Of a stretch of DNA of 64,000 bases, positions 1-64,000 are shown in pieces. The stretch is from Candidatus Copromonas faecavium (nom. illeg.) (GTDB lineage: Bacteria > Bacillota > Clostridia > Lachnospirales > Lachnospiraceae): contig DVGC01000038.1 in NCBI GenBank assembly GCA_018712915.1, positions 1 to 64,000 of the forward strand, given 5' to 3'. Position 1 is the stretch's first letter; every line of letters starts with the position of its first letter. The translations under genes and the position numbers were made by a program. The notes beneath the pieces are model-generated. The model worked only from the letters and a program-made list of their open reading frames with translations. It was not told the origin of the DNA and made no database searches.

Positions 1-33
<33 letters not shown>

Positions 34-112
34 CCGCCGATATTGAAATCAGCATATGAAGCCATTGCATAATGGCCATTCAATTTATGATCTTCCGGTT
101 TTCCGAAAGAAC

Positions 113-194
113 TGGGCGGAGGTGGATTCGAACCACCGAAGCAAGTTGCAGCAGATTTACAGTCTGTCCCCTTTGGCCACTCGGGAATCCGCCC
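113..194 (-). tRNA. tRNA-Tyr (GTA anticodon)
   Basis: This is an 82-nt class II tRNA on the minus strand. The acceptor strands GGGCGGA and TCCGCCC pair and are followed by discriminator A. The anticodon loop reads CTGTAAA, giving anticodon GTA. A long variable arm and a T-loop with GGTTCGAATCC are visible. No CCA is encoded at the 3' end. It sits 38 bp downstream of the amylase gene. Confidence 0.96.
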
Positions 195-232
195 ATTCAC
201 TCTGACAAGTCAAAATGATAGCACAAAAGTGC

Positions 233-2278
233 CTAAAGATCAAGCTGTTTTTCCTCAAAAATCATAGAACTGTTGGGACCTATCTCCACTTCCAGCATAC
301 CGTCATAAACCGGGTAGGAAAGCATCCCTGCATTATAACGCTCCTCATTGGTTTCCATGACCCGCTCCATGGCATTACCGGTTACCTCGGCCTCCCAGAC
401 CGGAATCCGCAGCTTCTGAGAGTAACTCTCACTGTTTACCACAACCACGCCTCTGGCCTGTTCATCAAATCTGCCATAGGCAATCACACCATTTTCCGCA
501 GTCAGCCATTTAAACGCTCCGGTCCGAAATGCGGAATTTCCCCTCCGGATGTCAATCAGATACCGGTGAAATTCCGTCAGCTCATGATTTTCCCTGCCCC
601 AGGGGAAGGTCCGCCGGTTATCCGGATCGGTCCAGCCGCAGAGCCCGGCCTCATCCCCATAATAAATCGTAGGCGCTCCCGGCCATGTCATCTGGATCAC
701 AACCGCCGAGCGGAAAATTCCATAATTAATCCCCTCTGAGGCTGCAGCAGCCCCCGCCGTATGAAGCCTTCCAATTTTCTGGTTGGTTCTTGTCAGGAAC
801 CTGGAATGGTCATGATTGGACAGCTCGTTCATGGCAGCCATCAAAGAAGGCGTCTGCATCCGGCTCATTTTATACAGCATAGTGCTCATAAACGCCTGGC
901 TGTTCCGGAACAAATGGGGTTCTGAACGGTCACTGTGCTTTTCCAGCCCGGTCAAAAACCAGGATACCGGCTCCATAAAAGCATCATAATTCATAACCGT
1001 ATCCCACTGATCCCCTTCCAGCCAGGAGGATACATCCCCGTAATGCTCCGCAAGAATCAGCGCATCCGGGTTGGTTTCCTTTACAACCTTCCTAAAATCC
1101 CTCCAGAAGCGGTGATTCATCTCCGGAGAATGGCCCAGATCGGCGGCCACATCCAGCCGCCAGCCATCCACGGAATACGGAGGCGACAACCACTTTTTTG
1201 CCACATCCAGAATATACTGATACAGGATGTCAGATCCCTCATAATTTAACTTCGGCAGGGTATCATGCCCCCACCAGCCCTCATAAGAGGTATTATCCGG
1301 CCATCCGTCAGGATTTTTAAAGGAAAAGAAATCCCGGTAAGGGCTGTCCGCGCTGACATAGGCCCCCGGTGCATAGCGGCCGCTTTTCTGGTAAATTTTC
1401 TCCCGATCCAGCCATTTGTTGAAGGAACCGCAATGATTAAATACGCCGTCCAGAATCAGACGCATCCCCCGTTTGTGAACCTCTTCCACAAACTTTGCAA
1501 AAAAGGCGTCGCTGGCTGAAAGATTTTCCTCCGCTGCCGTCCGGACCGAATAACGCTCCGCTTCCTTATTATCGTTGGCACTGTCCTCCACCAGCCGCCC
1601 CTCATCCCGGACAATCACGCCATAATGCGGATCGATATGTTCATAATCCTGGCAGTCATACTTATGGTTGGAGGGGGAGACAAATACAGGACTCAGATAC
1701 AGAACCTCCACCTTCAGGCTCTGAAGATAATCCAGCTTGTCAAGGATTCCCTGGAGATCTCCTCCGTAAAACCGGTCCACATCCAGAACAGACAAACCTT
1801 CCTCCCAGTTTTCCACCTTGGTTACGGGAAATCCAATATAAACATATTCATCTGACAGCACATCATTGGACGGATCGCCGTTGCAGAACCGATCCACAAA
1901 GATCTGGTACATTACTGCGCCCTTGGCCCATTGAGGCACATGGAACCCGGGTGTGATGGCAAACATGCACTGACGCTCCATATTATCCGAAAATCCGAGA
2001 CGGGTATAGGTGCAGACCTCCTCCCCGTTTGTTATCTCAAAATAAAAAAGAAGGGGGGAATCCCCCACGGTTATTGTCGTTTCATAATAATCAAACCGGC
2101 CGGCCGTTGTTTTTTTCTTCAGTTCTATCCGTTCTGCGCTGTCCGCAAAAACGAGAAAAACATGCTCCGCATCATCCGCCGCCGTCCGGAAACGCAGGCA
2201 GACCTCATCCCCTGCATCCGGTTCTTCCGGGCATCTGTATTCCCTGGTCTCATCACAAAATAGCGCTGCTTTTATCAT
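233..2278 (-). CDS. GH13 alpha-amylase family glycosidase (neopullulanase/cyclomaltodextrinase-like)
   Basis: A 681-aa cytoplasmic enzyme (no signal peptide) that should hydrolyse alpha-1,4/1,6-glucans or maltodextrins. Residues 1 to about 105 form a beta-rich N-terminal domain like CBM34. The (beta/alpha)8 domain follows with the classic GH13 regions: DGVFNH near 277, DGWRLDVA near 371 (nucleophile Asp about 376), the acid/base Glu in LAEHYGD near 411, and NHD near 488. A short beta domain ends the protein. The N-domain plus length of about 680 fits neopullulanase, maltogenic amylase or cyclomaltodextrinase; exact specificity cannot be told. The start ATG has GGGAGG about 9 nt upstream. The gene stands alone, bounded by a terminator upstream and tRNA genes downstream. 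Confidence 0.92.
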   Translation of the reverse strand: MIKAALFCDETREYRCPEEPDAGDEVCLRFRTAADDAEHVFLVFADSAERIELKKKTTAGRFDYYETTITVGDSPLLFYFEITNGEEVCTYTRLGFSDNMERQCMFAITPGFHVPQWAKGAVMYQIFVDRFCNGDPSNDVLSDEYVYIGFPVTKVENWEEGLSVLDVDRFYGGDLQGILDKLDYLQSLKVEVLYLSPVFVSPSNHKYDCQDYEHIDPHYGVIVRDEGRLVEDSANDNKEAERYSVRTAAEENLSASDAFFAKFVEEVHKRGMRLILDGVFNHCGSFNKWLDREKIYQKSGRYAPGAYVSADSPYRDFFSFKNPDGWPDNTSYEGWWGHDTLPKLNYEGSDILYQYILDVAKKWLSPPYSVDGWRLDVAADLGHSPEMNHRFWRDFRKVVKETNPDALILAEHYGDVSSWLEGDQWDTVMNYDAFMEPVSWFLTGLEKHSDRSEPHLFRNSQAFMSTMLYKMSRMQTPSLMAAMNELSNHDHSRFLTRTNQKIGRLHTAGAAAASEGINYGIFRSAVVIQMTWPGAPTIYYGDEAGLCGWTDPDNRRTFPWGRENHELTEFHRYLIDIRRGNSAFRTGAFKWLTAENGVIAYGRFDEQARGVVVVNSESYSQKLRIPVWEAEVTGNAMERVMETNEERYNAGMLSYPVYDGMLEVEIGPNSSMIFEEKQLDL

Positions 2279-2346
2279 CTATACAGGCCTCCCTCATCGT
2301 CAGCCGCATCATTTTCCCCATTAACATTTTTAACGAATACAAATCT

Positions 2347-2352
2347 ATTATA
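2347..2352 (-). promoter_or_regulatory. Candidate -10 element for the amylase gene
   Basis: A perfect TATAAT on the minus strand lies about 70 bp upstream of the amylase start. No good -35 box is seen at 16-18 bp, so it may depend on an activator or be chance in AT-rich DNA. Together with the terminator at 2450-2481 it accounts for part of the 442-bp gap between ftsH and the amylase gene. I see nothing else recognisable in the AT-rich stretch 2500-2720. Confidence 0.4.
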
Positions 2353-2445
2353 CAGGATACGCAAAGGATTTGCACGTTATTTCTGAAATTATGACATTTT
2401 TCATCCCTGCATGGTGAATGATTCCTTCCCTTCGGCTTTTTTGCA

Positions 2446-2482
2446 GAAAAAGGGCCGGCGGGGAATCGCCGGCCCTTTTCGG
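2446..2482 (-). terminator. Rho-independent terminator after ftsH
   Basis: A perfect GC-rich hairpin with arms AAAAGGGCCGGCG and CGCCGGCCCTTTT around a 6-nt loop. On the minus strand it is followed by a run of five T. It lies about 240 bp downstream of the ftsH stop and upstream of the amylase gene. It could act in both directions, since the plus strand also has four T. Confidence 0.8.
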
Positions 2483-2720
2483 AAAAGGTATTATGTCTCT
2501 TATGGGGTATAGCAAAAACTATATAATGTATTGGGGGGGTTACGTGTAGTAATATAACATAGGTTCCCGAATCAGTGTGCACAAACTTTCACAGATACCA
2601 AAAAAAAATTTGTTTAAATTGACTTTTCCCTCTTGACATTTGTGGGAATTTAACATTACAAAACTTTTTTAAGTATTTTCCTATGTTTCTTTTGCACATG
2701 ACCCCAAAAACTTAATTATC

Positions 2721-4559
2721 TTAAACTACCGTTTCCTTTCCCGTTTTCTCAAAGAGAGTATCAAATTCTTCTCTTCCGATCTTCTCTTTTTCAATTAAAA
2801 GCTCACAGCATTGGTGAAGCACCGCTTCTTTGGAAAGAATAATCTGTTTTGCCTTTTCATAGCATTCATCAATGATCCTCTTAACCTCGCTGTCGATTTC
2901 CGAGGCCACCTCCTCGCCGTAGCTTCTGGTATGTGCCAGATCCCGGCCGATGAATACCTCATTATCGTCGCTTCCATAGTTAATCATACCGATTCGGTCA
3001 GACATGCCGTACTGAGTCACCATGGCCCGGGCAATGGAAGTCGCCTGCTTGATGTCCTGGGATGCGCCTGTGGTTACATCGCCAAAAATAATCTCCTCTG
3101 CAATCCGGCCGCCGAGAGCCACCATAATGGTCTGAAGCATCTTTCCCTTGGTGTTGAACATCTCGTCTTTTTCCGGCAGCGGCATCGTATATCCGGCTGC
3201 TCCCATTCCCGTGGGAATGATGGAAATGGTGTGAACCGGTCCTACATCCGGCAGCTCATGGAATAAAATCGCATGACCGGCTTCATGATAGGCGGTAATC
3301 TTCTTTTCCTTTTCGGAAATCACCTTGCTCTTTTTCTCGGCACCAATTCCCACTTTCACGAAAGCCTGCTCAATATCTGCCTGTTCAATATAACGGCGCG
3401 CCTTTTTCGCTGCCAGAATCGCCGCCTCATTCAAAAGATTCTCCAGATCCGCGCCGGTAAATCCGGCCGTCGTCTGGGCAATCTTCTTTAAATCCACATC
3501 ATCGCCCAGAGGCTTATCCTTGGCATGAACCATCAGAATTTCCTCACGGCCCTTAATGTCCGGACGCCCAACGGCAACCTTTCTGTCGAACCGGCCCGGA
3601 CGCAGAATCGCCGGATCCAGAATATCCACCCGGTTGGTGGCTGCCATCACAATGATTCCCTCATTGATTCCAAAGCCGTCCATCTCCACAAGAAGCTGGT
3701 TTAACGTCTGCTCTCTCTCGTCGTGACCGCCGCCCATACCGGTTCCCCGCCGTCTGGCTACCGCATCAATTTCATCGATAAAAACAATGCAGGGAGCATT
3801 TTTCTTGGCATCCTCAAACAGGTCACGGACACGGGAGGCACCGACACCCACAAACATTTCCACAAAGTCCGAACCGGAAATAGAAAAGAAGGGAACGCCG
3901 GCTTCCCCGGCCACCGCCTTGGCAAGAAGAGTTTTTCCCGTTCCAGGCGGGCCCACCAAAAGGACTCCCTTGGGGATCCGGGCTCCCACATCCGTATATT
4001 TTTTCGGATTTTTAAGGAAATCTACGATTTCCTCAAGCTCCTCTTTTTCCTCCTCCAGTCCGGCCACTTTAGAGAAGTTCACCGAATTGGTGCGGCTCAT
4101 CCTGGCCCGGCTTTTTCCGAAGTTCATCATCTTCGCATTGCCTCCGCCGCCGCTGCTGACTTTGGCATTCATATACATGAACATGAACATAATCACAACC
4201 GCAGAAATTGCCACCGGAAGGATAATGGACACCAGATAATTATCCTGAGGAACATTTTCCATGGTATAATCTATGCCGTTTTCGTTAAACAGGGTTTCCA
4301 TTTCCGTTACATCCGAAACGGCTACCACCGTTTTATCCCCGTCCCTAAGCCAAATCTCCAGCGAACCGGTAGGCGGCTGCTGATTCTGGTTAATCTGAAC
4401 AAACTCGATGGCGTCATTCTCCACCGCCACCATAAACTCCTGATGCGTCATTTCATCGCCGAACAGGCCGGTCTGCTGGGTCAGGCTCGATGCCAAAAGG
4501 ATCAACACCATCACCAGCAGAATCAGGCCCACCGCGCGAAACTGCTGATTCTGTTTCAA
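2721..4559 (-). CDS. ftsH: ATP-dependent zinc metalloprotease FtsH
   Basis: Membrane-anchored AAA+ protease of 612 aa that degrades misfolded or regulatory membrane and cytosolic proteins. Order: TM1 (about 8-26), short extracytoplasmic domain, TM2 (about 109-130), a Gly/Lys linker, AAA+ domain with Walker A GPPGTGKT (203-210) and Walker B VFIDEID (about 259-265), the second region of homology, and an M41 peptidase domain with the zinc motif HEAGH (about 425-429) and a downstream Asp ligand. The start is a TTG preceded by GGAGG 7 nt upstream. It lies 12 bp after hpt, as in many Firmicutes (tilS-hpt-ftsH), and is probably co-transcribed with it. Confidence 0.98.
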
Positions 4560-4571
4560 CTGGCTGCCTCC

Positions 4572-5096
4572 TTACTGCTCCACAACTCCAATATAGGGAA
4601 GATTGCGGTATTTCTGGTCATAGTCCAGGCCGTAGCCTACGACAAATTCATCCGGAATGGTAAAACAGGTATAATCCACTTTGACCTGCTTTTTCACACG
4701 CCGCTCCGGCTTGTCAAGCAGGGTGCAAAGTCGGATGGACTTGGGATTTCTCTGCTTCAAAATCTCAATCAGATAAGCCAGAGTCCTTCCGGAATCGATA
4801 ATATCCTCCACAATAAGGACTTCCTTTCCCGCCAATGGCTGGTCCAAATCCTTTACGATTTTTACCACACCGGAGGATTCTGTTCCGCTGCCATAACTGG
4901 ATACGCACATAAAGTCCAGACTTACCGGAACCGTCAGGCGCTTGGCCAGCTCACAGGTAAAAAATACGCCGCCTTTCAGAATACAAATCAGATGAACCTC
5001 TTTTCCCGCATAATCCCGGTTAATCTCTCCGGCAATCTCCCGGATCCGGTTATCCACTTCTTCTTCACTGAGCAGCACACGAATTTTATCCGCCAT
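4572..5096 (-). CDS. hpt: Hypoxanthine phosphoribosyltransferase
   Basis: Purine salvage enzyme converting hypoxanthine (and guanine) plus PRPP to IMP/GMP in the cytosol. The PRPP-binding motif VLIVEDIIDSGRTL is intact and the length (174 aa) is typical. I place the start at the ATG encoding MADKIRVLL because an AAAGGAG site lies 6-8 nt upstream; a longer in-frame extension to 5126 lacks this. The start overlaps the last 11 bp of tilS, so translation is probably coupled. Next gene is ftsH. Confidence 0.96.
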   Translation of the reverse strand: MADKIRVLLSEEEVDNRIREIAGEINRDYAGKEVHLICILKGGVFFTCELAKRLTVPVSLDFMCVSSYGSGTESSGVVKIVKDLDQPLAGKEVLIVEDIIDSGRTLAYLIEILKQRNPKSIRLCTLLDKPERRVKKQVKVDYTCFTIPDEFVVGYGLDYDQKYRNLPYIGVVEQ

Positions 5097-6597
5097 GGTT
5101 TTCTCCTTTGCCTGCGGATACTTCAAGAATCCGCTTCGTTGTCTTTGTCACCTTATAATATTCGCTGATCCGGCAGCCAATCACCCACAGAACATGATTT
5201 TCCGCTGTCAGAAGCAGAATCTGCTCCCGCTGCCCGGCAGGAATTTTCTGGTCAATAAAATAGCGCCGGAGCATCTTTTTTCCTCCGCCCGCCAGTTCCA
5301 GAAAATCGCCTTCCCTTCTTGTCCGGATCGATAACGTATCTTTTATTTTATCATAATCAAACCATTTCGTATACTGGTTTTTCGGAATTTCTCCGGCTTT
5401 TTCCGCGGAAAAAACGCAGAAACGAAAGAGCCATCCGCCGGCTTCCACGGTCATTCCAGCCGTATCCTGTTTTTCTTCCTGCCCGGTCAGTCCATTCAGA
5501 TTCACAGGCCGCTCCAACTCATCCCCGGATACTGGTTTTCCAGGCATCTTCGCCGTCTGTTGATTCCCGTATGGTTCTTCTTTGGCAGGAAAAACTTTCA
5601 CGTTTTCATAATCACGAACCGCAGTCAGTCCGCCCGGCAAATTCGTCTGACAGCCGCCCCCTGGGCCGTCCAGAGCCAAAACCGCCTGTACATGACGCTC
5701 TGTGATATCCCGCATCTTTCCGGATACCTCCCGGATCAGCGCACGGATCAGATAGCTTCTTACCGGCTCCGGCTGGCTGTCCAGAATTTCCGTCGGAAGG
5801 CAGCCCGGAGCCATTCCGGCATCACGCGCTTTTCTCAGCAATTCTTCTGCCAGTTTCTCAAAATAATCATCGGCCTCAGATGCAAGACGGGCCAGCCTGA
5901 CCACGTGCTCTGCTGCCTGTTCATTGAGATTTTTCTGCACCCAGGGCAGCAGCTCATTTCGGATCCGGTTCCTCTGATAGGCATTTTCCCCGTTGGTGGA
6001 ATCCTCGCACCAGCAAATCCCGTTTTCTCTCAGGCAATCCTCAATCTCCGCTCTGGAAAGGCCTAAAAGAGGACGAATTATCCTTCCTCTTACCGGACGG
6101 ATGCCTCCAAGCCCCTTAAGTCCCGTTCCGCGAAACAGGTTTAAAAGAACTGTTTCTGCCTGATCCTCTCTGTGATGTGCCGTGGCAATCTTTTCAAAGG
6201 AAAGTTCATCCGCCAGCTGCTCCAGATGGCGGTAACGAAGGACACGCCCGGCCTCTTCCGCAGAGATTCCATGCTCTTTTCCGTAGGCACTCACATCTTC
6301 ATGGGCAGAATAGAACGGGACCTCCAGCCGGCTGCAAAGCTCCCTCACATACGCCTCATCCCGGTCGGCCTCCTCCCCCCGGATACCATGGTGCAAATGG
6401 AACGCGGCCAGGCGAATGGACAGCTCATCCTTAAGAAGCCAGAGCAAAAAAAGAAGGCATACGGAATCGGCGCCGCCCGAAACCGCTGCAAGGACGCCGT
6501 CTCCGTCCGCCATGTGCAGTTCCCTCATAAAGGATAAAACCTGGAGCTTCAGCAATCTTGTCCGGTTCTTTTCTGATTTTTTACGCCGGTTTTCCAT
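5086..6597 (-). CDS. tilS: tRNA(Ile)-lysidine synthase
   Basis: Modifies C34 of the tRNA-Ile that reads AUA to lysidine using ATP and lysine; essential in most bacteria. The N-terminal PP-loop is clear (SGGADSV), followed by ATP-PPase signatures (HHGIRGEEADRDE, ATAHHREDQAETVL) and C-terminal TilS substrate-binding domains (TRREGDFLEL near the end). I choose the ATG encoding MENRRKKSE (503 aa). The frame is open 42 codons further, to 6723, but that stretch is a pure K/R/E/G low-complexity translation of a polypurine tract. The 3' end overlaps hpt. Confidence 0.93.
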   Translation of the reverse strand: MENRRKKSEKNRTRLLKLQVLSFMRELHMADGDGVLAAVSGGADSVCLLFLLWLLKDELSIRLAAFHLHHGIRGEEADRDEAYVRELCSRLEVPFYSAHEDVSAYGKEHGISAEEAGRVLRYRHLEQLADELSFEKIATAHHREDQAETVLLNLFRGTGLKGLGGIRPVRGRIIRPLLGLSRAEIEDCLRENGICWCEDSTNGENAYQRNRIRNELLPWVQKNLNEQAAEHVVRLARLASEADDYFEKLAEELLRKARDAGMAPGCLPTEILDSQPEPVRSYLIRALIREVSGKMRDITERHVQAVLALDGPGGGCQTNLPGGLTAVRDYENVKVFPAKEEPYGNQQTAKMPGKPVSGDELERPVNLNGLTGQEEKQDTAGMTVEAGGWLFRFCVFSAEKAGEIPKNQYTKWFDYDKIKDTLSIRTRREGDFLELAGGGKKMLRRYFIDQKIPAGQREQILLLTAENHVLWVIGCRISEYYKVTKTTKRILEVSAGKGENHGG

Positions 6598-6821
6598 CTG
6601 AATCCCTCTGCCCTCTTCTTTTTTGTTCTCTTCCCGCTCTGTCTTTCCTTCCCTTCTTCCGTCCCGTTTTCCTTCCTTCCCTTCCCCTCTCTTTTCTTTC
6701 CTCTGTTCCTTCATTCCTGCCATATCCTCCCGGCCCTTTCTCTTTTCCGTCTCCGTCTGGCTGCTTTTTCTATGGTTCTCTTCATTCTTTTCTCCCGCTT
6801 CCCTGCTGCTCTTCCCTGCCC
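6598..6821. repeat. Polypyrimidine/polypurine tract between spoIIE and tilS
   Basis: About 220 bp of almost uninterrupted pyrimidines on the plus strand (purines on the coding minus strand), broken only by scattered purines. No exact period is evident. Any reading frame through it gives K/R/E/G-rich low-complexity peptide, so I regard it as non-coding or as a doubtful extension of tilS. Similar tracts occur at 26508-26828 and 44978-45157. Confidence 0.7.
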
Positions 6822-8237
6822 CTATTTCCCGTAAATTCCGCCAACCAGCACGGTCATATCATCTTTCGGTTCCCCTTCAAAAGACAATGCGAAAGTAAGG
6901 ATCATCTCCGCTATTTCCTGGGGGCCTCCCCTGGGAAGACCGGCAAGGAAATCCCGAAAGGCCGCTTCCTTCTCCTCCCCGGGCATGGCATCCAGAATTC
7001 CGTCGCTGACCATCACCACCAGATCGCCGTCCCACAGCTTCCTTGAAAGCAGCACAGGTTCCACCGGATTTAAGATACCTGCCGGAACCGTCTCTGATTC
7101 CAGCGTTTCCACCGAATCCTGACTGATAACAAAGGAGGCAGGCGCGCCCAGCTTCATGGCTTCCATCACCCCGGAATATAAGTCCATCAGACACAAATCC
7201 AGTGTTGCCGGACGCTCACTGGAACCAGTTAAAAGCAGAACGGTGTTGACCAGCTTCAATGCCGCTCTGGCAGAAAATCCTGTCTCCAGGAGCTGTTCCA
7301 TCAAATCAATGACTTTGCCGCTGTCTTCATTGGCCAGTCTGCCGCTGCCCATACCATCGGAAAGACTCATAATCGCCTGTCCGGGCAGCCCGCTTTTAAA
7401 GGTATAGCTGTCACCGGAAACTTCCTCTCCCTCCCTTGGAGTCCTGGAAGAACCGAACAGCACCCGGTAATTTCCCTCCTCCACAAATCGGAAAGCCGCC
7501 GAATTTCTCGTAATGATCGTCTTTCCGCCCCTGGAGGGCCGGAAGCTTCCCTTTACAGCCCGTCCCAAAAGATCTGCCGCGTCCCTGGCCGTTATGCAGC
7601 GGCCATTGGTTGTTCTTGCATTTAAAAAAATTTCCCGCCTCTGGTTCTCATACTGAAGTACCAGAAGATTTTCCACGGCAACCCTTCGTTTTCGGAGTGC
7701 ATTCCGGATATCCAGTTCCATGGCTGCCGTCACGTCTGCCGCCTGCTCCATCTGGCCGGAAAACTCCTCCAGAATATCGGCCATCTCCTGAAACTGTACC
7801 ATCACCGCGTCCCGGCTTTCCAGAAACCGGCTTTTCCAGGTCAGGTTCATGGTGGCCCGTCCCAGATTCCGGTTCAGCTGATTCAGATAATCCGCTTTTC
7901 TTCTGCAGGTTTCCAAAAACCGCCTGGGCATGTCCACATAATCCACGGCTCCTTTTTTCTCAAAGGTTCTCAGCAGGTAATAAAGATAATAATTTTCTTC
8001 CCCATCCTCCCTGCGGCATTCCCCGCGGATTCCGCATTTTTCACATTCTCCGCACACCATGGCGGCTGCGGCCTCCATGGCTGCAATCCCGTCCTCCCTG
8101 GAGAGGCCATATTCGTTTTCCCGTCCGCCAAAAGCCTTGGACAGTCCCGCAAAGGACTCTGCCATCTCTCTTAATCGCCTGGCCGTGTAAGCGTTGACAT
8201 CCGCTGTATCCTTATGTACCGCCCGCCTTTTCAACAC
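6822..8237 (-). CDS. spoIIE: SpoIIE-type PP2C serine phosphatase, short soluble form
   Basis: In the forespore SpoIIE dephosphorylates SpoIIAA, which leads to sigma-F activation. The C-terminal half carries the PP2C/SpoIIE fold (SGDSYTF, SDGMGSG, DLCLMDLYSG, VMVSDGILDA, KDDMTVLVGG), with metal-binding Asp residues in the SDGMGSG and VSDGILD motifs. The N-terminal half has a cysteine cluster CxxCxxCx5C. At 471 aa it is far shorter than the roughly 800-aa Bacillus protein, and the multi-pass membrane domain is absent. I set the start at GTG (8237), with AGGAGG 9 nt upstream; an ATG eight codons earlier has a weaker site. The place after divIC and before tilS is the usual spoIIE locus. Confidence 0.87.
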   Translation of the reverse strand: MLKRRAVHKDTADVNAYTARRLREMAESFAGLSKAFGGRENEYGLSREDGIAAMEAAAAMVCGECEKCGIRGECRREDGEENYYLYYLLRTFEKKGAVDYVDMPRRFLETCRRKADYLNQLNRNLGRATMNLTWKSRFLESRDAVMVQFQEMADILEEFSGQMEQAADVTAAMELDIRNALRKRRVAVENLLVLQYENQRREIFLNARTTNGRCITARDAADLLGRAVKGSFRPSRGGKTIITRNSAAFRFVEEGNYRVLFGSSRTPREGEEVSGDSYTFKSGLPGQAIMSLSDGMGSGRLANEDSGKVIDLMEQLLETGFSARAALKLVNTVLLLTGSSERPATLDLCLMDLYSGVMEAMKLGAPASFVISQDSVETLESETVPAGILNPVEPVLLSRKLWDGDLVVMVSDGILDAMPGEEKEAAFRDFLAGLPRGGPQEIAEMILTFALSFEGEPKDDMTVLVGGIYGK

Positions 8238-8346
8238 AAAAAAATCCCTCCTAACCTGCATACTGTCGCTCCATACAGTATATACAGGCAGTCGGGAAAT
8301 GTCTGTCGAATCCCCGGACAGAAGTCAGAAAATCTCCTGACAAAAT

Positions 8347-8676
8347 CTACTGGGAATCATCAGCCTTAAACAAAATCTCGTCCTTATTGACCAGGCCCAG
8401 CTTCTCCTTGGCAACCTTCTCCACGTACTGCTTGGTCTGGACATAAATCCGGTACTCTTCCAGTTCTTCCGCCCGCGCTTCTTCCTGCGCCTTGGTCTTT
8501 TCCAGGTTCTGTTCCCGGACTGCATATTCCTGCTCCTTCGCTCTGAGGGAAGCTGTACCCACATGGATCACAACACCCAGGCTCATGACAACCATCGTAA
8601 TTCCGATTAGCGCCATGCGGTTTCCCCAGCTGGCTCTTGATTTTCTTTTATTTCTTCTGTTGCTGCCTGCTCCCAT
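8347..8676 (-). CDS. divIC: Septum formation initiator, DivIC/FtsB family
   Basis: Small bitopic division protein of 109 aa. A basic N-terminus is followed by one TM helix (about 21-42), a coiled coil rich in E/K/Q, and the family motif around EKVAKEKLGLVNKDEI. It joins FtsL and the other divisome proteins at the septum. The start overlaps the yabQ end by 29 bp. The putative Shine-Dalgarno GGGAGG is only 2 nt before the ATG, so a slightly different start is possible. Location between yabQ and spoIIE is the conserved order in sporulating Firmicutes. Confidence 0.92.
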   Translation of the reverse strand: MGAGSNRRNKRKSRASWGNRMALIGITMVVMSLGVVIHVGTASLRAKEQEYAVREQNLEKTKAQEEARAEELEEYRIYVQTKQYVEKVAKEKLGLVNKDEILFKADDSQ

Positions 8677-9034
8677 GTCCTCCCTCTTTTCCCCAGGGTT
8701 TTCTGTGTCTTATTTTCATTTTAATCCATCTGCCTGCGTTTTTCAAGAGGCCAAGCACAGTTCTGCTGACAATTCTGTCATATAAAACCATGGAAAGAAA
8801 CGCGCACACCAGGATATAGGCCCGTATAACGCCGCTGTTTTCCCAGAAAAGCAGGGAAAAGGTCATCCAGGCACAAAAAAGGCAGTAAAAAAAATCCTCC
8901 ATCCCCATCCAGAAATTTCCATGGGGAATCAGAAGGCGAAACAGTCTGAGCAGATCGTAAGCCGCCATCAGAAGAATCCCCAAAAGGAAGCTCATGGCCA
9001 TTAATTCCAGTTCCATCCCTATCGACGCGCTCAA
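8648..9034 (-). CDS. yabQ: Spore cortex biosynthesis protein YabQ
   Basis: Polytopic membrane protein needed for spore cortex formation in Bacillus; it acts in the mother cell. I see three to four hydrophobic segments and a basic C-terminal tail (128 aa). I favour the TTG at 9034 because GGGAGG lies 6 nt upstream. A TTG further up (9052) and an internal ATG lack such a site. It is followed by overlapping divIC and preceded by yabP. Confidence 0.88.
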   Translation of the reverse strand: MSASIGMELELMAMSFLLGILLMAAYDLLRLFRLLIPHGNFWMGMEDFFYCLFCAWMTFSLLFWENSGVIRAYILVCAFLSMVLYDRIVSRTVLGLLKNAGRWIKMKIRHRKPWGKEGGHGSRQQQKK

Positions 9035-9141
9035 TTCTTCCCTCCCAGACAACCCTGTTTGTCAGCATTCTGCCTTTCCAGACACCTTACCGTTCAGCTT
9101 CCCGTTCCCTTTGAACACAGCCAGACTCTCACTGAAAAATC

Positions 9142-9423
9142 TCACTTAAACAGTCGGGCAAAAAACGGCTGAGATGATTTCCTGAACCCCTCTCCTGAGG
9201 AATAGACCAGGCTGTCCGGACGGCCTTCGATATCAATCTCTCCCTTGTCCAGAGTCAGTCTGCTGACATGGAGGTCTTTTCCCTTTATGGTAAGCATGCC
9301 CATGTCCGTATCAAGAACAATGGTATTTTCATCAAAAGAAATGACGTCCAGAATCCCTGTTAAACTTCCCCGGTTCCTGTCGTTTAACACAACCTGATGG
9401 GAAAGCCCTGTTTTTTCTTCCAT
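9142..9423 (-). CDS. yabP: Sporulation protein YabP
   Basis: A 93-aa protein of the YabP/YqfC family (SHQVVLNDRNRGSLTG, IKGKDLHVSRL), needed with YabQ for cortex assembly in the mother cell. The start has AGGAGGT about 8 nt upstream. The 117-bp gap before it contains AT-rich sequence that might hold a sigma-E promoter (GAATAAAT about 14 bp from ATATACTT), but the match is loose. Gene order rqcP-yabP-yabQ-divIC is conserved in sporulating clostridia. Confidence 0.92.
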   Translation of the reverse strand: MEEKTGLSHQVVLNDRNRGSLTGILDVISFDENTIVLDTDMGMLTIKGKDLHVSRLTLDKGEIDIEGRPDSLVYSSGEGFRKSSQPFFARLFK

Positions 9424-9540
9424 AAAAAAAACCTCCTGACATACTTATTCTGTTTAAGTATATTAGAAGGTTTTCTGATTTATTCATAAAAATTAAGCAG
9501 CGGGCCGCATCCTTTGCAAAAATGCCCTTTCCATTTCCGG

Positions 9541-9780
9541 CTACAGATACCGGTAAAGCTCCGTCGCGGCGTCCTTTTTTACAGTTTCCTGCACATCCAG
9601 GACCTCTACCCGCACGGACTTGGTTCCAAACTGGATTTCGATGATATCGCCTTTTTTCACGTTCACAGACGCTTTTGCCGGCTTGTCATTGACCATGACA
9701 CGGCCTGCATCACACGCCTCGTTGGCCACCGTCCGGCGTTTGATCAGACGGGAAACCTTTAAAAATTTATCCAGACGCAT
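9541..9780 (-). CDS. rqcP: S4-domain RNA-binding protein RqcP (YabO/Hsp15-like)
   Basis: A single S4 domain of 79 aa beginning MRLDKFLKVSRLIKRRT. RqcP binds stalled 50S subunits and supports alanine tailing by RqcH in ribosome quality control. The length and the compact KxSRLIKRRTxA motif are typical. It starts three bases after the hup stop, so the two are surely co-transcribed and perhaps translationally coupled. Confidence 0.92.
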   Translation of the reverse strand: MRLDKFLKVSRLIKRRTVANEACDAGRVMVNDKPAKASVNVKKGDIIEIQFGTKSVRVEVLDVQETVKKDAATELYRYL

Positions 9781-9783
9781 GAA

Positions 9784-10059
9784 TTACGCGTTCACCATAT
9801 CCTTTAACGCTTTTCCCGCTTTGAACTTGGGGCTTCTGGAAGCGGCGATGGTCATCTTCTCACCGGTCTTCGGATTTCTTCCTTCTCTCTCTTCTCTCTC
9901 AGCAACCTCAAAGGTTCCAAAGCCAACAAGCTGGATCTTCTCGCCCTTTACCAGTTCCTCGGCAACCACATCTGTAAATGCCTTTAATGCTTTCTCCGCA
10001 TCCTTTTTGGAAAGCTCTGCCTTCTCTGCCACTGCTGCGATTAATTCTGTTTTATTCAT
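9784..10059 (-). CDS. hup: HU family DNA-binding protein
   Basis: Histone-like nucleoid protein of 91 aa that bends DNA as a dimer. The start MNKTELIAAVAEKAELSKK, the GFGTFEV segment and the DNA-wrapping arm with GRNPKTGE are all present. It has its own strong promoter 75 bp upstream and a good Shine-Dalgarno (AGGAGG). It heads the run hup-rqcP. Confidence 0.97.
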   Translation of the reverse strand: MNKTELIAAVAEKAELSKKDAEKALKAFTDVVAEELVKGEKIQLVGFGTFEVAEREEREGRNPKTGEKMTIAASRSPKFKAGKALKDMVNA

Positions 10060-10133
10060 CTCTGATTCCTCCTAAAAATTGCTCTGAAACCACGGACAGA
10101 CTGCCCGCAGAACCGTCACCTTATACTCTTACA

Positions 10134-10162
10134 TTTATATATGTTTCCGTTTGCTTTGTCAA
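10134..10162 (-). promoter_or_regulatory. Sigma-A promoter for hup
   Basis: On the minus strand TTGACA and TATAAA are separated by exactly 17 bp, a near-consensus vegetative promoter ending about 75 bp before the hup start. It should drive hup-rqcP and perhaps the genes beyond. Confidence 0.85.
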
Positions 10163-10188
10163 GGTTTTTTGCCGTTTTCCCGGCTTTT

Positions 10189-10587
10189 TCACAGCTTTTC
10201 CGCAGCTTTCTTCTTCTCCTCCCGCTCCTGTTTTTTTATCTCTTCCCAGGTCATCTTATGATCCCCGTTTTCAGGAAAATCCTGGCCGCCAAATACGCCG
10301 GGATGGCGTCTTACCATCTTCTGGCAGATCCCGTCGATGACATCCTCTATCGTAAAATTGCCCTTTTCCTTCTCTATTTCCGTATGGATCATGATTTGAT
10401 ATAAAACATCTCCCAGCTCCTCGCAGAGGTTCTCCGTATCCTGATGATCAATGGCCTCCAATACCTCTGCACATTCCTCCACCAGGTACTTTTTCATGGA
10501 TTCATGAGTCTGGACCCGGTCCCACGGGCAGCCATTCTCTGAGCGCAGTGTCTCCATAATGTTCTTTAAATCTTCAAACGTATACAT
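10189..10587 (-). CDS. mazG: MazG nucleotide pyrophosphohydrolase, single-domain form
   Basis: House-cleaning NTP pyrophosphohydrolase that removes non-canonical dNTPs. The start FEDLKNIMETLRSENGCPWD and the metal-binding EECAEVLEAI and EELGDVLYQ helices are intact, with C-terminal RRHPGVFG. The 132-aa length equals one MazG domain. Bacillus YabN and many clostridial MazG proteins have two MazG domains, often behind a methylase domain, so this is a reduced form. It lies between spoVT and hup, the usual spot. Confidence 0.93.
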   Translation of the reverse strand: MYTFEDLKNIMETLRSENGCPWDRVQTHESMKKYLVEECAEVLEAIDHQDTENLCEELGDVLYQIMIHTEIEKEKGNFTIEDVIDGICQKMVRRHPGVFGGQDFPENGDHKMTWEEIKKQEREEKKKAAEKL

Positions 10588-10777
10588 GAACCTTCCTCTC
10601 CTTCGGTCCGCATATGTTCATAATTTTTGCCGCAGGCGGATCGGCTTTCTTCTCATGAACGCACGGCATTTCCTCTTCGGCTGCAGACAGCCTGTCATAG
10701 CTTTGCGGCCATTTTATCATATCTCTCAGCCGGACCTCAAGAGATTTCTGGCGCTGATACAAAACATGACTGAAAAG

Positions 10778-10814
10778 CGGACACTTTCATGCAGATTCTG
10801 CAGGAAAGTGCCCG
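10778..10814 (-). terminator. Candidate terminator after spoVT
   Basis: Inverted repeat with arms CACTTTC and GAAAGTG extended by CGG/CCG, followed on the minus strand by CTTTTC. It is 25 bp downstream of the spoVT stop. The T tract is weak, so termination may be partial. The remainder of the spoVT-mazG gap shows nothing else. Confidence 0.55.
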
Positions 10815-10838
10815 GCGAAATTTTACCATTCCCTCGGC

Positions 10839-11387
10839 TCAGCTTTCCATCTGCCGTCCCAGGAAGCCGGCGGCCGTCGCCGCGAGGCGGACCTCTGCGT
10901 CAGTAAACTTTGCCCTGGGTTCCTTGCTCATGATGATAACTGCTCCAATGGCATCTCCCTCACAGATAATCGGCGCCACCACCTGAGCCGTAATCCCCTC
11001 CGGTTCTTCCGAAGCCACCGGAGTATACGCCCGATCATCTTTTCCTGCCTGAATGATCGTTCGTTCCTGTATCACATGCTCCAACTGACGGCTAATAGGT
11101 TTCTGCAGAAATTCTTTTTTTGCTCCTCCCGCAGCCGCAATAACCTGATCCCGATCCGTTATGCAGACCATCAAACCGGTCGACTGAGCCATGGCATCCG
11201 CATACTGGGACGCAAACGCATTCAATTCCATCATCGGAGAGTATTTCTTAAGAATGATTTCTCCTTCCCGGTCTGTAAAGATTTCCAGAGGCGTACCTTC
11301 CCGCAGTCTTAATGTTCTCCGGATTTCCTTCGGGATTACCACCCGGCCAAGGTCATCAATTCTTCTTACAATTCCGGTTGCTTTCAT
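10839..11387 (-). CDS. spoVT: Stage V sporulation protein T, AbrB-type regulator
   Basis: Forespore transcription factor of 182 aa. The N-terminal AbrB/MazE swapped-hairpin DNA-binding domain reads MKATGIVRRIDDLGRVVIPK, and residues from about 55 onward form the GAF-like domain of SpoVT. In Bacillus it tunes sigma-G genes. The gene precedes mazG as usual. The upstream region has a loose sigma-G-like GTATAA/GATAATA pair, which I would not call a promoter without data. Confidence 0.95.
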   Translation of the reverse strand: MKATGIVRRIDDLGRVVIPKEIRRTLRLREGTPLEIFTDREGEIILKKYSPMMELNAFASQYADAMAQSTGLMVCITDRDQVIAAAGGAKKEFLQKPISRQLEHVIQERTIIQAGKDDRAYTPVASEEPEGITAQVVAPIICEGDAIGAVIIMSKEPRAKFTDAEVRLAATAAGFLGRQMES

Positions 11388-11523
11388 AAATAAATTCCTC
11401 CATTTTACATTCTGACATTTATCTTTCCTGTTGTCGGTAAATGTATTATCTGTAAAATAGGGGAATTTATACTTCCCAATACAGCTCCTGGTACGGCATC
11501 AGGTTTCCTGTGCCCTCCGTTCT

Positions 11524-12843
11524 CTAATGCAGCACGCGCAAAATATTTCTCTTTATTTTTTCTTCCAATACCCGGTACTGATGCAGTTCTTCATCGCTGA
11601 AATCCTGGAACTTCCCCTGGCAGAAGTCCTGTTCTGCCCGCACCAAATCAGCGAGAACAGGCTCCGCAGCCGGAAGAACAGAGATCCGCAGCTTCCTCTC
11701 CTCTCCTTTTTTTCGCGGTTCCTCCCGCGATGCTGCCATTTTCTTTGCACTCAGTTTCTGTATGGCCACCGTAAGGCTTCCAGCAGAAAGATTTGTCAGA
11801 TCTGCCAGCTTTTTCCTGCTTAAAATCCGCTCCCCATCCTTTAAATACAAGAGAAGATATAGTTCCGGCATGGACATTCCGTATTTAAAGGAAGCCGGTT
11901 CCAAATACCGTTCCAGAAGCTTCCGGTTCCGGTATTCTTCCATCAAAATCCCGTCTTCCCCAATGGCCTCCCCGACAATCAGGCTCCGCTCCTCTCCCAG
12001 CTTTCTGGTACCGGAATGTCCCACGGGAAAAAGGAAGCCGTCGCCGGCCACATCTACAAAAAAGCGGTACATCTGCAGCCGGTTCTTTTCATATTCTTCC
12101 TCGTCCAGAACATTTTTATAGAATTTGTTGTAATATTCAAACATGGTCAGTTTCGTCTTAACCACTTTGGATATGCTCATGCTCTGGGAAACCAGAGAGC
12201 CTTTTGTTTTCACATAATAGTATACCGGCGTCCGCAGTGCCGCAAACCGCTCGGCACGGCGGATATATTCCAGATTAAACAGAAAGTCCTCACACCAGCT
12301 GATATCTGTATCCATCCAGATCCGGTAGCGTTCCACCAGCTCCCTCCGGTACAGTTTATTCCACAAAACTCCGTAATAATAATCGGCCGGGTTTTCCATC
12401 ATGCAGGCGGCATACTCTTCCCGGCTTAGCACCCGGTCCTCCTCTATATCTCCCTTATGAGAAACCCGCTCTCCCACAACCCGGTAAAAGTCAGCCACCA
12501 CCAGATCACAGCCGTCTTCTTCTGCTTTCCGCACCAGCAGTTTAGTAGCATCCGGCGTCAGCCAGTCGTCACTGTCCGCAAACTGCAGCCAGGTTCCTCT
12601 GGCATGCCTGATTCCGGCATTTCTGGTGTCAGAAACACCGGTATTCTCTTTATGAATCACCCGCACTCTGGCATCCGCCTGAGCATACTGGTCGCAAAGC
12701 TCTCCGCTTCCGTCCCTGCTGCCATCATCAATCAGAAGCAGCTCAAAATCCGTAAATTCCTGCCCTAAAATACTGTCCGCGCAGCGTTCCAGAGTCTTTT
12801 TTGCATTGTAAACCGGTACAATAATACTGACTGTTGGATTCAT
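11524..12843 (-). CDS. GT2 glycosyltransferase with C-terminal MarR-like winged-helix domain
   Basis: A 439-aa protein. Residues 1 to about 250 are a GT-A glycosyltransferase family 2 domain (start TVSIIVPVYNA, LLIDDGSRDGSG, and the metal-binding FADSDDWLT), which should transfer a sugar from a nucleotide donor to a cell-surface glycan. From about 320 to the end the sequence is instead a MarR-type winged helix (helices around ILSRKKLADLTNLSAGSLTV, a basic wing with EEPRKKGEERK). No membrane helix is obvious. The start has GGAGAAG 11 nt upstream; a longer frame to 12981 runs back into spoVG and is unlikely. The biological role of this fusion is unknown. Confidence 0.85.
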   Translation of the reverse strand: MNPTVSIIVPVYNAKKTLERCADSILGQEFTDFELLLIDDGSRDGSGELCDQYAQADARVRVIHKENTGVSDTRNAGIRHARGTWLQFADSDDWLTPDATKLLVRKAEEDGCDLVVADFYRVVGERVSHKGDIEEDRVLSREEYAACMMENPADYYYGVLWNKLYRRELVERYRIWMDTDISWCEDFLFNLEYIRRAERFAALRTPVYYYVKTKGSLVSQSMSISKVVKTKLTMFEYYNKFYKNVLDEEEYEKNRLQMYRFFVDVAGDGFLFPVGHSGTRKLGEERSLIVGEAIGEDGILMEEYRNRKLLERYLEPASFKYGMSMPELYLLLYLKDGERILSRKKLADLTNLSAGSLTVAIQKLSAKKMAASREEPRKKGEERKLRISVLPAAEPVLADLVRAEQDFCQGKFQDFSDEELHQYRVLEEKIKRNILRVLH

Positions 12844-12866
12844 GTTTTGTTCTCTCTTCTCCTTAT

Positions 12867-12910
12867 AAAAGCACCCGTTCCGGACCATCGGAGCCGAAAC
12901 GGGCGCTTTT
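12867..12910 (-). terminator. Terminator after spoVG
   Basis: Hairpin with arms AAAAGC-CCCGTT and AACGGG-GCTTTT, each with one mismatch, followed by a T run on the minus strand. It lies 34 bp past the spoVG stop. Its 3' arm ends only a few bases before the ribosome binding site of the glycosyltransferase gene. Confidence 0.75.
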
Positions 12911-12943
12911 CGCTGTCTGCTTTGATGTTTCGCTGTCTGCAGC

Positions 12944-13219
12944 CTATTCCGCCTGGGCCGCTTCCAGCGTCGTTGTTTCATATTTATTCAGAATCACCCG
13001 CTGAATCATATCACGGGTACCGGAATTAATAGGATGGGCAATGTCACGGTATTCGCCGTCTGCAGCTTTCCTGCTGGGCATAGCAATAAACAGCCCCTTC
13101 TCTCCCTCAATAACCTTAATATCATGGATCACAAACTCGTTATCCAGAGTAATGGATACAATCGCTTTCATCTTGCCTTCTTTTTCAATCTTTCTCACAC
13201 GTACATCTGTTACCTGCAT
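12944..13219 (-). CDS. spoVG: SpoVG RNA/DNA-binding regulator
   Basis: A 91-aa SpoVG family protein beginning [20 protein letters not shown], with the [18 protein letters not shown]-terminus. SpoVG proteins bind nucleic acid and affect sporulation, septation and virulence genes. I use the ATG at 13219 because GGGGAGG lies 7 nt upstream. It sits directly downstream of glgC-glgD. Confidence 0.96.
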
Positions 13220-13266
13220 AAATAACCTCCCCAATCCACAATCATCTGTGCGGATATTTTGTATTG

Positions 13267-14388
13267 CTATAATGTATACCGTTCATTTTTTTCAATGACG
13301 ATTTTAATGTCATCCGGCTGTCCAATATAAGTCGTATTGGCACGAATTGTATCACGGCTTTCGACAATGCAGTTCTCGATTACCGTGTTGTCACCGATAT
13401 AAACATCGTTCAGAATAATGGAATTTTTAATCACGCAGTTGTTTCCAATATATACCTTCTTAAACAGAACAGAATTTTCCACAACTCCGTTTAAAATACA
13501 GCCGCTGGATACCAGACTGTTCTTAACGGAAGCGCCGGGATTATACTTGGCCGGCGGAAGGTCATCCACCTTGGAGTAAACATCCGGATATTCTTTAAAG
13601 AAATAATTGCGTACATCCGGCTTCAAAAAGTCCATATTGGTCTGATAATATGCGTCTACGGAGGCAATGTTGCTCCAATAGGTATCCAGGCGGTAAGCAT
13701 AGATCCGCTTCAGATTCTTATACCGTACCAGGATGTCCTGCACGAAGTCATACCGGTCATCATTGGCGCAGCGCTCGATCAGCTCAATCAGCTGACGGCG
13801 GCGAATCACATAAATTCCGCAGGAAATGGTATGGGAGTTTGCCACCATGGGCTTTTCTTCAAAATCAATGACCCGCCCGTCTGCATTGGTTGTCACCATT
13901 CCGAATCTGGTCACATCCACATCCTGCTCAAAGTCCTTGCAGACAATGGTAATATCCGCCTTCTTTTCAATATGGTACTCCAGGACCTTATTGTAATCCA
14001 GCTTGTAAATTCCGTCTCCGGAAGCGATGACCACATAGGGTTCATGGCTTTTTTTCAGAAAATCCAGGTTCTGATAAAGAGCATCTGCCGTTCCTCTGTA
14101 CCAGTCACTGTGTTCTGCCGTAATGGTCGGCGTAAATACATACATTCCGCCCTGTTTTCTTCCGAAATCCCACCATTTGGAAGAGCTTAGATGCTCGTTC
14201 AGGGAACGGGAATTGTACTGGGTCAAAACTGCAACGCTCTGGATATGAGAATTGCTCATATTGCTCAGAGCAAAGTCCACACTCCGAAAGCTCCCCGCAA
14301 TTGGCATGGCCGCAATGGCCCGTTTTTTTGAAAGCTCGCGCATCCGCTTGCTGTTTCCGCCTGCTAAAACAATACCGATTGCCCTCAT
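13267..14388 (-). CDS. glgD: Glucose-1-phosphate adenylyltransferase subunit GlgD
   Basis: The 373-aa regulatory-type subunit of ADP-glucose pyrophosphorylase, which supplies ADP-glucose for glycogen. It has the N-terminal nucleotidyltransferase fold (LAGGNSKRM, a variant of the GlgC signature GGxGxRL) and a C-terminal left-handed beta helix of hexapeptide repeats. The altered signature and the pairing with GlgC mark it as GlgD. Its start overlaps the glgC stop by 4 bp. AGGTGG lies 6 nt before the ATG. Confidence 0.96.
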
Positions 14389-15659
14389 ACGTTTCCACCT
14401 GCCTTTACTATGTAGCCTCCGCTGGGAAGAGAGCCGTTCGGATAATCCTCCGGCACGGTCACTCCGGAAATTGCCGTGTTCTTTCCGACAGAAACGCCCT
14501 CCGGAATCACGGAATTTTCTCCAATGGTCACCAGATCAAACTGGTACACCTTCTGGTCGTAGGTGCTGGGGGCATATTCACCCACACCAAGATGGGCGCC
14601 TGCTCCGATTTTTACATTTTCAGCCACAATCGCCTTTTCCACACAGGCTCCTGCTCCAACAACCGTATCCTGCATAATAATTGAATCCTTCACCACAGCC
14701 CCTGCCTCAATCGTGACGCCGGAACCGATGACGGAATTTTCAACCTCACCGTAAATTTCTGTCCCCTCGCCAATGATGCAGCGTCCTACCTTTGCTTCCG
14801 CAGAAATATACTGAGGCGGAATCCGGTCGCTCTTTGTATAAATCTTCCAGTATTCTTCATACAGGTTAAATTCCGGAATAATGTCGATGAGTTCCATATT
14901 GGCCTCCCAGTAGGAGCCGAGAGTCCCCACATCCTTCCAGTATCCGTTATACTCATAAGCAAAAATTCTTTTTCCGCTGTTATGGCAGTAGGGAATAATG
15001 TGTTTTCCAAAGTCACAGCCCGGAACATCCGACAGCTGAACCAGCGCTTCCTTCAGCACCTTCCAGCTGAAAATATAGATTCCCATGGAAGCCAGGTTAC
15101 TTCTTGGATGGGCCGGCTTTTCCTCAAATTCCGTAATTTTATTATTATCATCCGTAATCAGGATCCCAAACCGGCTGGCCTCCTCCATAGGCACCGGCAT
15201 CGCGGCAATGGTCACATCCGCGTTGTTGGCCTTGTGATATTCCAGCATGACCTCATAATCCATTTTATAAATGTGGTCGCCGGAAAGAATCAGAACATAT
15301 TCAGGATTATAGGATTCCATATACTCCAGATTCTGATAAATTGCATTGGCCGTTCCCGTATACCAGTCGCTGCCCTTGCTTCTCTCGTAGGGCGGAAGAA
15401 TCGTAACGCCTCCCACGTTGCGGTCCAGATCCCACGGAATACCGATTCCAATATGCGCGTTCAGACGCAGGGGCTGGTACTGTGTCAGCACTCCCACGGT
15501 GTCAACGCCAGAGTTAATGCAGTTGCTGAGCGGAAAATCGATGATCCTGTATTTTCCGCCGAAGGATACTGCAGGCTTGGCCACTTTCTGCGTCAGTACG
15601 CCCAGGCGGCTGCCTTGTCCTCCAGCTAACAGCATTGCTATCATCTCTTTTTTTACCAT
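14385..15659 (-). CDS. glgC: Glucose-1-phosphate adenylyltransferase GlgC
   Basis: Catalytic subunit (424 aa): ATP plus glucose-1-phosphate to ADP-glucose and PPi, first committed step of glycogen synthesis. The signature [20 protein letters not shown], the substrate site FEEKP and beta-helix repeats at the C-terminus are clear. The start has AAGAGGTGAT just upstream and the gene heads glgC-glgD, with a sigma-A promoter 60-90 bp before it. Sporulating clostridia often make glycogen-like granulose. Confidence 0.97.
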
Positions 15660-15718
15660 GATATCACCTCTTGCTGCTCTTTTTGTCCCATACTCTAGTT
15701 ACATAGATGGTTTCCCCT

Positions 15719-15747
15719 ATTATAGCACATCTTTTATAGAATGTGAA
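15719..15747 (-). promoter_or_regulatory. Sigma-A promoter for glgC-glgD
   Basis: Minus-strand TTCACA and a perfect TATAAT are 17 bp apart, about 60 bp before the glgC start. The rest of the 399-bp gap up to 16058 holds the terminator at 15908-15952 and otherwise shows nothing I recognise. Confidence 0.8.
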
Positions 15748-15907
15748 CAAATTCTTGGCATATTTAAGGCGTTTTTTGTACATAATCTGACATTTTTGCC
15801 ACATTTTTATCTAAAAATCTACCCGGAGCTGACATGGGCCTTCCAAATTTTACATTTCCCTTCATTTATTTACACGCCGGCGCGTTAAATTGGCGCTTTC
15901 TGCTCCA

Positions 15908-15952
15908 AAAAAAGACACGGGAGTGCCATAATTGGCATTGTCCCGTGTCCTT
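15908..15952 (-). terminator. Terminator after the amidohydrolase gene
   Basis: Hairpin with arms GACACGGGA and TCCCGTGTC and an inner weaker pairing (TGCCA/TGGCA), flanked by A7 on one side and TTTT on the other. On the minus strand it ends with a run of seven T. It could act in both directions. Confidence 0.85.
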
Positions 15953-16058
15953 TTCATTCTTCCATTTTAATCAATAAGACCTTTTCATTTCAGCTTTTAT
16001 GTCTTTTTATTTCAGACCTTTCATTCAATTCTGTCTCCATCTTTTCCGAAGCGGCACA

Positions 16059-17234
16059 CTACTGCCCGTTCAGTGTATCATAAACCACGTTTCCATCGAT
16101 GATGGTCATTCTGCAGAGTGTCGTATTGTACAGTGGATTTCCGTCAAAGATGGCAATATCTGCGTCTTTTCCTTCCTCCAGGGAACCGATTCTGTGATCC
16201 AGGTTCAGCACCTGAGCCGGATAAATGGTCAGGCCCTTCATAATGTTTTCCTCCGTCATTCCCCTTCTTAACAGGAGTCCGGCCTGCATCGGAAGCCATT
16301 TGGTTTCGCTTCCCGTATCCGCTGTCAGGCAGACGCGGACGCCGGCCTCTGTCAGCATGGCCGGGTTCTCTAACTTCAAATTCCAGATTTCCTGTTTGGA
16401 CGGAGGAAGCAGAAGCGGTCCTACGACGCAGTACAGATTGTTCTCTGCAATCACATCCCTTACCTTGTAACCCTCTGTAGCATGCTCCAGCGTAAAGTCC
16501 AGACCAAATTCCTTACCAATACGGATAGCCGTGATAATGTCATCAGCCCGATGACAGTGAATCCGGACTCTCTGCTCACCGCGAACCACCTTTACCAGGG
16601 CATTCAGCTTGAAGTCCGGCTCAGGAGCCTTCTCCGGATCGGTTTCTGCTGCTTTCAGCTTATCCGAATAATTTTTCGCCTTAAACAGAGTTTCCCGAAG
16701 AAGAGCTGCCGTTCCCATTCTGGTCCAGGGCATCCGATGCTGCTCCAGTCCATGGAACCGCTTGGGATTCTCTCCCAGCGCAAATTTCATTTCCTCTGTT
16801 CCGGGAATCATCATCTCCTCTGCCGTATGTCCCCACAGCTTGATGGCGATTCCGGTTCCGCCGATGATATTTCCCGAACCCGGCTGCGTGTATACCGTCG
16901 TGAAGCCGGCCTCTCTGACGGGCTGTACCGCCCAGTCCTCAGGATTGACCGCATCCAGGGCACGAACCTGAGGCGTAATCGGATCAGAACCCTCATTGCC
17001 GTCGTCCCGCTGACCCGGCATGGTTCTGGGCTCACTGAAGTTGCAGATATGCGTATGACAGTCAATCAGGCCTGGCGTAATATAACCGCCTTTGGCATCA
17101 ATCACCTGTGCATCTTCCGGGATCTCAATCCCTTCTCCCACAGCCTTGATTTTTCCGTCCTCTACAAGAACTGTGCCATTGTCAAAGGTTCCCTGCGTAA
17201 TGGTCACTACTTTTCCATTGGTAATTGCAATCAT
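16059..17234 (-). CDS. Metal-dependent amidohydrolase (imidazolonepropionase/dipeptidase-like)
   Basis: A 391-aa cytoplasmic protein of the amidohydrolase superfamily. The HxH motif lies in DCHTHICNF (about 59), further metal ligands in HCHRADD and LEHATEGYKV, and the catalytic Asp in CLTADTGSE. The C-terminus has the usual GSLEEGKDADIAIFDGNPL segment. Such enzymes cleave cyclic amides, dipeptides or N-acyl amino acids; the substrate cannot be read. It lies downstream of the opp transporter genes, separated by a hairpin-rich repeat, and may handle what that transporter brings in. Confidence 0.85.
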   Translation of the reverse strand: MIAITNGKVVTITQGTFDNGTVLVEDGKIKAVGEGIEIPEDAQVIDAKGGYITPGLIDCHTHICNFSEPRTMPGQRDDGNEGSDPITPQVRALDAVNPEDWAVQPVREAGFTTVYTQPGSGNIIGGTGIAIKLWGHTAEEMMIPGTEEMKFALGENPKRFHGLEQHRMPWTRMGTAALLRETLFKAKNYSDKLKAAETDPEKAPEPDFKLNALVKVVRGEQRVRIHCHRADDIITAIRIGKEFGLDFTLEHATEGYKVRDVIAENNLYCVVGPLLLPPSKQEIWNLKLENPAMLTEAGVRVCLTADTGSETKWLPMQAGLLLRRGMTEENIMKGLTIYPAQVLNLDHRIGSLEEGKDADIAIFDGNPLYNTTLCRMTIIDGNVVYDTLNGQ

Positions 17235-17275
17235 GTGTAACTCCTTTCCCCTCCATAAAAGATTTGCGTGATTTC

Positions 17276-17474
17276 AATACCATGGCCTTCGGCCACGGTA
17301 TGTTTATGCGCCCGGATTTGTGCGGTGAACGCACAAACCGGTATGCGCAGGTATAACGACCACCTTCTGTGGTCATTATCCCATGGCCTTCGGCCACAGT
17401 ACATTTGATGCGCCCGGATTTGTGCGGTGAACGCACAAACCGGTATGCGCAGGTATAATGTCCGCTCTGCGGAC
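17276..17474. repeat. Two tandem copies of a hairpin-rich intergenic repeat
   Basis: Copy 1 (17276-17389) and copy 2 (17390-17474) share long stretches such as GCGCCCGGATTTGTGCGGTG. Each has three inverted repeats: TGGCC/GGCCA, TTTGTGCG/CGCACAAA extended by CCGG/CCGG, and a closing palindrome (GTATAATGTCCGC and its complement, perfect in copy 2). A third, diverged copy is at 53141-53240. The element fills most of the 347-bp gap between oppF and the amidohydrolase gene. Frames reading through it give the same peptide twice and are not genes. Confidence 0.9.
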
Positions 17475-17581
17475 ATTATACCATAAATTTGAATATGTTG
17501 ATATCTTTTTTCATGCAATTCCCCAAATCCGCTGGTTTTTAAATACATAATCTGCCTTCCGCCGGCGGCAGGAACTCAGAC

Positions 17582-18559
17582 TCAGATTTTCAGGCAGGCG
17601 GCCAGGTGTCCTCCGCCCAGATCCTTAAGCTCCGGCTCATGTTCTGCACATTCTGCCGAAGCCCAGGGACATCTGGTTCGGAACCGGCAGCCGGAAGGAA
17701 TATGAGAAGCGCTGGGAACATCTCCCGAAAGAACGATTCGCTCCCTCCCTGTCCTTCCGGAAAGAATAGGAATTGCAGACAGCAAAGCTCTGGTGTAGGG
17801 ATGGGCCGGGTGAGCAAACAATTCCTCATTATCCGCAAACTCCATGATTTTTCCCAGATACATAACGGCCACCCGGTCGGAAATATGTTCCACCACATTT
17901 AACGCATGGGAAATAAACAGATACGTCATTCCCTTATATTCCTCTTTTAAATCCATCAGCAGATTGATGATCTGAGACTGGATAGAGACATCCAGGGCCG
18001 ATACCGCTTCATCGCAGACCAGAAACTCCGGCTGCAGGGCCAGGGCCTTGGCGATGGCCACCCGCTGGCGCTGACCGCCGGAAAATTCGTGCGGATAGCG
18101 AAGCCCGTAAGCCGCATTGAGTCCCACCTGATGAAGCAGCTCCTCGGCACGTACTCCTGCATCCGTCTTTGACATTCCCATCTGTACCGTCAAAAGCTCC
18201 GTCAGCGCGTTCAGGACCGTATGCCGGGGATTTAAAGAGGAGTAAGGATCCTGAAATACCATCTGCAGCTTTTTCCGGAGCCGGCGCAGCTCCTCCCCCT
18301 TTATTGCCAGAATATCCTGCCCCTCGTAAGATATCACGCCCTCGCTCGGCTCATTTAACCGCACGATGGCCCGTCCAATGGTGGTTTTCCCGCAGCCCGA
18401 TTCCCCTACCAGTCCCAGGGTTTCTCCCCTTTTTAAGGAAAGGCTGACCCCATCCACCGCCCTCACGTGGCCCACCGTTCTCTGTAAAATCCCGGTTTTA
18501 ATCGGAAAATATACCTTCAGATCCCGGATTTCCAGCATGTTTTCATCCTTCTTCATCAT
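17582..18559 (-). CDS. oppF: Oligopeptide ABC transporter ATP-binding protein (OppF type)
   Basis: A 326-aa cytoplasmic ATPase. Walker [11 protein letters not shown]-loop [11 protein letters not shown], signature FSGGQRQR, Walker [12 protein letters not shown] and the C-terminal oligo/dipeptide motif with [10 protein letters not shown] are all present; its Cys residues may hold an Fe-S cluster as reported in relatives. I start at the ATG of [14 protein letters not shown], with GGGGG 4-7 nt upstream. It follows oppD after 134 bp, a gap that contains a terminator-like hairpin. Confidence 0.95.
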
Positions 18560-18569
18560 ATTTCCCCCT

Positions 18570-18650
18570 AAAAAAGTGTGCGCTGCAGCACACTCGCTCC
18601 GAAGTTCGGCTGCGTCAGCAGCCATTTCCCTTGGGCACGGAGTGCGCATC
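18570..18650 (-). repeat. Structured element with terminator-like hairpin between oppD and oppF
   Basis: On the minus strand three hairpins follow one another: GGCTGC/GCAGCC, CCGAA/TTCGG, and AGTGTGC/GCACACT directly followed by TTTTTT. The last (18570-18594) looks like an intrinsic terminator or processing site inside the operon, just before the oppF ribosome binding site. The outer GCGCACTCCG and CGGAGCGAGTGTGC segments are also partly complementary. Confidence 0.65.
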
Positions 18651-18693
18651 CACAGCGGAACGTTTTTCATTTCATAGGAACCCTGTTGCTTTT

Positions 18694-19683
18694 TTAATCC
18701 GATACAGTATCTCTCTTAAATAAAAAACAGCTGACACGCCTGCCTCCCTCCTCATAAACCGGTGGTTCCGTTTTTCTGCATGCTTCCGTGGCGTACGGGC
18801 AGCGGGGAGCAAACCGGCAGCCCTCCGGAAACCGCAGCGGATTGGGGACGGTTCCTTTAATGGATTCCAGCCGTTTCCCTCTGGTTACCTTGATTCCCGG
18901 AATAGAAAGAATCAAAAGCTTTGTATATGGATGCCATGGCTCCGCAAACACGTCCTCCATCGGTCCTTCCTCCACAATCTTCCCGGCGTACATCACAGCC
19001 ACCCGCCTGGCAATCTGGGATACCACACCAAAATCATGGGTAATCAGCAGAACAGACATGTTCATATCCTTCTGCAGCTGCTTTAACAGATCAAGAATCT
19101 GGGCCTGTATGGTCACGTCAAGGGCTGTTGTCGGCTCATCGGCAATCACCAGCCTGGGGTTGGAAGCAAGAGAAATGGCAATCATGACCCGCTGGCGCAG
19201 GCCTCCTGAAAGCTGATGAGGATAGGCCTTTAACCGCTCCTTCGGATTGGGTACTCCCACCTTCCGCAGCATTTCAACGGAACGGCTTTCCACCTCCTCC
19301 TTGGAAATGCCCGGATGATGGAGGCGGAACACTTCTCCCAGCTGTTTTTCAATCCGGTATACCGGATTCAGAGAAGTCATGGGTTCCTGAAAAATCATGG
19401 AGATCTGAGAGCCGCGAAGCAGTCTGGCCTCTGTTTTATCAATCTGTGTTACATCCCGTCCATTCAGTAAAATCCTGTCTGCCTTTAATTCCGCCGTTTC
19501 CGGAAGCAGCCGGAGCAAAGACAGGGATGTGATCGTCTTTCCGCAGCCGGACTCGCCCACAAGAGCCAAAGTTTCCCCTTCTTCTATATGAAATGAAACA
19601 CCGTCCACCGCTTTCACCACACCTTCCGGCGTATGAAACCAGGTTCGGAGATTGTTTACCTCAAGGCACCGCCCTGTTTCCAT
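18694..19683 (-). CDS. oppD: Oligopeptide ABC transporter ATP-binding protein (OppD type)
   Basis: A 329-aa ATPase paired with OppF. Walker [10 protein letters not shown]-loop [10 protein letters not shown], signature LSGGLRQR, Walker [12 protein letters not shown] and the C-terminal [10 protein letters not shown] motif are intact. The ATG of METGRCLEV is preferred, with AGGTGAT 8 nt upstream, over an earlier in-frame ATG. It lies 98 bp after oppC in the order oppABCDF. Confidence 0.95.
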
Positions 19684-19781
19684 TCTGATATCACCTGCTT
19701 TCTTTCCGTTTTGATGCTGTCTGCCCTCCAACGCATGATTCCGATACTGCCTGCTTTCTCACGCATTCTGTCCCAATCCCT

Positions 19782-20684
19782 CTACTTTCTCATCTTCGGA
19801 TCAAACGCATCCCTGAGTCCGTCGCCAATCCAGTTCATGGAAAGAACGGTGATGGAAATGGCAATACCGGGAATGGTTGTCAGATAAGGAGCCAGCTGCA
19901 GATAGTTCTTCCCCTGGCTCAGCATCATTCCCCAGTCCGGAGCAGCCGCATCGGCTCCAAGACCCAGATAATTGAGGCTGGCCGCCGACAAAATGGCACT
20001 CCCTACTGCCAGTGTTCCCTGGATAATCAGAGGACCGATGCAGTTTGGAAGGACATGGCGGAACAGGATCCTGACGTCCTTAAATCCGGCCACCCTGGCT
20101 GACTCCACATACTCCATGTTCTTTACCGAAAGGACCTGCCCTCTCGTAAGCCTTGCAAAGCGGGGCCAGCTGGTGATGGCCAGTGTCATAATAATATTCT
20201 TCTGACTGGAGCCCAGAACCGACATGATGGCAATGGCCACAATCAGAAACGGAAACGAAAGCATAATGTCGGTAAACCGCATCAGCAGGCTCTCCACAAT
20301 TCCCCCGAAATATCCGCTGTAAAGACCGATGGTAACGCCGATGACCGCCGCAAAAGCCGCCACCGACAAACCGGTCAGAAGAGAACTTCTTCCCCCGTAA
20401 AGAAGGCGGCACCAGATATCGCGGCCCAAATCGTCTGTTCCCAGCGGATGTTCCCTGTCTCCCGGCGGTGTCAGCATGTTCATCAGATCCATATCCATCA
20501 CCGGATCATATCGGGTAAACAGCGGGGCTCCTGCGCAGAGAACGACGATGATTGTCAGCAGAATCAACCCCAGAACTGCAATCCTGTTCTTGCAGAACCG
20601 TCTTACCACATCTTTCCAGTAGCTGGTAACGGGAAGGGAAATTTCATCTTCAAATTCAAAGTCTTTCTCCCGCTCTTTTTCCAT
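19782..20684 (-). CDS. oppC: Oligopeptide ABC transporter permease (OppC/DppC type)
   Basis: Inner-membrane permease of 300 aa. A cytoplasmic N-terminus precedes TM1 near residues 38-60 and the BPD_transp_1 core with about five further helices. The EAA-like coupling loop reads SARVAGFKDVRILFRHVLPN. The start ATG has GGAGGGG upstream and overlaps the oppB 3' end by several nucleotides without disturbing it. It forms the channel with OppB. Confidence 0.93.
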   Translation of the reverse strand: MEKEREKDFEFEDEISLPVTSYWKDVVRRFCKNRIAVLGLILLTIIVVLCAGAPLFTRYDPVMDMDLMNMLTPPGDREHPLGTDDLGRDIWCRLLYGGRSSLLTGLSVAAFAAVIGVTIGLYSGYFGGIVESLLMRFTDIMLSFPFLIVAIAIMSVLGSSQKNIIMTLAITSWPRFARLTRGQVLSVKNMEYVESARVAGFKDVRILFRHVLPNCIGPLIIQGTLAVGSAILSAASLNYLGLGADAAAPDWGMMLSQGKNYLQLAPYLTTIPGIAISITVLSMNWIGDGLRDAFDPKMRK

Positions 20685-20697
20685 ATCTGCTCCCCTC

Positions 20698-21663
20698 CTA
20701 TGATTTTTTATCCAGCCGGATCCGCGGATCCACCCAGGCATATACAATATCCACCAAAAGATTGATAAGAAGATAGCTGGTACACAAAAGCAGGGTGATT
20801 CCCTGAATCATGGGATAGTCTCTCTTGGAAATGGAATTAACGGCCAGGCGGCCCACCCCCGGCCAGGAAAAGATGGACTCGGTTACTACAGCTCCGCCCA
20901 GCAGGCCGCCAATTTCCGATCCAATCACCGTAATGACCGGAATCATGGCATTTTTAAACGCATGGCCCCAGATCACCGCCTTCTCCTTTAGGCCTTTGCT
21001 CCTGGCGTACCGAACATAATCCTGCCCCAAAACATCCAGCATGCTGGAACGGATCATTCTGGTCTGGGTGGCCGCCATTCCAAGAGCCAGAGCCGAACCA
21101 GGCATGATGATATGCTTTAAAAACTCCACCGGCCCGTCTGTCATCAAATCCGCCGAACCGGTGCTGGGAAGAAGGCCCCATTTTAATGAAAAATAAATCA
21201 TCAGCACCAGGCCAAACCAGAATTTGGGCAGCGACACGCCGATGGTGGCCAAAGCTGTCGCCAGTGAATCCCATATGCTGTTATGCTTTAAGGCCGCCAG
21301 CATCCCCAGAGGAACAGAAATCAGAAGAGATAAAACCATGGCGAAGGCCGCCAGCGTAAAAGTGGCCGGCATCCGCTCTATCACGCTTTCAAACACCGGC
21401 TGGCCAGTGGCATAGGAAGTCCCTAGATCACCCTGCAGTGCGTTGAAAACGAAGTTTTTGTACCGAATCAGGAATGGCTGATCTAACCCCCATTCTTCCA
21501 TAATAATCTGCCGCTGCTCTTCCGACAGGCTCTGGTCCTCAGTTCCGAAAATCAGCTCCACCGGGTCCCCCGGCGTTATGTAAAGCAGAGAAAATATCAG
21601 GAACGAAATCACCAGAAGGGTGGGAATCGCCTGCAGAATCCTTCTTATCATATAACTCCACAT
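20698..21663 (-). CDS. oppB: Oligopeptide ABC transporter permease (OppB/DppB type)
   Basis: Permease of about 321 aa, six predicted TM helices, beginning MWSYMIRRILQAIPTLLVIS as usual for OppB/DppB. The EAA loop is ARSKGLKEKAVIWGHAFKNA. I use the ATG at 21663 with GGAG 8 nt upstream; a TTG two codons earlier is possible. It follows oppA by 34 bp. Confidence 0.94.
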   Translation of the reverse strand: MWSYMIRRILQAIPTLLVISFLIFSLLYITPGDPVELIFGTEDQSLSEEQRQIIMEEWGLDQPFLIRYKNFVFNALQGDLGTSYATGQPVFESVIERMPATFTLAAFAMVLSLLISVPLGMLAALKHNSIWDSLATALATIGVSLPKFWFGLVLMIYFSLKWGLLPSTGSADLMTDGPVEFLKHIIMPGSALALGMAATQTRMIRSSMLDVLGQDYVRYARSKGLKEKAVIWGHAFKNAMIPVITVIGSEIGGLLGGAVVTESIFSWPGVGRLAVNSISKRDYPMIQGITLLLCTSYLLINLLVDIVYAWVDPRIRLDKKS

Positions 21664-21697
21664 ACTCAACGCTCCTTTTTCCAGCCGGCTTTTCTTT

Positions 21698-23470
21698 TTA
21701 CTCCACCGTCACGTTCCTCTCTGTGCTGCAGAGAGCCTGATAAACTGTCGCATAATCAAAATCTTTAACCCTGGTATTGTATCCGGTCTGGGCATATTCG
21801 TACCATTCCGCCAGATGGGGAGCATCTGCTGCAAACATCGCGCTTGCCTTTGCAATCATCTCACACCTGTCCTCATAATCAATGGTTTTCCACGCCTGAT
21901 CAAGGACAGCATCCAGTTCCTCATTGGCATATCCGCAGTTGGGCGAAAAGACAGCATCGTCACTGTGCATCAGTCTTAACGGTCCGTCCAGGTTGCTGTA
22001 GCCTCCAAGCACGTACATCTGCACGTTTCCATTTTTAATATCCGTCGTATGCGTTCCCCATTCCACAGTCTGGGCCGTGCAGTCGATGCCGATGGCTTTT
22101 AACTGGGAGGACACAATAACCGCCATTTTTTCCCGGTTGGCGTCGTTATTTCCCACCTGAATCGTAAAGGAAAGCTTCTTTCCATCCTTGGCATAAATTC
22201 CATCCGCTCCCTTTTTCCATCCCAGTTCTTCCAGTTTCGCCGCAGCCCCCGCCGGATCATAAGAAGGAGTGACTGCCTTGCAGGCATCGTTATCGTAACC
22301 GGGCCGTTCCGGTGTCACACAGGAATAGCCGCGAACCGCCAGCTTGACGCCGGAATCATTGCCGTACACAGCCGCAACGGCACCATCCACATCCACCGCC
22401 ATGGCCAGTGCTTTTCTGACCTCCGGATCCTGGAACAGCTCATCCCGGCAATTAAAGCCCACCCAGCGCAGGGAACCGCCCGTATCGTCCATTTTCAGAT
22501 AATCTTTGGACTGAATGGCGGCAATTTCCGTCGGAAGAATGGCCAGGGAAATATCAATTTCCTGATTTTGAAGGGCGATGGCCGAAACAGATTTATCGGT
22601 AATGATTCGGTATCCGATCTGATCCAGTCCCGGCTCCTGCCAGAAATCCTCATTCTTTTCCAGCACCACCCGGGTATCCACCACATGCTCTACGAACTTA
22701 TAAGCCCCGGAGCCCACCGGATGAGCCTCAAAATCCCAGCCTTCATCGATGGCCTTTTTCGGAATGATATAATTCTGGTACATCTTATACTCGAACAGGA
22801 CATCAATATCCTTCAGATAAAATTTCACGGTGAAATCATCCACCACCTCAATTTTGTCGATGGTATCCACCAGATTAGTATACCGGACCGAACCATTGTC
22901 CGGATCCAGGTAATATTCATAAGAAAATTTCACATCCTCCGCAGTCACCTGTACCAGCTCATCTCCAAACAGCTCATTTCCCCTCTGCCAGTAAACATCG
23001 TCCCGCAGATGAACGGTCCATACCTTTCCATCCTCGCTGCACTCCCAGCTTTCTGCCAGACTGGGGGTAAATTCGGATTCCTTGTTCATTTCCACCAGCG
23101 TGTGGTAAATCTGGCGGATGATATATCCGTCTCCATCGGACGTGGTGCGCCAGGGCACCAGCGTAGTCACCGGCATGTAGGTTCCAATCCGCAGAATCTT
23201 TTCCTGTCCGTCAGAGGTGCTCCCTCCTGACGATGTCCCCGGACTCTGGCCGTCCGTTTGCGCATCCTCTCCCTGGCCGTCTGCTCCCGGTTTCTCATTC
23301 GTTCCTGAGCCTTCCTCCAGATTTTTCGCTCCTTCCTCCGTTCCTCCTTCTGCTTTTTCCTGCGCCGTCTGACCGCCTGCTGCCGCCTGATTGGCTCCTC
23401 CGGCAGAACAGGCGGTAAGGCCAATCACTGCGGCCGCAGCCAGTGCGGCAAATCCCAGCTTCTTTCTCAT
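21698..23470 (-). CDS. oppA: Oligopeptide-binding lipoprotein (solute-binding protein family 5)
   Basis: Extracytoplasmic receptor of the transporter, 590 aa. A lipoprotein signal peptide ends in the lipobox LTAC (about 18-21). A low-complexity linker rich in G, E, Q and S (about 22-90) tethers the binding domain, which has the SBP_bac_5 features LRIGTYMPVTTLVPW, LAESWECSEDGKVWTVHLRD and VGSGAYKF. Ligands are probably peptides or peptide-like amides. It heads oppABCDF; TATACT on the minus strand at 23518-23523 may be the -10, but no convincing -35 was found. Confidence 0.94.
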   Translation of the reverse strand: MRKKLGFAALAAAAVIGLTACSAGGANQAAAGGQTAQEKAEGGTEEGAKNLEEGSGTNEKPGADGQGEDAQTDGQSPGTSSGGSTSDGQEKILRIGTYMPVTTLVPWRTTSDGDGYIIRQIYHTLVEMNKESEFTPSLAESWECSEDGKVWTVHLRDDVYWQRGNELFGDELVQVTAEDVKFSYEYYLDPDNGSVRYTNLVDTIDKIEVVDDFTVKFYLKDIDVLFEYKMYQNYIIPKKAIDEGWDFEAHPVGSGAYKFVEHVVDTRVVLEKNEDFWQEPGLDQIGYRIITDKSVSAIALQNQEIDISLAILPTEIAAIQSKDYLKMDDTGGSLRWVGFNCRDELFQDPEVRKALAMAVDVDGAVAAVYGNDSGVKLAVRGYSCVTPERPGYDNDACKAVTPSYDPAGAAAKLEELGWKKGADGIYAKDGKKLSFTIQVGNNDANREKMAVIVSSQLKAIGIDCTAQTVEWGTHTTDIKNGNVQMYVLGGYSNLDGPLRLMHSDDAVFSPNCGYANEELDAVLDQAWKTIDYEDRCEMIAKASAMFAADAPHLAEWYEYAQTGYNTRVKDFDYATVYQALCSTERNVTVE

Positions 23471-23600
23471 CCTTTTCCTCCCTCTGAAAATATTCCTTCA
23501 GGTTTAACAGTTTCTAAAGTATATGTGAGAAATTTCCGTTTCATTAAAAAAATTGTCCCTCATTTTTCTTTGGAATACTTTTCCCCCTATCCGGACATGA

Positions 23601-23650
23601 AAAACGCCGCAGGCCGGCAAAACAAAATCGTTTCACCGCCTGCGGCGTTT
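23601..23650 (-). terminator. Terminator after the AbgA-like gene
   Basis: Perfect 13-bp arms AAACGCCGCAGGC and GCCTGCGGCGTTT around a 23-nt loop. It separates the AbgA-like gene from the opp operon and could act in both directions. Confidence 0.85.
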
Positions 23651-23679
23651 CTGTTTATTCCTTTCTCACTCAGAAAATC

Positions 23680-25005
23680 TTATTCCGATTTTCCCTCACT
23701 CATAATGTTATAGACCGTTCCACAGAAAATCTTTACTGCATTGGGAAGAACTTTCTCATCAACATCGAAGATACGGCTGTGTCCCGGGCCTGCTTCCTTG
23801 GTCAGGGCACGCATAAAGGTGGCCTGGCCGCCCTGTTCCTGAACACGGCGCATCATGTAGGAAACATCCTCGCTTCCTCCGCTCTTTGTCGTCAGCAGAT
23901 TGGAAACCGGCATATGAAGATGATTCTCGCAGACATCCTTTACCCGCTCCATTAAAGCTTCATCGCTGGCTAAGGAATAAGCAGAGCCCATTAACTTCAT
24001 TTCACAGGTACAGCCATGCATCTTGGCTGCGCTTTCAATCACGTTCACCGCATAATCTTCCATAAACTGGTTGATTTCCGTTGTCTCACCGCGCACTTCG
24101 ATTTCCATCTTTGCCTCGTCAGCAATGACGTTTCTTCCGCTGCCGGCCACAACCGTTCCCACATTCACTCTGGAGGCTCCCCCGGAATGTCTGGGAATTG
24201 CATAAAGATTTAAAATCGCCGTTCCAACGGCAAGCATTACATTCTTTCCAAGCTCCGGGGAGCCTCCTGCATGAGCCGCCTGTCCATGGAAAACCACATC
24301 GTACTTGGTCGTTGCAAGAGAGCCATAGCTTCCAGGAATCACCACAGCCGGATCGCCATCCTCTTTGTCGGTCACATGGGATGCAAGCAAATAATCGACG
24401 CCATCCAGATGGCCGTTATCTACAATCGCCTTCGCTCCGCGCACACCTTCCTCCGCGGGCTGGAAAATCAGCTTTACCGTTCCGTGAAGAGAGTCCTTAA
24501 TGGACATCAGAACCTTCGCCACGCCCAGACCTATGGTTGCGTGGGCATCATGACCGCAGGCATGCATAAAGCCTTCATTCACAGAATCAAATCCCTCTCT
24601 GGCAGGACGATGGCAGCTGCTGTGCTCCTCAAATACGCCAAGCGCATCGATATCAAATCTCATGGCCACCGTAGGTCCTTCGCCGCAGCGCAGGATTCCG
24701 ATCACGCCGGTCATTCCGCCCTTTGTATAAGGAACAAATTCCGGATCCGCGCCCTGAGCAACTGCCCGTTCATACTGAGCCTCCAGTTCCTCCTCAGAAG
24801 GAACTCCCATTCTGGAATCCCTCTTGCACACCTGGTCGCCAACCAGAACTTCATAGCCCATATCCGTCAGCTTTCTGGCGATAATGGACGAAGTCCGCAT
24901 CTCAAACCAGCCTTTTTCCGCATACTTATGGAAATCCCGACGCTGGGCCACCAGATCATCCGCGATTTCGTCTGTCATTTTGATAATCTGCTCATAAATG
25001 TCCAT
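23680..25005 (-). CDS. M20D amidohydrolase, AbgA-like (p-aminobenzoyl-glutamate hydrolase subunit A family)
   Basis: A 441-aa M20 family peptidase. From memory it matches E. coli AbgA over its whole length: RRDFHKYAEKGWFE, SRMGVPSEEELEAQYERA, MRFDIDALG, the metal motif MHACGHDAHA (about 147-156), catalytic FQPAEEG (about 181-187), and SGGSEDVSYMM. AbgA with AbgB cleaves p-aminobenzoyl-glutamate, a folate breakdown product. The true substrate here may be another N-acyl glutamate. A GGGAGGT site precedes the ATG, and the gene has its own promoter and terminator. An AbgB-like gene lies 5 kb away at 29409-30605. Confidence 0.88.
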   Translation of the reverse strand: MDIYEQIIKMTDEIADDLVAQRRDFHKYAEKGWFEMRTSSIIARKLTDMGYEVLVGDQVCKRDSRMGVPSEEELEAQYERAVAQGADPEFVPYTKGGMTGVIGILRCGEGPTVAMRFDIDALGVFEEHSSCHRPAREGFDSVNEGFMHACGHDAHATIGLGVAKVLMSIKDSLHGTVKLIFQPAEEGVRGAKAIVDNGHLDGVDYLLASHVTDKEDGDPAVVIPGSYGSLATTKYDVVFHGQAAHAGGSPELGKNVMLAVGTAILNLYAIPRHSGGASRVNVGTVVAGSGRNVIADEAKMEIEVRGETTEINQFMEDYAVNVIESAAKMHGCTCEMKLMGSAYSLASDEALMERVKDVCENHLHMPVSNLLTTKSGGSEDVSYMMRRVQEQGGQATFMRALTKEAGPGHSRIFDVDEKVLPNAVKIFCGTVYNIMSEGKSE

Positions 25006-25037
25006 TTCTTTACCTCCCGACGATTCTATTTTTTATA

Positions 25038-25066
25038 AGTATACCATACAGTTTTTTATTGAGCAA
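25038..25066 (-). promoter_or_regulatory. Sigma-A promoter for the AbgA-like gene
   Basis: Minus-strand TTGCTC and TATACT are 17 bp apart in the 77-bp gap before the gene, about 33 bp from its start. It implies the AbgA-like gene can be expressed independently of the hydrolase upstream. Confidence 0.65.
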
Positions 25067-25082
25067 CAAAAGTGTGGAAATC

Positions 25083-26507
25083 TTATTCCTCCGACGGAGA
25101 TTCCACTCTCGGCAGCATTCTTCCGCCAAAGCCTGCAGCAAAAATTCTTCCTTCCCCATCCTCAAACAGACGGATGGTATCGTCTTTTTCTGCCCGTCTT
25201 ACAATGCCCAGATATTCCTGCACCGGCAGAAATTCTGCTTCTGTTCCATTGATTCTTACTTTGGCTGCCCCGTCTTTCCGGAAAATCTCCAGCTGGTTTT
25301 CTTCCTCTGATATGTATTTACCGCAGACTGCCTGCCATTTTTCCTCGCTCCACCGGCATTCCCGGTACATGGAACGGTCCGGCAGAGGATTCCGGTCATG
25401 GTACATCTTCATAGCAGCATCCGCAATCACGCTTACCGGCACATCCGATGTGTTGCAGAGTACGATAACACCGGCTCCCGCATCGTAGGACCAGGACATA
25501 TTGGAGGACACGCCGGTCAGGCTTCCTCCATGCTCCACAACCGTCAGATCCTCCAGTCTTTTGGTGGACAGTCCATAACAGTAAAAGCTGTCAGGCCGGT
25601 ATTCGATTCTCGGACAGCACATGGCCCGCACGCCCTCTCTGGACAGAACCCTTCCGCCGTCCGCTGTTTTTCCGCAGTTCAGATACATGGTGACATACCG
25701 CTTCATATCAGAAAGTGTGGACTTCATCGCCCCGCCTCCGCCAAGCACGAACGCATGGTCAAAATAATCCCATCCTCCGGTCATAGCGCCATTATGGTGT
25801 TTATAAAGTACCGCACAGTTCTCATCCAGGGACGGGCGAATGTAGTCGCAGCCGCTGCGGTCCATTCCAAGGGGCTTCAAAATATGTTTTTCCACATATT
25901 CGGCAAAGGAAGCTTCACCTCCCTCACGGCGGATAATCTCGGAAAGCAGGGCAAAACCGTCGTTGCAGTAGCTCATATATTCTCCAGGACGTCCAATCAG
26001 GCCATGTTCCTTTGTCTGAGCATCCAGCTGCTCCGCAACGGCCCTGGCCCCTGCCTTTGCCAGTTTCTCATCATAAGCCGGATCTGCTTTCAGCTCCTCC
26101 GGTCTTCCAAGGTTCTCAACGATTTCCCGGATCACCGTCCGGTGAACCGGATAAAAGCCGCCGCTGTGACAAAGGAAGTGCCATACCTTTACCGGCTCCT
26201 GGTTTTTATTGGTAAACTCCGGGACATACCGGCTGACCGGAGCCTCCAAATCAATTTTGCCCTCTTCGGCCAGCTGCATAATGGCCAGAGCTGTAAAGGA
26301 TTTTGTAACAGAAGCCACACCGAAAATGGTATTTGCATCCATCGGAAGTTTCTTTTCCTGATCCCGGTATCCAAAATACTTCTCATACTGAGTTTTTCCT
26401 TCCGCGTCCACAATGGCCACGGCAATTCCCGCCGCCTCATGCCTTTTCTTAATCTCTTCCACCAGTCCTTCAAACAAAAGGCGGTTGTCCGCTGTAATCT
26501 GATTCAT
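25083..26507 (-). CDS. Serine hydrolase of the beta-lactamase/PBP4* (class C-like) family
   Basis: A 474-aa protein with a penicillin-binding-type active site: SxxK as SVTK (about 66-69), YxN as YCN (about 180-182), and the third box as HGG in VVEHGGSLTG. No signal peptide is visible, so it is probably cytoplasmic. A C-terminal region of about 100 residues follows the catalytic domain. Relatives include D-aminopeptidases, esterases and PBP4*; true beta-lactamase activity is unlikely. The start has GGAGGA upstream. Neighbours are M20 peptidases, suggesting hydrolysis of peptides or amides. Confidence 0.85.
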   Translation of the reverse strand: MNQITADNRLLFEGLVEEIKKRHEAAGIAVAIVDAEGKTQYEKYFGYRDQEKKLPMDANTIFGVASVTKSFTALAIMQLAEEGKIDLEAPVSRYVPEFTNKNQEPVKVWHFLCHSGGFYPVHRTVIREIVENLGRPEELKADPAYDEKLAKAGARAVAEQLDAQTKEHGLIGRPGEYMSYCNDGFALLSEIIRREGGEASFAEYVEKHILKPLGMDRSGCDYIRPSLDENCAVLYKHHNGAMTGGWDYFDHAFVLGGGGAMKSTLSDMKRYVTMYLNCGKTADGGRVLSREGVRAMCCPRIEYRPDSFYCYGLSTKRLEDLTVVEHGGSLTGVSSNMSWSYDAGAGVIVLCNTSDVPVSVIADAAMKMYHDRNPLPDRSMYRECRWSEEKWQAVCGKYISEEENQLEIFRKDGAAKVRINGTEAEFLPVQEYLGIVRRAEKDDTIRLFEDGEGRIFAAGFGGRMLPRVESPSEE

Positions 26508-26828
26508 GATTCATTCCTCCCCATATTTACCCGTAGTTTTTCTTTCCTGTTTTCTTCTGCGGCTTTTCTCCCGCTTCTTTTTTGCACTTCCCTGCCAGAC
26601 TTCTTTTCCTGCAGCTTTTCCTCTGCTGCTTCTTCTGCTGCTTTTCTTCTGAGTTTTCTTCCGCTGTTTTTCTTCTGCGTTTTCTTTCGCTGCTTTTCTC
26701 CTGCGTTTTCTTTCGCTGCCTTCGCCCGGCGTTTCCGCTTCTTTTTACAGCACGCAGCCTCAGCTCCGCCGTTCGGCTCGCCCATTTACTTCCCGACAGG
26801 CCGGCAGCCTCCAAAACAAGCCGGGACT
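26508..26828. repeat. Polypyrimidine region with 26-bp-period tandem repeat
   Basis: This 321-bp gap between the CapA-like and beta-lactamase-like genes is pyrimidine-rich on the plus strand. From 26615 to 26718 four units of exactly 26 bp can be aligned, each close to CTTTTCTTCTGCG-TTTTCTTTCGCTG; decayed units flank them on both sides. Because 26 is not a multiple of three, a frame through it changes every unit. The K/R/E-rich open frames here are therefore by-products. No promoter or terminator is seen in it. Confidence 0.85.
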
Positions 26829-28124
26829 TTAAAGGTTGATATAGCCCACGCCGTCCTTAATGTCTATCCTGGTTCCATAAGGCGCAGACAATCCGGCCAG
26901 ATACTGAAGCGTTTCCTCATCCCCGGTCAGAACCGGTACACCTTTCTGGGAACGGGGGCATTCCATTCCCAAGGAAATCGGATAAAGCTGAATCTGAGTC
27001 ACCTTTCCGTTCTCCATCGTCCAGCCTGCCATCACCGAATGCCAGATTTCCCACAGCACTCCATAGCCTGATGTACCGTTTTTGCTTCTCTGATCCATAT
27101 AGGCGCCCACCTTGGTTTCCGGCGGCATCTTCTTATTCACATAAGCTTCCAGCGGCTGCAGGCCCACGGTTTCTGTTTCAAACAGGAAATTCCCCAGGCT
27201 GTAAAAAATCGGCCGGTCATGGTAGATTTCAATTCCCCTCAGTTCATGAGGACCATGGCCAATCACGGCATCCGCTCCGGCATCCACCCACCGTCTGGCT
27301 GCTGTTTCCAAGAACATGGCCGGAATCTTCATGTTCTCCGTATCCGATTCATGAGCATGAATGCTTACCAGAACCACATCCGCCTGCTTTTTCGCCTCCT
27401 GAATTTCCGCTTCTATCCTGACCATGTCCGTTTCATTTGGCCGGCTTTCAATCCAGTCCTTCTCATCCAGCTCAAACTGATAGATTCCAAACGGCAGCAC
27501 TCCCTCTTTCGGAGGATTTTTGTAGCCGTTTTTGATGGAATTTTCCATGGACGCGTTGATTTTCGTCAGCGCAGCTAGGCTGGCGGCTTTCTCATAATTT
27601 TCTCTGCGAACATGATAAACCGTCTCAAACCGGAGCGGATTAAGCCCCGGCCGTCCTCCCACCTCTCCGCTCTGGCCGCCGGCCATTCCCGACTCATGGA
27701 AGGTTGCCGACGCTCCAATCAAAGCAACCCTTGCTTTCTTTGTCTCCAGATAACATGGCTTTGACGCCTCTGCCAGATTTCTTCCTGTTCCCGCAAATAC
27801 CATTCCTCTTTCCCGTAAATGAGCAATCGTTCCGAGAACGCCGCCATGGCTGTAATCACAGGAATGGTTATTCGCCGTATTATACAAATTGAACCCATAC
27901 GACCGCATGGAATCCAGAAGCTCCGGCTCCGCCATGGCCCAGGTACCGCCGGAAACGGCAGCGGGACATCCTTCCTGATTGTGAAACGTCATTTCCAGAT
28001 TGGAAAACCTCACATCATAGCGGCAGATCAGATCCCGCACCGCTTCAAACCCTTCATAGCCGCCCTCCGGAAACGGCCTGGTAATGAATGCGTCTCCTGT
28101 TGCAAGAAAGGTTGTTGTTTTCAT
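26829..28124 (-). CDS. CapA/PgsA-family metallophosphatase-like protein
   Basis: A 431-aa protein of the PGA_cap/CapA family. Motifs in order: ATGDAFI near the N-terminus, RFSNLEMTF, NTANNHSCDY, VLVSIHAHES, VIGHGPHELRGIEIY and FYSLGNFLFE. CapA proteins take part in poly-gamma-glutamate synthesis or export, but this one lacks an N-terminal membrane anchor, and many family members have other, unknown roles. No capB/capC genes are present. The start lies 3 bp after the stop of the M20 gene upstream, within whose last codons its GGAG site is found, so they are co-translated. Confidence 0.86.
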   Translation of the reverse strand: MKTTTFLATGDAFITRPFPEGGYEGFEAVRDLICRYDVRFSNLEMTFHNQEGCPAAVSGGTWAMAEPELLDSMRSYGFNLYNTANNHSCDYSHGGVLGTIAHLRERGMVFAGTGRNLAEASKPCYLETKKARVALIGASATFHESGMAGGQSGEVGGRPGLNPLRFETVYHVRRENYEKAASLAALTKINASMENSIKNGYKNPPKEGVLPFGIYQFELDEKDWIESRPNETDMVRIEAEIQEAKKQADVVLVSIHAHESDTENMKIPAMFLETAARRWVDAGADAVIGHGPHELRGIEIYHDRPIFYSLGNFLFETETVGLQPLEAYVNKKMPPETKVGAYMDQRSKNGTSGYGVLWEIWHSVMAGWTMENGKVTQIQLYPISLGMECPRSQKGVPVLTGDEETLQYLAGLSAPYGTRIDIKDGVGYINL

Positions 28125-28127
28125 GAT

Positions 28128-29393
28128 TTACTCCTCCAAAACTGACGAAAATTCCCCATCGATTCCCGCCGCCATCAGAAGCACCATCAGCACCTGCTGA
28201 ACCGCTTTATACGCTCCCTCCATCGGAAGCTTTTCATGGACGCTGTGGTTCAGCACATTCTGGGAATCTTCATCCGGCGCATAGGCTCTGCCCATGCAGA
28301 GTGCCGGAATCCCCATGGAAATGGCCACATTGGCATTGGTGCAGCCGCCTTTGCGGAACACCGGCTCCACTCCCAGGGAACACAGTCCTAAATAGGCTGC
28401 CTCCACCAGGGGCATGTGAGCATCCTGGAGGCCGCCCGGAATGCTGCTTACCAGCTTTTTATCCCAGGTGATGGTATCTTTTCCCCATTTTTCCGTTTCC
28501 TCCCGGCAGGCTTCTTCAATGGCATTGAAAATTTTCGTTCTCAACTTATCCAGCTCCTCCGGGGAATTGGAACGAAAATTAAATTTAATGGTTGCCTTCG
28601 ACGCGATGGCATGTATCCCCGCGTCGTTTCCTCCATGAATATTGGAAACACAGAAGCTGGTTTTCGGATCATCCGGTACTACAAAATCAGCAATTTTAGC
28701 AACCGCTCTGGCTGCCGCATGAAGCGGCTGGGCCATTTTCCCGAATGCTCCAAAAGCATGGCCTCCGATGCCATAAAAATTCACCTCATACGTTTCTCCT
28801 CCGGTTGCTTCATAAACCAGATTGGCCATGTCGTTGTTATCCACACTCAGCGAAATATCAATATCCCGGTTATCCTCCAGAAAATCCTTCATTCCTCCGA
28901 GTCCGCCCATGCCTTCTTCTCTGGTCGTTCCCACAAATACAAGGTCTCCGTCCGTACGAATTCCGGCATAATCCAGGGCCCGGATGACGCCAAGAAGCAT
29001 GGAAAGAGCTCTCGTATCATCCCCGATTCCCGGCGCGTAAAGGAAACCGTCCCGTTCCTCCACGCCATTGACGGTTCCAAATGGAAATACCGTATCCATA
29101 TGGCCCTCCAGCAGCACCTTCGGTCCTTTTCCGGTTCCTCTCCGGATTGCCACTACGTTTCCGCCCCGGTCTATGTGAACGTCCTCAAGTCCCAGTTTTT
29201 TCAGCCTTTCGGCAAAGTCCCTGGCCCGGTTCTCCTCCTGGCCCGTAGGCGCCTCGATCAGCACCAGTTCCTTCAGTTCCTCCATGGTCCGCCCCTGATC
29301 GTCCTCGACAAACTTCATGGCCTTTTTTACACAGTCCAGAGACTGCATGTGTGAAAAACAGGCGCTGCAGCGGTTGGAAACATCGTATGACAT
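28128..29393 (-). CDS. M20 family metallopeptidase (glutamate carboxypeptidase/PepT-like)
   Basis: A 421-aa zinc peptidase. Metal and catalytic motifs: LLEGHMDTVFPFG, YAPGIGDDTRALSM, VGTTREEGMGGLGG (general-base EE), SLSVDNND and the C-terminal LNHSVHEK. The lid or dimerisation domain has GIGGHAFGAF. The N-terminus carries CSACFSHMQSLDC, an unusual cysteine-rich start. AGGAGG precedes the ATG. It is 15 bp after the AbgB-like gene and 3 bp before the CapA-like gene: a three-gene operon. Confidence 0.88.
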   Translation of the reverse strand: MSYDVSNRCSACFSHMQSLDCVKKAMKFVEDDQGRTMEELKELVLIEAPTGQEENRARDFAERLKKLGLEDVHIDRGGNVVAIRRGTGKGPKVLLEGHMDTVFPFGTVNGVEERDGFLYAPGIGDDTRALSMLLGVIRALDYAGIRTDGDLVFVGTTREEGMGGLGGMKDFLEDNRDIDISLSVDNNDMANLVYEATGGETYEVNFYGIGGHAFGAFGKMAQPLHAAARAVAKIADFVVPDDPKTSFCVSNIHGGNDAGIHAIASKATIKFNFRSNSPEELDKLRTKIFNAIEEACREETEKWGKDTITWDKKLVSSIPGGLQDAHMPLVEAAYLGLCSLGVEPVFRKGGCTNANVAISMGIPALCMGRAYAPDEDSQNVLNHSVHEKLPMEGAYKAVQQVLMVLLMAAGIDGEFSSVLEE

Positions 29394-29408
29394 GATTTCG
29401 TCCTCCTG

Positions 29409-30605
29409 TTATTTATTTTTATAAAAATCCGGAATCTGTTTTTCATGATACTCCTGTATCTCTTTTTGAAATTCCCTGCTGGATAAAATATCGCAGGCTG
29501 TCATGGCAAGTCCTTTCGCTCCTTTCAGGCAGATTTCCTGCGCTTCCGGAGCCGCTGCTGCTTCCGCATATTCTGCGGTATGACCCTGGATTTCCGTATT
29601 ATCCGTAATAGAAAGATAGTCATGAATGGCCGGAATTTTAATTGACACATTTCCAATATCAGAGGAACCATACTGCTTTTTGGGATCCGGCCATGTCATT
29701 TCAATTCCCAGCTCACTCATATTGTCCTTAAATGCCTGACACATTGGCCGGTTGGGATACCGTTCTGCAGAAATATCGTCGCAGCGAATCTCTCCTTTTG
29801 CACCGGTCAGCCGTTCTGCGTTTTCAACACAACGGCGGAGAATTTCAATTAATTCCTCAATGCGTTTCATTGTATCTGCTCTGAGACAAAACGCACAGCT
29901 GGCAAAAGAAGGAATAATGTTAGCCGCAGTGCCCCCTTCCATTATGATCCCATTGATATTATCCTGCGGCTCAAAGGTCGGCCGCATCAAATCAATCTGA
30001 TTAAATACATGAATCACGGCACTCAGCGCATTGATTCCATTTTTCGGAACAGAAGAATGGGCACCTTTCCCATGAAATTCCACATAAACCGTGCAGGCAG
30101 CTCTACCTCCCCTTCCTACGAGATTGGATCCGCCGGAAGACGGATGCATCATCAGTGCATAATCCACATCATCAAAGGCTCCGTTGTCCAGCAGCTTTAC
30201 CTTCCCGGCTCCTCCCTCCTCAGCAGGCGTTCCAATAATACAGATTCGTCCGGGAAGTTCATGAAGAACGGACGCCATACCTAAAAAGGCTCCCACAGCA
30301 CAGGTGGCAATCAGATTATGACCGCATCCATGCCCCACACCCTTTAGTGCGTCGTATTCAGCCAGAAAAGCAATGTTAGGTCCTCCATCCATTCCCCTGG
30401 CATCTGCCCTGAAAGAAGTGGGCAGACCTCCGTACCCCTTCTGAACCTGAAATCCATACTTTTCCAGCACATCACTGATAAAGCCCAGGGCTTTATATTC
30501 CTCAAACCCCAATTCCGGATGATCATGAATATTCCTTGACAGAGAAATTAAATCTTCCCTTGCCTCATCAATTGCTTTGCCAATCCGTTCTTTCCGTTCC
30601 TCCAT
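29409..30605 (-). CDS. M20D amidohydrolase, AbgB/PM20D2-like
   Basis: A 398-aa M20D family protein. It has HDHPELGFEEYKA, AEYDALKGVGHGCGHNLI (metal ligand region, as in AbgB), GTPAEEGGAGK (catalytic Glu pair) and HGKGAHSS. E. coli AbgB is about 480 aa, so this is a compact relative closer in size to PM20D2-type dipeptidases. It is the first gene of the operon with the M20 and CapA-like genes. GGGAGG precedes the ATG. Confidence 0.86.
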   Translation of the reverse strand: MEERKERIGKAIDEAREDLISLSRNIHDHPELGFEEYKALGFISDVLEKYGFQVQKGYGGLPTSFRADARGMDGGPNIAFLAEYDALKGVGHGCGHNLIATCAVGAFLGMASVLHELPGRICIIGTPAEEGGAGKVKLLDNGAFDDVDYALMMHPSSGGSNLVGRGGRAACTVYVEFHGKGAHSSVPKNGINALSAVIHVFNQIDLMRPTFEPQDNINGIIMEGGTAANIIPSFASCAFCLRADTMKRIEELIEILRRCVENAERLTGAKGEIRCDDISAERYPNRPMCQAFKDNMSELGIEMTWPDPKKQYGSSDIGNVSIKIPAIHDYLSITDNTEIQGHTAEYAEAAAAPEAQEICLKGAKGLAMTACDILSSREFQKEIQEYHEKQIPDFYKNK

Positions 30606-30654
30606 GCAAAATCCTCCCTTCAGATTAAACTTCTCCCTTTATATTATCACATGA

Positions 30655-30682
30655 ATTATATGATTTCCATATATTTTCAGAA
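30655..30682 (-). promoter_or_regulatory. Candidate promoter for the AbgB-like operon
   Basis: Minus-strand TATAAT with TTCTGA 16 bp upstream, about 50 bp before the start codon. The -10 is perfect, the -35 poor. It is back to back with the asnS promoter in the 232-bp divergent region. Confidence 0.45.
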
Positions 30683-30724
30683 CATTTCATCTTACTGCAC
30701 CTGCGCATTTCCGCCCTCTCCCCC

Positions 30725-30753
30725 TTGAATCTCCACCCAAAATACGGTATACT
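30725..30753 (+). promoter_or_regulatory. Sigma-A promoter for asnS
   Basis: TTGAAT and TATACT are separated by exactly 17 bp, 85 bp before the asnS start. The 5' leader between about 30760 and 30837 contains self-complementary CGCCGG/CCGGCG and GCGG/CCGC segments. Confidence 0.8.
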
Positions 30754-30837
30754 GACATCAAACGCCGGTGCACCGCAGGCGGCATAGACCGCTTCGGATC
30801 CGCCGGCGCTATGGCTGACCTTAAAAGGAGAAAAATC

Positions 30838-32229
30838 ATGCAGTTAACTACAGTAAAAGAGCTCTTTACCGAGCGGGAAAAATATCTTGACAAAGAAGTC
30901 CGGGTAGGAGGCTGGATCCGCAGCATCCGCGACTCCAAAGCCTTCGGCTTTATCGTACTTAACGACGGTACCTGTTTTGAAACCCTTCAGATTGTATACC
31001 ATGACACCATGGATAATTTCGCGGAAATTTCCAAGCTGAACGTAGGTGCCGCCATTCTTGTAAAAGGAACCCTGGTGGCGACTCCGGAAGCCAAGCAGCC
31101 CTTTGAAATTCAGGCGGATGAAGTAGTTGTGGAGGGAACCTCCAGCGCCGACTATCCCCTTCAGAAAAAGCGCCATTCCTTTGAATATCTGCGGACGATT
31201 TCCCATCTGCGTCCCAGAACCAATACGTTCCAGGCCGTATTCCGGGTTCGTTCCCTGATTGCTTACGCCATCCATCAGTACTTCCAGGAGCAGGGCTTCG
31301 TTTACGTCCATACTCCCCTGATTACAGGAAGCGACTGCGAAGGCGCCGGGGAAATGTTCCAGGTTACCACAATGGATTTGAACAACATTCCGAAAAAGGA
31401 AGACGGTTCTGTTGATTTCACCCAGGATTTCTTCGGGAAACCCACCAACTTAACGGTCAGCGGCCAGTTAAACGGAGAAACCTTCGCCATGGCCTTCCGC
31501 AATATTTATACCTTCGGTCCCACCTTCCGGGCGGAAAACTCCAACACCACCCGCCATGCCGCCGAGTTCTGGATGATCGAACCGGAAATGGCCTTCGCCG
31601 ATCTGAATGACAATATGGCTGTAGCGGAAGGAATGTTAAAATACGTCATCCGCTATGTGCTTGAGCATGCTCCGGCAGAGATGAATTTCTTTAATCAGTT
31701 TGTGGATAAAGGCCTTTTAGACCGTCTGAACCATGTGCTGAACTCCGAGTTCGGTCATGTCACCTACACGGAAGCCATCAAGCTTCTGGAGGAGCACAAC
31801 GACAAATTTGACTACAAGGTATTCTGGGGCTGCGATCTTCAGACAGAGCATGAGCGGTATCTGACCGAGCAGATTTTCAAACGCCCGGTTTTCGTCACTG
31901 ACTATCCGAAGGAAATCAAAGCCTTCTATATGAAACAGAATGATGACGGAAAAACCGTGGCAGCCATGGACTGCCTGGTTCCCGGCATCGGAGAAATCAT
32001 CGGCGGCAGCCAGAGAGAGGACAGCTACGAAAAGCTTTCTGCCAGAATGAAGGAGCTGGGATTAAAGGAAGAAGATTACGGCTTCTATCTGGATTTAAGG
32101 AAATACGGTTCCGTCCGTCATTCCGGCTTTGGCCTGGGATTTGAGCGCTGCGTCATGTATCTGACCGGCATGGGAAATATCCGCGATGTGATTCCTTTCC
32201 CGCGGACCGTCAACAACTGCGAATTATAA
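30838..32229 (+). CDS. asnS: Asparaginyl-tRNA synthetase
   Basis: Class IIb aminoacyl-tRNA synthetase of 463 aa charging tRNA-Asn. An N-terminal OB-fold anticodon-binding domain ([19 protein letters not shown]) precedes the class II core: motif 2 with [19 protein letters not shown] and motif 3 with [15 protein letters not shown]. The HAAEFWMIE and lack of a GAD insertion distinguish it from AspS. AAGGAG lies 8 nt before the ATG, which decides the start over an ATG nine codons earlier. It has its own promoter and terminator. Confidence 0.97.
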
Positions 32230-32266
32230 GACACTCGAAACTCCGGAAATCCAGGACCGCATACCT

Positions 32267-32308
32267 TCCGGCAAGGCAGGTATGCGCATTCCTGCTTTGC
32301 CGGATTTT
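32267..32308 (+). terminator. Terminator after asnS
   Basis: Arms TCCGGCAAGGCAGG and CCTGCTTTGCCGGA around a 10-nt loop, followed by TTTT. It lies 38 bp past the asnS stop and 80 bp before the yhaO-like gene. Confidence 0.85.
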
Positions 32309-32390
32309 GCACAATTAGAAACGCTTTCCCCGGATCCGGCCAAAAAAGGCAGATCCGTACCGGAAAGAGGGGGTTTTATCGGAGGAGCGT

Positions 32391-33467
32391 ATGAAATTTC
32401 TACATACCGGAGATGTCCACTGGGGAATGATTCCTGACAGCGACCGTCCATGGGGCAAAAAAAGGGAGCAGGCTATCCGCCTTACCTTCCGGACCATGAT
32501 CGAAGATGCCAGAGAAAAACGGGTGGATCTGCTGTTAATCGCAGGAGATTTGTTCCATCGCCAGCCTTTGGCCAGAGACTTGAAGGAAATCAACTATTTG
32601 TTTTCCACCATCCCGTCCACCCGGATTGTCATTATCGCCGGAAATCATGATCGAATCACAAAAAGTTCTGCTGTTTTAAGCTTCTCCTGGAGCTCCAATG
32701 TTACGTTTCTGATGGAAGAACAACCAACCTCCGTCTATTTTGAAGATCTGAACACGGAAGTCTATGGCTTCAGTTATCACGCCGCCGAGCGGCCGGAGCC
32801 CTTTCCGGAAACCCTTTCCATTCCGGCCTCCAAGCGGATCCGGATTCTGATGCTTCATGGCGGAGATGCCAAACATGTCCCCTTTGATAAAAATGCCCTG
32901 GCGGCCATGCCCTTTTCCTATATTGCCCTGGGTCACATCCACAAGCCGGCTGTTCTTTTGGAAAACCGAATGGCTTACTGCGGCTCCCCGGAGCCGCTTG
33001 ACATGACAGAAACCGGTGCTCACGGATATTTTCTCGGAGAAATTGACGATATCAGCGGAAGATGCGTTTCCCTGACCTTCCAGCCGGTTTCTCAGGCACA
33101 GTATATCCCGTTAGCCATTAATGTGACCCCGGCCACCACCAACGAAGAGCTTTCCCGAATCATCGCCGAAGAAATCCGAAAACGCGGAACCTCCAATATC
33201 TACCGGTTCCGTCTGAAAGGTATGCGGGATCCGGATACGGAATTTGATATAGAGTTTCTTTCAGGACAATGGAATATTATTGAAATGCTGGATGAAACGG
33301 AACCTCAGTATGATTTTCATGCGCTGTTTGCCGAACATCCCAGTGACATGATTGGATTTTTCATACAGGCTCTGATGAAGGAAGATATGAGTGCAGTGGA
33401 AAAGAAAGCCCTTTATTACGGAATCCATGCACTCTTAATGACCAAAGATGAAAGGAGTCAGCCATGA
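32391..33467 (+). CDS. yhaO: Metallophosphoesterase, YhaO/SbcD-like nuclease subunit
   Basis: A 358-aa calcineurin-type phosphoesterase: MKFLHTGDVHWG, IAGDLFH, IVIIAGNHDR, ILMLHGGD and YIALGHIHKP are the five metal motifs in order. This matches DNA repair exonucleases of the SbcD/Mre11/YhaO group. Its stop overlaps the start of the ATPase gene by 4 bp (ATGA). CGGAGGA lies 4-5 nt before the ATG. Together the two probably form a Rad50/Mre11-like nuclease complex. Confidence 0.9.
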   Translation: MKFLHTGDVHWGMIPDSDRPWGKKREQAIRLTFRTMIEDAREKRVDLLLIAGDLFHRQPLARDLKEINYLFSTIPSTRIVIIAGNHDRITKSSAVLSFSWSSNVTFLMEEQPTSVYFEDLNTEVYGFSYHAAERPEPFPETLSIPASKRIRILMLHGGDAKHVPFDKNALAAMPFSYIALGHIHKPAVLLENRMAYCGSPEPLDMTETGAHGYFLGEIDDISGRCVSLTFQPVSQAQYIPLAINVTPATTNEELSRIIAEEIRKRGTSNIYRFRLKGMRDPDTEFDIEFLSGQWNIIEMLDETEPQYDFHALFAEHPSDMIGFFIQALMKEDMSAVEKKALYYGIHALLMTKDERSQP

Positions 33468-35335
33468 AATTGCTGGAACTGCACATTGAAGGCTTCGGAA
33501 AATTTCATAACAAAACCATCTCCTTTCACGATGGAATGAATGTGATTTATGGTAAAAACGAGGCAGGAAAATCCACCCTTCACACCTTTATCCGGGGCAT
33601 GCTGTTTGGAATAGAACGCGGCCGGGGCAGAGCCGCCAAAAGCGATCTTTATTCCCGGTTTGAACCGTGGGAAAACAGCGGTACCTATGAAGGCTGGCTC
33701 CGGCTGGAAAGCGGGGGAACCATCTACCGGCTGGAACGGCGGTTTCGCAGGGACAGCAAAACCTTCCAGGTAATCAATGAAACTCTGGGACGGGAAGAAG
33801 AACCCACAAAGGCCCTGATGGACCGGATTCTCGGCGGCCTGAACGAAACCACCTACAACAACACCATCAGCATCGGCCAGTTAAAAAGCGCTACGGAAGA
33901 CGGCATGGTCAATGAGCTGAAAAACTATATTGCCAATCTGAACACCACGGGAAATATTTCCCTGAACATTACGAAGGCAACCGCTTTTCTGCGAAACCAG
34001 AAGCGGTCACTGGAATCCAATCTGGTTCCTGACGCCTCAAAGGAATTTACCTCTCTGCTGACGGAGATCCGGAATCTGGAGGCGGAAATTGCATCTCCGG
34101 AATACGAAAACCAGCTTTCTTCCCTTCAGAAAACCAGGGAGCAGGTCAGGGGCGTCATTGAATCCACCAGAGCCGAAAAAGATGAGCTGGATGAGAAGCT
34201 GCAGAAAAGCAAGGTCCTCCTTTCTGAGCACGGATTTTCAGACCGCCGTTCCGTGGAAGCCTGCAGAGAGCAGGCGGATGGCCTCTATCAGATTTATACG
34301 CGTACCATGAGAGAATGCGGAAAGAAGTTCCGGAAGGTTCTGGCAGTTCTGCTGCTCCTTCTTGCCATTGGTGGCTTTGGAGCTGCTGCCTTCCTGGCTC
34401 TCAATGGTTATCCGTCCGGAATGCTGCCGCAAACCGGCTACACGCTCCCTCTGTTTGTTCCCTGCCTGTCTATGGCGGGAGTTGCCGTTATCTGCCTGGG
34501 GCTTTCTCTCCTCTGCCTGTGGAAGGACAAAAACTACCGGCAGGAAATGGAGGATGCCAAAGAAAAACTGGGACAAATCCTGAAACAGTATCTGTCAGAC
34601 GATGCGATTTCATCCGATTCCATGATTGCACTCCGTAATCGCCTGGATGAGTTTGCCGCTCTCTGCGATATGGTATCCCGTTCCGAGGCAGCCGTCAAAA
34701 AATATCTGGAAGACATCAATGCACTCCAGACCAGACAGTCTGGCTGCAGCGAACAAATCGAAAAACAGCAGCGTACCCAATGGGAGCTGGAAAAAAAGCT
34801 GGAGCGGTTAAGCGACTGCCGGATGAAGGCAAGAGCCTTGAAGAGGGTCCTGGCCGAAAACGACCGGATTCGGGAAGAAAGCGCCGCCATTGATCTGGCC
34901 AGAGAAGTCATGACCGATTTATCCTCTTCCATTCGGGACTCCTTTGGCCTTTACCTTAACAAAACAGCCTCTGCCTATATTTCCGGCATCACTGGCGGAA
35001 TCTATGACAGTATGAGCATCGATGAAAACCTCAGCGTCTTTTTAAATACCCGAACCAGACTGGTTCCATTGGAACAGGTCAGCAGCGGAACCATCGACCA
35101 GGTTTATCTGGCACTCCGCCTTTCCGCAGCCAGACTTCTGCAGGGAGACAGAAAAGAGGCATATCCTCTGATTTTCGACGACAGTTTTACCCAGTACGAT
35201 GATGATCGGCTTCATACGGTCCTGGACTGGCTGGAAAAATCTTATGACGGCCAGCTGATTTTATTTACCTGCCACCGGCGGGAGGCTCAGATGTTAAGAG
35301 CTCGGCAGCTCCCATTCCATCTGATTGAAATCTGA
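33464..35335 (+). CDS. yhaN: AAA ATPase, YhaN/SbcC-like with central membrane segments
   Basis: A 623-aa SMC/Rad50-like ATPase. Walker A YGKNEAGKST lies at about 30-38. Two coiled-coil arms flank two hydrophobic helices (about 288-306 and 326-346), and the C-terminal head has the signature region EQVSSGTIDQVYLALRLS and Walker B YPLIFDDSF. The membrane hairpin in place of the Rad50 zinc hook is typical of Bacillus YhaN. Its partner is YhaO, upstream with a 4-bp overlap. DNA end processing at the membrane is the likely role. Confidence 0.9.
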   Translation: MKLLELHIEGFGKFHNKTISFHDGMNVIYGKNEAGKSTLHTFIRGMLFGIERGRGRAAKSDLYSRFEPWENSGTYEGWLRLESGGTIYRLERRFRRDSKTFQVINETLGREEEPTKALMDRILGGLNETTYNNTISIGQLKSATEDGMVNELKNYIANLNTTGNISLNITKATAFLRNQKRSLESNLVPDASKEFTSLLTEIRNLEAEIASPEYENQLSSLQKTREQVRGVIESTRAEKDELDEKLQKSKVLLSEHGFSDRRSVEACREQADGLYQIYTRTMRECGKKFRKVLAVLLLLLAIGGFGAAAFLALNGYPSGMLPQTGYTLPLFVPCLSMAGVAVICLGLSLLCLWKDKNYRQEMEDAKEKLGQILKQYLSDDAISSDSMIALRNRLDEFAALCDMVSRSEAAVKKYLEDINALQTRQSGCSEQIEKQQRTQWELEKKLERLSDCRMKARALKRVLAENDRIREESAAIDLAREVMTDLSSSIRDSFGLYLNKTASAYISGITGGIYDSMSIDENLSVFLNTRTRLVPLEQVSSGTIDQVYLALRLSAARLLQGDRKEAYPLIFDDSFTQYDDDRLHTVLDWLEKSYDGQLILFTCHRREAQMLRARQLPFHLIEI

Positions 35336-35420
35336 AGCATCCCGGCTGCTGCACCTGGCACAGTAAAGCCTCTGCCTCAAAAATAAGTCTGCCGCCGTAA
35401 GCAGCCTGATTCCCGTTGAC

Positions 35421-35464
35421 AAAAAGCGCCCGCCGGGTCTGATCACCCCGACAGGCGCTTTCTT
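35421..35464. terminator. Bidirectional terminator between yhaN and the siroheme reductase
   Basis: Imperfect hairpin with arms AAAAAGCGCC and GGCGCTTTCTT and an inner CGGG/CCCG pairing. A runs on one side and T runs on the other let it serve both convergent transcription units. It is 86 bp from the yhaN stop and 71 bp from the reductase stop. Confidence 0.8.
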
Positions 35465-35534
35465 AAATTTCTTTTGTCAATTCTTGCGGCTTTCTCAGAC
35501 GATATTCCCGCTCTGGTTTTATTCCCGTTCTGAT

Positions 35535-37076
35535 TTACGCAAATTTTTCAACAATCGCTCTCAGCTCTCCGGGATACTCCCTGGCCCAGCATTCCCAGGA
35601 AAGATGCTTTTTTGCAGCTGCCTGTCCCATCTCCACCAGGAAGGCCGGAATCTCCGTTTCCAGAATGGTCCCGTCCGGTTCTCCGAAGCGGGCGCTTCCC
35701 AGCGTATCCGTTCCTCCAAGGAACAGCTTAAATGCAGACTGGGGCTTTTGATCCACCATCTTTGCCGCTCCCTGGAAGCCAATGGCGGCCGCCTGATGGG
35801 CGCTGCAGCTGGAAGGACAGCCGGAAATACAGATTTTCGGAAGGGCCCCGTCCGGAATCCCGGCTTCCCGGACGGCCAGGACTGCCGCCTGCAAAAGGCG
35901 CTGGCTGTCACGGACTCCCTGCTGACAGATGGACGCTCCGATACAGGCCACACTGGATTCAAATTCCGTCTTTGCCCCATCCTCTGTCGCTGCCAGCACC
36001 TTTTCTGCCTCCCCGGCAGTCAGGTTGATGACATAAACCGTTCCGTGGGCTGCAATCCGGCATTCGCTCTCCGGCATGTCCTTTAAAAGAGCATACAGCT
36101 CCCCAGGTTTTTCTGCCGGCAGGCAGCCGCCAATGGGATGGTATTCCACCGCATACAGGCCTTCCTGCTTCTGAGCAATGATTCTCGACCCGGAAATGGT
36201 ACCGTTTCCCTTCTTGGAAACTTCCCGGGATTCAACATGAAGCGCAAGACCGCCCTCGGCCTTTGCCTTCTTCACATTCTCCAGGTAAACATTCTTCAGT
36301 CCCTCTGCGCCCAGGGTTTCCTGCAGATAGCGGGTTCTCGCCTTAGCTCTGTTTTCATAATTTCCATGCTCACAGAAGGTTGTCACCATAGCCTTAATAT
36401 AATAAAGTACCTCTGACGGCTCCACATGCTCCTCCACCAGAAGCCCCATCTTATAATTGGCTCCCAGTCCTCCCGCAATACGCAGAGAAAAGCTGCCGTC
36501 CTCCTGAGCCAGAAATCCCATGTCCCGGAACGCACTGTGTACCGTGTCCTCAGCTCCGTTGGAAAAAGCCACTTTCAGCTTTCTCGGCATATGAATGTCT
36601 CTTGTAATGGAAAGCAGATAACGGGTAGCCGCTTTCGCATAAGGAAGCACGTCAAACATCTCCTGCTTCTGAACACCGGAAAGAGGGCTGCACATCACAT
36701 TTCTCGGATTGTCTCCCCCGCCGCCCCGGCAGTAAATTCCGGCATCTGCCGCTTTTCGGATCAGTTCAGGTACCTGGGCCGGCAAAAGATTGTGAAGCTG
36801 AATGGTTTCGCAGGTGGTAAGCTTTAATTTCTGTATCCCATACTCTGCAATCACATCCGCCAGAAACTTTAACTGCTCCGTTCCGAGCTGTCCTCCCGGC
36901 AGCCTGAGCCGCAGCATGTGCTGCCCTGGCTCTCTCTGAGCATAGGTTCCGAATCCTCCGGAAAATCCCTTATAGCTTTTCCGATCCAGTGTTCCTTCAT
37001 CAAATTCCCGAATCTTTTCCTCCAGATTTTCTGTTTCCTTTTTCAGCAGCTCTACCCACTGTTTTTCCATATTCAT
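35535..37076 (-). CDS. Nitrite/sulfite reductase family protein (siroheme and 4Fe-4S)
   Basis: A 513-aa protein with duplicated ferredoxin-like and siroheme-binding halves: GQHMLRLRLPGGQL, CRGGGGDNPRNV, then the Cys motifs CIGASIC (Cx5C) and CISGCPSSC that should ligate the 4Fe-4S/siroheme centre. It reduces sulfite or nitrite with ferredoxin, or is an assimilatory-type enzyme; I cannot separate these by eye. It abuts trmL and appears to be the last gene of an aminotransferase-trmL-reductase run. No cysG or other sulfur genes are nearby. Confidence 0.85.
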   Translation of the reverse strand: MNMEKQWVELLKKETENLEEKIREFDEGTLDRKSYKGFSGGFGTYAQREPGQHMLRLRLPGGQLGTEQLKFLADVIAEYGIQKLKLTTCETIQLHNLLPAQVPELIRKAADAGIYCRGGGGDNPRNVMCSPLSGVQKQEMFDVLPYAKAATRYLLSITRDIHMPRKLKVAFSNGAEDTVHSAFRDMGFLAQEDGSFSLRIAGGLGANYKMGLLVEEHVEPSEVLYYIKAMVTTFCEHGNYENRAKARTRYLQETLGAEGLKNVYLENVKKAKAEGGLALHVESREVSKKGNGTISGSRIIAQKQEGLYAVEYHPIGGCLPAEKPGELYALLKDMPESECRIAAHGTVYVINLTAGEAEKVLAATEDGAKTEFESSVACIGASICQQGVRDSQRLLQAAVLAVREAGIPDGALPKICISGCPSSCSAHQAAAIGFQGAAKMVDQKPQSAFKLFLGGTDTLGSARFGEPDGTILETEIPAFLVEMGQAAAKKHLSWECWAREYPGELRAIVEKFA

Positions 37077-37601
37077 TTATTTTATCCTTTCTTCACCATG
37101 TGATTCCGTTTTCCAGGAGAGCCTGTGGAGCTGGCCCTCCAGAGTCATGCCTTCAAATCCATTCTGCCTGAGTGCCTCATAGAGAATAATTGCAGCCGAA
37201 TTGGATAAATTAAGCGATCGGATCTCTCCCCACATGGGGATCCTGACGCAGGACTCCTGGTGCTCTACCAGAAGCTCCTCCGGAATTCCCCTGCTTTCCG
37301 GGCCGAACATCAGATAACAGTCCGGCTCATAGGTCACATCTGTGTACAGTTTCTTCGCCTTGGTCGTGGCCATATAGATTTTGGCTCCCGGATTTTTCAG
37401 CAGAAAATCCTCAAAATCACAATACACCGTCACGTCCAGCTTGTCCCAGTAATCCAGACCGGCCCGGGCCAGCTGTTTTTCATGCAGGCTGAAGCCCAGG
37501 GGCTCAATGAGATGAAGCCGGGTTCCCGTAGCCACACAGGTCCTTCCAATATTTCCCGTATTTGCCGGAATTTCCGGCTCAAAAAGAACAATATTCATCA
37601 T
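37077..37601 (-). CDS. trmL: tRNA (cytidine/uridine-34-2'-O)-methyltransferase TrmL
   Basis: SPOUT-class methyltransferase of 174 aa that methylates the wobble 2'-O of tRNA-Leu isoacceptors. FEPEIPANTGNIGRTCVATG at the N-terminus, the LMFGPESRGIP and MWGEIRSLNLSNSAAI knot motifs are textbook. GGAGGC stands before ATGATG; either ATG may be used. The start overlaps the end of the aminotransferase gene. Confidence 0.95.
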   Translation of the reverse strand: MMNIVLFEPEIPANTGNIGRTCVATGTRLHLIEPLGFSLHEKQLARAGLDYWDKLDVTVYCDFEDFLLKNPGAKIYMATTKAKKLYTDVTYEPDCYLMFGPESRGIPEELLVEHQESCVRIPMWGEIRSLNLSNSAAIILYEALRQNGFEGMTLEGQLHRLSWKTESHGEERIK

Positions 37602-38770
37602 GCCTGCTTCGCCTCCAGACGCTTCACAAACCGCTCAATCCGCTCCAGGGCCCGCTTTAAGTCCTTTAAGGAGTAGGCATAGGAAATTCTTAAGTACCCT
37701 TCTCCGCTGTCTCCGAAGGCCGTTCCAGGCACAACGGCAACCTTTTCTTCTTCCAGAAGCCGCAGAGCAAACTCATCAGAAGTCATGCCAAACCGCTTGA
37801 TGCTGGGGAACACATAAAATGCTCCCTGGGGCTCATAACAGTCAAAGCCCATATCCCGCAGGGATTTGACCAGGAAACGCCGTCTCTGGTCATATGCTTC
37901 CCGCATCTCCTCCACGTCCTTGTCTCCGTTTCGCAGAGCCTCCACAGCCGCATACTGGCTGGTGGTGGGCGCGCACATGATGGCATACTGATGAATCTTT
38001 AACATCTGCTTTAAAATAATCTCCGGTGCGCAGGCATAACCCAGCCTCCAGCCTGTCATGGCATAGGACTTGGAAAAACCGTTGATTAACACGGTCCGTT
38101 CTTTCATTCCCGGCAAAGACGCAATGGTACAGTGCTGACCTTTATACGTCAGTTCGGAGTAAATTTCATCGGAGATCACAAACAGGTCCTTTTCCTCTAC
38201 GACCTGCGCAATCTGCTCCAGATCCTCCTTTTCCATAATGGAACCCGTCGGATTATTGGGAAAAGGCAGAATCAGCACCTTGGTTTTCGGCGTGATTTTT
38301 TCCAGCAGCTTTTCCTTTGTAAGACGGAACTGATCCTTTTCCTCCAGCTCAATCACCACCGGAACGCCGCCGGCCAGAATGGTACAGGGCGTATAAGACA
38401 CATAACTGGGCTGGGGAACCAGCACCTCGTCTCCGGGATTTAACATGGCCCGCAGGGCAATGTCTATGGCCTCGCTGCCTCCTACGGTTACCATAACTTC
38501 CTTCTCATAGTCATAGAGCACATCAAAGCGGCGCTTCAGGTAACTGCAGATTTCCATTTTCAGTTCCTTCAGACCGGCATTGGATGTATAAAAGGTACGG
38601 CCCTTCTCCAGAGAGTAAATTCCCTCGTCCCGGATGTGCCACGGAGTGTCAAAATCCGGTTCGCCCACGCCAAGGGAAATCGCGTCCTTCATTTCACTTA
38701 CGATGTCAAAAAACTTACGGATTCCGGACGGCGGAATCGCAGTAATGGTGTCAGATAACGGGTTTCTCAC
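37598..38770 (-). CDS. PLP-dependent aminotransferase, class I/II
   Basis: A 390-aa fold-type I aminotransferase. PLP motifs: GGSEAIDIALRAML, FPNNPTGS, VISDEIYSELTY and the Schiff-base lysine in NGFSKSYAMTGWRLGY; the substrate-carboxylate Arg lies in GYLRISYAYS near the end. Likely an aromatic or aspartate/alanine aminotransferase. Its start overlaps the upstream Lrp-type regulator by 4 bp, an arrangement that suggests amino-acid-responsive control. Confidence 0.92.
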   Translation of the reverse strand: MRNPLSDTITAIPPSGIRKFFDIVSEMKDAISLGVGEPDFDTPWHIRDEGIYSLEKGRTFYTSNAGLKELKMEICSYLKRRFDVLYDYEKEVMVTVGGSEAIDIALRAMLNPGDEVLVPQPSYVSYTPCTILAGGVPVVIELEEKDQFRLTKEKLLEKITPKTKVLILPFPNNPTGSIMEKEDLEQIAQVVEEKDLFVISDEIYSELTYKGQHCTIASLPGMKERTVLINGFSKSYAMTGWRLGYACAPEIILKQMLKIHQYAIMCAPTTSQYAAVEALRNGDKDVEEMREAYDQRRRFLVKSLRDMGFDCYEPQGAFYVFPSIKRFGMTSDEFALRLLEEEKVAVVPGTAFGDSGEGYLRISYAYSLKDLKRALERIERFVKRLEAKQA

Positions 38771-39249
38771 GGGGTAATCAGCATCCTTTCGTCTTCAGGT
38801 TTTTCGCACATTACAGTTCCATGCTCTTTGTATTTTTTCATCACAAAGTGAGTGGCCGTACTCAGCACCGAATTCATCGGTCCCAGCTTTTCCGAAACAA
38901 ACCGGGCCACCTCCTGCATGGTCTTCCCCTCAACAATCACCATAAAGTCATATGCTCCGGACATCAGATAAACGGAAGTCACCTCGCTGTACTGGTAAAT
39001 CCGTTCGGCAATGGTATCAAAGCCCATCCCTCTCTGCGGCGTTACCTTGACTTCAATCAGGGCAACGACCTTTTCCTCATCGGTGTTGTCCCAGTTGATC
39101 ATGGTATGGTAGCCGCAGATAATATTCTCCTTTTCCATTTCCTCAATTTCTTTGGCTACCGCCGCCTCGTCCTCCCCCAAAAGAGCCGCCAGATCCTTTA
39201 AATCAATCCTGCTGTTTTTCTCAATGACTGCTAGTATCTTTTCCCTCAT
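38767..39249 (-). CDS. Lrp/AsnC-family transcriptional regulator
   Basis: A 160-aa regulator: N-terminal winged helix (RIDLKDLAALLGEDEAAV) and C-terminal RAM ligand-binding domain (VVALIEVKVTP, VYLMSGAYDFMVIVEG). It probably senses an amino acid and controls the overlapping aminotransferase gene. Its first 29 bp overlap the end of the AIR-synthase-like gene. Confidence 0.92.
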   Translation of the reverse strand: MREKILAVIEKNSRIDLKDLAALLGEDEAAVAKEIEEMEKENIICGYHTMINWDNTDEEKVVALIEVKVTPQRGMGFDTIAERIYQYSEVTSVYLMSGAYDFMVIVEGKTMQEVARFVSEKLGPMNSVLSTATHFVMKKYKEHGTVMCEKPEDERMLITP

Positions 39250-39844
39250 TCTGTGCCTCCTGTTCTGTCTGGGAACCGATGATTTTTTCTATCTCGTCAG
39301 GCTGCGGACGTTCCAGATAGCCTGTCCCGCCCGCTCCGTAAAGAAGTCTGGCAATGCCTGGCTCTACTTTTCCAATCACTGCTGCCCGGATTCCCCGCTT
39401 ATCCAAAGCCCGGACCACGTCGCCTCCATTGTCTGCCGCAAGCAAGATACACTCGCCGGAACAAAGACGGTATGGATTCAAATCAAACAGCTCGCAAACC
39501 TCGATTATTTCCTGATCCGCCGGGATTTTTCTTGGAGCCAGAGAAATTCCCTGTCCATATCCCCCGGATAAATTCCAAAGGGCAGCGAAAACGCCGCCCT
39601 CATTTACAATTTCCCATTCCGTTGCCCCAAGATCTTCCAGCTCTTTTGTCCCGATCCCCAGAGGCTCCTCCGATTTTTTTCGGATTTGTCCGATAAAATC
39701 ATCAGAGAATCGAGCCGAAAGTTCCCCCGCTCTTAAACGCAGGGCTGCCGCTGCTCCCGCTTTTCCGATGGTTCCTGCCACCACCAGATCCTGTCCCGGG
39801 GAGAAGATTCCTGCCCCGTTGGGTATCCGTCTGATTTTTCTCAT
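39221..39844 (-). CDS. AIR synthase-related/HypE-like C-terminal domain protein
   Basis: A 207-aa protein resembling the C-terminal half of the PurM/HypE/SelD superfamily: NEGGVFAALWNLSGGYGQGI matches the hinge glycine region, and EIIEVCELFDLNPYRLCSGECILL matches the HypE-like segment. The N-terminal ATP-binding half is missing; instead the first 60 residues contain DLVVAGTIGKAGAAAALR. Function unknown; no hydrogenase maturation genes are seen. It lies between the VanW-family gene and the Lrp gene. Confidence 0.75.
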   Translation of the reverse strand: MRKIRRIPNGAGIFSPGQDLVVAGTIGKAGAAAALRLRAGELSARFSDDFIGQIRKKSEEPLGIGTKELEDLGATEWEIVNEGGVFAALWNLSGGYGQGISLAPRKIPADQEIIEVCELFDLNPYRLCSGECILLAADNGGDVVRALDKRGIRAAVIGKVEPGIARLLYGAGGTGYLERPQPDEIEKIIGSQTEQEAQNEGKDTSSH

Positions 39845-39854
39845 TCTTTTTCTC

Positions 39855-41516
39855 CTATGCCCCGGGAGTCACCGGAGCTACCTGAGCCGGCGCCTGGGAT
39901 ACAGCGCCTCCCGGACCGGCAGACGGACCGGCAGTTCCCTGGGAATCTCCCGGCTGTGCAGCTGCAGGGCCGGAGGATGACGATGCCGCATCCGGCTGTG
40001 CAGCCGTCTGAGAACCGGCCGGAGCCGTCCCGGGAGCCGTCACCATTCCCGGACCAAATTCATATCCGGGAGCCGGTTCCGGCACAGTCTCTGCCGGAGC
40101 AGTCTCCACTGGTGTGGTTTCTGCCGGCGTTGTTGCTTCCGGAGACGGCTCCACCGGTTCCACAACAGCCGGAACCGCCGGTCCTACCCGGTAAATCGCC
40201 TTGGACGCGTTATAAGTGTCATTATGAAGCAGCGTCCGTTCTGTCAGCTCTCCGTCCACGTAAACACATTTAAACAGCCGGGATTTCAATCCCGTATGAC
40301 TGGACTGGACCCGCACCCGCTGTCCAGGGGCTAAAGATGCATCCACCTGTTCCGTCGGTGCTCCCGGATCAATAGTCTGAAGCGTTTCCGACTCAAAGGA
40401 AATTGTCCGGTTCGCCGGCCTCGTTTCCTTTCCATAGATGGTAAAGGTCAGAGTACGCCCTTCCGCCGTTCCCTCCACGTAAATTGGAGTATCATAGGAG
40501 TTTTTAATTTTCAGATCCTTGTACGTTCCCGCAATGGCTGCGTCCATGGACGGCTTTACATAAGCCACCGTCATGGAATGATTCTGTCTCTGGACAATTT
40601 CCAGCTCCGCCAGCAAAGCCGCGTTGTAAAGTGTGGTGGATATCTGGCAGACGCCTCCGCCAATGCTGTCCACAGACCGCCCGTTCTCATAGGCGGTAGC
40701 CGCCCGGTATCCGTTGGCCACAGTAAACGGCTGCATACACTCATATCCGGACAGGACTTCTCCCGGCATCAGAACCCGGCCATTGATTTTGGCCGCTCCC
40801 ACCCGCAGATTGGTGGAACGGGATGCGCCGCTGGAGCTGAAATCCGTGGAAAATGTCCCCAGCACATCCTGAATCGTGGAAAGGTCCTCGGTTGTAATGG
40901 CCGGTTCCTGCTCCGTTACAGCGGCCTCCACCCGAATTTCCCCGGTTCCTTCCTGGTTTACCGCCTCGTTTAGCGCTGCCTGAGTGGCCTCCAGATCAAC
41001 GGTTACGCCTGTCTGAGACGGAGTGATGACAAATTCTCCGTTTTCTCTGGTAATAGTAGCATCTGTGGCCTGAGTCATCAGACTGCCGCACTTCTCCGAC
41101 ACAAACGCCGCCGCCTTTTCCTGGTCCACAGACATTTCCAGATCCAGGTTCACCGGTTCCATTTGCAGGTCCTTGGTTTTCATATACCGACGAATTAAAT
41201 TTCCGGAAGGGGCAGCCTCCTTTAATTCCTGGGCAAAGGTCTCCTGGTTCCCCCAGGACAGTCCCAGCTCATCTGCTCCCGTCCGGACTTCCTCTCCACT
41301 GATAACAAAGACAATATCCTGGCTCAGCTTCTCTCCTACATAGTCGCTGACTGCCGTTTCTGCTTCCTCCACAGTCATCCCTTCCAGGCTCATGCCGCCG
41401 GCAGAGATTCCCTCGGGCATTTTTTCGGCTGCAAGTACGCAAAAGGGAGCCGTCATCAGGGCTCCCGCAAGAGACAGGGCCGCCAGTCCCCTGGTCCAGA
41501 TATTCTTTTTCTCCAT
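39855..41516 (-). CDS. VanW-family secreted protein with proline-rich tail
   Basis: A 553-aa exported protein. A signal peptide (about 1-30) is followed by two peptidoglycan-binding-4-like repeats (GMTVEEAETAVSDYV, VDLEATQAALNEAV) and the VanW domain (LMPGEVLSGYECMQPF, GGGVCQISTTLYNAAL). A long C-terminal tail (about 455-553) is rich in P, A, T and G and probably spans the cell wall. VanW proteins are cell-envelope proteins of unclear function. Ten bases separate it from the next gene. Confidence 0.9.
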   Translation of the reverse strand: MEKKNIWTRGLAALSLAGALMTAPFCVLAAEKMPEGISAGGMSLEGMTVEEAETAVSDYVGEKLSQDIVFVISGEEVRTGADELGLSWGNQETFAQELKEAAPSGNLIRRYMKTKDLQMEPVNLDLEMSVDQEKAAAFVSEKCGSLMTQATDATITRENGEFVITPSQTGVTVDLEATQAALNEAVNQEGTGEIRVEAAVTEQEPAITTEDLSTIQDVLGTFSTDFSSSGASRSTNLRVGAAKINGRVLMPGEVLSGYECMQPFTVANGYRAATAYENGRSVDSIGGGVCQISTTLYNAALLAELEIVQRQNHSMTVAYVKPSMDAAIAGTYKDLKIKNSYDTPIYVEGTAEGRTLTFTIYGKETRPANRTISFESETLQTIDPGAPTEQVDASLAPGQRVRVQSSHTGLKSRLFKCVYVDGELTERTLLHNDTYNASKAIYRVGPAVPAVVEPVEPSPEATTPAETTPVETAPAETVPEPAPGYEFGPGMVTAPGTAPAGSQTAAQPDAASSSSGPAAAQPGDSQGTAGPSAGPGGAVSQAPAQVAPVTPGA

Positions 41517-41541
41517 ACTTTTCCCTCTCTATACCGCAGTC

Positions 41542-41655
41542 CTAGATAATGGACAGAAGCGAGCCGAGAACCATCGGCAGAACCATTGCCAGAACAAGGA
41601 TAATGATGATAATCGTTGATAAGATTTTCCTCGTTTTTTTATTCAGATTGAACAC
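41542..41655 (-). CDS. Small single-pass membrane protein (37 aa)
   Basis: A short frame from GTG, with GAGGTG six nt upstream, to TAG. It encodes a basic start (MFNLNKKTRKILS) and one hydrophobic helix of about 22 residues rich in I, L, V and M. It fills most of the gap between the exonuclease and VanW genes on the same strand. I do not recognise the family. The good ribosome binding site and the K/R-then-TM design argue that it is real. Confidence 0.6.
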   Translation of the reverse strand: MFNLNKKTRKILSTIIIIILVLAMVLPMVLGSLLSII

Positions 41656-41674
41656 GCCATTCACCTCTTTAATT

Positions 41675-42424
41675 TTATTTATCCGGAGTCTGTTTCGTTT
41701 CCCTCAGAGTTCCCGGGATTCTTCCGTAAGTAAAAATAATCCTGTCTATCATCCTGGAAATTTCGTTTCCGGACATATGTTCCACTTGAACGGTCACGTT
41801 TATTCTATGATATTTTAATAAATCCTGCAAGTGTTCTTTTTGTCTTTTCGTGGCTGTTCTTTCCTTTTTTGCCCGATATTGGAGTTTTTTTGCCGAAAAC
41901 AGGTCTTCTCTCCCGGTTCCACAGACTTCCATCAGTTTCTGATACAGAAGATGAGCCGATATGGCATCCGAAAGCGCCCGGTGAGCCTTCTCCTGTTCAA
42001 TTCCAAAATACCGGCAGGCAGCTCCCAGGTTTTTCTTTTCCTCCGCAGGCATCAGGAGTCTGCAGAGCTTTAACGTATCAATTCCCTCCTTGTCAAGCGT
42101 CCGGTTCTGATTCACTGCTGCCTGCACAAGGAAACCATAGTCAAAGATAACCTGGTGCCCCAAAAGAGGCAAGTCCTCCATAAAATCCAGTACCTGATCT
42201 AAAATTTCCTCCATCCCCGGCGCATCCTGCACCATGGAATCGTCGATTCCGGTCAGCTGCACAATATGTTCCGGAATCGGCCGGTAGGGATTCACCATTG
42301 TATGGTATGTACTAACAATTTTCCCCTCAATCACCTTTGCCATTCCAATTTCCGTAATTTTTTCTTTTTTCGCGCCAATTCCAGTCGTTTCCAGATCCAG
42401 TGCGACATAAGAATCCGCCACCAT
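41675..42424 (-). CDS. DnaQ-like 3'-5' exonuclease (PolC/DNA polymerase III epsilon family)
   Basis: A DEDDh exonuclease of 249 aa: Exo I YVALDLETTGIG, Exo II LLGHQVIFDYGFL, Exo III HRALSDAISAHLL with the catalytic His. A basic C-terminal region (about 165-249) may bind nucleic acid. I start at MVADSYVAL, with AGAGGA 9 nt upstream; the longer frame reads back through the 67-bp repeats. No polymerase domain is present. Confidence 0.88.
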   Translation of the reverse strand: MVADSYVALDLETTGIGAKKEKITEIGMAKVIEGKIVSTYHTMVNPYRPIPEHIVQLTGIDDSMVQDAPGMEEILDQVLDFMEDLPLLGHQVIFDYGFLVQAAVNQNRTLDKEGIDTLKLCRLLMPAEEKKNLGAACRYFGIEQEKAHRALSDAISAHLLYQKLMEVCGTGREDLFSAKKLQYRAKKERTATKRQKEHLQDLLKYHRINVTVQVEHMSGNEISRMIDRIIFTYGRIPGTLRETKQTPDK

Positions 42425-42440
42425 GTTTCCCGTTCCTCTC

Positions 42441-42604
42441 TTACTCCTCAGTCTCACCCCACATGGGTACAGCATCTGAGTCCGCAGTTCCTCTCGGCCC
42501 TTCCGGTTTACTCCTCAGCCTCGCCCTGCATGGGTACAGCATCTAAGCCCGCGGGCACTCTTGGCCCTTCCGGTTTACCCCTCAGTCTCATCCCACATGG
42601 GGAC
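42441..42604. repeat. 67-bp-period tandem repeat at the 3' end of the radical SAM gene
   Basis: The stop codon and last codons of the radical SAM gene (stop at 42575-42577) recur at 42508-42510 and 42441-42443, giving an exact 67-bp spacing. Each unit contains CCTCAGTCTCATCCCACATG-like sequence and GGCCCTTCCGGTTTA. On the minus strand each copy reads as a C-terminal tail PMWDETEG, PMQGEAEE and PMWGETEE followed by TAA, although only the first belongs to the gene. Confidence 0.9.
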
Positions 42605-44431
42605 AGGACGCCAGCCGCCAGACTCATCCCGAAAAAACCGCATGACGCGGCCATTATGGTTTAACGGTTCCCGGTTTCGATAATCAAACAGAAGGAAGCT
42701 CCCGTCCTCCATGGCCTCCAAATGGGCCATTTTAGCCATCTGCCTGGAGTCATATCCTTCATATCCCAAAAGCCATCTGGGCTGCTCCGCCTCCATCTGG
42801 AAAAATTCCCGGATCTGCATTTTCATCCGGGTCTGATCCCCGGCGAAAGACGGTCGGCTCTTCGCATTCTCCCTCAGATACAGATCCAGCATCAGCCGGT
42901 CACGAAATGCAGAAAGAAGCTTCCGGTTTTCCTGCTGCTTTATTTCCGGATTTTGTCCGCATGTTTCCTGCGGAAACCGTTCCTCAAGGAACCGGTAAAA
43001 CACCTCATACCGTTCCACCCGCGCCATGCTCCGTCCAAAAAGATTTTGACGTTCATAAAAATCTGCCAGCTCCAGAAACATCCCGGACGGGGAATCCGTT
43101 TCTTTTTCCAGAAGATCCAGAGAATACGAAAACTGACCGCTGTTTTTGTATACCTCCACCATCTCTTCCATGGCCTTCAGCCTGAGCACATCTTTGTAAC
43201 TCAGCCATTTGGTGGACAAAACCTCATAAGGCGGCGTTTTCCTGCTTAAAAGCTCATACTGAGCCGCATTTTCCCACATGAAAGAACCTTTCAGCACCTT
43301 CAGGAAGCCCAGCTGAAGCTGATCCGGCCGCATCCGGTACACCTCGTCGAACGAATGCAGGAAGGAAGAGAAATTCTCATAAGGCAGTCCGGCAATCAGA
43401 TCCAGATGCTGATGAATGTTCCCGGCCGCATGAACCCGGGCCACCACCTGTTTCAGCCTGCCCAAATCCATGGTACGGCGAATTTCCCGGATCGTCTGCG
43501 GATTCACCGACTGCACTCCAATCTCCAACTGAACCAGTCCGGGCCGCATCCGTGCAAGAAGCTCCAGCTCCTCCTCATCCAGGAGATCCGCTGAAATTTC
43601 AAAATGGAAATTGGTAACACCATTGTCATGAGCCATCATATGCTGCCAGATTCCCAGAGTATGCTCCCGTTTGCAGTTAAATGTCCGGTCCACAAATTTT
43701 ACCTGGGGAACCCGCTGCTCCAGGAAAAAGTCCAATTCCTTAAGTACCAGATCCAGACTCCGGAACCGTACCGATTTCTCAACGGAAGATAAACAGTAGC
43801 TGCAGGAAAAGGGGCAGCCCCGGCTGCTTTCATAATAGACAATCCGGTTTTCAAATTTCTTCATGTCCCCATATACAAACGGAAGCTCATCCATATTCAG
43901 GAGCCTCTGGGCGCCGGTCCGGCACAGGCTGCCGTCGCTCCTGCGAAACACAAGCCCCTTCACCCGCTCAAACATCCGAAGCAGGACATTCTGCTTCGAC
44001 TGTGAACCGGGTGAATCGGATACAGTCTGGTTCCACTCCTCATATGCCTCTGCCGTTTCAGAGAAGGTCAGCTCCCCTTCTCCGCAAAAAATCCCCCGGA
44101 TTTCCGGATTGCGTAACAGAATCCCCTCTGCATCATAGAAAGCCTCCGGGCCTCCCAGCCAGATTTCCGTTTCCGGCAGCACCTGAGCGACGTCCCGAAC
44201 CAGCTCCAGCACGGAGGAAATGTTCCATATATAGCAGGAAAAGCCGATAACATCCGGCTTTCTCCTGTAGATATCCCAAAGGATCTGATCCATCTGATGA
44301 TTGATGGTATACTCCCCAATTTCAATTTGAAGTTCCGGCATCCGGTGCTGTGCAAATGCTTTCAGGCTGTAAACCGCCAGATTGGAATGGATGTATTTGG
44401 CGTTAATAGCTGCCAGCAGAAATTTCATCAA
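42575..44431 (-). CDS. B12-binding-domain radical SAM protein (DUF4080 type)
   Basis: A 618-aa protein. An N-terminal cobalamin-binding-like domain (AAINAKYIHSNLAVYSL, DVIGFSCYIWNISS, LGGPEAFYD) is followed by the radical SAM core with the cluster motif CPFSCSYC (CxxxCxxC), GPxQLEIGVQSVN region and a C-terminal DUF4080-like helical domain. The His ligand motif of classic B12 domains (DxHxxG) is not evident, so cobalamin binding is uncertain. Substrate unknown; relatives methylate or rearrange unactivated carbons. Its 3' end is tandemly duplicated. Confidence 0.88.
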   Translation of the reverse strand: MMKFLLAAINAKYIHSNLAVYSLKAFAQHRMPELQIEIGEYTINHQMDQILWDIYRRKPDVIGFSCYIWNISSVLELVRDVAQVLPETEIWLGGPEAFYDAEGILLRNPEIRGIFCGEGELTFSETAEAYEEWNQTVSDSPGSQSKQNVLLRMFERVKGLVFRRSDGSLCRTGAQRLLNMDELPFVYGDMKKFENRIVYYESSRGCPFSCSYCLSSVEKSVRFRSLDLVLKELDFFLEQRVPQVKFVDRTFNCKREHTLGIWQHMMAHDNGVTNFHFEISADLLDEEELELLARMRPGLVQLEIGVQSVNPQTIREIRRTMDLGRLKQVVARVHAAGNIHQHLDLIAGLPYENFSSFLHSFDEVYRMRPDQLQLGFLKVLKGSFMWENAAQYELLSRKTPPYEVLSTKWLSYKDVLRLKAMEEMVEVYKNSGQFSYSLDLLEKETDSPSGMFLELADFYERQNLFGRSMARVERYEVFYRFLEERFPQETCGQNPEIKQQENRKLLSAFRDRLMLDLYLRENAKSRPSFAGDQTRMKMQIREFFQMEAEQPRWLLGYEGYDSRQMAKMAHLEAMEDGSFLLFDYRNREPLNHNGRVMRFFRDESGGWRPVPMWDETEG

Positions 44432-44470
44432 AAGTCCCTCTCCTGTTCTGTCCCGGCGCGTCCCTGCTTT

Positions 44471-44959
44471 CTACACGCGGTACTCAATTTTACGTCCGGT
44501 GGCCTGATACTGATAATACCGGACTCCCGCAGCATTAAGCATCCGCTTGGAGGCGCGGGTGGCCGCCGACTGGGCGTACTTGTCACTTTCATAAATAATC
44601 GTTCGGATCCCTGCCTGGATAATTGCCTTGGCACATTCGTTGCAGGGAAAAAGCGTCACATAAAGTTTGCTTCCCTCCAGGCTTCCGCCCCGGTAATTGA
44701 GAATCGCATTCAACTCGCTGTGGGTCACATAAAGATATTTTTCGTTGTATGGATCCCCGTCATCCTTCCCCCATGGAAATTCATCGTCCGAACAGCCCTT
44801 GGGGAACCCATTATAGCCCATGGAAAGGATCTTATTGTCCTCACTGACAATACAGGCTCCCACCTGTGTATTCGGGTCTTTTGAGCGCATGGCCGAAAGC
44901 TTTGCCACTCCCATAAAATACTCGTCCCAGGTAATATATCCGTTTCTCTTCTCTCCCAT
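44471..44959 (-). CDS. Deoxycytidylate deaminase (ComEB-like)
   Basis: Zinc-dependent dCMP deaminase of 162 aa making dUMP for thymidylate synthesis. Zinc ligands: HSELNAI (His and catalytic Glu) and PCNECAKAI (Cys pair); MGYNGFPKG contacts the substrate. The ATG of MGEKRNGYI is used, with a GGGGGAAGG site upstream; a GTG six codons earlier is an alternative. Confidence 0.95.
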   Translation of the reverse strand: MGEKRNGYITWDEYFMGVAKLSAMRSKDPNTQVGACIVSEDNKILSMGYNGFPKGCSDDEFPWGKDDGDPYNEKYLYVTHSELNAILNYRGGSLEGSKLYVTLFPCNECAKAIIQAGIRTIIYESDKYAQSAATRASKRMLNAAGVRYYQYQATGRKIEYRV

Positions 44960-44977
44960 AACCTTCCCCCTCTTCAC

Positions 44978-45157
44978 ATCCGATATTCCGTTTTCTGCCG
45001 GTTTCTTATCTGTTTCTTGTCTGTTCCCTGCCTGCTCTCCTGTCTGTTCCCTGCCTGCTCCCCTGTATCATTTCTGACATCTTCTCTTATGTCTCTTCTT
45101 CTATTTTTCTTATATCTTCACTAATATCTTTTCTTATGCCTTTTGCAGCAGCTTTTT
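44978..45157. repeat. Pyrimidine-rich intergenic tract with 23-bp duplication
   Basis: Between sua5 and the deaminase gene the plus strand is T/C-rich. Two adjacent 23-bp units (45018-45040 and 45041-45063), beginning TGTCTGTTCCCTGCCTGCTC, differ at one base. Further on TCTTATGTC/TCTTATATC-like words recur. No hairpin or promoter was found. Confidence 0.7.
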
Positions 45158-46213
45158 CTATACCTTCACAATATGATACCCGGCGGCCTTGCACAGCCGG
45201 TTCATAATCGCCTGCCCCAGCTGATCTCTGGAAAAGCTCTCCGAAAAAATGCAGTCCACCTTCCGGTTATCAAACTCTCTCAGCACCGCAAACAGGTTAT
45301 GGGCCACAGTCTCCTCATGTTCTCTGCTGCCAATGACCTCCAGGATGCCCTCCGGATACAGATTTCTGCTTTCCTCCGTACAGATAATTCCGACGGTTTT
45401 CCCCTCTTTCTGTGCCTTTTTCGTCTCCTGATTGATGTAGCGGACCACCTGCTCCATCTCCCCCTCCACGAGAACCATCTCCGCTTTCGGGGCATAGTGC
45501 CGGTACTTCATTCCCGGCGCCTTGGGTTTGATATCCGCGCTCACAGGCCCGGTAATCGCCGGATCAATGTCCACCCGGCCCAGCACAGCCTCAAGCATTT
45601 CCATTGTAACAGCACCGGGTCTTAATAAAACGGGAGTTTCGCCGGATACATCCACAATCGTGGACTCCACGCCGATTCCTACCTGACCGCCGTCAATGAT
45701 CATATCAATTTTCCCATTCAGATCCTCAATCACATGCTCTGCCCTGGTGGGACTGGGCCGTCCGGATGTATTGGCACTGGGCGCCGCCACCGGAACACCG
45801 GCCAGGCGAATCAGTCTGGACGCCACCGGATCTGATGGCATCCGTACCGCCACCGTCTCCAGCCCGCCGGTGGTTTCGTATGGAACTTCATCCCTCTTTC
45901 GGAAAATCATGGTCAGCGGCCCCGGCCAGTATGCCTCCGCCAGCCGCCTTCCCGCCTCTGGAACCTCTCTCACCAGCGCCGGAAGCTCCTCCATGCAGGA
46001 AATATGGGCAATCAGCGGATTGTCCGAAGGACGGCCCTTGGCCGCATAAATCTTTTCCGACGCATGCTCATCCAGCGCGTTTCCTCCAAGCCCGTACACG
46101 GTTTCCGTAGGAAAAGCCACCAGGCCCCCCTCCCTCAGAATCCGTGCCGCCTCAAGAAGCTCCTCATCTTTTAGTTGTTCTTTGTCTGTAATTCTGACAA
46201 TTTTCGTATCCAT
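45158..46213 (-). CDS. L-threonylcarbamoyladenylate synthase (Sua5/YwlC type)
   Basis: First step of t6A37 tRNA modification: Thr, bicarbonate and ATP to threonylcarbamoyl-AMP. The YrdC/Sua5 domain occupies about residues 12-205 (GGLVAFPTETVYGLG, KGRPSDNPLIAHI, PSANTSGRPSPT). A linker and the C-terminal Sua5 domain (about 230-351) follow, so this is the long Sua5 form rather than TsaC. No other t6A genes are close by. Confidence 0.95.
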   Translation of the reverse strand: MDTKIVRITDKEQLKDEELLEAARILREGGLVAFPTETVYGLGGNALDEHASEKIYAAKGRPSDNPLIAHISCMEELPALVREVPEAGRRLAEAYWPGPLTMIFRKRDEVPYETTGGLETVAVRMPSDPVASRLIRLAGVPVAAPSANTSGRPSPTRAEHVIEDLNGKIDMIIDGGQVGIGVESTIVDVSGETPVLLRPGAVTMEMLEAVLGRVDIDPAITGPVSADIKPKAPGMKYRHYAPKAEMVLVEGEMEQVVRYINQETKKAQKEGKTVGIICTEESRNLYPEGILEVIGSREHEETVAHNLFAVLREFDNRKVDCIFSESFSRDQLGQAIMNRLCKAAGYHIVKV

Positions 46214-46314
46214 GGCTCTCCGCCTTTCTATCTGCCGCAGCTTTCTCGGTTACCGCAGCCGTTTCCCAGGCCCTCTCTCCCGAGATTTCCATCCTTTTAC
46301 ATCTGCAAAAGAGA

Positions 46315-46346
46315 AAGCACCAGGCGCATATCGCAGTCTGGTGCTT
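46315..46346 (-). terminator. Terminator after the ribU-creatininase operon
   Basis: Arms AAGCACCAG and CTGGTGCTT around a 14-nt loop, followed on the minus strand by TTCTCTTTT. It lies about 150 bp past the creatininase-family stop. The remainder of the 285-bp gap up to 46498 shows nothing recognisable. Confidence 0.75.
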
Positions 46347-46498
46347 GTCCCGTCGTCAGTTAAGTTTAACACAAGGCTCCGGCGGTTTCAATCCCCTCCA
46401 GGTATTTTATCTCAATCCACGGCCTTCGTCAGAATCCAGGCCGCTCCTGTTTTCCGTACCTTTCACCGCCGCGCCGGAAATGAGCTCACGGCAGTTTC

Positions 46499-47293
46499 CT
46501 AATCCTTCCATTTCCGGATTTCTTTTAATCCCGCCACGATGGATTCCACAAAGCTGTCGTAAATCTGATTTCCTTTCTCCGCAGTGGCTCCTTTCGGATC
46601 CCCTCCGATTCCAATGGGCTTTCCATCTTCCGTCTCCCATTCCTCAGAAACCCATCCAAGGGTAATCGGACCATAAACCGTAAACGTCTTATTCCCCATA
46701 AACTTTCGGGGAATCCCCGCCTCGGCCGTCTCCATTTTTACCAACTCCGGCCGCTCCGCCAGTACCATGGCCGTCTCCATCTCACCGCCGTGAAAATCCC
46801 AGATATTTCCGGGACTGACCGTATCCTTCACTGCCTGATTTCCAAAAAATGCACCGCAGTTGATGATAAAAACAGCAATTCCCAGTTCGCTGCGCAGCTC
46901 CCGGCTCAGCACCTGGATAATCGGCGAATTGCCGCCATGACAGTTTAACATGGCAATCTTTTTAAAACCATGGTGAGCCAGACCCTTGCAGATATCATAC
47001 AGTACATGATAAAAGGTATCCGGCTTCAGCGTCACAGAACCGCAGAAATTTATATGTTCTGTACTTAATCCTACCGGAATCATCGGGAAAATCAGCATGG
47101 GATAGTCCGGAATGTCCCTGTCAAGAGCTTCCTTGATTCTCCTGGCTGTGGCTTCGGCAATGATTTCATCCGTTCCCAGTGGGCACTGGTTTCCATGCTG
47201 CTCCAGCGCCCCAATGGGAATCATGACCACCGTTTCTTCTTTATCGACGGCTTCCATTTCCAGCCTTGTCAGTTCCCTGTAATACCGTACCAT
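46499..47293 (-). CDS. Creatininase-family amidohydrolase
   Basis: A 264-aa protein of the creatininase family, which includes creatinine amidohydrolase, the riboflavin/F420-pathway formamidase ArfB and mycofactocin MftE. Metal and active-site motifs: IPIGALEQHGNQCPLGTDE (Glu, His, Asp), AMLNCHGGN and DFHGGEMETA. I start at the ATG at 47293, with AAGGTG 6 nt upstream. The gap to the ribU stop is only 10 bp, so it is probably transcribed from the FMN-riboswitch promoter. A flavin-related amide or formamide is a reasonable but unproven substrate. Confidence 0.88.
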   Translation of the reverse strand: MVRYYRELTRLEMEAVDKEETVVMIPIGALEQHGNQCPLGTDEIIAEATARRIKEALDRDIPDYPMLIFPMIPVGLSTEHINFCGSVTLKPDTFYHVLYDICKGLAHHGFKKIAMLNCHGGNSPIIQVLSRELRSELGIAVFIINCGAFFGNQAVKDTVSPGNIWDFHGGEMETAMVLAERPELVKMETAEAGIPRKFMGNKTFTVYGPITLGWVSEEWETEDGKPIGIGGDPKGATAEKGNQIYDSFVESIVAGLKEIRKWKD

Positions 47294-47303
47294 TCCCGTC
47301 ACC

Positions 47304-47933
47304 TTATCCCTTTACCGTTCTTCCTGCTCCTACCTGGCCTTCCGCATGAAGAATCACGCTGATCCGTTTGTATACCAGCACGGTCACCAGAGCATTCAGG
47401 CTGCATTTTAACAGGTTAAACGGAACAATTGCAAAAATCGCAAATGTATAAAGATTCGTAATTGCCGGATTTACAGCCGTACCCATGGCAATGATGTTTT
47501 CGATTCCTCCAAATGCAATGGCATACGTGGGAATTGTTAAGAAGCAGTTGACAAATACCGCTCCGATGATAGCCGTTACCGTTGATACGCACAGAGCAGC
47601 AATGGCCATCTTTTTCGTTTTGTGCCGGCGGTAAATTAAGGCAGCCGGAACAGAAAACATAATGCTTCCGATGATGTTCGCAACTTCACCCACATAAAAT
47701 GTCGAAGTGCCGTTAATCAAAAGCTTCAGAACATTTTTTACAACAGCAATCAGAACGGCAGGAACCGGCCCCATGGCAAAGGCGCCAACCAATACCGGAA
47801 GCTCCGCGAAATCCAGCTTATAAAAAGGCGGCGCAAAAGGTACCGGAATCTGCAGCGTCTCAAGAACAGCTGCCAGGGCACTGAACATGCCGATCAGCAC
47901 CACATTTTTTACATTGAAAAGTTTTTGGTTCAT
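47304..47933 (-). CDS. ribU: Riboflavin ECF transporter S component RibU
   Basis: Membrane S-subunit of about 209 aa with six TM helices that binds riboflavin and uses the shared EcfAA'T module, not encoded here. The start MNQKLFNVKNVVLIGMFSAL, the PFYKLDFAELPVLVGAFAMGP motif and NGTSTFYVGEVANIIGS are characteristic of RibU. GGAGGAAAG precedes the ATG; a longer frame runs into the riboswitch and is rejected. An FMN riboswitch and terminator control it. Confidence 0.94.
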   Translation of the reverse strand: MNQKLFNVKNVVLIGMFSALAAVLETLQIPVPFAPPFYKLDFAELPVLVGAFAMGPVPAVLIAVVKNVLKLLINGTSTFYVGEVANIIGSIMFSVPAALIYRRHKTKKMAIAALCVSTVTAIIGAVFVNCFLTIPTYAIAFGGIENIIAMGTAVNPAITNLYTFAIFAIVPFNLLKCSLNALVTVLVYKRISVILHAEGQVGAGRTVKG

Positions 47934-48040
47934 TGTTCTTTCCTCCTTGTACTGTTTGTTCTCCATCGTACAGAGGAATTGCGGTTGCAGAAGCATATGC
48001 TGTACTGAATCCGCCTGCCTTCCGGTCGAATCCAGGCAAA

Positions 48041-48074
48041 ACAAAAACCCCGGACCAATAAAATAAGTCCGGGG
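48041..48074 (-). terminator. Expression-platform terminator of the FMN riboswitch
   Basis: Perfect arms CCCCGGAC and GTCCGGGG around an 11-nt loop, followed on the minus strand by TTTTTGTTTT. It lies between the aptamer and ribU, so FMN binding should cause premature termination. Confidence 0.9.
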
Positions 48075-48097
48075 CACACACTCCTGTCACACAATTT

Positions 48098-48206
48098 CTT
48101 CTCTCATCCAGACTATACTGTCGGTTTTGGAATTTCACCAAATCAGCTGCCAAAGCAGGTCGCGGACTGTCACCGCCGGTAGGGAATTTCACCCTGCCCC
48201 GAAGAA
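48098..48206 (-). ncRNA. FMN riboswitch (RFN element)
   Basis: On the minus strand the conserved RFN blocks follow in order: TTCGGGGCAGGGTGAAATTC, CCTACCGGCGGT, AGTCCGCGA, GATTTGGTGAAATTCC, ACCGACAGT and AGTCTGGATGAGAGAA. Spacing and sequence match the canonical FMN aptamer. It controls ribU and probably the creatininase-family gene behind it. Confidence 0.97.
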
Positions 48207-48365
48207 CATTTTCTATTTTCGAACAATATTATATACCATGCCGCCATGGGAATCAAGTATTTTTTTCGTTCTCACCAATTCCATGAGCCTTTCCCGCTGA
48301 TAGCGCCGCAGACAAAGTCCGCGGCCGCTTCCGCAGAATATCCCATATGCCCGAGTCTGCCTGCT

Positions 48366-49544
48366 CTAATCTTCAAGCAGCAATACTGCCGCAGCCGCCA
48401 GCTTGGCCCTCGGAACCAGGGAATCTGCCATCATATATTCCCTGCTGGAATGGTTAAATTCTCCCTTGGCCCCCAGTCCGCAGATCACAGGGATTCCCTC
48501 GCTGGCCGCCAGGCTGGCATCTGACCATCCTCCGACTTTAATCGGATGAAGCTCGCCCGGATAGGAAATTTCCTGGGCCGTTTTCTTATAATGCTCAAAC
48601 AGAGCCAAAATTTTATCCGTCGTCTCCATGACGTCGCTGATGGAAGAAACAATAAGTTCCGTACTTGTCCCGTCAATGACCGTCTGTCCGCAGACAGCTT
48701 TTACATCCTCCAGAAGTTTATCCAGCCTGGGACGTTCCGTATAACGGATATCAATCTGAATCTCGCAGGATTCCGGTACCGCATTGACCGCGGTTCCTCC
48801 TGTAATCAGTCCCACGTTTAGCGAAGTCCCATGTTCCAAATCATTAAGTGCCTGAAGAGCAATCACCTTATGAGCCATTTCAAGAACAGCATTCCGGCCT
48901 TTTTCCGGAGCATTTCCCGCATGGGAACCGACACCTTTAACCCGTACCGTCAGCCGGCAGGAGCCCTTTCTTCCCACCACAATGCTGTCGCTGGGGTATC
49001 CCGTTTCAAAGTTAAAGACAGCTGCACACCCTCTGGATGCCGCCCGGAACTCGTCCGCCGCAGTTGATTCCCGGTGTCCGTTTTCCTCGTCTCCCGCAAA
49101 TGCGAACCGAATCGGCCGCTCCTCATATCCTGCCGCATTCAATGCTGCGGCCGCATACAGGGCAATGACCAGACCGGATTTCATGTCCACACATCCCGGC
49201 CCGTAAATCCGACCGTTTTCCATCTTCCATGGCATGGTTTCGATGGTTCCCTTTGGAAATACCGTATCCATATGCCCGCCGAAAAGCACCGGCTTCCCGG
49301 ATCGCCCGGTTCCCAGTTCTCCTTTCACGAAGTTTCCCTTTTTCTCCATGGCTATCACCTGAGTCTGAGCCCCCAGCTTTTTCAGCTCCTGCTCCATCAT
49401 GGCCCCCATGGCGTCGCACCCGGCCTTATCCGTATTGCCGCTTTCCTGCTTTACCAGCTTTTCCAGGAGAGACACCATCTCCTCCTGTTTGCCGTCAAGA
49501 AAAGCCACGACCCGATTTAACTGCTCCCTCTTTGCTTCATTCAT
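48366..49544 (-). CDS. M20 family metallopeptidase (glutamate carboxypeptidase/CPG2-like)
   Basis: A 392-aa zinc peptidase like carboxypeptidase G2. Motifs: LFGGHMDTVFPKG, YGPGCVDMKSGLVIAL (bridging Asp), FAGDEENGHRES (general-base Glu pair), FNFETGYPSD and a C-terminal HSSREYM. The dimerisation domain contains VGSHAGNAPEKGRNA. GGAGGAGGT lies 8 nt before ATG 49544, which decides the start. CPG2-type enzymes remove C-terminal glutamate from folates or peptides. No signal peptide is visible. Confidence 0.9.
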   Translation of the reverse strand: MNEAKREQLNRVVAFLDGKQEEMVSLLEKLVKQESGNTDKAGCDAMGAMMEQELKKLGAQTQVIAMEKKGNFVKGELGTGRSGKPVLFGGHMDTVFPKGTIETMPWKMENGRIYGPGCVDMKSGLVIALYAAAALNAAGYEERPIRFAFAGDEENGHRESTAADEFRAASRGCAAVFNFETGYPSDSIVVGRKGSCRLTVRVKGVGSHAGNAPEKGRNAVLEMAHKVIALQALNDLEHGTSLNVGLITGGTAVNAVPESCEIQIDIRYTERPRLDKLLEDVKAVCGQTVIDGTSTELIVSSISDVMETTDKILALFEHYKKTAQEISYPGELHPIKVGGWSDASLAASEGIPVICGLGAKGEFNHSSREYMMADSLVPRAKLAAAAVLLLED

Positions 49545-49614
49545 TTTGAATACCTCCTCCAATGTTCTCTGTTTCTTTCACTCTTTCCTGGTTTTCTTCC
49601 ATTCTCCGTTCCTG

Positions 49615-50607
49615 CTATATCTCCCTCTTTCTTCCGTCTGCCTGAACCTTCATTTCCCCGGTGGCCGTCTTCTTTTCCTCTAAGTGGAACTTATTCCCCT
49701 CCTCATCCTTCTTATCGTAGGACAGACTGATGCCCACAATTCCAAGAAGAATCACTGCCGTTCCAATTCCCTGCACCGTCGTGAAGGTTTCATGGAGAAG
49801 GAAAACCCCGGAAACAATTGCAATAACCGTACTGAGCGTACAAGTGGAAGCATAAACCGCAAAGGGCAGGTTGGCCGACGCATAGGTCATGGACAAAAAA
49901 GCAATGACGCAGGAACCAATTCCCATATAAAGAACCGCCACCGCAAATTCCGGGCAGGCAAGGCCTTCAAAATAAACCGGAAGCGTCCCGGCTGCTGCAC
50001 TTCTGCCAGCGGAAATCACATTAAATAAGAGAGCTCCCATACCCGTTGTAATATAAATAATTTCAAACGATGTGAAAACTGCCGATGCCCGGCGCACCAG
50101 AACCCGGTTGATGGCCACGGCCACATTGGTTCCAATAATCAGAATCAATCCGATTTTTGTCATGCCGGTCACATCCGGCTCCACCAGGTTGGCAATAAAC
50201 ACGCCGATGACGCACACCACAACAAATCCCAGCTGGCGCCTGGTGGGATACTCCTTATTAATCAGAGCTGAAAAAATCAGCATGACGATCGGCAGCATGC
50301 TGTTGTACATGGCAATCTGAGAGGTAGGTGCATACGAGGTAGAGGTTGTCTCCAGAATCTGGCTGATGGCCGGATTAAACAGGCCGCATAAAAAAATCAG
50401 GCCGATAAATCCCTTCTTATAGTTGACCTTTTTAACCCCCAGCAAAAGGATTACCGTCATCACAAGAAACCCCAGAGTAAAGCGAAAGGACAGGAATTTC
50501 ACCGTGTCCTGATCCACGACGGCCATCCCCATCCTGATAAAAAAATATCCCAACCCAAAAATCGTCTGTGCCACCACATTGGCAAGCAGCGGCTTATAGT
50601 TTTTCAT
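49615..50607 (-). CDS. EamA/DMT-superfamily transporter
   Basis: A 330-aa permease with about ten TM helices in two EamA repeats (first from about 5-135, second from about 145-290) and a charged C-terminal tail of about 35 residues. Such proteins export or import amino acids or metabolites; the substrate is unknown. GGAGGGG precedes the ATG of MKNYKPLL. It follows the CwlD-like gene with 14 bp between stop and start and precedes the CPG2-like gene. Confidence 0.9.
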   Translation of the reverse strand: MKNYKPLLANVVAQTIFGLGYFFIRMGMAVVDQDTVKFLSFRFTLGFLVMTVILLLGVKKVNYKKGFIGLIFLCGLFNPAISQILETTSTSYAPTSQIAMYNSMLPIVMLIFSALINKEYPTRRQLGFVVVCVIGVFIANLVEPDVTGMTKIGLILIIGTNVAVAINRVLVRRASAVFTSFEIIYITTGMGALLFNVISAGRSAAAGTLPVYFEGLACPEFAVAVLYMGIGSCVIAFLSMTYASANLPFAVYASTCTLSTVIAIVSGVFLLHETFTTVQGIGTAVILLGIVGISLSYDKKDEEGNKFHLEEKKTATGEMKVQADGRKREI

Positions 50608-50621
50608 TGGTAACCCCTCCA

Positions 50622-51317
50622 CTACTCTTTATTCAGGTATTCCAGTATGCCCATATGAATCGTATAGGCCATCCGGTCCTGATATTCTTCCTCCTGAAGA
50701 AGAGCCGCTTCCCTCCAGTTGCTCAAAAACCCGCACTCCACAATCACCGTGGGACACTCCGCGTGAAGCAGAAGGTAGTAGCTCTCATTGGCCTTCGCCT
50801 GTCTTCGGTTCCCCTCACCCAGTACATAACCGAACCGTTCCTGAAGAATCTCCGCCAGTTCTCTCCCCTTCTGGGAATCTGCATAATAAAAAACCTGTCC
50901 GCCGAACACGGATTCTTCGTGATAGCTGTTCTGATGAATGCTTACCGCCAGCACAGCTCCGCTTTCATTTATCAGCTCACAGCGTCTGTTCATATCTGCT
51001 GTTTTTTTTCTGGAGTCCGCCGCCGTATACAGTCCTTCGTCCGTCTCCCTGGTCATCACCACCTGAATGCCGGACTGTTCCAGATACCACTTTAACCGCC
51101 CGGCAATTTCCAGGTTGATATCCTTCTCCAGTCCGCCATTGACCGCTACCTTGCCCGGATCATTCCCTCCGTGCCCGGCATCAATTACCACAACCGGGCG
51201 GTTCTCCCCGGCAAGGACATGCTCAGAAAGGACCTGCTCCGTTCCATACCGGGACGCCAAAAACACCAGAAACAGCAGCAAAAGACCTGCAAAAGGCTCC
51301 GCCAGCCATCGTTTCAC
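50622..51317 (-). CDS. cwlD: N-acetylmuramoyl-L-alanine amidase, CwlD-like
   Basis: A 231-aa membrane-anchored amidase_3. A signal anchor (about 8-23) precedes the zinc motifs VVVIDAGHGGNDPG, Glu in GLEKDINLEIA, SIHQNSYHE and catalytic Glu in VIVECGFLSN. Size and motifs fit CwlD, which removes peptides to make muramic-lactam in the spore cortex. A related vegetative amidase cannot be excluded. Confidence 0.88.
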   Translation of the reverse strand: MKRWLAEPFAGLLLLFLVFLASRYGTEQVLSEHVLAGENRPVVVIDAGHGGNDPGKVAVNGGLEKDINLEIAGRLKWYLEQSGIQVVMTRETDEGLYTAADSRKKTADMNRRCELINESGAVLAVSIHQNSYHEESVFGGQVFYYADSQKGRELAEILQERFGYVLGEGNRRQAKANESYYLLLHAECPTVIVECGFLSNWREAALLQEEEYQDRMAYTIHMGILEYLNKE

Positions 51318-51385
51318 GCGCCATACCTCAAAACCAGCTTTCTTTTAAATATATCCGGCTCCGGCGCGAAAAAGAACCTAGCCAG

Positions 51386-53035
51386 TTAGTCCCACCGGAT
51401 GGATTCCCAGGCAGCTTCATCCTCCAGCCCCAGCTTCCAGCAGGCAACTCCCGCCAGATCATGTTCCTTAATCACATCCATCTTCTGTCTCAGTGAATCT
51501 TCCTCTTCCATCCACAGATACTGGATACCATCATCAGACGGAAGCTCACCATAATACTGTCCCAGCTCCTCCTGCCAGTACAGCTCCACATCATTTTCCT
51601 CTATCCATCGTTTGGCCGCAGATATGCCCAGCGCTCTGGAATCCACTCCCTCATCCGTTTCCGTCCAGAGTCTGGTATAGAAGGGAACGCCATTAACCAG
51701 TTTTTCCTTCGGGACATCTTTCAGCGTGTTTTCAATACCATTTTTCACAAACTCTATGGATGCTACTGAACCAGGCTCACCGCCGGCATAATGTTCGTCA
51801 TACCCCATGATAATGACATAGTCTGCGACGATTCCCTGTTCTTCTCTGTCATAAAACTCCGTTGACGCACTGGGAACATAATTATCCACGGAAAGAATAA
51901 TTCCCTCTTCACGGCAGGAAATCGAAAGTTCCCGCAGGAACTGAATATAATGGACTCCGGCCTCTTCACGGATACCCTCAAAATCCATGTTTAGGCCATC
52001 CAGGTCATACTCCCTTACGTCCTCCATCAGGCTGTTGATCAGCTTTCTCCTTGTGGAAGTGGAAGAAAGAAGCACCTCCGTCTGTACATCGCTGCTGAAA
52101 TTATCCAGAAGAGCCCATACCTGCAGTCCCATGCTGTGAGCCTTTTCCACGTATTCTTTGCTGGCCAGAGAACGGTAATTTCCCTCATTGTCTGTCAGAG
52201 AGAACCAGGTAGGCGAAATAACATTTAATCCCCCGGTTCCTGCAGCCACATTCTCCAGCTCCTGGTTGGCATCCATATTAGTCACCTGGTGCCATCCCAG
52301 AACAATCTTTTCATCCATCTTCGTGCTCTCGTAGACCGGTTCCACAAAATTCCCGGTAAATTCTCTGGTTTCTTCATTTCCCAGACGTCTGTTTTCAATA
52401 TAACCAACGAACCCGTCCGGAGTCACAACACAGGACCAGTCCTCCATCGCATTCAGAATGGTTACAGTCTGTCCTCTTGACACATTGGTCAGCACAGGAC
52501 TCTTAATTCCTCCGCGAACCCGGACAGCACCGTCTCTGCGGACAGCCGCCACTTCCCGGTTTCCCCAGTCCGTGACAAAAACGCGTTTCACCTCGTCCGC
52601 ATCAAAAGCTGAAATCTGAATGTTGGTATAATTTGCAATCAGTCCCAGTGTCAGATAAACCTCATCTTCCCGCACCAGAAGAAGAGGCGCGCCGCCGGAA
52701 CCCATGGTACTGGCGTCCGCATAAACAATCTGGTCCGGCAGCGCGTACACCAGCAGCTGTTCCCCGGCATCCCAGTAAAACCGTTTATTAATATGCGCAT
52801 TGACCCAGGAAATCGGCAGATACGTTTCTCCGCTCTCATAAATCCCAGTTGTCTCCTGCAGTTCATTATTATAAAAAAGGGCAACCTCGTTCCCCTCTAC
52901 CTTAAAGACTTCCGAAAGATCCGCCTGTTCTTTTGACGGCGTATATCTCTGAATCAAAGTAACCCCAGCGGCACCTAAGATAACCACAAAGATTAGTCCC
53001 AGAACCGCAAAAACCGGCATCGCTTTTCTCATTTG
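51386..53035 (-). CDS. GH18 glycoside hydrolase with SH3 domain (spore peptidoglycan hydrolase-like)
   Basis: A 549-aa protein. An N-terminal TM anchor (about 5-24) is followed by a copper-amine-oxidase-N-like segment (FYNNELQETTGIYESGETYLPISWV), an SH3b domain near 190-240 (VRVRGGIKSPVLTNVSRGQ) and a GH18 catalytic barrel with the DGLNMDFEG active-site motif. This architecture resembles YaaH/SleL/YdhD-type N-acetylglucosaminidases that act on spore cortex. The ATG at 53035 is chosen because it begins a clean signal anchor; its ribosome binding site is weak, and the frame stays open to 53143. Confidence 0.87.
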   Translation of the reverse strand, partial: QMRKAMPVFAVLGLIFVVILGAAGVTLIQRYTPSKEQADLSEVFKVEGNEVALFYNNELQETTGIYESGETYLPISWVNAHINKRFYWDAGEQLLVYALPDQIVYADASTMGSGGAPLLLVREDEVYLTLGLIANYTNIQISAFDADEVKRVFVTDWGNREVAAVRRDGAVRVRGGIKSPVLTNVSRGQTVTILNAMEDWSCVVTPDGFVGYIENRRLGNEETREFTGNFVEPVYESTKMDEKIVLGWHQVTNMDANQELENVAAGTGGLNVISPTWFSLTDNEGNYRSLASKEYVEKAHSMGLQVWALLDNFSSDVQTEVLLSSTSTRRKLINSLMEDVREYDLDGLNMDFEGIREEAGVHYIQFLRELSISCREEGIILSVDNYVPSASTEFYDREEQGIVADYVIIMGYDEHYAGGEPGSVASIEFVKNGIENTLKDVPKEKLVNGVPFYTRLWTETDEGVDSRALGISAAKRWIEENDVELYWQEELGQYYGELPSDDGIQYLWMEEEDSLRQKMDVIKEHDLAGVACWKLGLEDEAAWESIRWD

Positions 53036-53140
53036 TTCTCTCTTTCTTGTTCTTATTTTCCCCGGAAAGCCGGCAGACACAGCTCCCAGTGTGTAAATTG
53101 CAGCTTTCCTTCTCTCCGTCTGCTTCCCGGTTGTCACAAT

Positions 53141-53240
53141 CACGGTATGCGCACGAATTTGTGCGGTAAACTCACAAATCGGAATGCGCAGAAACCGGAA
53201 TGCGCAGGTATAATGACCACCTTGTGGTCATTATACCATA
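53141..53240. repeat. Third, diverged copy of the hairpin-rich repeat
   Basis: It shares the words GAATTTGTGCGGTAAAC, TGCGCAGGTATAATG and the closing palindrome GGTATAATGACCAC/GTGGTCATTATACC (53207-53237, perfect 14-bp arms) with the element at 17276-17474. It lies just upstream of the GH18 gene. The rest of the 342-bp gap (53241-53377) shows only a small AACAGT/ACTGTT hairpin with a plus-strand T run and no clear promoter. Confidence 0.85.
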
Positions 53241-53377
53241 TCCCGCTTCGCAATTTGTTAATTTTTTGTAACAATTCCCTTCCACTGTTATGAATTATCC
53301 GGCAGAACAATCCCTCTCAACAGTGTCTGACTGTTTTTTCATACTTCCTTTGCCAGTTTCCTTTTTCATCCAATTCT

Positions 53378-53674
53378 TTATCGTTTCTTTCTTTTCTGAG
53401 TCCGTTCACTTTGCTCTGACCTTTCATAAAGGTATACCTTGTCAAAGCGGATCTCTTTCAGGCCTCCTCCTTCTGACTGAACATAGTCTCCCATATAAAA
53501 CATTCCGTCTTCACGCACTTCAAATAAACGCTCCCATTCAACGGGGCCGGACAGTTTTCCATCCATATAAATCGGTATCCCACGCTCTGTGTACCGCTTC
53601 AGGCCATTCAAATATTTCTCTTTTTCTAGCTTCTTCTTATCTTCTGCATCTGGCATATTTTGCTCTCTCCGCAT
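53378..53674 (-). CDS. Conserved-looking hypothetical protein (98 aa)
   Basis: I do not recognise the family. The protein is hydrophilic and has no TM segment. It starts with a charged helix (EDKKKLEKEKYLNGLKRY) followed by a beta-rich middle (GIPIYMDGKLSGPVEWERLF, GMFYMGDYV) and a basic tail. A strong GGGAGG site precedes the ATG. It is 88 bp downstream of the ParA-like gene on the same strand, so it likely belongs with the kinase module. Confidence 0.75.
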   Translation of the reverse strand: MRREQNMPDAEDKKKLEKEKYLNGLKRYTERGIPIYMDGKLSGPVEWERLFEVREDGMFYMGDYVQSEGGGLKEIRFDKVYLYERSEQSERTQKRKKR

Positions 53675-53762
53675 TTTCTGCCTCCCTCCCTGTATCCGGC
53701 GGAGAAGACCTAAGAAGGATTTGTGACATGTTGCTCCTCCGCCGTGCAGACCACTGTTGGCA

Positions 53763-54374
53763 TTATTTTTCTGCGATTATCTTTCCGAAGAATTTTCCGC
53801 ATTCTTCCGTAACAGCAAACGCATCCGCTGAAAACGGAATCCGTTCTGTCCGAATCCGGTAACGTCTCGCAAACTCTCTTCTGGTTTCCTCGCTGCCAAA
53901 CACAGCCAGACTTTTCCAGCTTTTCTTTCCCGATATCCGGTTCTTCATCTCAAACTCCCGGAAACGCTCCTGCTGCCACTCGCTGAAGGATCCAATGACA
54001 AATCGACTGTCGCATCGCCAGAATTCGCCCATATTTCCTTCCTCTGCGGTGCCGAAATCAATCAAAATATCTTCGTATTTTCTCCCCAAAGCCTCTTCAA
54101 GCTCCCCAGCTCCCGCGTTCTTATAATAATCCGCCTGCAGAATCCGGCATGGCTTCTTATCCTGAATTTTTCCCGTACAAATTTCCTCCAGCCGCTCAAA
54201 ATCACCGGATGAATGAAACTCCAGCAGCGCAGCTTCTCTCCGCAGATATCCTGCCAGATAATTCAGCAGCATAATCGAAAAATGAGTGCAGCCAACACCG
54301 TGTCCGGTTCCGATAATCCCTATGAGCCTGCTCTTGGAAAAAACCGGATAAACCGTTTTCCCTTTTCCTTCCAT
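53763..54374 (-). CDS. Degenerate ParA/MinD-like P-loop protein
   Basis: A 203-aa protein. After a short N-terminus comes IIGTGHGVGCTHFSIMLLNYL (about 20-40), a deviant Walker A loop in which the usual lysine is Cys; DILIDFGTAEEGN looks like the Walker B strand. The fold thus resembles SIMIBI ATPases such as ParA or TadZ, but nucleotide hydrolysis is doubtful. The same loop design recurs in the C-terminal half of the kinase encoded upstream. Its start overlaps that gene by 55 bp, so translation is coupled. Function unknown. Confidence 0.75.
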   Translation of the reverse strand: MEGKGKTVYPVFSKSRLIGIIGTGHGVGCTHFSIMLLNYLAGYLRREAALLEFHSSGDFERLEEICTGKIQDKKPCRILQADYYKNAGAGELEEALGRKYEDILIDFGTAEEGNMGEFWRCDSRFVIGSFSEWQQERFREFEMKNRISGKKSWKSLAVFGSEETRREFARRYRIRTERIPFSADAFAVTEECGKFFGKIIAEK

Positions 54375-55717
54375 CTGTCTTCCCCCGTTCCGAGCAACAT
54401 CAGCTTTCCGAAACAGGCCCCGGCCGTCTTATTTCTCTGAAACGGATTGGAGAAAAAGGGAAGGAAGCAGCACGGAAGTTCTTTCAGATCTTCCGGAAGC
54501 CTCAACCGGGCACCGCCTGACATATGGTTAAAAAGAAGAATGACTGTTCCCTGCCGCTTTAAGCTCCGAGCAGCCTGCAGGGACGCATCATTTTCCCACC
54601 ATTTTCCTCCGCATACAAGCACGATAAAATCTGCTTCCGGCAGGCGGCATCCCGTCTGCCACTGGCAGCCCGTATCTTTTATTATGACTGGAAAATAAAG
54701 ATATGGCAGCTTAACCGCTTCGCCATAATAAGGACGGATGTTGGTACATCCAAAATGATATACGCCGGATGCGTCCGCAGAAAGCCCCGCTGTTTTCGCA
54801 AGGACCCGGACGGTATCCGTATCGTACGCTTCTTGATACAACGCAGGACACCCATTTCGGGTTAAGAAATTTGACATGCCAAAAGCCGCATGGGTTGTTC
54901 CGATTCCCGGCTTGGCTCCGGCAAAAATAATGACTCGAGATTCTATTGCATGTTCTTTTGATATGAGATCCAACAGTTCCTGCAGTACACCTTCTACCTC
55001 GTCTGCACTCTGATACCGCTCCTCTTTCCGTCTGGCCATACAGCTGCGGATGATTCGATCCATCTCTCTGGTTCCTCCGGAACGGCTGTAATCAGGATCT
55101 TCTCCCGGCGGCTCTCCTCTGAGCATAAAGTACAAAAGAGCACCGATGGCATAGACATCCGTACGGCAATCCAGCGGCTCTCCCTTTCTCTGCTCAGGCG
55201 CCGCAAAGCCCAGCGTCCCATAGCGTTCTCCGGACTCTGCCACATCCGCCGCATACTGTGCATGATCAAAGTCAATCAAACGAATGATCGTTTCGTTTAC
55301 CAGCAGATTCTTCGGCTGTAAATCAAGGTATAAAATAGGATTCTCTGCTGAATTCATGAATTGAATAAGACGGCATATCTGAATGCCAAAAAGAGCTGCC
55401 GTTTTCACGGGCAGACCGCCAAGGCGTTTTACCATGGCGTATAAAGACTCGCCTTCCAGATATTCTTCGATAAGATAGCTGTAAGCTTCATCCTCCTCCA
55501 GATCATACACAAGAGGAATTCCCGGATGCCGCAGCGTTTTTAAGAACAGCGCTTCCTTTTTAAAAGAGTCATAATCCGACATCTTTTTAGGAACAATCTT
55601 GACCGCCCGAAGCTCATCCAACTCCATATGACAGGCCAAATATACGGTTCCGGAACGCCCGCTGCCAAGCTTCCTGTACAGACGATATTTACCAAACAGA
55701 ACGTGTTCCTCCGACAT
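54320..55717 (-). CDS. Serine/threonine protein kinase fused to a ParA-like P-loop domain
   Basis: A 465-aa cytoplasmic protein. Residues 1 to about 240 form a Hanks-type kinase: LGSGRSGTVYLA glycine loop, Lys40 in AVKIV, catalytic loop YLDLQPKN (130-137, HRD changed to YLD), metal motif DFD (149-151, not DFG) and APEQ (173-176). From about 250 the protein is a P-loop domain with FAGAKPGIGTTHAAF, the Walker lysine replaced by Thr. No PASTA or TM segment, unlike PknB/PrkC. GGGAGGT lies 4 nt before the ATG. Likely a signalling partner of the overlapping ParA-like gene. Confidence 0.85.
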   Translation of the reverse strand: MSEEHVLFGKYRLYRKLGSGRSGTVYLACHMELDELRAVKIVPKKMSDYDSFKKEALFLKTLRHPGIPLVYDLEEDEAYSYLIEEYLEGESLYAMVKRLGGLPVKTAALFGIQICRLIQFMNSAENPILYLDLQPKNLLVNETIIRLIDFDHAQYAADVAESGERYGTLGFAAPEQRKGEPLDCRTDVYAIGALLYFMLRGEPPGEDPDYSRSGGTREMDRIIRSCMARRKEERYQSADEVEGVLQELLDLISKEHAIESRVIIFAGAKPGIGTTHAAFGMSNFLTRNGCPALYQEAYDTDTVRVLAKTAGLSADASGVYHFGCTNIRPYYGEAVKLPYLYFPVIIKDTGCQWQTGCRLPEADFIVLVCGGKWWENDASLQAARSLKRQGTVILLFNHMSGGARLRLPEDLKELPCCFLPFFSNPFQRNKTAGACFGKLMLLGTGEDRWKEKGKRFIRFFPRAGS

Positions 55718-55751
55718 AACACCTCCCTTCGGCAATACAATCTCTGGTAAC

Positions 55752-55780
55752 ATTGTAATATAAACAGCCTGCTTTTACAA
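55752..55780 (-). promoter_or_regulatory. Candidate promoter for the kinase operon
   Basis: Minus-strand TTGTAA and TACAAT with 17 bp between, about 35 bp before the kinase start. It shares the 376-bp divergent region with the mecA promoter; the middle (55800-55980) shows nothing else clear. Confidence 0.55.
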
Positions 55781-55984
55781 CCGGATTCTGCAAAAAATGA
55801 CAGGATTTTTTCCTTTTCAAAAAATTATCGTTTCTGTTCCTGTTCTTCCCGGATTGAATGCGTTTCCGGCATCATATCCCGGCGTTGCCGGATACCATAA
55901 AATTTTCCTATTCCCGCAGGAAATCCTCTCCATTGCCCATCCGGCAGGATTTCCTTAAATTTTTAAGAATTTTATTACATATCG

Positions 55985-56014
55985 TTGCAAAACCGGAATA
56001 GGATATAGTATATT
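55985..56014 (+). promoter_or_regulatory. Candidate promoter for mecA
   Basis: TTGCAA and TATATT are 18 bp apart, 80 bp before the mecA start, within a TATAGTATATTATA-rich stretch. Confidence 0.6.
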
Positions 56015-56093
56015 ATAGGCGTAAAAGTGTATCTTTCCGGCACAGCTCAGAATGCGTTTCTATCGCCGGCATAAAAAGTCAGGAAGGGATATC

Positions 56094-56837
56094 ATGAGAA
56101 TAGAGCGAATCAATGAAAATCAGATTCGATGCACCCTTAGCAATTTTGACTTAAGCGTGCGGAATCTTAATTTAAGTGAACTGGCATACGGAAGTGAAAA
56201 AGCAAGAAATCTGTTTCGGGAAATGATTCAGCGGGCTTCCAATGAAGTAGGGTTTGAGGCGGAAGACATCCCGCTGATGGTGGAGGCCATTCCCCTCGCA
56301 AATGAAAGCGTCATGCTGATTATTACTAAAATAGAAGATCCGGAAGAACTGGATACCCGCTTTTCCAAATTTTCCCCTGTGGACGAAGAAGAAGACGGTA
56401 CCTGGAACAATCTGGCCACGGAGCTTCTGGAAGGGGCAGAAAGCCTGCTGAGTCTCCTTGGGAATCAGGAAAAATCGGACAAGACCCGGACAGACACCGA
56501 TGTCCAGGAAGAACAGGCAAAAGAAAGTTCCAAGCCTGCGCCGCCAGTCGTCCGGATTTATCAGTTTGAAACTCTGGATCAGGTATGCGAAGCGGCCAGA
56601 GAAACCGGTGAATCCTTCACCGGAACCAGCGTACTTTACAAAAAGCCATCCACCGGCCGTTATTACCTGGTACTGAAAAAAGGAGATTCTGATGAGCTTT
56701 CTTTTAACAGAACCTGCAATATCCTGGCCGAATTTGGAACCCGGATTAAAGGAGATTTGGCCTCGGAAGCTTATTACGCGGAACATTTTGAACTGATTGT
56801 AAAGAAAAATGCCCTGGGTGCTTTATCCAGCCTGTAA
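56094..56837 (+). CDS. mecA: MecA adaptor protein
   Basis: Adaptor of ClpC of 247 aa that delivers substrates (ComK in Bacillus) for degradation. The N-terminal domain MRIERINENQIRCTLSNFDL and the C-terminal ClpC-binding domain (YQFETLDQVCEAARETG, LYKKPSTGRYYLVL, ILAEFGTRI) are separated by an acidic linker. The ATG of MRIERIN is preferred (GGAAGGGAT upstream) over an ATG 14 codons earlier. It stands alone between promoter and terminator. Confidence 0.94.
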   Translation: MRIERINENQIRCTLSNFDLSVRNLNLSELAYGSEKARNLFREMIQRASNEVGFEAEDIPLMVEAIPLANESVMLIITKIEDPEELDTRFSKFSPVDEEEDGTWNNLATELLEGAESLLSLLGNQEKSDKTRTDTDVQEEQAKESSKPAPPVVRIYQFETLDQVCEAARETGESFTGTSVLYKKPSTGRYYLVLKKGDSDELSFNRTCNILAEFGTRIKGDLASEAYYAEHFELIVKKNALGALSSL

Positions 56838-56907
56838 TCGTAATTCGAAGGCAGAGTATTTACGCCTGCTTTCTCATAAGCCAGCAAAAACAAACATCAA
56901 AGATACA

Positions 56908-56947
56908 GAAACGGCTGTCAGCTAAAGCTCTGACAGCCGTTTCCTTT
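56908..56947 (+). terminator. Terminator after mecA
   Basis: Perfect 14-bp arms GAAACGGCTGTCAG and CTGACAGCCGTTTC around an 8-nt loop, followed by CTTT. The A/T flanks could let it serve the convergent DUF1858 gene too. Confidence 0.85.
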
Positions 56948-56976
56948 ATGGAAAGATTTCCTCTTTCACATGATAT

Positions 56977-57183
56977 TTATGCGTTTTTCTGCTCCAGATA
57001 TTCATTAATCGCGCCTACAAGTCTGTCGCAGTCAATACCGTGAACCATACTGGCCTCTTCCAGAGACTCCATCTGAGAACCGGGTCAGCCAATGCAATGC
57101 ATTCCTGCTCCCATCAAAATCTCTGCCATATTTTCATCTACCCTAAGCAGTTCACCGATAAGCATGTCCTTAGAAATCTGCAT
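56977..57183 (-). CDS. DUF1858/hybrid-cluster-associated redox protein with in-frame UGA (candidate selenoprotein)
   Basis: The frame starts at ATG 57183 (GGAGG 7 nt upstream) and encodes [16 protein letters not shown] and GMHCIG up to codon 32. Codon 33 is TGA (57085-57087). Translation then continues in the same frame as [20 protein letters not shown] and on to TAA at 56977, 68 aa in all. DUF1858 proteins typically have GMHCxGCPxSQxETLEEA, so the TGA stands exactly at the second Cys of CxxC, giving CxxU if read as selenocysteine. A hairpin with a GG-containing apical loop follows the TGA. A plain nonsense mutation (TGC to TGA) or a sequencing error remains possible. Confidence 0.75.
57052..57081 (-). 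promoter_or_regulatory. Possible bacterial SECIS-like hairpin
   Basis: Beginning 4 nt after the UGA the mRNA can fold with a 4-bp upper stem CAGA/UCUG, an apical loop UGGAGUC, and a lower, bulged stem closed by GG/CC. Loop guanines lie 15-16 nt past the UGA, near the short end of the spacing known for bacterial SECIS elements. Folded by eye only. Confidence 0.4.
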
Positions 57184-57222
57184 GCCAAATCCTCCTTTCG
57201 TCCATTCATACGGCATATCGAG

Positions 57223-57251
57223 AGTATAATACTTTTTTGTCAACTTGACAA
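57223..57251 (-). promoter_or_regulatory. Promoter for the DUF1858 gene
   Basis: Minus-strand TTGTCA and TATACT separated by 17 bp, about 40 bp before the start codon. An active-looking promoter and ribosome binding site argue that the UGA-containing gene is expressed. Confidence 0.75.
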
Positions 57252-57389
57252 GGGGCTTTCTGATTCTCGGCATTTTTTGACATTCCAGACATATTCTGGT
57301 TTCATCCTGTAAGGCTCTGCCTTTTTCCCAGTCCGCAAAAAAGCAGACAAATTTTGTCAATATCTCCTTTCGTTTCTTTAAAATACCAC

Positions 57390-57418
57390 TTGAATAATTC
57401 TCCCCTTTATTATAGAAT
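57390..57418 (+). promoter_or_regulatory. Promoter for the ferredoxin gene
   Basis: TTGAAT and TAGAAT are 17 bp apart, 66 bp before the ferredoxin start. Together with the divergent DUF1858 promoter it accounts for most of the 300-bp region 57184-57483. Confidence 0.6.
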
Positions 57419-57483
57419 GAAGGAAGCACAGGAAGGGCATGTTTTGCTCTCTGCTGCAACAAAAATTAAAGGAGGTAACTATC

Positions 57484-57654
57484 ATGGCATATGTAATTAA
57501 CGATACTTGCGTAAGCTGCGGTTCCTGCGCAGGCGAATGTCCGGTAAACGCTATTTCCCAGGGAGATGGCAAATACGAGATCGATGCAGATGCTTGCATC
57601 AGCTGCGGAACATGTGCTGGTGTCTGTCCGACAGGCGCGATCAGCGAGGGCTAA
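57484..57654 (+). CDS. 2[4Fe-4S] ferredoxin, clostridial type
   Basis: A 56-aa low-potential electron carrier. Two cluster-binding motifs CVSCGSCAGECP and CISCGTCAGVCP are spaced as in Clostridium pasteurianum ferredoxin. AGGAGGT precedes the ATG. It probably serves pyruvate:ferredoxin oxidoreductase, hydrogenase and other anaerobic redox enzymes. Monocistronic, with a promoter upstream and a terminator downstream. Confidence 0.97.
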   Translation: MAYVINDTCVSCGSCAGECPVNAISQGDGKYEIDADACISCGTCAGVCPTGAISEG

Positions 57655-57748
57655 TTCCATACATAAAAGGATTTTTACTTTTTATGTATCCGTCCATCAA
57701 ACGGGATGATACCGTTTGAATCGGAAAATTCTGCAGAATTTCCTGAAC

Positions 57749-57790
57749 AAAAGCCGACAGAGAATCTTCGGATACTCTGCCGGTTTTTTG
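57749..57790 (+). terminator. Terminator downstream of the ferredoxin gene
   Basis: Arms CCGACAGAG and CTCTGCCGG (one mismatch) around a 12-nt loop, then TTTTTT. Two smaller hairpins lie before it: ATACATAAAA/TTTTATGTAT at about 57659-57692 and TCAAACGG/CCGTTTGA at about 57698-57721. These fill the first half of the 328-bp gap before the PfkB kinase gene. Confidence 0.75.
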
Positions 57791-57913
57791 TGTTCCTTGT
57801 CCTGTTCATCCATCTGTTCTGCGTCATATTCTCCGATTGCTTGTCTATTTTTCCATAGAACAGGCAATCCGAATGCTCCGGCACCTATCTTTTACCAAAA
57901 TTTTACGTTTTAT

Positions 57914-57943
57914 TTGACAAACCTCGACAAAATGTTATATGCT
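57914..57943 (+). promoter_or_regulatory. Promoter for the PfkB-family kinase gene
   Basis: Perfect TTGACA, an 18-bp spacer and TATGCT, about 40 bp before the start codon. Confidence 0.7.
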
Positions 57944-57982
57944 TATGCTGAATAATGAATACACGTTGGGGGATGGGAAAGT

Positions 57983-59110
57983 ATGACGGATATGGATATT
58001 ATCTGCATCGGCGCTATCAATTACGATTATATGTTCCACTGCACGGGAGAAGATCTGAGAATCAACGAAATCAGTTCAGGTGATGAGAAACTCAGCAATC
58101 CCATCTCAGAAGTGGAGGATGATATTTCTGAACTGATTCGTAAAGATCGTCCGTATACGACTCAGATCGGCGGATCTGCCTTTATTACCTTAAAAGTAAT
58201 CAAGCATATCCTTCCGCATCTGAAGGCAGCCTATGTGGGTGTCTGCGGAACGCCCAACGCTTTTGATTTCCGCTATGGAAAAAGCAATAATCTCAAAGAA
58301 GAACTTGCCCATCTGGATAATCGGGAATGGCTGTTTACCACAGAAGACCGTTTTGAAGATCTTTATTCCCGCACCATCGCAAAGTCTGTTGTGCGCCTTT
58401 ATAACCATACCAGAAACTGCATCAAAATCGCCCCCTGCGCCAACAACACCCTCCTTGGCCGGATTCAGGAAAAAGAGGAGCGGACCGGAGAATCGTTCTC
58501 TGAGTATCTGTCCCGTGCCCGCTGGATCCACCTGTCTTCCCTTTCCGACTTCAATCAGTTTGAAGTCATTATGCGGTATGTCATTCAGGCCAAGGCATTA
58601 AATCCCATGTTAAAAATCAGTATGGATCCAGGATTTGAATACACTTCCCTGCGGCGGGAACGGCTCATGCCTCTGGTTTCCAATACGGACTACATCTTTT
58701 TAAACAAATCCGAAAAGCGTAATCTGGGCCTGAACGAAAGAAGCGCCCGTCCATTATACCGGAATCTTCGGGAATATTTTACGGCCATCAATCCATCTCC
58801 GGACAGGACCTTAATTATCAAGCATGATGACCGCCACGAGCTGCTTCGTTTTCTGGATAATAAGTGCCATATCCGTACCATCCGCCACCAAAAGCTGTAT
58901 CAGTATCAGCTTAACAACGATACCGGCGCCGGGGATTCCTTTGCCGGAGGTTTTATCAGCGGTATGTTGGATGAGCGCATCAACAACGATATCGCCGGAC
59001 CAATCCAGCTTGGCGTTCTGGCAGCCAAAGGCAGAATGCGCAGCTTTGATCATGAAAATCCCTATCTGAATATCCAGAAACTTACCGATGCATTTTTTGC
59101 ATCTCTTTAA
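57983..59110 (+). CDS. PfkB-family carbohydrate kinase
   Basis: A 375-aa ribokinase-like enzyme. The N-terminus MDIICIGAINYDYMF, the glycine pair in TQIGGSAFITLK and the second PfkB signature NDTGAGDSFAGGFISGM with the catalytic Asp are clear. An unusually charged insert (about 25-50) follows the first strand. The substrate (sugar, nucleoside or other alcohol) cannot be told. GGATGGG precedes the ATG; promoter and terminator make it a single-gene unit. Confidence 0.88.
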   Translation: MTDMDIICIGAINYDYMFHCTGEDLRINEISSGDEKLSNPISEVEDDISELIRKDRPYTTQIGGSAFITLKVIKHILPHLKAAYVGVCGTPNAFDFRYGKSNNLKEELAHLDNREWLFTTEDRFEDLYSRTIAKSVVRLYNHTRNCIKIAPCANNTLLGRIQEKEERTGESFSEYLSRARWIHLSSLSDFNQFEVIMRYVIQAKALNPMLKISMDPGFEYTSLRRERLMPLVSNTDYIFLNKSEKRNLGLNERSARPLYRNLREYFTAINPSPDRTLIIKHDDRHELLRFLDNKCHIRTIRHQKLYQYQLNNDTGAGDSFAGGFISGMLDERINNDIAGPIQLGVLAAKGRMRSFDHENPYLNIQKLTDAFFASL

Positions 59111-59134
59111 AAGCCGGCTTGTCCGGCTTTTTTA
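59109..59134 (+). terminator. Terminator after the PfkB-family gene
   Basis: Arms AAAAGCCGG and CCGGCTTTT with a 5-nt loop and a T run, starting at the stop codon itself. It can also serve the convergent MerR-like gene. Confidence 0.9.
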
Positions 59135-59166
59135 TTGCTTTCTCCAGACGCCTTTATCCCTGCCAT

Positions 59167-59835
59167 CTAAAGTTTATTTCCATTTCTTCCAAATTTCTTT
59201 TTTCGATGGAACGGCAGCGAAAGGAAGGGAATCTTTGTAGCTGCCGCCTCCGCCCGGTCCCGTCCCTCTCTCTGATAAAGGCGGATCGTTTCATCCAGCT
59301 GGCGGAAGCGTTCCTCATCCCGTTCATCCGCCACCCGCATCAGATAATCAATTTCTTTTAACACCTTATCGTTTACCATCCGGCTGATATCCTGGCTCAG
59401 CTTTTCATTATTCTCTTCAATGGCCTGTCCTATCATCTGGCTCATCAGGTTCTTAAACTGTTCCGCCCTCTCCTTCGCCATCAGCTCCGTCAGTTCCCTG
59501 TCATCCAGCTTTTCCAGTTCCTTATTTTCCTGCTCCGTACATTCCTTCAGCGCCGCCACAACATCCTCCTCCAGAACCTCTGTCGGAACCACAGCCTCTC
59601 CATCCGTTTCCAGGGACTTGGCCAGAGCCGCTTTAATGGCCTTCAGCTGATAGCCCTTTTCCTTCAGCTCCTTAATCTGCTTAAACAGCCGGATATGAAA
59701 ATCCGTATAATAGCGGTGTCCCATTTCATTGCGCGGTATGGTCATCTCCAGTTCCTCTTCCCAGTATCTGAGAACATGAGATTCTACATCAACCTTTTTT
59801 GAGGCGTCTGAGATCAGGTAATGTGTTTCTGACAT
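59167..59835 (-). CDS. MerR-type helix-turn-helix protein with coiled-coil tail
   Basis: A 222-aa protein. The N-terminal MerR-like winged helix (YLISDASKKVDVESHVLRYWEEE, IPRNEMGHRYYTDFHIRLFKQI) is followed by a long acidic/basic coiled coil (about 85-200) and a basic C-terminus. No effector Cys is evident. This layout resembles RacA-type DNA-binding proteins or DUF3967-like regulators more than a metal sensor. An inverted repeat stands just before the gene and could be its own operator. Confidence 0.8.
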   Translation of the reverse strand: MSETHYLISDASKKVDVESHVLRYWEEELEMTIPRNEMGHRYYTDFHIRLFKQIKELKEKGYQLKAIKAALAKSLETDGEAVVPTEVLEEDVVAALKECTEQENKELEKLDDRELTELMAKERAEQFKNLMSQMIGQAIEENNEKLSQDISRMVNDKVLKEIDYLMRVADERDEERFRQLDETIRLYQREGRDRAEAAATKIPFLSLPFHRKKKFGRNGNKL

Positions 59836-59849
59836 GGTTGTCCTTTCCT

Positions 59850-59887
59850 TTCACATATTTTCTTAAGCTATTAACAATATATGTGAA
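59850..59887 (-). promoter_or_regulatory. Inverted repeat upstream of the MerR-like gene
   Basis: Perfect 9-bp arms TTCACATAT and ATATGTGAA separated by 20 bp, 15 bp before the start codon. Position and symmetry suit an operator for an autoregulated DNA-binding dimer. A role as an mRNA hairpin is also possible. Confidence 0.45.
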
Positions 59888-59917
59888 GGGTCATGAAAAT
59901 ATGACAATCTCCTAAAG

Positions 59918-59955
59918 AAAAAACAGCAGTCCGTTCAAAAACGTCTACTGCTGTT
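59918..59955 (-). terminator. Terminator of dnaB overlapping its stop codon
   Basis: Arms AACAGCAGT and ACTGCTGTT around a 16-nt loop, followed by TTTTTTC on the minus strand. The 5' arm contains the last codons and the TAG stop of dnaB. Confidence 0.8.
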
Positions 59956-61285
59956 CCTTTGCCATATTCACAAACCGGGTCAGTTCCGGCTTCCAGCCAA
60001 GATTTACCGTGCCGATGGGGCCGTTTCTCTGCTTGGCAATAATGACTTCCGCCACATTGGGCGTATCCGTATCCTTATTATAATAGTCATCCCGGTATAA
60101 AAACATAACCACGTCCGCATCCTGCTCGATGGCTCCCGATTCTCTCAAGTCCGAAAGCATGGGCCTGTGATCCGTTCTTGTCTCGCAGGCACGGGACAGC
60201 TGAGAAAGGGCAATGACCGGGGCATTCAGTTCTCTGGCCAGCGCCTTTAAGGAACGGGAAATCTCGGAAATCTCCTGCTGCCTGTTATCCCCGCTCTTTC
60301 CGCTGCCTGTCATCAGCTGCAGGTAATCGATCATCACCAGATCCAGGCCATACTCCAGTTTCACCTTCCGGCATTTGGAACGCAGTTCCATCACCGAAAT
60401 ACCAGGCGTATCATCAATCAGCAGCTTGGAATTTCCAATGGCTCCGATTCCTTCCACAACGGAATCCCAGTCCTCATCGGTCAGGGTTCCCGTCCGCAGC
60501 TTCTGAGAATCCACATTGGCCTCCATGGCCAGCATTCGGTTCACCAGCTGTTCTTTTGACATCTCCAAGCTGAAAATCAGACAGGTTTTCTGACGCCTCA
60601 CCGATACATAATCCGCAATATTCAAAACGAATGCCGTTTTTCCCATAGAAGGGCGGGCAGCAATCAGAATCAAATCTGACGGCTGAAGTCCCGAAGTGCG
60701 GTAATCCAGATCAAGAAAGCCGGTGGGAAGCCCTGTTACCACCGACCTGGATCTGGTCGCCTGCTCAATTTTATCCAGTACGTTTAACGCCACCTGGCGA
60801 ATGGGAACGAAGCCATCCGATGTCCGGCTCTGCAAAAGAGCAAAAATCTGTTTCTCCGTCTCTGCCAGGATGGTTTCCAGGCTCTCCTTCCCTGCATAGC
60901 AGTCATTGGCGATCCCTTCGTTGATTTTAATCAAACGGCGCAGCACTGCTTTGTCATGAACAATCGCCGCATAGGAGCGCACATTGGCGGAAGTCGGTAC
61001 GGTATCCATAATCTCCCGGACGAAATCCAGGCTGCATACCTCCGGCGGCACATCCTTTTCCTTCAGGCGATCCTGAAGAGTGACCAGATCCACCGGTTTT
61101 CCCTCGTTGAACAGTTCCACCATGGACTCAAACATGATTCCATACTGGCGCTGATAAAAATCCTCCGCCGTCAGGATCTCGGAAGCTGCAATAACAGCAT
61201 CCCGGTCCATCAGCATGGAGCCAATCACAGACTGCTCCGCCTCAACGCTGTGGGGAAGCACCCGTTTCACCAGCGTATCTTCCAT
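59945..61285 (-). CDS. dnaB: Replicative DNA helicase DnaB
   Basis: Hexameric 5'-3' helicase of 446 aa (DnaB of E. coli, DnaC of Bacillus). The N-terminal primase-interacting domain begins PHSVEAEQSVIGSMLMDRDA. The RecA-like C-terminal domain has Walker A ARPSMGKTA, Walker B LVMIDYLQLM and the motif SQLSRACETRTDHRP. It lies 16 bp after rplI in the conserved gdpP-rplI-dnaB order. Confidence 0.98.
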   Translation of the reverse strand: MEDTLVKRVLPHSVEAEQSVIGSMLMDRDAVIAASEILTAEDFYQRQYGIMFESMVELFNEGKPVDLVTLQDRLKEKDVPPEVCSLDFVREIMDTVPTSANVRSYAAIVHDKAVLRRLIKINEGIANDCYAGKESLETILAETEKQIFALLQSRTSDGFVPIRQVALNVLDKIEQATRSRSVVTGLPTGFLDLDYRTSGLQPSDLILIAARPSMGKTAFVLNIADYVSVRRQKTCLIFSLEMSKEQLVNRMLAMEANVDSQKLRTGTLTDEDWDSVVEGIGAIGNSKLLIDDTPGISVMELRSKCRKVKLEYGLDLVMIDYLQLMTGSGKSGDNRQQEISEISRSLKALARELNAPVIALSQLSRACETRTDHRPMLSDLRESGAIEQDADVVMFLYRDDYYNKDTDTPNVAEVIIAKQRNGPIGTVNLGWKPELTRFVNMAKEQQ

Positions 61286-61301
61286 AGTTCCTCCTGTGTC
61301 C

Positions 61302-61748
61302 TTACGCTTCCACCACTTTTACCCGCAGCTTCGCGGTCACATCCTTATGAAGCTTCACCGGCACTTCAAAAGTACCCAAGCTCTTAATCGGCTCCGGAAG
61401 CGTCATTTTCTTCTTGTCAATCTCCATCTTCAGCTGCTCCTTGGCCGCTGCCGCAATTTCCTTGGAAGAAACGGAACCAAATGTTCTTCCGCCTTCTCCG
61501 GAACGGATGGAAACCGTCACAGAAGCCGCTTCAATCTTCTCCGCAAGCGCTTTGGCCTCTGCCAGCTGCTCTGCCGCAATCTTCGCTTCCTTTGCTTTCT
61601 GAAGCTTCAAATCATTTAAGTTTTTGGGAGTTGCCTCCACCCCAAGCTTCTTGGGAAGAATAAAGTTTCTTGCATATCCGTCATTTACTTTCACAACCTG
61701 GCCCTTTTTCCCCAGGCTTTTCACATCCTCAAGCAGTACAACTTCCAC
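61302..61748 (-). CDS. rplI: 50S ribosomal protein L9
   Basis: A 148-aa protein binding 23S rRNA near the L1 region. [21 protein letters not shown] and [10 protein letters not shown] form the N-terminal globular domain, then the long connecting helix and the C-terminal domain ([13 protein letters not shown]). It starts immediately after gdpP and precedes dnaB. Confidence 0.98.
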
Positions 61749-61749
61749 C

Positions 61750-63780
61750 TTAAATTTCTCCTTTCTCCTGCATCGCGTCGATAATGGCCTTTACTTTCTC
61801 TTTGGCCTCGTCCACAGTCGTATCCGCAAGCTGGGCGCCTGCAATGGTTCTGTGGCCGCCTCCGCCCAGTTTCTCCATCATGACCTGAACATTGATCTCG
61901 TCGATGGAACGGGCGCTCAGATAAATTTTGTCATTATAGGGCGTCATAACAATGGACGCCTTGATTCCGATAATATCCAGAAGCTCATTGGCCGCCTGGG
62001 CCCCCACAACCGTCGGGCTTTCCACACCCTCCGACGGGCAGACGCTGATGGCAAATGCTCCTTTATAAACCTCGGCCTGACGCACAGCCTCGGCCCTTGC
62101 TTTATAATCCTCCATTTTGTCGCGGAACAGTTTTCTCACTCTAGTGACATCCGCTCCGTTTCGTCTCAAAAACGCCGCCGCCTCAAAGGTGCGGACACCG
62201 GCCTGATTGGTAAAATTGTTGGTGTCAATCACAATTCCCGCATACATGGCGTCTGCCTCCAGGGATTTGATCCGGATGCTGTCTGCCACATACTGAAGAA
62301 TCTCCGCCACCAGCTCACAGGCAGAAGAAGCATAGGGCTCCACATAAGACAGGGTCGCATTCTGAATAATTTCGCTGGACTGGCGGTGATGGTCGATAAC
62401 GATAATCGTCTTTACCAGCTTTAAAAGCTCCGGCTCTTCCGTATAGCTGGGACGGTTTACATCCACAACCACAAGAGCCGTATTGGCATCCACCAGCTCG
62501 GCCGCCTCTTTTCCGGTCAGGAACAAATCATCGGGATAATCGCTGCTGTCGTCAAACCGTTCCTTCATGGGCCGTACCGACGAAGTCACATCATTGATTA
62601 CAATGCTTGCCTTTTTATTCAGCGCCGCCGCAATCCGGTATACGCCGATTGCAGAACCAAATGAATCAATATCGCCGATTTTATGCCCCATAATCAGCAA
62701 ACGGTCTTTCGTTTCCAGAAGCTCTCTCAGCGCATGTGCCTTTACCCTGGCCTTCACGCGGGTCGTCTTCTCCAGCTGCTGAGATTTGCCGCCGTAATAC
62801 TGGATCTTTTCACCATTCTTGACGACAGCCTGATCGCCGCCGCGTCCAAGGGCCATATCAATGGCTGTCCGGGCAAATTCGTAATTCTGAATATAGGTTT
62901 CCCCATTCATTCCGATGCCGATACTTAAGGTCACCGCCATCTCGTTTCCGATATTGACGGTTTTCACATCTTCCAGAAGGTTAAACCGTTCCTCTTCCAG
63001 CCTAGGCATATATTTCTGCTTAATGACAAAGAAATATTTATCCTTTTCCAGCTTTTTTACGATTCCGCTCAAAGCCGCAACGTATTTGTTGATTTTCCGG
63101 TCAATCAGCGCAACCAGCAGGGAACGCCGCACTTCCTCTACACTCTCCAACGCTTCATCATAATTGTCCAGATAGATCAGTCCTGCCACCAGTTTCTGAT
63201 CTGTAATCGCCTTCATGTAGCTGTAGAGTTCCGTCTCGTCATAAAAATATACGGCCAGAAGCTGTTTGGCTTCTGTTCCGGTCTTAACATCCTCCGGGCG
63301 AATCTCAACCTTCTTCAGACTGATTTTATATCTGGATTCTCCATAGGAAGCATGAACTTCCAGGCTGTGCTCCATTTCTGCCAGAGCTTCCGGCGTAATC
63401 TCTTTAAACAGAATCGTCAGATTCTTTCTGGCACTTTTCTCATCCTTTAAAATCGCTGCCATAGCCCGGTTGGTCCACAGGAACCGTCCGTCCATATCCG
63501 CGACTCCGTAAGGCAGTTCCATTGAGGAAAGAAGCTGTTTCTGGCTTTCATTGTAAGAGGATGCGAAAGCAACCATTTCTCCCATTGCCCGCTTCTTTCC
63601 AAGCCAGAGGGCAAACCAGGCTCCAATCAGGTACAGAACCGTAAACCCCAGCATCACCATTCCCGCCTGTCTGGATACAAGCCGGACCGCGATATTGGCG
63701 AAAATCACCAGCACCGATAGAAATACCGGCCACTGCATATAATTCAATAACGCATTGCGTACCTTTTTATCCTCTTTCAT
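61750..63780 (-). CDS. gdpP: Cyclic-di-AMP phosphodiesterase GdpP
   Basis: Membrane-bound c-di-AMP hydrolase of 676 aa. Two TM helices (about 12-60) are followed by a PAS-like domain (about 75-160), a degenerate GGDEF domain (about 175-310), then DHH and DHHA1 domains: [33 protein letters not shown] and [11 protein letters not shown]. It lowers c-di-AMP, which controls osmolyte and cell-wall homeostasis. One base separates its stop from the rplI start region. Confidence 0.96.
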
Positions 63781-64000
63781 TGCTCACTCCTGTCAGCCTT
63801 CCGGCTCCCCTCTGGGCAAATCTTCCTACATTCCCGAATCATCTTCCGCCGCCTGCAGACAGCGTTCACCGCGCACCTGCACAGACAGGCTCCCGCAGCC
63901 AATCCCGCTTATGACAGCACGGTCTGAGCCTTCAATCGGCATTCGCCATCCGCTGTTCACCGTATAAATCAGGCTCTCGCCGGCTTACTTTCGCCGCGAT
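63781..64000. other. Right edge of the window; no gene firmly identified
   Basis: No long frame crosses this edge. On the minus strand a GTG at 63958-63960 opens a 44-codon frame ending at TAG 63826-63828 (peptide with SGWRMPIEGSDRAVISGIGC). It has no good ribosome binding site and I do not recognise it. The other minus frames end at TGA or TAA within the last 70 bp, so the tail of an upstream gene may be included but cannot be told apart. Confidence 0.3.

Follow-up and report, generated by a model that had tools for sequence, protein, structure and literature searches.

A kinase–P-loop fusion and its free P-loop partner as the probable control module of a Tad-like machine, apparently stranded in a Lachnospiraceae genome

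Two overlapping genes of Candidatus Copromonas faecavium (nom. illeg.), one encoding a soluble Hanks-type kinase fused to a degenerate P-loop domain and the other a free protein of the same P-loop type, probably make up a cytoplasmic module that controls and positions a Tad-like envelope machine resembling a type IVc pilus, here called Tad2, and the copy described here appears to be stranded. Both genes lie in the window, the 64,000-nucleotide stretch of DNA that was analyzed. The model draws on homology, operon linkage in other genomes, complementarity between the halves of a split locus, the absent Walker lysine and conservation, and from these we infer the biochemical roles of the two proteins.

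The fusion (P0001, 465 aa) is encoded on the minus strand at 54320..55717, beginning with an ATG at 55717 that is preceded by the Shine-Dalgarno sequence AAGGGAGGTG, and combines a kinase at residues ~10-250 with a degenerate, predicted SIMIBI-like P-loop domain at ~258-450. The stand-alone P-loop protein (P0002, 203 aa), likewise degenerate and apparently SIMIBI-like, follows on the same strand at 53763..54374 with the Shine-Dalgarno sequence GGGGGAAG, and the coordinates of the two genes agree with the 55 bp overlap reported in an earlier, sequence-only reading of this region. A third minus-strand gene, P0003 (53378..53674, 98 aa), belongs to a conserved family with the motif FYMxDYVxDExGxLKEIRFDxVY, and the ribosome-binding sites of all three ORFs are good. 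Farther along the minus strand are genes for a membrane-anchored SH3/GH18 peptidoglycan-hydrolase-like protein (51386..53032; PF00704 2.7e-23, PF08239 2.4e-7) and a CwlD-like N-acetylmuramoyl-L-alanine amidase of the Amidase_3 type (50622..51317; PF01520 1e-45), neighbors that we do not claim as components, and on the other side of the fusion the divergent gene for MecA (56052..56837, plus strand; PF05389 1.7e-68) marks the opposite edge of what we treat below as an insertion site.

The kinase domain of the fusion is unambiguous, with Pkinase (PF00069) matching at 4.8e-35 in a profile search, and the protein is soluble, having no membrane segment (maximum 19-residue hydropathy 1.19). The P-loop domains of P0001 and P0002 are homologous in a profile-profile comparison (E 1.8e-26), and the earlier description of a soluble Hanks-type kinase fused to a P-loop domain, beside a stand-alone version of that domain, holds on all of these points. 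K39 (the VAIK Lys), E54 (the C-helix Glu), D131 (the catalytic Asp) and D148 (the Mg-binding Asp of DFG) are conserved, and the catalytic-loop lysine and the DFG glycine are replaced, in the sequences DLQPKN and DFD. Kinases of the window's clade have DLQP or DIQP in place of DLKP, and most have DFD or DFN, not DFG; orthologs from Tad2-positive genomes have DFG (DLG in L125) and mostly DLKP. The domain is of the same broad family as that of the PASTA-type Hanks kinases PrkC and Stk1 (NF033483, 130.7 bits), but unlike these proteins P0001 has neither a membrane segment nor PASTA repeats, carries a C-terminal P-loop domain and scores far under the curated NF033483 cut-off of 450 bits, the match stopping at residue 249.

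No Pfam family scored above cut-off in the P-loop parts of P0001 or P0002, and the P-loop sequence profile gave weak matches, the best of them to SRP/ParA/BcsQ/FleN. A structure model of P0002, built from three sequences and of medium confidence (pLDDT 61), returned HypB, ParA, FlhG, BcsQ and Ffh as its top Foldseek matches at E values of about 1e-5, all of them SIMIBI NTPases, and MinD was also among the matches; a model of the full fusion, also from three sequences, reached a pLDDT of 37 and was set aside. Both P-loop domains look SIMIBI, of the MinD/ParA-like kind. Among the aligned stand-alone P-loop proteins G22, G28, T30, D106 (Walker-B-like) and W133 are invariant, and the Walker A lysine of the deviant motif KGGxGK[S/T] is absent from every one of them and from every aligned fusion. 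The window's P-loops thus share a SIMIBI-like fold and a Walker-B-like Asp with the TadZ/CpaE and MinD/ParA ATPases, and the P-loop genes of relatives, as with TadZ/CpaE, accompany genes for a TadA-like ATPase and a CpaB-like SAF protein, but the homologs lack the Walker A lysine, the window proteins lack a receiver domain and one copy is fused to a kinase. The N-terminal TadZ-like receiver domain (PF21194), present in the genome's own TadZ, was not found in P0001 or P0002. Where a comparison of the fold with TadZ, MinD and ParA had been proposed, the P0002 model matches the ParA/MinD class, but an identification as TadZ was rejected on a weak profile comparison (probability 42%). Any likening of the P-loop protein to a positioning platform could at most be an analogy; we do not assign it as a member of ParA or TadZ.

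The operon context of the fusion in another clostridial family points to a Tad-like machine. In four genomes of that family (L123, L124, L125 and L127) an operon opens with a complete kinase–P-loop fusion of 470-479 aa and continues with SAF, P-loop, ParA-like, TadA-like and TadBC-like genes, the fusion and SAF genes overlapping by 4 bp in L123. Together with the SIMIBI-looking fold, these operons bear out the ParA/TadZ flavor that had been noticed in the P-loop domains, but the accompanying impression that pilus genes are irrelevant is not supported. SAF proteins include CpaB/RcpC, which in Tad pili is an envelope component. A paper devoted to RcpC is PMC12307814. On Paenibacillus and Alkalihalophilus plasmids a P-loop homolog is followed by SAF, two small proteins (one of them ParA/BcsQ-like) and an ATPase annotated as TadA or T2SS/T4P/T4SS, and members of the P-loop family are found in conjugative-element loci as well, several of which continue with SAF, small P-loop or ParA-like proteins and a TadA-like ATPase. 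Four conjugative-element-like loci with VirD4/VirB4-like genes (L078, L079, L085 and L130) encode proteins of ~330-380 aa with an N-terminal extension and a degenerate P-loop, and L079 additionally carries SAF, ParA-like and TadA-like genes.

Tad2 shares TadA-like, TadBC-like, CpaB-like (SAF) and ParA-like genes with canonical Tad/Flp (type IVc) pilus loci, and pilin-like small membrane proteins were seen at the Tad2 locus. It differs from them in its very divergent motor, which matches PF00437 only below cut-off, in the kinase fusion that heads the operon in one family, and in the frequent division of its genes between two chromosomal sites in Lachnospiraceae; nor was it found in the window's genome.

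For comparison within the family, Tad2 was defined as a Tad-like locus detected by a TadA-like ATPase profile across 200 genomes. Homologs of the P-loop protein are present in 56/200 of these genomes by single-sequence search and in 65/200 by profile, and Tad2 is present in 28/200, of which 27 are P-loop-positive (Fisher p 1.6e-14, kinship ignored). Cassettes verified by position occur in 24/27 Tad2 genomes against 28/173 others (p 1.2e-13, kinship again ignored), a count that leaves out G015, whose Tad2 match is partial. A test on phylogenetically independent pairs yielded about 2 concordant and 0 contrary (p about 0.5), too few pairs for the test to have power. In about 15 genomes the interval from the P-loop gene to GH18 contains a gene with an SAF domain. 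Where SAF sits in the cassette (n=15), 14 genomes have Tad2 on another contig, and none of the ten Tad2 loci displayed from this group contains SAF; conversely, the cassette is without SAF wherever the SAF gene sits in the Tad2 locus. G099 has both arrangements, with two Tad2 loci, one carrying SAF and one without it. Because the SAF gene is found in either the cassette or the Tad2 locus, the two look like parts of one split machine. Tad2 is absent from 38/65 P-loop-positive genomes, however, so the pair must act without Tad2 or be lost slowly.

Neither the Tad2 ATPase, sought by profile, nor SAF was detected in the window's own genome, which is 92.6% complete, or in the twelve nearest genera of the tree, which retain the kinase/P-loop pair. 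Two weak T2SSE matches in this genome, considered as candidates for a Tad2 motor, are a RecD2-like helicase and SpoIIIAA. Both cassette genes are under purifying selection, with dN/dS against close relatives of 0.12-0.17 for the fusion and 0.07-0.15 for the P-loop protein and similar values for flanking genes. Since the Tad2 motor and SAF were not found, yet the pair is under purifying selection with a changed kinase active site, the copy in the window would be a stranded controller, and this forms part of the explanation that we consider probable.

A narrower form of that explanation would have the window copy rewired to the canonical Tad locus, for instance by phosphorylating a protein that is read by the DUF6382-FHA protein. 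Such a locus exists in the genome (L037; G000 contig C23:94000-113000), with genes for a prepilin peptidase-like protein, TadZ, CpaF, TadB/C-like proteins, a DUF5702 protein and the DUF6382-FHA protein, and the earlier remark that no pilus genes are nearby is true of the window but not of the genome as a whole. The canonical CpaF motor is also retained in 13/13 Tad2-negative clade members tested, which would suit such rewiring. We nevertheless think it somewhat unlikely in this specific form. The canonical locus already has its own TadZ, and DUF6382 occurs in 192/200 family genomes with or without the cassette; with canonical Tad near universal, its profile against that of the cassette is uninformative.

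If the pair instead controls peptidoglycan remodeling or sporulation, its targets for positioning or phosphorylation would be the GH18 protein and the CwlD-like amidase encoded downstream. The genome does encode SpoIIIAA, and the gene order mecA (divergent), fusion, P-loop protein, (SAF), (P0003), GH18, amidase, SUA5 is kept across the family even at 22-30% identity. This synteny, however, also takes in SUA5 and other housekeeping genes, and most relatives have GH18, amidase, P0003 and MecA as a group but no cassette. The GH18 gene is present in 180/200 family genomes, mostly without the cassette, and 20 GH18 neighborhoods from cassette-free genomes contain no kinase or P-loop homolog; in these the P0003 family adjoins GH18 in 16/20, most have MecA close by, and the amidase stays beside GH18. 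Because that block exists without the cassette in most relatives, a single ancestral insertion site can account for the adjacency of the kinase to GH18 and the amidase; the kinase/P-loop pair either was inserted separately or has survived repeated losses. In addition, the fusion-headed Tad-like operons of the other family (L123, L124, L125 and L127) are without GH18, amidase, P0003 or MecA. Control of peptidoglycan or sporulation is therefore improbable as the role of the pair.

The same neighborhoods separate the three genes that had been read as one coupled unit. A close look at 41 loci found the fusion in 41/41, the stand-alone P-loop protein in 39/41 and the P0003 family in 28/41. The refuting pattern named earlier, three genes unlinked in most relatives, is thus seen only in part: the kinase and P-loop genes are nearly always linked, but P0003, not found in 13/41 loci, is linked to GH18 instead; since it adjoins GH18 in 16/20 cassette-free relatives, we place it with the GH18 block, outside the kinase unit. 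A few local features of this region may be recorded here. In L071 (G083) the locus is rearranged, with mecA adjoining GH18 and the kinase/P-loop pair inverted alongside. In close relatives of the window (L041-L046) a gene of ~480 aa with no assigned function recurs after GH18 and before the amidase, and it is absent from the window. Between P0003 and GH18, at 53207-53237 of the window, lies a perfect 14-bp inverted repeat, GGTATAATGACCAC-CTT-GTGGTCATTATACC, whose core has 7 perfect copies and 1 with 2 mismatches in the genome and lies on the margin of a longer dispersed repeat; Rfam gave no matches over 49000-58000.

Also improbable is an independent, stand-alone signaling pathway unrelated to pili, as first proposed for these genes. 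It would fit a window without pilus genes in a genome where Tad2 was not found, but it is at odds with the Tad-like operon linkage in another family, the complementary placement of SAF and the co-occurrence with Tad2. The least likely reading is that Tad2 loss left the copy behind as a pseudokinase, a relic in decay, which would suit the missing Walker lysine and the clade's substituted catalytic-loop lysine and DFG glycine but not the dN/dS of 0.07-0.17, near that of flanking genes, the retention of the VAIK lysine, C-helix Glu, catalytic Asp and Mg-binding Asp, the continued presence of the pair in the clade members examined, or the fact that Tad2-positive homologs also lack the Walker lysine, so that its absence does not track Tad2 loss.

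We therefore return to the Tad2 controller. On this reading, the likeliest, the pair would serve a Tad-like machine as a module for positioning or assembly that is linked to phosphorylation, and it would now be stranded and perhaps put to new use. The P-loop domains would form a MinD/ParA/TadZ-like platform that no longer hydrolyzes nucleotide in the normal way, and this platform would recruit the kinase to the CpaB-like SAF protein and the TadA-like motor, where the kinase may phosphorylate a component of the machine and so switch its assembly or activity. The window copy would most plausibly act for the canonical Tad pilus that the genome still has, or in some other envelope process, canonical Tad being the first candidate target. 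More tentatively, these genes could represent an undescribed kinase-controlled Tad-like machine whose controller and motor occupy different chromosomal sites, and whose controller, after repeated loss of the motor, was retained and adapted, with an altered kinase active site, to a different envelope task.

For several Gram-positive secretion machines, control by phosphorylation has been proposed. The nearest prior art is the T7SS variants T7SSc-j of Clostridia (PMC11217815), in which a secretion machine is linked to kinases, DUF6382-FHA proteins and the TadZ-like ATPase TsfV; the kinases there are membrane proteins encoded next to EssC and WXG100 genes. Unlike these systems, the module here has no recognized EssC or WXG100 neighbors, no EssC-type ATPase or WXG100 gene being recognized by eye among the window ORFs, and the part of PMC11217815 consulted reports no kinase–P-loop fusion. 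The open-license papers that we searched contained no description of the kinase/P-loop set, in line with the earlier statement that no described pathway with it is known, nor of a kinase fused to a MinD/ParA-like positioning domain heading a pilus-like operon; a description elsewhere is possible.

If the Tad2 model is correct, it would provide a testable switch for a surface machine in Lachnospiraceae, which are major gut commensals, and would account for two genes that are widely conserved as a pair but lack an annotated function. The current role of the retained controller would then be open to experiment in a lineage that seems to have lost the motor.
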